Of a DNA stretch of 28,417 bases, positions 1 to 28,417 are shown in pieces. Source of the stretch: a virus. Positions within the stretch are counted from its first letter, which is position 1; every line of letters starts with the position of its first letter. Position numbers and translations under genes: made by a program. The stretch is taken from positions 1 to 28,417 of IMG/VR virus record IMGVR_UViG_3300008120_000254; one strand, 5' to 3'. The notes under the pieces were generated by a model. The model saw nothing but the letters and a program-made list of their open reading frames with translations. It did not search any database and had not been told where the DNA came from.

Positions 1-1
1 T

Positions 2-1798
2 CTATGGGTATGGGATGGTGATTCCTGGAACGATGTAGGTCTCATTGTAGGCTATACCGGCTCGACAGGTGCTCAAGGTCCGCAGGGTATTCAAGGGGCA
101 GCAGGAGCTCAGGGTGTTCAAGGCGCGGTAGGCGCACAGGGCGTTCAGGGTGCAACAGGCTATGTTGGTTCCCAAGGTCTGCAGGGAGCCCAGGGTACAC
201 AAGGCGTTCAGGGTGCAACTGGTTATGTCGGTTCGCAGGGGCTTCAAGGCGCACAGGGTGTACAAGGTGCTGTAGGTGCGCAGGGCTCTATCGGCGCGCA
301 AGGCCCTATCGGGTATACAGGTTCACAAGGGCTACAAGGTGCCCAGGGCGTTCAAGGCGCTGTTGGTGCTCAGGGCGTTCAAGGTGCTCAGGGCGCATTA
401 GGTTATACCGGCTCGCAGGGGCTACAAGGAGCCCAGGGTGTCCAAGGCGCACAGGGCGCACAGGGAGCACAAGGTGCTGTCGGCGCTCAGGGAGCACAAG
501 GAGCCCAAGGTGCTATTGGATACACTGGATCGCAAGGGCTACAAGGAGCTCAAGGACAGCAGGGTGCAATCGGTTACACCGGATCACAGGGCCTGCAAGG
601 TGCACAAGGTACGCAAGGGGTACAAGGCGCCCTAGGCTATACCGGTTCGCAAGGTCTGCAGGGTGCGCAAGGTTTAATTGGCTATACTGGATCGCAAGGA
701 CTGCAGGGTGCGCAAGGAGCTCAAGGAGCTCAGGGTCAACAGGGCCCGATCGGATATACTGGTTCGCAAGGTCTTCAAGGTGCATTAGGTTATACCGGTT
801 CGCAAGGCCTACAAGGTGCTCAAGGACAGCAGGGCGCACAAGGCGCACAAGGCGCAACTGGATATACCGGCTCGCAGGGGCTACAGGGTGCGCAGGGTAC
901 ACAGGGCGTTCAAGGCCCGATCGGTTATACCGGATCGCAAGGACTACAAGGTGCTCAAGGCGCTCTCGGCTACACGGGCTCCCAAGGTCTACAAGGCGTA
1001 CAGGGCGCGCAAGGTGCTCAAGGCGTACAAGGCGCAGTCGGCGCGCAAGGTGCGCAGGGTGTTCAAGGGCCTATTGGATATACAGGCTCTCAAGGTCTTC
1101 AGGGAGCGCAAGGTGCGCAAGGTCAGCAGGGCGCACAGGGTACTACTGGTTACACCGGTTCACAGGGTCTACAAGGCGCTCAAGGTGTTGTCGGTGCTCA
1201 AGGTCCAATCGGATATACCGGTTCACAGGGCCTACAAGGCGCTCAGGGTGTTCAGGGAGCTGTAGGTGCTCAAGGAGCTCAGGGCGTTCAGGGACCTATT
1301 GGCTATACCGGATCTCAAGGACTACAAGGCGCTCAAGGTCTAATTGGTTACACAGGATCACAAGGACTTCAGGGTACACAAGGCGCCCAAGGCGCACAAG
1401 GTGCGCAGGGAGCACCAGGCTATACTGGTTCACAGGGTCTTCAAGGAGCCCAGGGTGTTCAAGGTGCAGTAGGGGCACAAGGTGCTCAGGGTGTACAAGG
1501 ACCTATTGGTTATACTGGATCCCAAGGTCTTCAGGGAGCGCAAGGCGCACAAGGTGTTCAGGGAGCTGTTGGTGCCCAAGGCGCACAAGGTGTACAAGGA
1601 CCTATCGGCTATACCGGATCCCAAGGTCTACAAGGCGCGCAAGGCGTGCAAGGTGCGCAAGGTCAGCAGGGTGCGCAAGGCGTACAAGGTCCTATTGGCT
1701 ATACCGGATCCCAAGGTCTGCAGGGCGCTCAAGGCGCGCTAGGTTATACAGGTTCTCAGGGTCTACAGGGCGTATTATTGCTTCAGTTACCAACGTAA
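2..1798 (+). CDS. Collagen-like tail fibre protein, N-terminal part (5' cut by window, 3' frameshifted)
   Basis: The frame is open from the first bases of the window and encodes Gly-X-Y triplets almost throughout. The recurring unit is [10 protein letters not shown] followed by AQG, VQG and AVG triplets. Before the repeats, the first 16 or so residues read [17 protein letters not shown], a small globular linker; a similar one ([18 protein letters not shown]) recurs near 1900 in the next frame. Such Gly-X-Y proteins usually form trimeric stalks in phage tail fibres. Here the Y position is mostly Gln and Pro is rare, so any triple helix would not rest on proline. The frame ends at a TAA (1796-1798) after the non-collagen residues VLLLQLPT. 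I read this as the product of a -1 frameshift near 1757-1770, with the true gene continuing in the next frame to 4800. The start codon lies outside the window. Confidence 0.85.
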
Positions 1799-4700
1799 AT
1801 GATAGCTACCCTGGCGGCGGACCTAACAACCCTGATGGATACCTAAAATATTATTATCCTTCGGCAGCTGCTGGTAATGGTGTAATTGATACCGCGACAG
1901 GTAATCTATGGGTTTACTCAGGTACGGTTTGGAATAATGTTGGTCAGATCGTTGGTCCACAAGGTCCGATCGGTTACACAGGATCGCAAGGCCTTCAAGG
2001 GCGCCAAGGCGTCCAAGGCGCAGTTGGAGCTCAAGGCGCACAGGGCGTACAAGGACCAATTGGTTATACGGGTTCACAAGGACTTCAAGGCGTTCAAGGC
2101 GCACAGGGCGTACAAGGACCAATTGGTTATACGGGTTCACAAGGACTTCAAGGCGTTCAAGGCGCGCTAGGTTACACTGGCTCGCAAGGCCTGCAGGGCG
2201 TTCAAGGCGCTGTCGGCGCGCAAGGGCCTATTGGCTATACCGGTTCGCAAGGGCTGCAAGGCGCACAGGGTGTTCAAGGTACAGTAGGCGCTCAAGGTGC
2301 GCAGGGTGTTCAAGGTCCTATTGGCTATACCGGCTCGCAAGGTCTAATTGGCTATACCGGCTCGCAAGGTCTGCAAGGCTTCCAAGGAACTCAGGGTGTA
2401 CAAGGTGCAGTAGGCGCACAGGGCGTTCAAGGTGCGTTAGGATATACTGGCTCTCAAGGATTACAGGGTGCTCAAGGGGTACAGGGAGCGGTAGGTGCTC
2501 AAGGTGCGCAGGGTACTCAAGGTCCAATCGGATATACCGGTTCGCAAGGTCTACAGGGCGTTCAAGGTGCAGTAGGTGCGCAGGGCGTACAAGGTGCACA
2601 GGGCGTTCAGGGACCTATTGGCTATACCGGGTCCCAAGGTCTTCAGGGTGCTCAAGGTCTAATTGGTTACACTGGCTCGCAAGGACTTCAGGGTGTACAG
2701 GGTGCTCAAGGCGTTCAAGGCGCTGTTGGTGCTCAGGGACCTCAGGGTGTTCAAGGCGCTACCGGTTATACTGGCTCGCAAGGCGTACAAGGCGCTACGG
2801 GCTATGACGGCTCCAGAGGCCTACAGGGTGTTCAAGGTGCAGTAGGGGCACAAGGTGCTCAGGGTGTACAAGGACCTATCGGTTATACTGGTTCACAAGG
2901 ACTTCAAGGTGTACAAGGCGCCCAAGGCGTTCAGGGGCCAATTGGCTATACTGGTTCGCAAGGCTTGCAGGGACAACAAGGCGCATTAGGTTATACAGGT
3001 TCTCAAGGTCTACAAGGCGTGCAAGGTGCTGCAGGGGCTCAAGGCGTTCAAGGCGCAGTTGGCGCGCAAGGCGTTCAAGGCGCAGTTGGCGCGCAAGGCG
3101 ATCAAGGTCCTATTGGCTACACCGGGTCTCAGGGTCTACAAGGGGTACAGGGCGCTCAGGGCGTTCAGGGACCGATTGGTTACACTGGATCGCAAGGACT
3201 ACAGGGCGTTCAAGGCGCATTAGGTTATACAGGTTCACAAGGACTGCAAGGCGCTCAAGGCATCCAGGGGGCTCAAGGCCCAATTGGCTACACAGGATCT
3301 CAAGGTCTACAGGGAGTTCAGGGTGCGGTAGGCGCACAAGGTGTTCAAGGTGCTGTTGGCGCCCCAGGAGCTCAAGGTGTACAAGGACCCATTGGTTACA
3401 CTGGATCGCAAGGTCTGCAGGGTGTACAGGGTGCCGCGGGAGCACAAGGTGTACAAGGCGCAGTAGGTGCTCAAGGCGTCCAAGGTGCCGCAGGAGCTCA
3501 AGGTCCTATTGGTTATACCGGGTCTCAAGGTTTACAGGGCGTTCAGGGTGCTGTTGGTGCGCAAGGCGTGCAAGGCGCAGTTGGTGCTCAAGGCGCGCTA
3601 GGTTACACTGGCTCGCAAGGCCTGCAGGGCGTTCAAGGCGCTGTCGGTGCGCAAGGTATTCAAGGCGCAATAGGAGCTCCAGGCGCGCAAGGTGTACAAG
3701 GACCTATCGGCTACACCGGGTCTCAAGGACTACAGGGCGTACAAGGCGCTGTCGGCGCTCAAGGCGTACAGGGCGCTATCGGCGCACCAGGCGCTCAAGG
3801 TGTTCAGGGTCCAATAGGATACACGGGATCGCAGGGACTACAAGGCGTACAGGGTGCAGTGGGCGCGCAAGGCGTACAAGGCGCAGTAGGCGCGCCTGGA
3901 GCGCAAGGCGTACAAGGGCCTATCGGATATACTGGTTCCCAAGGTTTACAGGGCGTTCAGGGTGCTGTTGGTGCTCAGGGTGTTCAAGGCGCAGTAGGTG
4001 CTCCCGGTGCGCAGGGTGTTCAGGGGCCAATAGGATACACCGGATCTCAAGGTCTACAAGGCGTACAGGGTGCAGTGGGCGCTCAAGGCGTACAAGGTGC
4101 TATCGGTGCACCAGGTGCGCAGGGTGTTCAAGGCCCGATTGGGTATACTGGTTCGCAGGGACTCCAGGGCGTACAAGGCGCAGTAGGCGCTCCTGGTGCA
4201 CAAGGTGTACAAGGCGCTGTCGGCGCTCCTGGTGCACAAGGCGTACAGGGCGCAGTAGGCGCTCCTGGCGCGCAGGGTGTTCAAGGCCCTATTGGTTATA
4301 CTGGTTCCCAGGGACTACAGGGCGTACAAGGCGCAGTAGGCGCTCCTGGTGCACAAGGTGTACAAGGTGCTGCAGGGGCTCAGGGTCCAATCGGATACAC
4401 AGGATCACAAGGACTGCAGGGTGTTCAAGGCGCAGTAGGCGCGCCTGGTGCTCAAGGCGTTCAAGGCGCTGCTGGACCTCCAGGAGCTCAAGGTGTACAG
4501 GGTGCAGTAGGCGCGCCTGGTGCTCAAGGTGTTCAAGGCGCTGCTGGACCTCCGGGCGCACAAGGTGCTGTTGGCGCTCAGGGCGTACAAGGACCTATTG
4601 GTTATACCGGCTCAACAGGTATCAGTGTCACGACTACCGCGCCTTCGTCGCCGAATGTTAATGACGTTTGGATTGACTCTGACGGTACACCACCTATAGG

Positions 4701-4800
4701 TTACACAGGTTCACTAGGATCGCTACCTTATAACTTCACTGTCGGCCCGACAGCGCCGACAACACCGGTACTTTACGATATTTGGATTGATACAAACTAA
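1768..4800 (+). CDS. Collagen-like tail fibre protein, C-terminal part (frame -1 relative to the upstream part)
   Basis: This frame is open for about 1010 codons but has no convincing start of its own, so it is taken as the rest of the fibre gene that begins upstream. It opens with [15 protein letters not shown], about 50 globular residues and [14 protein letters not shown], then returns to [10 protein letters not shown] collagen repeats. At least 15 copies of that decapeptide lie after 2965. From 3631 the spacing settles to a 36-residue super-repeat, and classic GPP-type triplets (AAGPPGAQG) appear only near the end. The last 60 or so residues leave the repeat and hold two copies of a short beta-type element, each ending in a DVWID/DIWID motif typical of fibre tails. 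The likely role is a trimeric fibre or whisker on the virion. Translation from an internal TTG or GTG cannot be excluded. Confidence 0.8.
2038..2163 (+). repeat. Exact 63-bp tandem duplication inside the collagen gene
   Basis: Bases 2038-2100 and 2101-2163 are identical and encode a 21-residue block beginning [15 protein letters not shown]. Most other repeats in the gene encode the same peptide with different synonymous codons, so this copy pair is recent. It preserves the reading frame. Confidence 0.93.
3631..4170 (+). repeat. Five tandem 108-bp (36-residue) collagen super-repeats
   Basis: Five consecutive units of 12 Gly-X-Y triplets, each starting VQGAVGAQG and ending [10 protein letters not shown], are in exact register (3631, 3739, 3847, 3955, 4063). 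The protein units are almost identical (Val/Ile changes only), whereas the DNA differs at many third positions. Three 36-bp [12 protein letters not shown] units follow directly. Confidence 0.9.
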
Positions 4801-4810
4801 GGAGTGAATT

Positions 4811-4999
4811 ATGCATACATATAAATTTCCAGTAGATCAGCTCTACGGTATTATGGTTCACGTTTCTGGCTATAAGGATATGAGCGTCGAAAGTCTTACT
4901 AACGATGGTGTAGAGTATACACTGGGTGTGAATATTCCTATTCATCCGGATGAAGTTATACATCTGAATGAAAACTATGGGTTAGTTGAGGTACTGTAA
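4811..4999 (+). CDS. Small hypothetical protein (62 aa) after the fibre gene
   Basis: A 62-residue protein starting MHTYKFPVDQLYG. An AAGGAG ribosome site lies just ahead of the ATG, overlapping the fibre stop region, which supports the start. No signal peptide, membrane segment or known motif is visible; the composition (DGVEYTLGVNIPIHPDEV) suggests a small soluble beta-rich fold. Its position between the collagen fibre and two structural paralogues suggests a virion or fibre-assembly role, but that rests only on context. I do not recognise a family. Confidence 0.7.
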   Translation: MHTYKFPVDQLYGIMVHVSGYKDMSVESLTNDGVEYTLGVNIPIHPDEVIHLNENYGLVEVL

Positions 5000-5002
5000 T
5001 AA

Positions 5003-5899
5003 ATGTTTCTAGCTCCCTTTGACACCCAATTCCAATGGATATTAAGCAATGTGGATGCAACACGTCCTTCCCAGGCTGCCGCTGTGTATGGTACACAGGT
5101 AGCGGTAGACACTAACTTATACGCTTCATATGCAAATATTTTTAACATTGCTGATGTACTTTATGACTGCTATGGAATATTATTATGTTTTAATAACTAT
5201 GCAGCATCGAATACGATTAGAAACGCTTTAGCTCAAATAGTAATTACAAACGGGTCTAATATACCTAACTTTAGTAGTGGTATTCTTATTAACGATCTAA
5301 TTGTTGGTTCATGTTCCCCATATGGTTTAGGACATGGTGGTATTTGGTATTACTTCCCACTTTTTATTAAAGCTGGATCAAGCGTAGCTGTATCTGGTAG
5401 AGGTACTGTTGCAACATCTGGTTCTACCAGTCTTGGCGTTGCTTGTTGGTTGTTCGGGGCTCCTAAAAACCCAGCCGCAGTAAGAGTTGGTAAATATGTT
5501 GATTCATTTGGTGTTAACACGACTGTCGGTCAGTTCAGAGGTACTGCTATAACTTTAGGCACAACCGCTGCTGAAGGAAACTTTACACAACTTGGGGCTA
5601 CTACTACCAGGCCATACTGGTGGTCTCAGATGGGGTTTGCATACGCAGACGCTTCCCAGACAGCTTCATTGATGTATGGGGACTTAGCAGCAGGTACATC
5701 TACAACTGTTAATAAAGATCTGATAGTAAACCAGCGCTTTCAAATTACAGGTGCGGAGCAGATCTCTACATATCCACAGTTCGGCCCCAACTACGCTAGA
5801 GAGATCCCTATCGGCTCTAATATATACGCAAGAGGTCGTGTTAATATTGCGACTGCGGATGCCACGCCGACTATGGCCGCGTATCTGCTAGGAGGATAA
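5003..5899 (+). CDS. Virion structural protein, paralogue A (298 aa)
   Basis: A 298-residue protein starting MFLAPFDTQFQW. It is a paralogue of the next gene, which has exactly the same length. Shared landmarks are FQW near residue 11, YDCYGILLC / YDVYGILIC near 55-65, IWYYFPLFIKAG near 113-124, RVGKY(V/I)D(S/A)FG near 163, RPYWW(S/A)QMGFAYADASQT near 202-220, LAAGTSTTVN and an ending AAYLLGG. There is no signal peptide or membrane helix. The Gly/Thr/Asn-rich, aromatic-punctuated sequence suggests a beta-rich capsid or fibre-surface protein. The start follows the previous stop by three bases, with a GAGG about ten bases upstream. I do not recognise a named family; the structural role comes from context. 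Confidence 0.8.
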   Translation: MFLAPFDTQFQWILSNVDATRPSQAAAVYGTQVAVDTNLYASYANIFNIADVLYDCYGILLCFNNYAASNTIRNALAQIVITNGSNIPNFSSGILINDLIVGSCSPYGLGHGGIWYYFPLFIKAGSSVAVSGRGTVATSGSTSLGVACWLFGAPKNPAAVRVGKYVDSFGVNTTVGQFRGTAITLGTTAAEGNFTQLGATTTRPYWWSQMGFAYADASQTASLMYGDLAAGTSTTVNKDLIVNQRFQITGAEQISTYPQFGPNYAREIPIGSNIYARGRVNIATADATPTMAAYLLGG

Positions 5900-5900
5900 T

Positions 5901-6797
5901 ATGCTTTTTCAACCTGATTTCGCTCAGTTTCAGTGGGAATATACAAACACTGCAGCAGCCCCTCCTACTGCAGCCACCACCCTAGTGGGCACAACAGTCA
6001 TAACACTACCTGGTTTGTCGTATGGTACGACTCAGCCTGGATCTAACATTACTCTAGTCGCTTCAACGACAAACATAGCATATGATGTGTATGGTATATT
6101 AATATGCATAAACGGTTTTGCTGCATCTAACGCTATCAGAAACGGCCGTTTAAGATTTTTGATAGGCACAAACAACACTACTGCAGATACTAACAGTGTT
6201 ATTATTAACGATCTGCTGATGGGATCCGCGGCACCGAACACTGTCGACTTTGGAGGTATTTGGTATTACTTCCCACTGTTCATAAAGGCTGGTCATAGTC
6301 TATGGGCTCAAGGCATTAACGGTACAGGCGCAAACGTTAACGTTGGGGTAGCGGTATGGCTCTATGGAAGACCTAAGAGACCAGAGGTTACAAGAGTAGG
6401 TAAGTATATTGATGCGTTTGGTATAAATGAAGCAGCTAATGCTGGTACAGGTATTACTTTAGGTGGTGCCGCGGAGGGTAACTATACACAGTTAGGCTCT
6501 GCAACAACGCGCCCATACTGGTGGGCGCAAATGGGATTTGCTTATGCTGACGCGTCACAAACTAACGCCGCACTTCATCTAGATTTAGCAGCGGGTACTT
6601 CAACTACTGTTAATAGGCGCTTAATTTATGATCAGCTATGGGTAACAAATACAACAGAGCAAGTTTCATGTAGACCTTATTTTGGCGGTATGACTGGCTT
6701 TGATGTACCTATAGGGTCTAATATATACGGTAGAGGCCAGACAAGCGGTGTAGCTGATACCGGGCCTAGTATAGCTGCTTACTTGTTAGGAGGATAA
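5901..6797 (+). CDS. Virion structural protein, paralogue B (298 aa)
   Basis: The second member of a tandem paralogous pair, 298 residues, starting MLFQPDFAQFQW. An AGGAGG ribosome site that overlaps the end of the upstream gene (LLGG-stop) precedes it. The same landmarks occur in the same order as in the upstream protein: IWYYFPLFIKAG, RVGKYIDAFG, a TRPYWWAQMGFAYADASQT block and AAYLLGG at the C-terminus. Divergence is spread along the whole length and is highest in the first 60 residues, so the duplication is not recent. The two may form a heteromeric structure or bind different ligands; this is inference. Confidence 0.8.
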   Translation: MLFQPDFAQFQWEYTNTAAAPPTAATTLVGTTVITLPGLSYGTTQPGSNITLVASTTNIAYDVYGILICINGFAASNAIRNGRLRFLIGTNNTTADTNSVIINDLLMGSAAPNTVDFGGIWYYFPLFIKAGHSLWAQGINGTGANVNVGVAVWLYGRPKRPEVTRVGKYIDAFGINEAANAGTGITLGGAAEGNYTQLGSATTRPYWWAQMGFAYADASQTNAALHLDLAAGTSTTVNRRLIYDQLWVTNTTEQVSCRPYFGGMTGFDVPIGSNIYGRGQTSGVADTGPSIAAYLLGG

Positions 6798-6798
6798 A

Positions 6799-7143
6799 AT
6801 GGCAATTTCTGAACCGTATTCGAATACGGCTACAATATCAACTACTGAGTATTCACTTGTAAACAACTCAACAACCCTAGCGTCCATTACGGATGACGGG
6901 GTCTATCAAGTGTTTGTCGATTTGTTTAACTTAGCAGTTGGCGATGAATATGAAATCAAAATAAAAGAGAAGGTGACAAGCGGTGGTACACAGAGGACTC
7001 TATACACAGCTTATCAAGATGGTGACATAGATGAGCCATTTGTAACTCCAAGTCTTATCCTATTACATGGGTGGGATGTTACGATGAAAAAGATAGCAGG
7101 AACCGATCGTTCAATTTCTTGGTCAATACGTAAGGTTGTCTAA
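6799..7143 (+). CDS. Small virion-associated protein (114 aa)
   Basis: Starts MAISEPYSNTATISTTEYSL behind a strong TTAGGAGG ribosome site. The sequence alternates polar and hydrophobic residues (YQVFVDLFNLAVGDEYEIKIKEKV) as in a compact beta-sandwich. Similar small proteins with an EYSL...TDDGVYQ pattern are common near fibre genes of marine T4-like phages and have no assigned function, as far as I recall. The next gene's ATG overlaps its stop (TAATG), so the two are probably translated together. Confidence 0.72.
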   Translation: MAISEPYSNTATISTTEYSLVNNSTTLASITDDGVYQVFVDLFNLAVGDEYEIKIKEKVTSGGTQRTLYTAYQDGDIDEPFVTPSLILLHGWDVTMKKIAGTDRSISWSIRKVV

Positions 7144-7346
7144 TGAGCTGGGCCTTTCAACCTCTTTTACCTTCAGCACCAGCGCAGGCAGCAACCTTTC
7201 CTGGCTATGTTAAGATCTATATGGGGTCAGGTCCAGGCTGGGTTTATAAGCCGGTGAAAGTTTGGCTAGGGTCCTCATGGGTGATCAAACCAGCTAAATG
7301 GTATAATACAACAACATCTACCTGGACTACAACTACGGGCGCATAA
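7143..7346 (+). CDS. Small Trp-rich repeat protein (67 aa)
   Basis: A 67-residue protein whose start overlaps the upstream stop (TAATG). It contains two imperfect copies of a short element of the form VKxWxGSxxVxKP: VKIYMGSGPGWVYKP and VKVWLGSSWVIKP. A Thr-rich tail ends TTTGA. The same element (KVWNGTSW, KVWNGSQW) opens the next protein, so the two genes share a modular building block. No enzyme motif is visible. A fibre adaptor or decoration is plausible from context only. Confidence 0.68.
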   Translation: MSWAFQPLLPSAPAQAATFPGYVKIYMGSGPGWVYKPVKVWLGSSWVIKPAKWYNTTTSTWTTTTGA

Positions 7347-7348
7347 TA

Positions 7349-8140
7349 ATGACTATTGGTGGTTTTGTAAAAGTTTGGAACGGTACATCTTGGGAGTTTC
7401 AAGTCGCGAAAGTATGGAATGGTTCGCAGTGGGTTGAGCGTCCAGTATTTCACTATGTAACTAATGGATGGCGTGCTGGTTGGGGTGAAGATTCCTTTTC
7501 ATTACGATGGACAACTAGCAGCAACACCGGTCCATTTATCGCTGACCGCACAAGCTCTTTTACCGCTAATGTTAATATCATTACAGGCGGTACCCCGGCT
7601 ACTGTTAATAGCGGCCGAATTGTGCTGTATCGTGGCTCACCGGTCAATGGTACATATCTACGATCGACACCGCTCAATTTTGCGTTTACATCTAACACGC
7701 CAAAAAGATTTCGCGCATCGTTTAAAGGTATTGTGCCTACCACTGCTCCTACTGTCGCTGACGCTGTCTTATTCGATATTATTAATTTTAGTCAGGGTAG
7801 ATTTACTCTTAATACTGACGATTTTCCAACAGCCAATTGTCTAAGATTAGACATATTCGACGGCACTACAAATGAGAATATTTTAAGCGATGGCGGCGCA
7901 TCCCGCGTATTGGGTACGCTACAACTATATGAAGTCGAATACATTGATAACGTAGGAGGGTCTGGTGGCACTGTAACATTCTATGTTGATGGTGTCAAGT
8001 TCGGCGCATCTAAAACAACTACAGTTAAACCTAAATTAGTTAATAATGTACAATTATGGGTTAATGCTTCTCTAGATAATACTACTAACTCTCTCGATAA
8101 TCTAGAAGTAGAGTATATTGAAATGGAGTATGAGATCTAA
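7349..8140 (+). CDS. Putative fibre/receptor-binding protein with KVWNG repeats and a lectin-like domain
   Basis: 263 residues. Residues 1-40 hold two copies of KVWNGxxW, the element shared with the upstream 67-aa protein. The rest, from about residue 50, is a long beta-rich region (FTANVNIITGG, RIVLYRGSPVNG, VTFYVDGVKFG, LDNLEVEYIEMEYEI). The spacing, with the late VTFYVDGVKFG hairpin, recalls concanavalin-like (LamG-type) jelly rolls found in phage carbohydrate-binding proteins. That resemblance is by eye. There is no signal peptide or catalytic motif. The gene ends at a TAA, followed by a late-promoter-like sequence before the next gene. Confidence 0.65.
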   Translation: MTIGGFVKVWNGTSWEFQVAKVWNGSQWVERPVFHYVTNGWRAGWGEDSFSLRWTTSSNTGPFIADRTSSFTANVNIITGGTPATVNSGRIVLYRGSPVNGTYLRSTPLNFAFTSNTPKRFRASFKGIVPTTAPTVADAVLFDIINFSQGRFTLNTDDFPTANCLRLDIFDGTTNENILSDGGASRVLGTLQLYEVEYIDNVGGSGGTVTFYVDGVKFGASKTTTVKPKLVNNVQLWVNASLDNTTNSLDNLEVEYIEMEYEI

Positions 8141-8141
8141 T

Positions 8142-8149
8142 GATAAATA
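8142..8149 (+). promoter_or_regulatory. Possible T4-type late promoter (GATAAATA)
   Basis: GATAAATA differs at one base from the T4 late -10 element TATAAATA. It lies in the only gap of more than 25 bases in this part of the fibre cluster, and the predicted start near 8155 is 17 bases ahead of the ATG at 8172. It is the weakest of the four such elements in the window. Confidence 0.45.
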
Positions 8150-8171
8150 ATTAAAACTATTTGGAAAAACA

Positions 8172-9110
8172 ATGCCATTAAACTTCCCTTCTACACCAGT
8201 AAATGGTCAGCAATATACAGACAATAACGCTGTCATGTGGGAGTTTGACGGCGTTAAGTGGAATGTTATAACAGGCACCGCTAACAAAATGTTTAGCGGC
8301 TGCAAAGTAACGCTTTCATCTAATGTCGCATTAACCGCTACCAGTACCGCTGTTACTTTTGATGTTGAGCAGTATGATACTGACTCTTATTTTACTCCTA
8401 GCTTTCCAAAGAGAATATCATTTGGAAGAGATGCCTTCTATCGTATTAACTTATCAGTGTATACAGGTACTACGGGAGCATCACATAGTATTATTCTCAA
8501 AAAGAACGGCACAACAACATTAGCTAGTGCTGTTATTGCTCCTAATCAGTTTACAAACTACGATCAAATATTACAGCTCACTAGCGGTGATTACATTGAG
8601 CTCTATTGCTCTGATTCTGCCGCTACAGGTATTTTAACAACCGGTACTAATATCGAAATAACACGTGTTGGTTTAGCACAAGGCACAAACGTCTCGAGTG
8701 CTGACGCATTTAGTGGTGTGCGTACCGTAGTAGCTTCAACCTACAATACAACTAATACTGCAACAGCTGTTACATGGACGTCAACAGAGTTTAATCAAAA
8801 CGCTAATCCTGCCGGTGACTTCTATTGGACTATATCTGATCCTACAAAGATAACTATCGGACTGACAGGCTTTTATAGAGTTAAAGGTGAAATATTCGCG
8901 GGGCCTACTGAAAGCATAGCCATCAGCGTACGTAAAAACGGTACAACATCCATTGCTAATACAGCCATACCAACTAATGGATACGCTGAGCTAGACGATA
9001 TCTATCAGTTTAATCAGAACGATTACATTCAGTTATTAGTAAATGATACAACATCCACAGGAACAATTACATCAAATACGTACTTAGAAGTAGTACGTCA
9101 AGGAGTATAA
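8172..9110 (+). CDS. Two-domain jelly-roll-like virion protein (312 aa)
   Basis: Residues 1-35 (LNFPSTPVNGQQYTDNNAVMWEFDGVKWNV) form a short module seen at the N-terminus of many phage fibre proteins. Two homologous domains follow, at about 40-170 and 178-312. Each begins FSG(C/V), has a central R(I/V)...Y/G block, SI(I/S)(L/V)(K/R)KNGTT, then (D/N)DYI(E/Q)L and ends (L/I)E(V/I)(T/V)R. The strand pattern recalls C1q/TNF-like jelly rolls, in which the terminal lobes usually trimerise and bind ligands. The internal duplication is clear in the sequence; the fold is inference. The ribosome site (GGA) is weak. Confidence 0.72.
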   Translation: MPLNFPSTPVNGQQYTDNNAVMWEFDGVKWNVITGTANKMFSGCKVTLSSNVALTATSTAVTFDVEQYDTDSYFTPSFPKRISFGRDAFYRINLSVYTGTTGASHSIILKKNGTTTLASAVIAPNQFTNYDQILQLTSGDYIELYCSDSAATGILTTGTNIEITRVGLAQGTNVSSADAFSGVRTVVASTYNTTNTATAVTWTSTEFNQNANPAGDFYWTISDPTKITIGLTGFYRVKGEIFAGPTESIAISVRKNGTTSIANTAIPTNGYAELDDIYQFNQNDYIQLLVNDTTSTGTITSNTYLEVVRQGV

Positions 9111-9111
9111 A

Positions 9112-9480
9112 ATGTCATTCTTTACCGCTACACAGGCTACAACTCAAGTTGCTCAGACTGTACCTAACCTTACTGGAGGTACTAACGGTAAGGTCGTGCG
9201 CATTTCCGCTACTAATACCTGCACAAACGCATCTAATACTGATACACCGGCACAGCTGAACTCATTACTCGTTAAGATGGGTGATGTGTATTACTCATCA
9301 GGCTTTATTAATGGGTTTACAGGGCTGACTGCCGGGCTGCCTTATTTCCTTTCTACAGGAGGCGATATTACAGCTTCACCGCCATCCCCGTCTGCATCTG
9401 CTCGTGTTGTCTTTATTGGCTTCGCTGTTAATACTACATCGCTGATCTTTAAACCGGGCACTCCAATTACAGGTGTATAA
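9112..9480 (+). CDS. Small fibre-associated protein (122 aa)
   Basis: Starts MSFFTATQATTQVAQTVPNLTGG behind an AAGGAG ribosome site. The middle reads VKMGDVYYSSGFINGFTGLTAGLPYFLSTGGDITASPPS, a pattern known from C-terminal or decoration domains of many phage fibre and capsid proteins (YYSSG...GLTAGxxYFLS). It ends in a short hydrophobic strand and GTPITGV. Its stop overlaps the start of the methyltransferase gene (TAATG). It is probably a virion surface component; no finer function is visible. Confidence 0.7.
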   Translation: MSFFTATQATTQVAQTVPNLTGGTNGKVVRISATNTCTNASNTDTPAQLNSLLVKMGDVYYSSGFINGFTGLTAGLPYFLSTGGDITASPPSPSASARVVFIGFAVNTTSLIFKPGTPITGV

Positions 9481-10115
9481 TGGCACAATTTTATACCTGG
9501 GATAGAAACGGGTTCGAAGACGCATACTGGAAGTACTTCTACAGAATTAGAGGGTGTGGTGCTTCGCATGCTAGAACGTGCAAGTGCACCGATACTTACA
9601 TATCCTATTCGCGTAACTTTTTTGACACTAATGAAATGTTTCGCGAAAGAGCTACTAAGGTAGTTAGCGCAATTTCATTACCGGCCGGCTCTTCCGTATT
9701 AGTAGTAGGGTGTGCTCTTGGTTATCTAATGGACGAGTTAAAAAAGCTTGGTATGAACTGCTATGGTATAGATAACTCTCAATATATCAAGTCTATTAAG
9801 AATAAAGAAAAAGTAAACTTTGATATAGCTGATATTAGTATTATTAGTACAAGACTATTAACTGAGTTTCAAAGAGAAGTTGGAGTAACACAATTCGACT
9901 GTATTATTACAGAAGATGTATTACCCTCTCACAACTCATGGGATAATATTTTTACTAACTGTGAAACACTAATAAAGCCAGATAAGCCAAAAACAAATAT
10001 CGTTCATATTGTAGAGACAAATGCTGCGGGTACCTTTATTAGCAAAACATTAAACCAATGGAAGCAGCTAAAACCGACACATACTTGGCTGAACCAGAAC
10101 GGAAATACTGAATGA
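9480..10115 (+). CDS. Class I SAM-dependent methyltransferase within the fibre cluster
   Basis: 211 residues. SAM-binding motif I is VLVVGCALGYL at residues 73-83, and the acidic post-motif strand is YGIDNS at 95-100, as expected for a Rossmann-fold methyltransferase. Further on, FDCIITEDVLPSHNSW (about 138-155) matches the position of the motif IV region. The N-terminal 45 residues are Cys- and aromatic-rich (C26, C34, C36) and could bind metal or substrate. No DNA-methyltransferase target motif (DPPY or PCQ) is seen, so the substrate may be protein, glycan or a small molecule. The gene overlaps both neighbours (TAATG before, ATGA after), so it is translated with fibre genes and may modify them; that is inference. 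Confidence 0.75.
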   Translation: MAQFYTWDRNGFEDAYWKYFYRIRGCGASHARTCKCTDTYISYSRNFFDTNEMFRERATKVVSAISLPAGSSVLVVGCALGYLMDELKKLGMNCYGIDNSQYIKSIKNKEKVNFDIADISIISTRLLTEFQREVGVTQFDCIITEDVLPSHNSWDNIFTNCETLIKPDKPKTNIVHIVETNAAGTFISKTLNQWKQLKPTHTWLNQNGNTE

Positions 10116-13100
10116 GCCATACTCTTGAAGCACAAGTAAAAGCTGTAAGTGTAACATCGGGTAATCTTAACCTCCCGATGAACAATATTATTAACCCTGA
10201 AGGCCACTGGTATTACTATCAGCCACTGAACGCTAATAACTCAGCTATACCAGCATCTATTGTACCATATCAGTGGGGTACTATTCTACCGCTCGTTGGC
10301 CCTGCGGATGAGCTATTGCAAATGGAAGGTACTATGCCTCTTCTAAGAGAGGTATGGAACAGCGCTAATGTATTCTACCATGGCGGTGTTAATGAACTGA
10401 TCGGCCCTGGTGTTAATGATGTAACTGCTACTCAGGAAGATGACGCGTTCTTCTTCTCACACCTTTCAGCTCTTTCAGCTGTTGCTAATACAGATGTTAA
10501 TGCTTTCTACTGGGATAGAGCATTCCAAGCGACTGATAACTTAGCAGGTGACTGGGACTTCTACCAGTACCACGCTCACCTACCAACTAACTATCCTCAG
10601 TACGAAGCGGGTAGACTTACCACCTCCGGGGGTCTGTATGTAGAGCCTACGGATAAAGCCTATGGTTATCTAATTCATACCCGCGTTAGAGTTAGCGGAA
10701 CAGACTATCAGTCTGTCATGGCACGTATTCATACCCCATCTGTCGGTGGCGCTCACAACTCCCACAATGACGTTACACTACCAACCGCTTCAAATAAAAA
10801 CTATATTATGGGCGGTATCATTAAAGGTATTGGTAATCGTTTCCATGCATTCTATATTACAGCAAATGGCTCGCAGTGGACAGTATTCAACCGTACATAT
10901 GTTCATACATCAGCATCATTTACATCGCAGGTTGAGCTCGGTACTTTCGATCTAGCTGATCCGACATTTACTCTTGGATCGACGCTTTATGATTACCCGA
11001 TGCGTGTTAGCTGCGGCGATACATTTGGTCAACGAATTTACTTCCCTGTTATTATGAATAATGCTACTTCAGGTTTTGATCTCGAGATCTGGTCATTCAA
11101 CTCTAACGATACCATCGCTGGTGGTTCACTTATACGTACCGTAATTCTCTCTGGGGTAGCTACAAGACCCGACTGTGTACTACATACTGTCGGGGATACT
11201 CTACACGCAGCTGTTACCGATGTAGCTAGCGGCGGTATTTCGTTCTATTCTACTACCAACGGTACAACCTGGGAAAATGCAACTAACCAGATTGTAACAA
11301 ACGGGTCTGCTAACCCCCTACGTATTCACGGTTTCAAGTACAACCAGCAGGATATTAATTACTATATTCTTCTTAGCGGTACCTCTACCGGTACTGGAAC
11401 ATATGACGGTCCTGGTCTTTATACATTTAAAATTCAGGGCGACTTTGCTGGTTATGATCACCTAGACTATGATCATACAACTAACTCTTTTGTAAATAAA
11501 GGTCCTCTAACAAACGGCCATATTGCATATACAAAGTCTTCGGGCATTTTAACTAGATATGCTACTCAAGAGCCAGAAGGTATCAGCCCTACAGTTAATA
11601 TTCTTAACTATACAACAGGCCCGCAAGCTATCTTTAATAAAGTTGAACTAGATCTTCAGGGCGATGAATATATCTACCAGGGTATTATTCTGCATGATGG
11701 TAGAAAGCTTCTGACCGGTCGCGTCGAAAATCTAAAGTATCGTACATATAATACTAGCAGTCTGTTAGCTATTATCAATAGCCAAGACGCCGCTACTAAT
11801 TATTCGTTTGCCTTTGATTGCATAAGCGGTGATGCTGTTGACCCTGCGCGTCCTATTGTCGGTGATAATTACATTACCGGAGTTTATCAATCACATCTGG
11901 ATGAAAATAAAATCTGGTTTACTGGTTATGGTAAGAGCGAAGTAGTACCTAAAAGGGATGTAAATATTCATGGCTACTGCCGCAATCTAACCACCGGTAC
12001 ATTTGACCGAATAGAATGGAACTCTATTGCGCTAGACTCGGCCGGAAATATCTACTGCGCTGGTTATGATGATGGTGGTCAAGTGCTTATTGCCAAGTAT
12101 TCTGTTAACTACATACTGCAATGGCAAAAGCTTATTTCCATTACCGGTTTCGATATAATCGGAAACGATATTGCTATTGATAGTGCGGGTAATATCTATG
12201 TTGCGGGTACTATCTCTGATCCTAATACACCAGGTAGTGCTCGCTCGGCGTTTGTTACTAAGTACGACTCAACAGGTACAGAGATTTGGTCTAAATCATA
12301 CAACTACAGCACTAATATTACAGCTGGGCAATCTCTAGCCTGTGTTAATAATGGTGGCACAGACTATCTTATTCTCTCAGCGACAGTTGATGTAGGCGGA
12401 TCAGTATTCGATACTGTTATAATGCAGCTGGATACTTCTGGTGCAATAGAGTCTCAAAAGGTATTAGATTCTATTTCCATTACTAAAATAAGAGATAATA
12501 ATACTAATAACGGTAGATTTATATTTGTTGGCTTTAACCACTCTACAAGTGATGCTATTTTTGGTATGGGAGATATCAACGAAAGTAGCTTTGTAAAATG
12601 GCTGGCCACTTACGATGCATCTGTAACGTTAACTGATATTACAAGAACAGCCTCCGGTGTATATGCTATTGTTGGATCTATTTCAACTAGTGCATTTGTA
12701 GCTAAAGTAACTGTTTCTGAATCACTCGGCTCGTTTACAATAACCAAGTCGTGGGCTAAAACATTAGCAACATCGTCCTATAACGCTGTTGTAGGTGATG
12801 CGAATTATATCTATTGCATTGGCACCGCAACAAGCGGCGGCACAGCTGCTATGGGCATGAACGAAGGTCTTGTTACTCGTTACCTCTCAACAGACGGTAC
12901 GCTTGATTGGCAGAATGTATTTGGCCATGATATGGACGAGGCATTCAAGAATGCTATATTTGATATCACAACAAAGAACATTATTGTTTGCGGGTATTCA
13001 GAGTCACATTCTGTTTCACGTGACGCTATTATTTTCCGTCTATCTACTAACGGTTATGGCACCGGTGTTTACCATATTGTAGGTAATGTTGGCGTACCTT

Positions 13101-14287
13101 ATTACTATGCTAAATCAGCAATTGTAGCTAGTAACGAGGCGTCTTCTATCACTCCATTATCACTTCCTTCAGAAGATACTGGTAACAGAGAAGTATCCAC
13201 ACCAACTCTAACTTATACGACAAGCTCTATTACATCTAATATATTTGACGGGTCGTATGGCGGCGATGGTGTATTCATGATGTACTTTGGCTACATTGAT
13301 CTAGTCAAAGTAGCCGAGTATCTTAACTCAGATGAATATAAAGCAAATCTAGCAGCTGGTAATCGCGTAAACTATACAGATCAGATCTGGAACTTCTGGC
13401 AAGTTGCTACAGTAGGAGATGGAACAGCTGACGATGGTAACGTATTCGGCTATGATATTATAGAAACATCAGATGGTAAAGTATACATCATTGGTCAAAC
13501 ATCCGGTGATATCGCTAAGACAAATACTGGTACTGCAGGTGTATATGACTATATCTTAGTCAAGTTTGATCCTGTTACAGAAGAGATTGAGTATTATCAA
13601 AACGGTTCGGATCTTGACGAAGAAACATATGCACTCACAGAGCTTGAGAACGGTAAGATTGCTTTCTGCGGAAGAACAACTGGTACATTAGCTAATACTA
13701 ATCTGGGCGGCTATGATATCTTCCTGGGTATCTATAACCCGGCTGATGATACGTTTGTTTATAGATCAACAGGCTCAGGGCTAGACGATCGCGGTATGAA
13801 CGTGCACGATATGGGTGCTAATACACTAGCGGTTGTTTATGGAACTTATGGCGACTTCGGAGGTACGAACTTAGGACCACAGGATGTTGGTATCGCGTTT
13901 TATAACTACGCTACAAATGCCTGGGCTAATGCATACCTAACAGGTACTACATCTGCTGACCTGTTTGATCAGAACGGTAAGCCATCAGTAAGACTAGACA
14001 ATGGTACTATTGCTATTGGATTCTCGACTGCTGGAGTCTATAATACAGATGTTGGCGCTCAAGGCTTCCTAGATATTGCTATCGCTATCTTTGATCCTGT
14101 TACTAATACATTCTATAAAGGACAAACCGGATCTCAATCTAGTGAAATCTTTACATCGGTTGATGTAAGAGGTGAGCGCGGCATCTTTACTGGATATATC
14201 TCAGGTACGTTCGGTGAGGGTATTCAGGGTATCTTTGGCGAAGGCGACGTAGTAACTGCAATCGGTGCAAAAAGTTCTTCTGCTTAA
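10112..14287 (+). CDS. Giant virion protein with beta-propeller (SBBP-like) repeats (1391 aa)
   Basis: The ATG overlaps the methyltransferase stop (ATGA). The N-terminal third (MSHTLEAQVKAVSV..., HWYYYQPLN) resembles no family I know. From about residue 630 there are blades such as IALDSAGNIYCAGYDDGG and IAIDSAGNIYVAGTIS, spaced about 50 residues apart, each followed by a (I/V)(A/T)KY strand and a W. This is the SBBP-type beta-propeller signature and runs to about 980. The last 290 residues hold a different repeat with the pattern GYD(Y/I)(I/F)L...(F/Y)(D/N)P...D..YRSTGS, also propeller-like. No signal peptide is present. The length, position and repeat folds suggest a host-binding or baseplate-fibre protein. 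It is the last gene before the RNA-gene-like gap. Confidence 0.78.
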   Translation: MSHTLEAQVKAVSVTSGNLNLPMNNIINPEGHWYYYQPLNANNSAIPASIVPYQWGTILPLVGPADELLQMEGTMPLLREVWNSANVFYHGGVNELIGPGVNDVTATQEDDAFFFSHLSALSAVANTDVNAFYWDRAFQATDNLAGDWDFYQYHAHLPTNYPQYEAGRLTTSGGLYVEPTDKAYGYLIHTRVRVSGTDYQSVMARIHTPSVGGAHNSHNDVTLPTASNKNYIMGGIIKGIGNRFHAFYITANGSQWTVFNRTYVHTSASFTSQVELGTFDLADPTFTLGSTLYDYPMRVSCGDTFGQRIYFPVIMNNATSGFDLEIWSFNSNDTIAGGSLIRTVILSGVATRPDCVLHTVGDTLHAAVTDVASGGISFYSTTNGTTWENATNQIVTNGSANPLRIHGFKYNQQDINYYILLSGTSTGTGTYDGPGLYTFKIQGDFAGYDHLDYDHTTNSFVNKGPLTNGHIAYTKSSGILTRYATQEPEGISPTVNILNYTTGPQAIFNKVELDLQGDEYIYQGIILHDGRKLLTGRVENLKYRTYNTSSLLAIINSQDAATNYSFAFDCISGDAVDPARPIVGDNYITGVYQSHLDENKIWFTGYGKSEVVPKRDVNIHGYCRNLTTGTFDRIEWNSIALDSAGNIYCAGYDDGGQVLIAKYSVNYILQWQKLISITGFDIIGNDIAIDSAGNIYVAGTISDPNTPGSARSAFVTKYDSTGTEIWSKSYNYSTNITAGQSLACVNNGGTDYLILSATVDVGGSVFDTVIMQLDTSGAIESQKVLDSISITKIRDNNTNNGRFIFVGFNHSTSDAIFGMGDINESSFVKWLATYDASVTLTDITRTASGVYAIVGSISTSAFVAKVTVSESLGSFTITKSWAKTLATSSYNAVVGDANYIYCIGTATSGGTAAMGMNEGLVTRYLSTDGTLDWQNVFGHDMDEAFKNAIFDITTKNIIVCGYSESHSVSRDAIIFRLSTNGYGTGVYHIVGNVGVPYYYAKSAIVASNEASSITPLSLPSEDTGNREVSTPTLTYTTSSITSNIFDGSYGGDGVFMMYFGYIDLVKVAEYLNSDEYKANLAAGNRVNYTDQIWNFWQVATVGDGTADDGNVFGYDIIETSDGKVYIIGQTSGDIAKTNTGTAGVYDYILVKFDPVTEEIEYYQNGSDLDEETYALTELENGKIAFCGRTTGTLANTNLGGYDIFLGIYNPADDTFVYRSTGSGLDDRGMNVHDMGANTLAVVYGTYGDFGGTNLGPQDVGIAFYNYATNAWANAYLTGTTSADLFDQNGKPSVRLDNGTIAIGFSTAGVYNTDVGAQGFLDIAIAIFDPVTNTFYKGQTGSQSSEIFTSVDVRGERGIFTGYISGTFGEGIQGIFGEGDVVTAIGAKSSSA

Positions 14288-14299
14288 AAGCCAAACTCT

Positions 14300-14307
14300 T
14301 ATAAATA
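14300..14307 (+). promoter_or_regulatory. T4-type late promoter (perfect TATAAATA) ahead of the RNA candidate
   Basis: TATAAATA is identical to the T4 late consensus, the only promoter element needed by the gp55-gp33-sliding-clamp system. With the T4 geometry (-13 to -6) the start falls at about 14313, which is the first paired base of the long stem described for the RNA candidate. This lends support to both calls. Confidence 0.75.
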
Positions 14308-14366
14308 CAGTATGGTTAAGGCTAAGGCAAACACCATTTTAACAGATAAGCCCTAGGGAAACTCTG

Positions 14367-14471
14367 ATGGATAGAATAGTAGTACAGCCCCGCGACAATC
14401 ACGTTTCTTCTCCTAAGCTAGATATGGTTGCTGGAGAAATGGTCGCCTTAGTCTTAATCAGCAGGTTTTAG
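14367..14471 (+). CDS. Possible 34-codon ORF inside the RNA candidate
   Basis: ATG at 14367, stop TAG at 14469-14471; the product begins MDRIVVQPRDNHVSS. An AGGGA about ten bases upstream could serve as ribosome site. The frame lies between a late promoter and an intrinsic terminator, so a small late peptide gene is possible. Against it, the frame runs straight through the 3' strand of the 16-bp stem and the product has no recognisable feature. I rate the RNA explanation higher. Both could be true if the RNA is a translated or regulatory leader. Confidence 0.25.
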   Translation: MDRIVVQPRDNHVSSPKLDMVAGEMVALVLISRF

Positions 14472-14474
14472 TAG

Positions 14475-14505
14475 GCTTCTTGTAATTCGACAAGAGGCTT
14501 TTTTT
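14475..14505 (+). terminator. Intrinsic terminator
   Basis: A 9-bp stem (GCTTCTTGT with ACAAGAGGC, one G-U pair) and a six-base loop AATTCG are followed directly by seven T residues. It ends just 16 bases before the next ATG. It separates the fibre cluster and RNA candidate from the head-protein block. Confidence 0.9.
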
Positions 14506-14521
14506 GTGTTCAGAGGAATAT

Positions 14522-17323
14522 ATGGACGAATTAGACGAAAAAGTATTAGACATTCAGCAGCGTCAAAAGCGCGCTCAGATCATGAGACGTTATGCGTCTA
14601 AGATCGAAAGAGCTCGTGAGATGGCTAAGAAGAGAATGGCACCAGAAGCTAATATTCGCAAGCGCGCCTTTGTAATGGCGAGACAGCTAGTACGCAAACG
14701 CGTCGCTGGACAACGCGGTGCTGAGTATGAAAAGCTAGGCCCATCAGAAAAGATCGCAATCGATCGTGCCGTAGAAGGTAAGCAGAAGCAAATTAAGAAG
14801 CTAGCATTACGTCTTATTCCTCGCGTAAAGCAAGCTGAACAAAAGCGCCTCTCTTCCTACATGAAGGGGCAGCAGCTTCAGAACCATGGCCAGAAGGAAG
14901 GTAAGTCCAAAGAATCTTCAGGTTCTTCTTCAGTTAAAGAGAGCCTAAACACCCTATTTAACGAAGCATTTCCGCCAGGTGATACCTCCAATGTAATGGG
15001 TCAGAATGTAGCTACACCTGTATCCCAAAACAGTAAGAAGATGCCGGCTAAGGATAAGTCGAAAAGCTCTGAAATTATTCAGCATAACAAGTTTCAAGAA
15101 GAAGTAGAGCTCGATACACCAGCATTTGCTGCCCTATTTAAGAAGTCAGATAAGTCTGGTGTTGATATAGAGATACTTGGTGAAGTTTACAATCGTGGTT
15201 GGAATACATGGACAGAGAGCTGCAAGGTATCTCAGCAGCAGTATGCTTTCGCTCGTGTTAACTCTTACATCAATCAAGGTAAGACATACTTTAATGAAGA
15301 TAGCGATCTTCATGGTGAAGAACTTAACGAACTTACTGATGAAGAAAAAGCAAAGCGTCTTGCTTTAATTAAGTACTATGTCAAAAATAAGACCACAAAA
15401 GTACCTGAAGGCCGCGCAAAAGGTGTTTTACCAAAGGGCAAGAATCAATTTGCTTCAAAAACGATTGGTAAGTTTAACAAGTATAAAGGCAAAGGTGGGA
15501 GTGGCGCATTAGCCAACACAGTTAGTAGAAAAGCAGTTATCGGGGAAGATCTAGATCTAGATGAAGGTCGTGCACCCCGTGAAGGTAAGATCGTTCGCTA
15601 TAAGCGCCCTGACGGCTCAACGGCTCTTAAGTCACTTAATAAGTGGGGTAAGAGAAAGGACTGGAGAGATTCAGAAGGCGGCCTTGCCAAGGCTAAAGAG
15701 CATGCCGGTGTAGATAAGGTACATGAAGATATTCAGATTGATGAAGTTTCAAAAGCTACACTAAAGTCATACTCCCAAAAAGCTGAGAAACAGACTCGCG
15801 GCAATCAACCTCACGGTGCAGATGCTCTAAGAAAGCGCACTAATCGTGAGAAGGGTCTAAAGGCTGCATATAACAAGTATTATGGTTACAAGACCAAGGT
15901 ACCTGCTACTGAGGAAGTCCAGATTGATGAAATGGGTGGTGATCAGCACTACTCAGATACTAGAGGTGCTACATCTGGCGGCGCTAAGGGTACTCCTATC
16001 ACACGCAAGAAAGCTGCTAAAGACGCAACCGCTACTCTTAACAAAGCGTTTAAGAAAGAGGTACAGCAGACCAACGAAAATTTTATTGACGGGAAGGGCC
16101 CAGGGAAGCCCGGGGACTCAGCCCGTCATGGTTTAAAGGGTAAGTCAGCCGCTGAACTCAGAAAGATTCGCTCTTCTGATACAGCATCTCCTCGTAAGAA
16201 GCAACTAGCTCATTGGCTGCTTAATATGCATCACAATGAAGAAACAGAGCTTGACGAGAAGCGTGGTCTATGGGATAACATCCATGCTAAGCGCGCTCGT
16301 ATTAAAGCTGGTTCAGGTGAGCGTATGCGTAAGCCAGGATCTAAGGGTGCACCTACAAAGCAAGACTTTAAGGACGCTCAAGAGTCAGTTCAAGAATCCT
16401 ATAATGTAAACGATAAGCATTACAAGGCTCTTACAGATCTAGATCTGAATACCAAGAACCGTGACATGACTACAAAGCATGACGGTTATGGCCCGCTTAA
16501 TCCTTTAGATAAAAAGGGCTCGAAAGCTTTCTGGGAAGATAAAGCTAAGATGTGGAATACTACCACAGAAGCTGCTATGGAAGCACGTTGCCGCAACTGC
16601 GCTGCATTTAACCAGGCTCCAGCTATCATGAAGAAGATGGCCGAAGGACTTGGCCCTGCAGGTGAAAAGATTCAAGATCTAGCTAACCTCGGCTTCTGTG
16701 AGCTGTTCGAGTTCAAATGCGCAGGTGAAAGAACTTGCAATAAGTGGCTAGTCAATGGTCCTATTACAGAAGAAGATACAGGTAACGGTACAAGACTAGT
16801 TGATAAAGAGTCAAAGAACTCTAAGGCTCGTAAGAAAATCGAAACTGTAGATCGTAAGCCACCGCATACCGAATATACACGTCAAGCTGAAATCAAGACT
16901 AAGGTTATTGATGAAAACAGCACATGCCCTATCTGCAATGGTAAGGGATGTAAGTGTAGTGGTAACTCGCAAAACGATCCTAAGAAGCGTCTTATCGGCA
17001 CCGACTCACTAGTCAAAGCATATAAGAAAGATACTCCGTTTTCGGAATCACTAGATGAGTCTTTCAATATTGCTTTTGCAGCTGGTATCGGTGTTACACT
17101 AACAGCCGCTGATCTCGGTATGAAAGCACAGAGCGGTTTTGCTTATCATCCATCTGTAATTGAAGAGATGGATGAAGTAGAAGAAGAAGTAAGATCAGCT
17201 GATTATAAAGGTGTTATAGTAAGAACAGCATCGGGTAAAACAGTTGTGCGTAAACAAAAAGTTGATCGTAAGATTATTGGTTCAGGCAATTTAACAGATG
17301 GACAGCCAGATGATACGGTTTAA
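14522..17323 (+). CDS. Large Lys/Glu-rich, probably head-internal protein with LDE/IDE repeats and Cys clusters (933 aa)
   Basis: I choose the ATG at 14522 (GAGG five bases upstream); an in-frame TTG at 14504 lies in the terminator T-run. Residues 1-115 are a basic helical domain (Arg/Lys about one third) with RKRVAGQRGAEYEKLGPSEKIAID, a block common in T4-like marine phages. The rest is low-complexity and charged, broken by motifs of the form (L/I)xE: LNEL near 265, LDEG, IDEVSKATLKSYSQKA near 405, IDEM near 468, LDEK near 577, LDES. These resemble T4 prohead protease sites. Cys clusters C690/C693/C726/C733/C739 and C802/C805/C810/C812 could bind iron-sulphur or zinc. Likely role: a prohead core or packaged internal protein, perhaps cleaved. 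The function is inference. Confidence 0.7.
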   Translation: MDELDEKVLDIQQRQKRAQIMRRYASKIERAREMAKKRMAPEANIRKRAFVMARQLVRKRVAGQRGAEYEKLGPSEKIAIDRAVEGKQKQIKKLALRLIPRVKQAEQKRLSSYMKGQQLQNHGQKEGKSKESSGSSSVKESLNTLFNEAFPPGDTSNVMGQNVATPVSQNSKKMPAKDKSKSSEIIQHNKFQEEVELDTPAFAALFKKSDKSGVDIEILGEVYNRGWNTWTESCKVSQQQYAFARVNSYINQGKTYFNEDSDLHGEELNELTDEEKAKRLALIKYYVKNKTTKVPEGRAKGVLPKGKNQFASKTIGKFNKYKGKGGSGALANTVSRKAVIGEDLDLDEGRAPREGKIVRYKRPDGSTALKSLNKWGKRKDWRDSEGGLAKAKEHAGVDKVHEDIQIDEVSKATLKSYSQKAEKQTRGNQPHGADALRKRTNREKGLKAAYNKYYGYKTKVPATEEVQIDEMGGDQHYSDTRGATSGGAKGTPITRKKAAKDATATLNKAFKKEVQQTNENFIDGKGPGKPGDSARHGLKGKSAAELRKIRSSDTASPRKKQLAHWLLNMHHNEETELDEKRGLWDNIHAKRARIKAGSGERMRKPGSKGAPTKQDFKDAQESVQESYNVNDKHYKALTDLDLNTKNRDMTTKHDGYGPLNPLDKKGSKAFWEDKAKMWNTTTEAAMEARCRNCAAFNQAPAIMKKMAEGLGPAGEKIQDLANLGFCELFEFKCAGERTCNKWLVNGPITEEDTGNGTRLVDKESKNSKARKKIETVDRKPPHTEYTRQAEIKTKVIDENSTCPICNGKGCKCSGNSQNDPKKRLIGTDSLVKAYKKDTPFSESLDESFNIAFAAGIGVTLTAADLGMKAQSGFAYHPSVIEEMDEVEEEVRSADYKGVIVRTASGKTVVRKQKVDRKIIGSGNLTDGQPDDTV

Positions 17324-17579
17324 GGAATTTATAGACGAGGCTACATATCAGGGTAAGAAAGTACCTCTTAATAAGCGCCTACCCGGCGACGTTAAGAAGT
17401 CAAAAGTCTTTGTTGACCCTGACGGCGACGGAAAAGCTCAGAAGGTAAACTTCGGCGATAAAAATATGAAGATTAAAAAGAATATCCCAGCTCGCCGTAA
17501 ATCATTTAGAGCCCGTCATAACTGTGATAATCCAGGGCCGAAGACAAAAGCTCGCTACTGGTCTTGTAAAGCTTGGTAA
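17310..17579 (+). CDS. Small basic head-internal protein with capsid-targeting-like N-terminus (89 aa)
   Basis: Two in-frame ATGs exist, at 17298 and 17310; both overlap the end of the upstream gene. I choose 17310 because it gives MIRFKEFIDEA, close to the T4 internal-protein capsid-targeting sequence (MKTYQEFIAE, then Ala, from memory), which the gp21 protease cuts after Glu. The rest is strongly basic and ends RRKSFRARHNCDNPGPKTKA, then RYWSCKAW. That C-terminal block, with two Cys and one His that could bind metal, is widespread in T4-like marine phages without assigned function. Likely role: DNA-associated protein packaged in the head. Confidence 0.72.
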   Translation: MIRFKEFIDEATYQGKKVPLNKRLPGDVKKSKVFVDPDGDGKAQKVNFGDKNMKIKKNIPARRKSFRARHNCDNPGPKTKARYWSCKAW

Positions 17580-17588
17580 GGAAGTAAA

Positions 17589-18029
17589 ATGGAAGAATTA
17601 ATTGAAGATCTTAAGAAGGTGTTTGCTGCAAACTACGCTTTCTATCTAAAGGCCCAATACTATCACTGGAACGTAGAAGGTCCAGATTTCCCTCAGTACC
17701 ATGAGTTCTTTGGTAGCCTTTATCAAGAAGTAGGCGGCGCAATCGACTCAATGGCTGAGCATATTAGAGCGCTAGATGCATATGCGCCTGGCTCATTTAA
17801 ACGCCTGGAAGAGCTATCATTTATCGAAGGTGATGATACTATTCCTACTGGACTTGCTATGGCCGCAAAGCTTCTCGAGGATAATGATAAACTCACACCA
17901 ATGCTTATCGATGTTATGAAGAAAGCAGAAAGTGTTGATAGATACGGTACAGCTAACTTTATACAAGATAGAATCGAAGCTCATAGAAAGCATGCTTGGA
18001 TGCTTCGTGCGATAACAAAGAGAGTCTAA
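17589..18029 (+). CDS. Dps-like ferritin (DNA protection during starvation family)
   Basis: 146 residues, near the usual Dps length (150-180) but with a short N-terminal tail. The diagnostic segment KAQYYHWNVEGPDFPQYHEF spans 21-40, and IDSMAEHIRALD spans 52-63. By alignment with E. coli Dps, the ferroxidase ligands His51, His63, Asp78 and Glu82 correspond to H26, H38, D53 and E57, all kept. The Asp67 position is G42, so iron binding may be altered. The family forms 12-subunit cages that oxidise and store iron, and many bind DNA. An AAGGAAGTAAA ribosome region precedes the ATG. It sits between probable head-internal proteins; it may protect DNA in the infected cell or the virion, which is not shown here. 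Confidence 0.88.
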   Translation: MEELIEDLKKVFAANYAFYLKAQYYHWNVEGPDFPQYHEFFGSLYQEVGGAIDSMAEHIRALDAYAPGSFKRLEELSFIEGDDTIPTGLAMAAKLLEDNDKLTPMLIDVMKKAESVDRYGTANFIQDRIEAHRKHAWMLRAITKRV

Positions 18030-18628
18030 TGGCATTCACATCACTCGGTAGAGTTGCTAGACAAATTTTAGAAAAAGCTCCCGGCGCTCATGGCGCACTT
18101 GCACCTGATGGTGGCCCTGAAAAGGATATGAACGATCAGATTGCAGTAGGCTCTTATACTACTAAATCGTTCGAAATGTCTGATAAAGCCCAGAAGCTAT
18201 ATTCCGATCTTCCAAAAGATGTACCTGGCGGTTCAGCTGAAGCAGCTGCTATTCAGTTAGATAAGATCTTTGACTTGTTTAGAGATGCGCGCGCTACAGG
18301 TCATATTAATCCTGATTCACTTAAATCCGCTATCACTAGCGAGAAGAAAGTCAGAAGCTTAGCTAAAGAGATGGATCTTGAAGATGAGCATAATGAAATA
18401 TTAACTGATATTATGAGACATCTTTATGATTATGCTGCTGATGCGCCAGAAAGAATTATTGATCCAGAAGATCATGTACATCCTTCAGATGACCCACGCT
18501 TTAAGACAGACTCAAAAGATTACAATACCGATAAGACAAATGACCGTGACATTGATAATGTCAAGAATTTCCTTATTAGACGCTCGCTGAAGGCTCAGCG
18601 TAAGCTTAAGATTATCGATAACGATTAA
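18029..18628 (+). CDS. Hypothetical helical protein (199 aa)
   Basis: The ATG at 18029 overlaps the Dps stop (TAATG); longer in-frame starts inside the Dps gene are less likely. The product starts MAFTSLGRVARQILEKAPGAHGALAPDGGPEKD and is acidic and mainly helical (KIFDLFRDARATGHINPD, RSLAKEMDLEDEHNEILTDIMRHLYDYAADAPERI). A His/Asp-rich turn DPEDHVHPSDDPRF follows, and the C-terminus is basic (RRSLKAQRKLKI). I do not recognise the family; it travels with head-internal genes and is followed directly by a late-promoter-like element. Confidence 0.7.
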   Translation: MAFTSLGRVARQILEKAPGAHGALAPDGGPEKDMNDQIAVGSYTTKSFEMSDKAQKLYSDLPKDVPGGSAEAAAIQLDKIFDLFRDARATGHINPDSLKSAITSEKKVRSLAKEMDLEDEHNEILTDIMRHLYDYAADAPERIIDPEDHVHPSDDPRFKTDSKDYNTDKTNDRDIDNVKNFLIRRSLKAQRKLKIIDND

Positions 18629-18630
18629 TT

Positions 18631-18638
18631 AATAAATA
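18631..18638 (+). promoter_or_regulatory. T4-type late promoter (AATAAATA)
   Basis: AATAAATA differs from the T4 late consensus only at the first base. It sits in the 37-base gap before the ATG at 18666, with a predicted start near 18644 and a GGAGAAG ribosome site after it. The arrangement is the same as at 20358. Confidence 0.6.
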
Positions 18639-18665
18639 CAATAAACTCTATGGAGAAGAGACAAA

Positions 18666-19628
18666 ATGATTGATAGCAACAACGATATTACCAAGCTTTC
18701 AAAGAGCCTGCTAGCTGCTGTTCGCGGGGTTATGGAAGGCAAGGAAGGTACAGCGCCTAAGTCAGAGAAAGAAAAAGACTTAGCTGCCAAGGCTCCTCCT
18801 CATGATAAGGTTACACATGCTGACGTTCTAGTTGGACGTGGTGTACTTAAGAAGCACCCTAAGTCGGGTAAGCTTGTTACTAAGGAAGAGACATCTAACG
18901 CTCTCGGTTATGCTAGCAATGTTCTTAACAAGATGCGTAACGAAGAAGCAGAAGAGCTAGACGAGCTTTCAACAGATACACTCAAGAGCTATCGCAATAA
19001 AGCGCGCGCTCAAGGTAATAAGATCGTCGACAAGAGGAAGATGGGTGGTGGCGACTGGTCGAAGGATCAGAAGGATACCCAGACCCTTCGTAAGAGATCA
19101 AAGGGCGCTAACATGTCTGGTAAGCAGCTTGTTAAGCGCGGTGAAAGCCTGAAGACCGAGGAAGTTGAAGAGATTGATGAAGCTCTTGACGCGGCAGCAC
19201 GTTATGGTCAGCATCACGTGGCCATCAAAGAGCTCATGAAGTCGATTTCCCAGCATGTAGAGTCACATAAGACTGACGCACTTAAGCATCGCGACTATCG
19301 CGGTAAGAAGGGTGTGCACTGGGGTCACGTTGGTGATGTTGCACAGATCCACTCTCAGTTAGCTGATATTCACGATCGTCTTGCACAGCAAGGCGAGTAT
19401 AAGAGGTCGATGGCTGAATCGCTAGACGAAGCAAAGACTGATGGTGTTGCAGCTGGCTCAATGGAGAAGGACGGTCACCTCTGCGCTACAAAGGTCTTCC
19501 ATAAGGAATGGGCTGAAGGTACTCCTATCTTCTCGCAGCATGCTGAACCAGACGAAAATGGCGACATTGCATGGTATGACGTAATGTTCGAGCATGGTAT
19601 CGAAAGGGTGTTTCGATCGAAGATCTAG
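18666..19628 (+). CDS. Head-internal-type protein, N-terminal part of a gene split by a frameshift (320 aa)
   Basis: It has its own late-type promoter and a GGAGAAG ribosome site. The sequence is charged and helical with prohead-protease-like LDE/IDE sites at 98-100 (LDELSTDTLKSYRNKA), 170-172 and 253-255. The LDELS..TLKSY module recurs in the 933-aa protein and in the next ORF. Its end, MFEHGIERVFRSKI, looks broken. In the -1 frame the DNA reads KGVSIEDLEVLMSE and runs straight into the next ORF, and the joined reading HGIE-KGVSIEDLEVLMSE is what I expect of this family. One missing A in the AAA run at 19603-19605 would explain the split. It is probably one gene of about 565 residues with the next ORF. 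Confidence 0.72.
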   Translation: MIDSNNDITKLSKSLLAAVRGVMEGKEGTAPKSEKEKDLAAKAPPHDKVTHADVLVGRGVLKKHPKSGKLVTKEETSNALGYASNVLNKMRNEEAEELDELSTDTLKSYRNKARAQGNKIVDKRKMGGGDWSKDQKDTQTLRKRSKGANMSGKQLVKRGESLKTEEVEEIDEALDAAARYGQHHVAIKELMKSISQHVESHKTDALKHRDYRGKKGVHWGHVGDVAQIHSQLADIHDRLAQQGEYKRSMAESLDEAKTDGVAAGSMEKDGHLCATKVFHKEWAEGTPIFSQHAEPDENGDIAWYDVMFEHGIERVFRSKI

Positions 19629-19636
19629 AAGTTCTT

Positions 19637-20356
19637 ATGTCAGAAACTCATGAGCGTCACGGCAAGCGTAAGATGAAGGAAGAGACTGAGCTTGATGAGT
19701 CGGCAAAGGTTGCTGCGCATCTCATCAAGCGTTACGGTGATAACGTTCGTAAGTCACATGTCCGTTCAGCTGCTAACGACTTCGGCGTAGGCTATGTCGC
19801 TCTATCACATGCTGTTCGTAAGAAGCTAGGTGTTAATCGTCTAGAAGAAGATACAGAAGAGCTAGATGAGCTATCAAAGAACACACTTCACTCGTACATC
19901 GAAAAGTCAGCACGCGATGTTCACAATCAGGCCTATCGCGCTGGTAAGAAGGAAGGCGGCGAAGGCAAGCTTGATTCAGATAAGATTTTAAAGAGCTTAA
20001 CCCGCCAGATTGGCATTTCGAAAGCTACACGTAAGCTTGCAGGTAAGGCTAAGGTTAACGTCAAGGAAGAAAACGAACTTGATGAAGCGCGCGGTCGCCC
20101 TCGTAAGAACCCGCTACCTACCGGTCAGTCGGATGAGCCAGAACCACGCCAGCACATCATTCAGCAGCTTCAGAGAGCAAAGCTTTCGATGCGTGGCGGT
20201 GAGCACGTAACATTTAAGGATGGTACAAAGCATCACGTAGCTGGTCAACATGCTGAAAAGATTCTTGCCAAGTATTCAGCTATGAAGCCAGCTGGTAAGG
20301 AAGAGTTTCAGAAGAAGATCAGCGCATCGCACGCTGCTTTCAAAGCGGAACTGTAA
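19637..20356 (+). CDS. Head-internal-type protein, C-terminal part (AT-hook-like motif; split by a frameshift)
   Basis: The ORF opens at ATG 19637, nine bases after the upstream stop, but its frame is already in use from 19604 (see the upstream entry). Repeated modules are LDESAKVAA (19-27), LDELSKNTLHSYIEKSARD (77-95) and LDEARGRPRKNP (148-159). ARGRPRK at 151-157 is a minimal AT-hook, which binds the minor groove of AT-rich DNA. The C-terminal 70 residues form a helical domain (HIIQQLQRAKLSMRGGEHV...) with KPAGKEEFQKKI. Likely role: DNA-associated head protein. If the frameshift is real, this half could still be made from the ATG, although its ribosome site is weak. Confidence 0.7.
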   Translation: MSETHERHGKRKMKEETELDESAKVAAHLIKRYGDNVRKSHVRSAANDFGVGYVALSHAVRKKLGVNRLEEDTEELDELSKNTLHSYIEKSARDVHNQAYRAGKKEGGEGKLDSDKILKSLTRQIGISKATRKLAGKAKVNVKEENELDEARGRPRKNPLPTGQSDEPEPRQHIIQQLQRAKLSMRGGEHVTFKDGTKHHVAGQHAEKILAKYSAMKPAGKEEFQKKISASHAAFKAEL

Positions 20357-20357
20357 T

Positions 20358-20365
20358 TATAAATA
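20358..20365 (+). promoter_or_regulatory. T4-type late promoter (perfect TATAAATA)
   Basis: An exact match to the T4 late element. It starts two bases after the upstream stop codon, with a predicted transcription start near 20371. A GGAGAAG ribosome site and ATG at 20400 follow. Together with the terminator at 20990 it makes the next gene a single-gene unit. Confidence 0.75.
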
Positions 20366-20399
20366 AAATAGTGTAAACACTTTTATTGGAGAAGAAGAA

Positions 20400-20984
20400 A
20401 TGGCTCTATGGGGCAAAAATGACTCGGCAGCAGACTCGACTAAGTTTGCTCCAGCACAAGTAAACAGAACACCAAATGCGGCTAACCGCACAACCCTTTT
20501 CGGCAATACATCGACAGGTGTATGGCAGAACGGTGGCGTTGCTATGAAGAAGGCTGTAGGTCAGTTCGGCGTATCGGCTGCAGAAGCTACCAACACTACC
20601 GGTGAAGGTAAGAAGGTTGCTCACGCAGGTTGGAATCTCAGAACAGCTGGTGTTGGTCCTCTTGCATCAATCACAATTGCTGCAGCTGGTACACTTTACG
20701 CTAACACCAACACATTCTCGGTAGCAGCAGGTACAGGCGGTACAAATGCAACCGGTAACGTTGTAACAAACGCTTCGGGTAACGTTGTTTCGTTTTCGAT
20801 TACAAACAGTGGCGCTAACTTCAACTCAGCAACACCTACTGTAACGATTACTACATCGACAGGCTCAGGCGCATCGCTTACAGCAAGAGCCGGTGGCCGC
20901 GCGGGCCGTGTGCAGTATGAGACACTCGTCGCAATGGGATCCATCACTGGTGATGCATCCGACGACACACTACTCCCTGAATAA
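20400..20984 (+). CDS. Abundant virion structural protein, possibly a head decoration protein (194 aa)
   Basis: Starts MALWGKNDSAADSTKFAPAQ behind GGAGAAGAAGAA. The N-terminal 80 residues hold a block ending KKVAHAGWNLRTAGVGP; the middle (about 88-155) is rich in Thr, Gly, Asn and Ala and beta-like, with ITIAAAGTLYANTNTF and VTITTSTGSG repeats. The C-terminus, RAGRVQYETLVAMGSITGD, is a signature I associate with structural proteins of T4-like marine phages. Having its own consensus late promoter and a UUCG-loop terminator, as well as a strong ribosome site, points to high expression. I therefore suggest a decoration or other high-copy virion protein. The exact position in the particle is not known to me. 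Confidence 0.75.
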   Translation: MALWGKNDSAADSTKFAPAQVNRTPNAANRTTLFGNTSTGVWQNGGVAMKKAVGQFGVSAAEATNTTGEGKKVAHAGWNLRTAGVGPLASITIAAAGTLYANTNTFSVAAGTGGTNATGNVVTNASGNVVSFSITNSGANFNSATPTVTITTSTGSGASLTARAGGRAGRVQYETLVAMGSITGDASDDTLLPE

Positions 20985-20989
20985 TAATT

Positions 20990-21009
20990 GGGGCGGCTTC
21001 GGTCGCCCC
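20990..21009 (+). terminator. Hairpin terminator with UUCG tetraloop
   Basis: GGGGCGGC and GTCGCCCC form an 8-bp stem (one G-U pair) closed by the very stable C(TTCG)G loop. It starts 6 bases after the stop codon of the 194-aa protein. The downstream stretch ATTCGTTT is only moderately T-rich, so termination may be partial or the hairpin may also protect the 3' end. Confidence 0.82.
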
Positions 21010-21028
21010 ATTCGTTTAAGATAAACGC

Positions 21029-21412
21029 ATGAATTATGAAGAACTTGATGACAGTAATTTTATTTTGTACGCAGCGAAGCATTATGAGAATTCTCAATGC
21101 TACGATGCCGAAGAGTTTTTTGACGACTTAAAACGATTTAAGTATCTCAAACGTTTGTTCGGTAAGTATGAAGAGTCTGGTGAATTACGTGAGCGATTAA
21201 TACTGAATCATCTAATAATACTATATAATGTTTTTGGTAATGAGGCAACTAAAATGTTGTTCTATAAGTTAAACGGCTACTATCATTATCTTACGCCGTT
21301 TCTTATACTATTAAACAGAATGCCAGAAAAGATTATTATTGGACCGGATGTTATATACTCAAGTGATATACCACTGGATACTAATATTGTAAAGGTACTA
21401 AGGAAGATTTAA
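21029..21412 (+). CDS. Conserved T4-like phage protein (127 aa)
   Basis: Starts MNYEELDDSNFILYAAKHYENSQC. The body is helical and acidic-aromatic with a block (DDLKRFKYLKRLFGKYEESG) leading to LRERLILNHLIILYNVFG. I recognise it as a conserved but uncharacterised protein of T4-like marine phages. No catalytic or membrane feature is visible. It begins 19 bases after the UUCG terminator hairpin, without a clear ribosome site, and its stop overlaps the next ATG (TTTAATGG), so the pair is probably co-translated. Confidence 0.78.
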   Translation: MNYEELDDSNFILYAAKHYENSQCYDAEEFFDDLKRFKYLKRLFGKYEESGELRERLILNHLIILYNVFGNEATKMLFYKLNGYYHYLTPFLILLNRMPEKIIIGPDVIYSSDIPLDTNIVKVLRKI

Positions 21413-22125
21413 TGGCTAAAGACCCAAGAGAGTATGGCTTTGAAGGTGAGATGGCAATGTCTCAGCTGAAAGGTATTATGCAGCATGCTAAGAGCTTACA
21501 TGGTATGCTTAAGCCTGATACAGATCTTCCTGAATGGGTTCAATCTAAGATTACTCTTGCATATGACTATATGCAGACCGCAGCTGATTATATGTCGACC
21601 GAGATATCTGAGGAAGTTAAAGCCGGTCGTGCTTACAAAGTTCCTGTAAAACCGCCGCAACCATGGTCTGGTGGTAAGGTTTATAAGGAAAAACCAGTAG
21701 ACTCTAAAAAGTTAGATGCAGTAGGTAAGAAGATTGGAGCCATACGTGGTATGAAAGAAGAAGCAGGTCCTTCATATAAAGAAGAACTACCACACATTCT
21801 AAAAGATATTCGCGGTAAGAGAAAAGGCCACGCTGATCTTCGTCGTGAATATGGCTCTAACTGGAAGCGTCTAGCTAATTCAACAGCTGATGAATATGGC
21901 CATAACTATAATCGTAGCCATCTTCTTGCTATGGGTAAAAAGCATATGGAAGAAGAAGCTCCTGTTAATGCTGTAGGCGGTGGCAACATCGCAGGTATCG
22001 GCGTAGGTCCAAAAGGTGAGCCTGGTATTAAACCAAAAGCCATGGCTAAGTATAAAAGAAAGAATGCGGCGGAAGCTCCTCAAGCAGGAAGAAAGACTTT
22101 CACGCAGTTTGTAACAGGAAGATGA
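21412..22125 (+). CDS. Head-associated protein with conserved helical N-terminus (237 aa)
   Basis: The N-terminal 65 residues (DPREYGFEGEMAMSQLKGIM..., LPEWVQSKITLAYDYMQTAADY) form a helical module that recurs in many T4-like marine phage proteins. A Lys/Pro-rich linker follows, then KKIGAIRGMKEEAGPS, a basic YGSNWKRLANSTADEYGHNY helix and a Gly-rich stretch (NAVGGGNIAGIGVGPKGEPG). The C-terminus RKTFTQFVTGR resembles the FxxFVxE-type targeting motif, but it sits at the C-terminal end and lacks the Glu. The probable role is in the head interior or core; the function is not established. Confidence 0.68.
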   Translation: MAKDPREYGFEGEMAMSQLKGIMQHAKSLHGMLKPDTDLPEWVQSKITLAYDYMQTAADYMSTEISEEVKAGRAYKVPVKPPQPWSGGKVYKEKPVDSKKLDAVGKKIGAIRGMKEEAGPSYKEELPHILKDIRGKRKGHADLRREYGSNWKRLANSTADEYGHNYNRSHLLAMGKKHMEEEAPVNAVGGGNIAGIGVGPKGEPGIKPKAMAKYKRKNAAEAPQAGRKTFTQFVTGR

Positions 22126-22128
22126 TGC

Positions 22129-22647
22129 ATGTTTGGTATGATTCCTTTCCCGGTGAAAATGTTTGCTATAATTTTTCTTATTGCTGGTGCTGCTGGGTGG
22201 GGATATATGAAGGGTTCTTCCCACGCCGAGGTTGAACTGGCCAATTATAGAGCAGACGCTGAAAAGCAAATATCAGATCTTAAGACTGAAAATATTAGAA
22301 TATCTGATAACGTAGTAACAGAATATATTGACCGTACAAATACTATTCGTGAAAGAGAAGTAATCTATCGTCAAGCTGCAGGTGGTTTACAACCTCAGTA
22401 TGATCTCTCAAACGGATGGATACATCTACATGACGCAGCTGCTAGATTAGCTAATCCTGATATGCAGCTGGCTTCTGACAAATCACCATCAGGTGTAATG
22501 GATAACGCAGCTCTAGCCGTAGTTATGTCTAACTACGCTATTTGTAGACAAAACAGCGAGCAGCTAACTTCATTACAGAGATGGATTACAGATAACAGAG
22601 CGGCCATTGAAGCAGCAAACCTTAAAGCTCAAAAAAAGGGAGATTAA
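22129..22647 (+). CDS. Rz-like inner-membrane spanin (i-spanin)
   Basis: 172 residues. Residues about 8-26 (PVKMFAIIFLIAGAAGWGYM) form one N-terminal membrane segment. A long, charged, probably coiled periplasmic region follows (AEVELANYRADAEKQISDLK...). The C-terminal third contains MSNYAICRQNSEQLTSLQRWI, the pattern typical of Rz proteins (Y..CR.N..QL..L..W). I-spanins bridge the periplasm by contacting an outer-membrane lipoprotein and complete lysis after holin and endolysin act. A matching lipoprotein lies two genes downstream. Endolysin is not seen in this window. Confidence 0.78.
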   Translation: MFGMIPFPVKMFAIIFLIAGAAGWGYMKGSSHAEVELANYRADAEKQISDLKTENIRISDNVVTEYIDRTNTIREREVIYRQAAGGLQPQYDLSNGWIHLHDAAARLANPDMQLASDKSPSGVMDNAALAVVMSNYAICRQNSEQLTSLQRWITDNRAAIEAANLKAQKKGD

Positions 22648-22650
22648 GAA

Positions 22651-22821
22651 ATGTCGTATTTACAAAAGATAAAAGGCTTATTTGTATCACCTAAGGTTGA
22701 AGAGAAAATAGATGAAGCTCAAGAGCTGGGTTGGGCCCCGGGAGCTAACGCTGCTAAACAAAACAAGCCCAAGAAAGTTTCTGAACTAAAACCGGTTTTT
22801 AAAGATAAGAAGGTAGACTAA
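22651..22821 (+). CDS. Small basic protein between the spanin genes (56 aa)
   Basis: ATG at 22651 with AGGGAGA upstream. The product begins MSYLQKIKGLFVSPKVEEKI and continues DEAQELGWAPGANAAK, then a Lys-rich tail (KKVSELKPVFKDKKVD). The EKIDEA segment again matches the (L/I)xE-Ala type of site seen in the head-internal proteins. No membrane segment or lipobox is present. It separates the Rz-like and Rz1-like genes by 5 bases or fewer on each side. The role is unknown. Confidence 0.68.
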   Translation: MSYLQKIKGLFVSPKVEEKIDEAQELGWAPGANAAKQNKPKKVSELKPVFKDKKVD

Positions 22822-22826
22822 TTATA

Positions 22827-23009
22827 ATGAATAAATTAGTATGTTTACCTCTAGCATTACTAGTAACTGCATGCGGCAGCAAGACTGAACTTGTACCTCA
22901 GCTTTATATGCCAGCTCCTCCTGCAACGCTAATGCAAGCTCCTAAAGAACTAAATACTATCAGACAAGAACCAAAAGAAGAAAAAAAGACTGATGAAAAA
23001 GTTCGATGA
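22827..23009 (+). CDS. Rz1-like outer-membrane spanin lipoprotein (o-spanin)
   Basis: 60 residues. The signal peptide MNKLVCLPLALLVTAC ends in the lipobox VTAC, with lipid-modified Cys at position 16. The mature part is short and Pro-rich (VPQLYMPAPPATLMQAP, KELNTIRQEP), as is usual for Rz1-type o-spanins, and ends in a basic/acidic tail. Unlike lambda, the gene is not nested inside Rz but lies 180 bases beyond it, with the 56-aa gene between. Its last 17 bases overlap the next gene. In Gram-negative hosts this protein would pair with the i-spanin to disrupt the outer membrane. Confidence 0.78.
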   Translation: MNKLVCLPLALLVTACGSKTELVPQLYMPAPPATLMQAPKELNTIRQEPKEEKKTDEKVR

Positions 23010-23250
23010 GTTTATAACAGAAGCGCAGGATGATACAGAAGATCTTTCCACTAAGAAAGCTCTAGTAAACTTCATAGCTTCTAACCTTTATCGTTTTGCT
23101 AATAAGCCAGAAGGTGAGAATCAAAAAGGTCTACTACTTCTGATTGCAGCTCTTGGTGTGCTTAATACTAGTGATGACCCTCAGGCGCTAAATACTGCTA
23201 GAAGACTAGCGTCAGGCGCACTGACAGCAAGAAATAGAAAGGTAAACTAA
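22993..23250 (+). CDS. Small protein with capsid-targeting-like N-terminus (85 aa)
   Basis: Starts MKKFDEFITEAQDDTEDLS. Residues 1-11 match the pattern of the T4 internal-protein targeting peptide (MKTYQEFIAE-Ala) at most positions: M-K-x-aromatic-x-E-F-I-x-E-A. If this phage's prohead protease behaves like gp21, it would cut after Glu10. The remainder is helical (KKALVNFIASNLYRFANKPEG, GLLLLIAALGVLNTSDDP) with a basic end. It overlaps the o-spanin gene by 17 bases and abuts the next gene (TAATG). It is placed among lysis genes but is probably a packaged protein. Confidence 0.72.
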   Translation: MKKFDEFITEAQDDTEDLSTKKALVNFIASNLYRFANKPEGENQKGLLLLIAALGVLNTSDDPQALNTARRLASGALTARNRKVN

Positions 23251-23480
23251 TGTCGTTTTGGAGTAAGTTTGTAAATTGGGTGAACGGTGATTCTTATAGA
23301 GTGCAGTTCGAAAATATGTTAGTGGAAGAAGAAGCCCGCGTACAAGAACAACCTAAAGAGGAAAAGCCAGTGGCAAAAGAAAAGAAACCAGCTAAGGCAG
23401 CAGCTAAGCCAGCCGCCGCAAAGAAGCCAGCAGCCAAGGCCGCTGCTAAGAAAGCACCAGCTAAAACAAAGAAGAAGTAA
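23250..23480 (+). CDS. Histone H1-like Lys/Ala/Pro-rich protein (76 aa)
   Basis: The N-terminus MSFWSKFVNWVNGDSYRVQF is an amphipathic helix-like segment. From about residue 37 on, the protein is repeated KPA/KKPAAKAAAKK units ending KAPAKTKKK. Such tails resemble the C-terminus of eukaryotic H1 and bacterial H1-like or HU-tailed proteins, which bind and condense DNA without sequence preference. Its ATG overlaps the stop of the upstream gene. DNA compaction in the host or in the capsid is a reasonable guess; there is no direct evidence. Confidence 0.7.
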   Translation: MSFWSKFVNWVNGDSYRVQFENMLVEEEARVQEQPKEEKPVAKEKKPAKAAAKPAAAKKPAAKAAAKKAPAKTKKK

Positions 23481-23523
23481 TCACTTGATATCTTCGTAAT
23501 GTGATTACATATGGAGATGTCGA

Positions 23524-23775
23524 ATGAAGAAGGTTTTAGGCTACATTAAGGATGTACTAGCAGATAGTGCTGGATCGCCCTCATCTAAGAGAGTAGTCTC
23601 GGTTGTTTTTGCTCTATTAATCGCAGTTGGCTACATTGCTAATCTGTTCTTTGGTTACACAGTAGATGATAATCTACTCGATGCTGTTATGATGGTAGTC
23701 ATTGCAGGGTTCGGTTTTACTGGTGTTGAGAAGTTCGCACCTAAAGCTCGCGAACCTGAGCCGGGGATGGACTAA
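23524..23775 (+). CDS. Holin-like two-helix membrane protein (83 aa)
   Basis: Starts MKKVLGYIKDVLADSAGSPSSKRVV behind a GGAGATGT. Two membrane segments are visible at about 24-46 (VVSVVFALLIAVGYIANLFF) and 53-70 (LLDAVMMVVIAGFGFTGV), with charged ends (KAREPEPGMD). Two helices, small size and the adjacent spanins and XhlA-like gene support a holin or holin-associated role: membrane lesions that let endolysin reach the wall. No endolysin is present in the window to pair it with. The next gene starts within its stop (TAATG). Confidence 0.65.
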   Translation: MKKVLGYIKDVLADSAGSPSSKRVVSVVFALLIAVGYIANLFFGYTVDDNLLDAVMMVVIAGFGFTGVEKFAPKAREPEPGMD

Positions 23776-24254
23776 TGGCCGTTACCAATAGCGACGTTAA
23801 GAAACTGGCGGAAACAATCGCAACATTACAGACAGATATGGCTCAAGTAGGCACACTTGTCGAACGCCTTGATGTCACTATTGAAAAATTAACTGAGGTA
23901 TCCACTCACGTATCTAATCTACTAGCTGTACAGGGTACTAGATTAGAAATACAAGAAAAAGCTGCTACTCAGCTTCAAGAACTTGTCGAGAGACGTAGAG
24001 TTGAAAATGATACCAATATAAAAGACGTATACATTAGAGTAGAAAAAGTGGAAAAAGACCTGTACGACGAGATCGAATCTTCTCAAAATAAAGTATTAGC
24101 TGAAATTAAAGAGATGAGAACCGAGTCCACTAATCAGCATACTGAGCTTACTAAAAAAGTTAACCGCCTTGAGAAGTGGATGTGGACCTGCATCGGCGGG
24201 CTAACCGTACTCACCCTCATTATTCAAATCGGATCTAGATTCATTCCAGCCTAA
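23775..24254 (+). CDS. XhlA-like coiled-coil protein with C-terminal membrane anchor (159 aa)
   Basis: Residues 1-130 are almost entirely heptad-type helix (LAETIATLQTDMAQVGTLVE, LDVTIEKLTEVSTHVSNLL, VYIRVEKVEKDLYDEIE). A final stretch, KWMWTCIGGLTVLTLIIQIG at about 133-152, is a membrane helix. The layout matches XhlA-type lysis accessory proteins, which sit on the cytoplasmic membrane and work with a holin. The preceding holin-like gene shares a TAATG overlap. A non-lysis role, such as a superinfection factor, is possible. It is the last gene of the rightward late block; a sigma70-like promoter follows. Confidence 0.62.
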   Translation: MAVTNSDVKKLAETIATLQTDMAQVGTLVERLDVTIEKLTEVSTHVSNLLAVQGTRLEIQEKAATQLQELVERRRVENDTNIKDVYIRVEKVEKDLYDEIESSQNKVLAEIKEMRTESTNQHTELTKKVNRLEKWMWTCIGGLTVLTLIIQIGSRFIPA

Positions 24255-24262
24255 CAAAACAG

Positions 24263-24290
24263 TTGCCTTTATTCCTCAAATGCTTATAAT
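24263..24290 (+). promoter_or_regulatory. Sigma70-like promoter ahead of the primase operon
   Basis: TTGCCT (24263-24268) and TATAAT (24285-24290) are 16 bases apart: a perfect -10 and a four-of-six -35. The predicted start is near 24297, about 30 bases ahead of the primase ATG. TGCCT at the -35 has an inverted AGGCA at 24298-24302, which may be chance. This is the only good host-type promoter I see; the head genes use TATAAATA elements instead. Confidence 0.65.
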
Positions 24291-24327
24291 CAGAATGTAG
24301 GCATCGAGTACTATAAAGGTTTATATA

Positions 24328-25371
24328 ATGTTGTGGTTGGACACAAAATACATCAATCTGCTATCGTTTAGACTGCGTAACTTTAAACGCAAGGGGAACG
24401 ATTCGTGGAACTTCTCTTGCCCGTTCTGCGGCGATTCTAAGACAAATAAGCATAAAGCGCGAGGCTATATCTTTGAGCGTAAGGGTAAGCTGCGTTTCTA
24501 CTGTCATAACTGTAACATCCCTGGTGTGACTGTACCTAAGCTAGTTAAGCATCTCGACCCTATGATGTACGATGAGTATGTCAAAGAGAAGCTTATGGCA
24601 GATCCCGAGAAGAAGGAAAAGACTGAACTGCAGGAGTTCGTCGATAAGATGAAACCACCTGTGTTCGTTAAGTCATCGCCTCTTAAACACCTTAAGAAGA
24701 TCTCTCTATTCAAGCCATCATCTGCTGTAAAGATGTGGATTGACGCACGTAAGATTCCTGCAGAGAGCCACTACAGGCTGTTCTTCTGTAAGGAGTTTAA
24801 GCATTGGGTTAACGAGTATTGTATACCGAATAAGTTCGATGAAGACTCGCTAACACGCGACGAACCTAGATTAGTTATACCCTTTCTCGATGAAGAAGGC
24901 AACTTGTTTGGATTTCAGGGTCGTTCGTTTAAGAAGAATGCTAACGTTCGCTATATCACTATCATCCTAGACGATAGTAAGCCTAAAGTGTTTGGGCTTG
25001 ATAAAGTTAATGTTGAACTTCCGCATATATATGTGGTAGAGGGTCCTCTGGATAGTCTCTTCCTACCCAACTGTATCGCAAGCTGCGGTTCAGATCTTAC
25101 TACCAGTCTCCATCGCGTTGTAGATGATAAGTCGAAGTTCATTATTGTTTATGACAATGAGCCGCGTAATGAAGAGATTGTAAAGAAGATCGAGAAGGCT
25201 ATTGCTGCTGGTTATGATGTCTGCATCTGGCCAGATACTATGGAAGAGAAAGATATAAATGATATGGTACTAGCTGGTTATAACCCGGCTAAAATTGTTG
25301 ATATTATTAATGAAAACGTCTATAGTGGACTTAAGGCTAAGCTTCGCTTTAGTGAATGGAAGAAAGTATAA
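24328..25371 (+). CDS. 61: DNA primase, T4 gp61-like
   Basis: 347 residues. A zinc-ribbon lies at residues 31-62: CPFC (C31, C34) and CHNC (C59, C62), preceded by FKRKGNDSWNFS. The TOPRIM catalytic core is near 233-300: IYVVEGPLDSLFL supplies the invariant Glu, FIIVYDNEPRNEE the Asp pair region, and KDINDMV the last acidic motif. PRLVIPFLDEEGNLFGFQGRS is the usual primase strand block before it. The length is close to T4 gp61 (342). It makes RNA primers for lagging-strand synthesis together with the gp41-type helicase, which is not in the window. A sigma70-like promoter lies just upstream. The stop overlaps the next ATG (TAATG). Confidence 0.92.
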   Translation: MLWLDTKYINLLSFRLRNFKRKGNDSWNFSCPFCGDSKTNKHKARGYIFERKGKLRFYCHNCNIPGVTVPKLVKHLDPMMYDEYVKEKLMADPEKKEKTELQEFVDKMKPPVFVKSSPLKHLKKISLFKPSSAVKMWIDARKIPAESHYRLFFCKEFKHWVNEYCIPNKFDEDSLTRDEPRLVIPFLDEEGNLFGFQGRSFKKNANVRYITIILDDSKPKVFGLDKVNVELPHIYVVEGPLDSLFLPNCIASCGSDLTTSLHRVVDDKSKFIIVYDNEPRNEEIVKKIEKAIAAGYDVCIWPDTMEEKDINDMVLAGYNPAKIVDIINENVYSGLKAKLRFSEWKKV

Positions 25372-25613
25372 TGTATAGTACTGAATTGATTCGTAAGTTT
25401 CCGAACACACCCGATAAACCTATCCTGTACGTTGTCTATAACCGTCAGCATATTCGCAATGCAGAAATGTTTATCGGTATGATTCATGGCGAAGATTATC
25501 TTAAAGAGCATGTAACTATTGCTACTCTGGATAAGCCGTTTAAGAAAGACAAGGACTATTCCGTTTATATCGATCCAACAGTTTTTGCATATAAGAACTC
25601 CTGGAACGATTAA
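25371..25613 (+). CDS. Conserved small phage protein next to primase (80 aa)
   Basis: The ATG at 25371 overlaps the primase stop; the in-frame start at 25356 lies inside the primase gene and is less likely. The product, MYSTELIRKFPNTPDKPILY... ending VYIDPTVFAYKNSWND, has no known motif; the FAYKNSWND tail I recall from T4-like phages beside gp61. It could be a small protein of replication or nucleotide metabolism by context only. Its stop overlaps the next ATG. Confidence 0.72.
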   Translation: MYSTELIRKFPNTPDKPILYVVYNRQHIRNAEMFIGMIHGEDYLKEHVTIATLDKPFKKDKDYSVYIDPTVFAYKNSWND

Positions 25614-25750
25614 TGTGGAAGCGACTGCTATGCCGCTTTATGTGGCATAACTGGACACCATGGGATACTCCTAAGCCACTACCTGACGGTAGGGCGCAGC
25701 AATTTCGTATGTGTAATATTTGTAAGAAGCAACAGAGGCATATTTTCTGA
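25613..25750 (+). CDS. Tiny zinc-finger-like protein (45 aa)
   Basis: It starts at the ATG overlapping the previous stop (TAATG) and ends in a TGA that overlaps the next ATG. The product, MWKRLLCRFMWHNWTPWDTP... RMCNICKKQQRHIF, holds WHNWTPW, a CNIC knuckle and an upstream Cys7. Such a pair can bind zinc. Similar 40-70 residue Cys-knuckle proteins follow replication genes in T4-like phages. Coupled overlaps on both sides support expression. Confidence 0.72.
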   Translation: MWKRLLCRFMWHNWTPWDTPKPLPDGRAQQFRMCNICKKQQRHIF

Positions 25751-26115
25751 TGAAAGTGATTATCGCAGGCACCCGTTCTGTGGAGGACTACAAATTAGTA
25801 GTTGAGTCTATTCAGCGTTCAGGCTATAACATAACTGAAGTTGTGTCAGGATGTGCTACGGGTGTAGACCGTCTCGGTGAACGTTGGGCGATCGCTAATA
25901 ATATTCCGGTTAAGGAGATGCCTGCTGACTGGAATCGCTACGGTAACTCAGCCGGGCCTATGCGAAATCGTCAAATGGCTGAATACGCTGATGCGGCTGT
26001 AATTATCTGGGATGGATATTCACGGGGTACTCGTAATATGGTCGAGAATATGATCCGTAGAAAGAAGCCCTACTACATAGGTATGACATCAGCTACTCTA
26101 GAGGATTTCGTATAA
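25750..26115 (+). CDS. SLOG-type (YspA/DUF2493-like) protein
   Basis: 121 residues. The Rossmann-like N-terminus MKVIIAGTRSVEDY, then VVSGCATGVDRLGERWA (31-47), PADWNRYGNSAGPMRN (58-73) and DGYSRGTRNM (88-97) match the SLOG fold of YspA/DUF2493 proteins. The GTR, SGxxxGVD, RN and GT motifs line a nucleotide-binding pocket. Related SLOG proteins bind nucleotides or nucleotide-derived signals. In phages the family may hydrolyse or sense nucleotides; no substrate can be read from the sequence. It overlaps both neighbours. Confidence 0.85.
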   Translation: MKVIIAGTRSVEDYKLVVESIQRSGYNITEVVSGCATGVDRLGERWAIANNIPVKEMPADWNRYGNSAGPMRNRQMAEYADAAVIIWDGYSRGTRNMVENMIRRKKPYYIGMTSATLEDFV

Positions 26116-26387
26116 TGGATATTAATAAAACTAATATGGCGGAGCTGGGCCTTGAATACGTTCAATGGCCCATTACGCGTATTCGAATACATAGAACAGA
26201 TGGGCAATGGCTCGTCGAGTATCGTCGCAAACCTAAATGGGTTTTCGACCAGTGGTGGTGGTTCAACGATGGTAAGTTCGTTGACTATACTGACGCTCAA
26301 GATAGAGCAGCCAAGCTTCTAGCGCAAGGCTATATACTTTCCGTGCGATATCGCAAAGATTACTATGAGGTAGATAATGAAGGATGA
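26115..26387 (+). CDS. Hypothetical Trp-rich protein (90 aa)
   Basis: Starts MDINKTNMAELGLEYVQW, with the ATG overlapping the upstream stop (TAATG). It contains PKWVFDQWWWFNDGKFVDYTD and RAAKLLAQGYILSVRYRKDYY. Basic and aromatic residues dominate, and no catalytic motif or membrane helix is visible. The next ATG lies inside its last 11 bases. I do not recognise the family; its place in the operon is the only clue. Confidence 0.65.
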   Translation: MDINKTNMAELGLEYVQWPITRIRIHRTDGQWLVEYRRKPKWVFDQWWWFNDGKFVDYTDAQDRAAKLLAQGYILSVRYRKDYYEVDNEG

Positions 26388-26571
26388 TATTAAACATGCA
26401 CTCCGTAAGCAATTTCAGGCTGGTATTGAGAAGCATGCAATGAACGTACGTATTATGATGAATAATCCTATGGCTATTCATGAACATACTGACTATATGG
26501 GCGCAATTGAACTTGAACTTGGACATATTGCCGAGTACAAGGATAAGCTTGAAGCATTGGAGTACATCTAA
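26377..26571 (+). CDS. Small helical protein (64 aa)
   Basis: Starts MKDDIKHALRKQFQAGIEKH and consists of helix-rich, charged sequence (AIELELGHIAEYKDKLEALEYI). It begins 11 bases before the previous stop and ends with a TAATG overlap. No known motif. It resembles many small early-type phage proteins. Confidence 0.65.
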   Translation: MKDDIKHALRKQFQAGIEKHAMNVRIMMNNPMAIHEHTDYMGAIELELGHIAEYKDKLEALEYI

Positions 26572-26759
26572 TGGACTCGCGTGGATATGCAATCGTAGTG
26601 AATTACTACGGCCAGTTTGAACTGAGATTCTATAAAGACGTTAATAACGATAGCGTCTGGACGTCCGTGACAATGTCATACAGTTATGATGAAATCATGA
26701 GAGAGTTGATCAAACATCGTGAATTAATGGGCATGGGCAAGGAGTACTGGATATCATGA
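26571..26759 (+). CDS. Small hypothetical protein (62 aa)
   Basis: Starts MDSRGYAIVVNYYGQFELRFY with alternating beta-type residues, then a helix (YDEIMRELIKHRELMGMG). It overlaps both neighbours (TAATG upstream, ATGA downstream). No family recognised. Confidence 0.63.
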   Translation: MDSRGYAIVVNYYGQFELRFYKDVNNDSVWTSVTMSYSYDEIMRELIKHRELMGMGKEYWIS

Positions 26760-26935
26760 GTGATGATTTAGACTTGACAGTAGATGAAGCTGTAGATGCC
26801 GTTGCTGGGATTTACTGGCAAGATATCATCCAGGGTGTAGCTGACAGAGATATCGATAAGGTATATGATGCAGCGATCTTGTTGAAGGCTACACAAGCCA
26901 CACGCGTTAAAATGAAGGCATTGTTCGAACAATGA
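26756..26935 (+). CDS. Small acidic helical protein (59 aa)
   Basis: It starts at the ATG that overlaps the preceding TGA (ATGA) and stops in a TGA overlapping the ThyX ATG. The product, MSDDLDLTVDEAVDAVAGIY... ILLKATQATRVKMKALFEQ, is short and acidic at the front. It is just under the length usually reported for ORFs. Function unknown; tight coupling to thyX suggests co-expression, not necessarily a shared role. Confidence 0.7.
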   Translation: MSDDLDLTVDEAVDAVAGIYWQDIIQGVADRDIDKVYDAAILLKATQATRVKMKALFEQ

Positions 26936-27603
26936 GTGAAGTGAATCTAATTGGCATCACAAAGCCATCCGCATATACCGATTGCGCAACTGCTAACGAA
27001 CTCGTTGCTTGGGCAGCTAGAGTTTCTAATCCGTCTAACCAGAACAACACACTTACAGCACCGAAGCTTGTTCAATTTCTCATTAGAGAAAATCACTGGT
27101 CACCGCTGGAGATGGTCCATGTATCAATGGAAATCAAAACCACAAGAGACATTGCCCGCCAGATCTTGCGGCATCGTTCTTTCTCATTCCAAGAGTACAG
27201 TCAGCGTTACGCTGATCCAACCAAGGATCTTGGATTTGTTAGACGGGAAGCCCGACTGCAAGATACTAAGAATCGGCAAAACTCGATCGAACTGGGACCT
27301 GACGAAAACCGACTGGCCGAAGAATGGCAAGTAATGCAGCAGTCTGTTATTAATGCTGCTAAGATGGCCTATCAATGGGCCACTGAGCGTGGTATTGCTA
27401 AGGAACAAGCTCGAGCTGTTCTCCCTGAAGGAAATGTGGAATCAGTCGTTATCATGGCTGGTTCGCTACGTAGTTGGGTCCACTATTGTCAGCTACGTAT
27501 GGATAAAGCAACACAAAAAGAACATCGCATCGTAGCAGAACAGTGCTGGGAGATTATCTGCCATCACTTCCCCGATGTGAAAAAAGCTCTCGAATCAATT
27601 TAA
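26932..27603 (+). CDS. thyX: Flavin-dependent thymidylate synthase
   Basis: 223 residues. The ThyX signature RHRSFSFQEYSQRY spans 80-93 and fits the family motif RHRxxSxxxxSxRY. HWSPLEMVH at 55-63 and ARAVLPEG at 160-167 are the other expected family blocks. The enzyme makes dTMP from dUMP with FADH2, NADPH and methylenetetrahydrofolate, without producing dihydrofolate. T4 itself uses the unrelated ThyA-type synthase (td). The ATG overlaps the upstream stop (ATGA). A phage thyX raises the dTMP supply during DNA synthesis and fits the neighbouring replication genes. Confidence 0.95.
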   Translation: MSEVNLIGITKPSAYTDCATANELVAWAARVSNPSNQNNTLTAPKLVQFLIRENHWSPLEMVHVSMEIKTTRDIARQILRHRSFSFQEYSQRYADPTKDLGFVRREARLQDTKNRQNSIELGPDENRLAEEWQVMQQSVINAAKMAYQWATERGIAKEQARAVLPEGNVESVVIMAGSLRSWVHYCQLRMDKATQKEHRIVAEQCWEIICHHFPDVKKALESI

Positions 27604-27620
27604 GTGAAGAAGGAAATATA

Positions 27621-28417
27621 ATGTCAAAGACTATTCTCGTTACCGGTGGTGCAGGTTTTATTGCGCATCACGTTATTGATACCATCCTGGCTACAACTGA
27701 CTGGAATATTGTATCGCTTGATCGCCTCGACTATTCGGGCAATCTCAATCGTCTCAACGAAGTCGTTATGGCTCATCCAGAACAAGAGCGTAAGCGCGTT
27801 CGTGTAGTTCACCACGACCTGAAGGCCGAACTCAATCCTCAGATCCGTCAACTAGTAGGCCCTGTTGATTATGTGGCTCATCTAGCCGCTGGTTCCCACG
27901 TTGACCGTTCGATTGATTATCCTATGGAGTTTATCCTAGATAACGTAGTTGGCACCGCTAACGTTCTCGAGTTTGCTCGTCAGCAAGACAACCTTGAGCG
28001 GTTCATTTATTTCTCCACTGATGAGATCTTCGGTCCAGCTCCTGAAGGAGTTAAATACAAAGAGAACGACCGCTACAACTCAACCAATCCATACTCTGCA
28101 TCCAAGGCAGGTGGGGAAGAGCTTGTTGTGGCTTACGAAAATACTTACAAGCTCCCGGCAATCATCACGCACACGATGAACGTATTTGGTGAGCGTCAGC
28201 ATCCTGAGAAGTATGTTCCGCTCTGCATCAAGCGTACTCGTGATGGTGAACTTATCACTATTCACTCGAATCCTGAGAAGACCAAGGCTGGTTCACGTCA
28301 CTACATTCACGCTGCTGATGTAGCTGATGCTCTGATGTTCCTGCTTAACTACAATGGTCTTGATAGCCTCGAGAAGGACTATGGTGGTGCTAAGTGCCAG
28401 AAGTTCAATATCGTTGG
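27621..28417 (+). CDS. dTDP-glucose 4,6-dehydratase-like enzyme (3' end outside window)
   Basis: The ATG at 27621 follows an AGGAAATATA; 265 codons are present and the frame is open to the end. The NAD-binding loop is TGGAGFIAHH (8-17). STDEIFG (about 133-139) holds the Thr-Asp-Glu of RmlB-type dehydratases, and YSASKAGGEE the YxxxK catalytic pair. RHYIHAADVADAL later fits the family. The known reaction converts dTDP-glucose to a 4-keto-6-deoxy sugar, the first step towards rhamnose and related sugars. In a phage it may feed glycan synthesis, for example of virion or host surface sugars; this is inference. Closely related nucleotide-sugar epimerases cannot be excluded. An RmlB function is more likely because of the DE pair. 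Confidence 0.85.
   Translation, partial: MSKTILVTGGAGFIAHHVIDTILATTDWNIVSLDRLDYSGNLNRLNEVVMAHPEQERKRVRVVHHDLKAELNPQIRQLVGPVDYVAHLAAGSHVDRSIDYPMEFILDNVVGTANVLEFARQQDNLERFIYFSTDEIFGPAPEGVKYKENDRYNSTNPYSASKAGGEELVVAYENTYKLPAIITHTMNVFGERQHPEKYVPLCIKRTRDGELITIHSNPEKTKAGSRHYIHAADVADALMFLLNYNGLDSLEKDYGGAKCQKFNIV

Follow-up and report, generated by a model that had tools for sequence, protein, structure and literature searches.

In phage T4, the proteins gp43 and gp32 each bind a hairpin or pseudoknot in the leader of their own mRNA and thereby repress its translation (PMC3014915), and a glutamine riboswitch (glnA RNA) has been reported in the T4-like phage Melnitz (PMC9004378). The locus described here is a 234-base gap (14288-14521, plus strand) in a 28,417-nucleotide stretch of viral DNA, positions 1 to 28,417 of IMG/VR record IMGVR_UViG_3300008120_000254, hereafter the window. 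Like the operators of T4 genes 43 and 32, it holds a structured leader RNA of a single gene, placed at or near the ribosome-binding site, in the same broad phage group. In contrast to those operators, its loop sequence is different, the motif occurs in two tandem copies behind a late promoter, and binding by the gene product is presumed. The gene served belongs to DUF5824/phrog_23027 and is neither gene 43 nor gene 32, which argues against homology to the T4 operators, and the clade of the window further adds a leader open frame, a long stem and a terminator. With leader-peptide transcription attenuators the locus shares a promoter, a short open leader frame, alternative structures and a terminator before the structural gene. 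Unlike them, it has no bases shared between terminator and antiterminator and no run of a regulatory amino acid, and it precedes a phage late gene. The phi29 pRNA, the packaging-motor RNA of another phage group, is also a compact structured RNA encoded by a phage, whereas the RNA described here contains an open frame, leads one gene and matches nothing in Rfam. The Melnitz glnA RNA is likewise a structured cis-element of a T4-type aquatic phage, but the present element lacks an Rfam match and precedes a different gene.

At gathering thresholds, Rfam 15 (including phi29 pRNA and the glutamine riboswitches) gave no match in the window and just one tRNA across 12 related loci, as expected from the original prediction that the RNA resembles no known family. 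At a permissive threshold, the best sub-threshold match, to PyrR (18.3 bits against a cut-off of 54), was set aside as noise explained by the terminator. Likeness to hammerhead, pistol and mini-ykkC RNAs was considered and dropped because the conserved core letters are absent and Rfam gave no match; CsrA-type ANGGA sites were dropped because the hairpins of classes A and B (defined below) read GGG or GGC. As far as openly accessible papers go, no description of this hairpin leader family was found. The element appears to belong to a new, previously uncatalogued leader family that precedes one late gene across many T4-type phages and probably controls it.

Two copies of one hairpin motif

The T4-type late promoter TATAAATA lies at 14300-14307 on the plus strand, an exact match just where it had been predicted. 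Exact copies number two in the window against 1.9 expected by chance; a perfect late promoter is unremarkable on its own, and what carries the case is that nearly all related loci keep it directly 5' of the hairpins. The second exact copy lies in the interval 20358-20400, 35 bases 5' of the gene at 20400, and near-matches occur at 8142 (GATAAATA) and 18631 (AATAAATA).

Downstream of the promoter, hairpin H1 (AUGGU-UAAG-GC-UAAG-GC-AAAC-ACCAU; 14312-14337, plus strand) is followed by hairpin H2 (CAGA-UAAG-CC-CUAG-GG-AAAC-UCUG; 14343-14366, plus strand). Thermodynamic folding of the isolated piece gives exactly H1, and both hairpins are supported by covariation and by covariance-model matches. 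H2 contains the Shine-Dalgarno-like sequence AGGGA, and its 3' end abuts a start codon at 14367. Judged by their shared pattern of letters, H1 and H2 are paralogous copies of one motif, a stem around a 16-nt loop of the form UNAG-NC-YNMG-GN'-AAAC. Across 47 distinct hairpins, loop positions U1, A3, G4, C6, G10, G11, A13 and C16 are invariant, partly by construction, since the regular expressions used to gather the set fix much of the loop and leave the stem pairs unconstrained. The inner pair is always Watson-Crick (G-C in H1, C-G or U-A in H2), and at the stem pairs next to the loop as many as five pair types occur. When H1 and H2 are pooled, 97.4% of cells in these 47 hairpins are paired, with a covariation score of 0.725 against at most 0.103 for slid partners; it is the slid-partner control, not the shuffle controls, that corrects for relatedness, and its margin is large. 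A covariance model built from the leaders of classes B and E only, with the lineage of the window excluded, recovered window positions 14312-14367 at 57.9 bits (E = 3e-14). Of the 30 whole records searched, 28 have the motif essentially once, and covariance-model searches of whole records agree; the apparent second H1 core seen in two genomes was rejected as located within coding sequence. Four relatives have an extra perfect or near-perfect hairpin between promoter and H1 (L104 at 4494-4516, L108, L113, and L117 at 255-278), for example GCAAGAACAGTTCTTGC.

Leader architectures and linkage to one gene

Related loci were collected by scanning IMG/VR for patterns taken from the conserved letters, and they differ in architecture. 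Class A, the type of the window, has H1, H2, a short frame, the long stem and the terminator, then the gene. In class B, H1 and H2 stand directly 5' of the gene and the conserved start codon is the gene's first codon; class D has H1 only, class E has H1 and H2 with other stem letters, and classes C and F have H2 only. In most lineages the hairpins are a plain 5' leader with no intervening terminator, which undercuts the original prediction's argument that the segment could hardly be a leader for its downstream neighbour. Every one of the 116 loci with the hairpin motif has, directly downstream, a homologue of the 933-aa protein encoded in the window (E ≤ 5.5e-8); several of the 116 entries are copies of the same contig, and the loci were gathered mostly by DNA pattern. 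The upstream neighbour varies and lies on the same strand as the element, and the constant presence of the downstream gene may in part reflect synteny. In locus L003, for instance, the next gene encodes a protein 57% identical to that of the window. A different gene lies upstream there, and still the full 234-base segment can be recognized, with promoter, start codon and terminator. This linkage, together with the position of H2, which in classes A and B immediately precedes the start codon, is like that of a T4-type operator, a structured leader element of a single gene near its ribosome-binding site.

A tree of the basic domain of the downstream protein places class A in one well-supported group (99/96) that also holds L054, a locus of the direct-leader form, and on this tree the carriers of class A appear to be essentially one lineage with that one exception. 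Three loci (L100, L101 and L110) have just the last 29 nt of the leader, from H2 to the start codon, after a CTAAATA promoter-like sequence and before a distant homologue of the gene. The idea that in L104 and L108 the element precedes unrelated genes was dropped, as the homologous domain is present in both products, behind additional N-terminal modules.

BLAST against named phages with a 1-kb region and three versions of the leader gave nothing useful, and named-phage relatives were reached through protein search. The cultured Stenotrophomonas phage DLP6 has a weak covariance-model match (E 0.08-0.10) directly before a cytidylyltransferase gene whose product contains the same basic domain (profile E 1.6e-25). 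In Sinorhizobium phages phiM12 and phiN3, an H1-like hairpin, recognized by inspection and giving no match to the covariance model, precedes the homologue. It is followed by the GGAG of the ribosome-binding site, for which a CUCC further upstream is a possible pairing partner. Two pattern scans of bacterial genomes yielded no real match; a single match in Saprospiraceae was rejected because it lacked the promoter and the context.

The gene served by the leader (14522-17323, plus strand) encodes the 933-aa protein, with DUF5824 and a conserved, helical and very basic N-terminal domain (phrog_23027) modeled with a pLDDT of 83.6. A search of PDB folds with this domain gave no significant match and no recognizable RNA-binding fold. 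In several lineages (classes D-F) the gene product opens with a nucleotidyltransferase-like domain, which precedes the shared basic domain; the protein of the window has no nucleotidyltransferase domain. Upstream, the 1391-aa protein (10112-14287) has SBBP beta-propeller repeats (Pfam E 4.6e-9) and no match among named phages, and relatives have other genes at that place. Elsewhere in the window, PHROG and Pfam identify a DNA-binding protein (phrog_3636; 17589-18029), an Rz-like spanin (22129-22647), a DNA primase (24328-25371) and a ThyX thymidylate synthase (26932-27603). Around the element in L032, L054, L104 and L120, proteins start with M-x-x-F-x-x-F-I/L-x-E and have many EEVELDE-like stretches, features that we take to be reminiscent of T4 capsid-targeting sequences and prohead-protease sites. 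This suggests a cluster of internal head proteins.

Long stem, leader open frame and terminator

The window lineage adds a long-range stem, P1, in which the 5' arm TGGTTAAGGCTAAGGC (14313-14328, plus strand) forms 16 pairs, two of them G-U, with the 3' arm GCCTTAGTCTTAATCA (14445-14460, plus strand). The stem had been predicted in this form and appears in the minimum free energy (MFE) fold of 14300-14510, together with the terminator as a separate hairpin and an inner continuation in which CCAUUU (14334-14339, plus strand) pairs with AAAUGG (14437-14442). This continuation, which bears out the inner helices of the original prediction, also forms in duplexes from relatives. The MFE is -61.8 kcal/mol against -48.9 ± 4.5 for shuffled sequences (z = -2.85), none of 200 being as low. 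In the 16 class A sequences compared, window included, the two arms of P1 pair at -26 to -41 kcal/mol (mean -34.0) against about -13 for shuffled arms, which never approached the native value (0 of 300 for each sequence), and swapping arms between relatives lowers the mean pairing strength to -28 kcal/mol. Folding and covariation analysis of relatives, the check originally proposed, showed the long stem retained in 17 divergent relatives. The consensus structure of a 17-sequence class A alignment contains P1, H2, a further hairpin P3 and the terminator, with 94.6% of cells paired, 11 of 37 pairs changed on both sides and a covariation score of 0.241 against at most 0.102 with slid partners. 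P3 (14408-14438, plus strand), found in the RNAalifold consensus, pairs UUCUCC (14408-14413) with GGAGAA (14433-14438) around the conserved AAGCUAGA; it is nearly invariant in relatives and gives little covariation signal.

Since the 5' arm of P1 overlaps H1, the two are alternative folds. When folded as a growing transcript, the RNA forms exactly H1 and H2 at 40-60 nt, retains both to 120 nt and forms P1 from 150 nt. The intrinsic terminator, a hairpin with a tract of seven T (14473-14505, plus strand; stem about 14473-14500), ends at 14505 as predicted and is kept in 17 of 17 class A sequences, with 6 of its 11 pairs altered on both sides; its T tract is weaker in some relatives (L015, L060 and L087). 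P1 excludes H1 but has no bases in common with the terminator, and both coexist in the MFE fold. The locus therefore has no classical antiterminator, and any control of readthrough must come from ribosome occupancy.

Between promoter and terminator, the start codon at H2 opens a leader frame that was absent from the original prediction (MDRIVVQPRDNHVSSPKLDMVAGEMVALVLISRF; 14367-14471, plus strand; 34 codons and a stop), the end of which contains the conserved and co-varying 3' arm of P1. The frame is open over 32-48 codons in 17 of 17 class A sequences, most with gaps that are multiples of three, whereas the other two frames are mostly closed earlier. In 16 of the 17 its stop codon coincides with the terminator edge to within about -4 to +11 nt; in L098 the frame runs past the terminator and overlaps the start codon of the next gene. 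The peptide itself is poorly conserved, with an overall pN/pS of about 1.17 over codons 2-26 and a pN of 0.359 against a pS of 0.168 in the first 12 codons; the P-K-L-D region, in contrast, has a pN of 0.118 and a pS of 0.244. In L113 and L117, the RNA letters of P3 and P1 around GGAGAAATGGG persist in a shifted frame, so here it is the RNA rather than the peptide that is conserved. A frame that stays open while its peptide is poorly kept suggests that selection seems to act on openness, not product. The P-[KQ]-L-D stretch of the peptide resembles the N-terminus of class B proteins, and the leader frame may be a split-off N-terminus of the downstream protein.

Proposed control of the late gene

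We lean towards reading the segment as the 5' leader of the gene at 14522, with H1 and H2 as its cis-acting control element and an attenuator-like arrangement in the window lineage. The promoter, hairpins, alternative folds, open frame, terminator and strict gene linkage are read from the sequence; binding, leader-frame translation and conditional readthrough are what we infer from them. In the direct form, H2 lies on the ribosome-binding site and start codon of the gene, and bound H2 would block initiation. The likeliest binder of the hairpins would be the gene's own very basic product, in autogenous control, because its helical basic domain and the hairpins are the constant pair across lineages and because T4 gp43 and gp32 provide precedents. 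In the window lineage, where the start codon at H2 opens the leader frame instead, the same input would decide whether that frame is translated. During transcription, H1 and H2 would fold first. Ribosomes on the leader frame would then cover the 3' arm of P1 and stop at the terminator edge, allowing polymerase to read through to 14522; were initiation blocked, P1 would close over both hairpins as well as the start codon, with transcription ending at 14505. Alternatively, the terminator may simply be constitutive, with the downstream gene then read from upstream transcripts.

Other readings account for parts of these data. A stand-alone, trans-acting late small RNA, starting at 14313, ending at 14505, folded by the long stem and unrelated to the next gene, would explain why promoter, end-pairing stem and terminator are all conserved in the 17 class A sequences. 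However, elsewhere the same hairpins directly lead the same gene family with no terminator, the linkage holds in every one of the 116 loci while upstream neighbors vary, and a conserved start codon and open frame traverse the segment, making this reading improbable. Of the structured late RNA gene originally proposed, what stands is a structured RNA with its own late promoter, terminator and compensatory changes; a dedicated RNA gene is unlikely, given the linkage and the frame inside the segment in all class A sequences. That frame could instead be the point of the transcript, a small late mRNA for a 32-48-residue peptide with hairpins and stem as signals for its expression or stability, as its openness, its mostly in-frame gaps and the constrained P-K-L-D region would suggest. 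We consider this unlikely, since pN/pS exceeds one overall and pN exceeds pS in the first 12 codons, the C-terminal part is frame-shifted between relatives while the RNA letters are kept, and the same start codon begins the large protein in other lineages.

The remaining two accept the segment as a leader. In one, the leader is constitutive: the hairpins merely protect the end of a late mRNA and aid ribosome loading, and the long stem and terminator are by-products of how the local genes are ordered. The hairpin at the extreme 5' end of the predicted transcript, the late promoter and the Shine-Dalgarno-like sequence in H2 are what this would predict, but loop conservation across hairpins and lineages (eight invariant positions) far exceeds the needs of stability, the motif occurs at one place per genome and the long stem is kept with compensation, leaving little room for it. 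In the other, the element is a tandem-aptamer riboswitch that senses a ligand, the nucleotidyltransferase-type N-termini fused in classes D-F hinting at one of nucleotide type; its two near-identical structured tandem loops, cis position and switchable alternative fold are compatible with this. It is nevertheless very unlikely, as the gene in the window has no nucleotidyltransferase domain, Rfam gave no riboswitch match, single-hairpin versions are common and late phage genes are atypical targets.

Returning to the control element that we favor, we tentatively propose that the tandem 16-nt-loop hairpins could be a new class of regulatory RNA for a single late gene in T4-type phages. In one clade, a translation-level operator could have become a translation-coupled transcription switch by way of a split-off leader frame, a long closing stem and a terminator. 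Little is known of post-transcriptional control in phage late genes, and this widely conserved family of structured RNA seems not to have been described there before; it is tied, with no exception in the loci examined, to one uncharacterized gene family. As related hairpins stand ahead of a homologue in the cultured phages phiM12, phiN3 and DLP6, the binder of the hairpins is directly testable, and the evolution of one leader architecture from another can be followed here.
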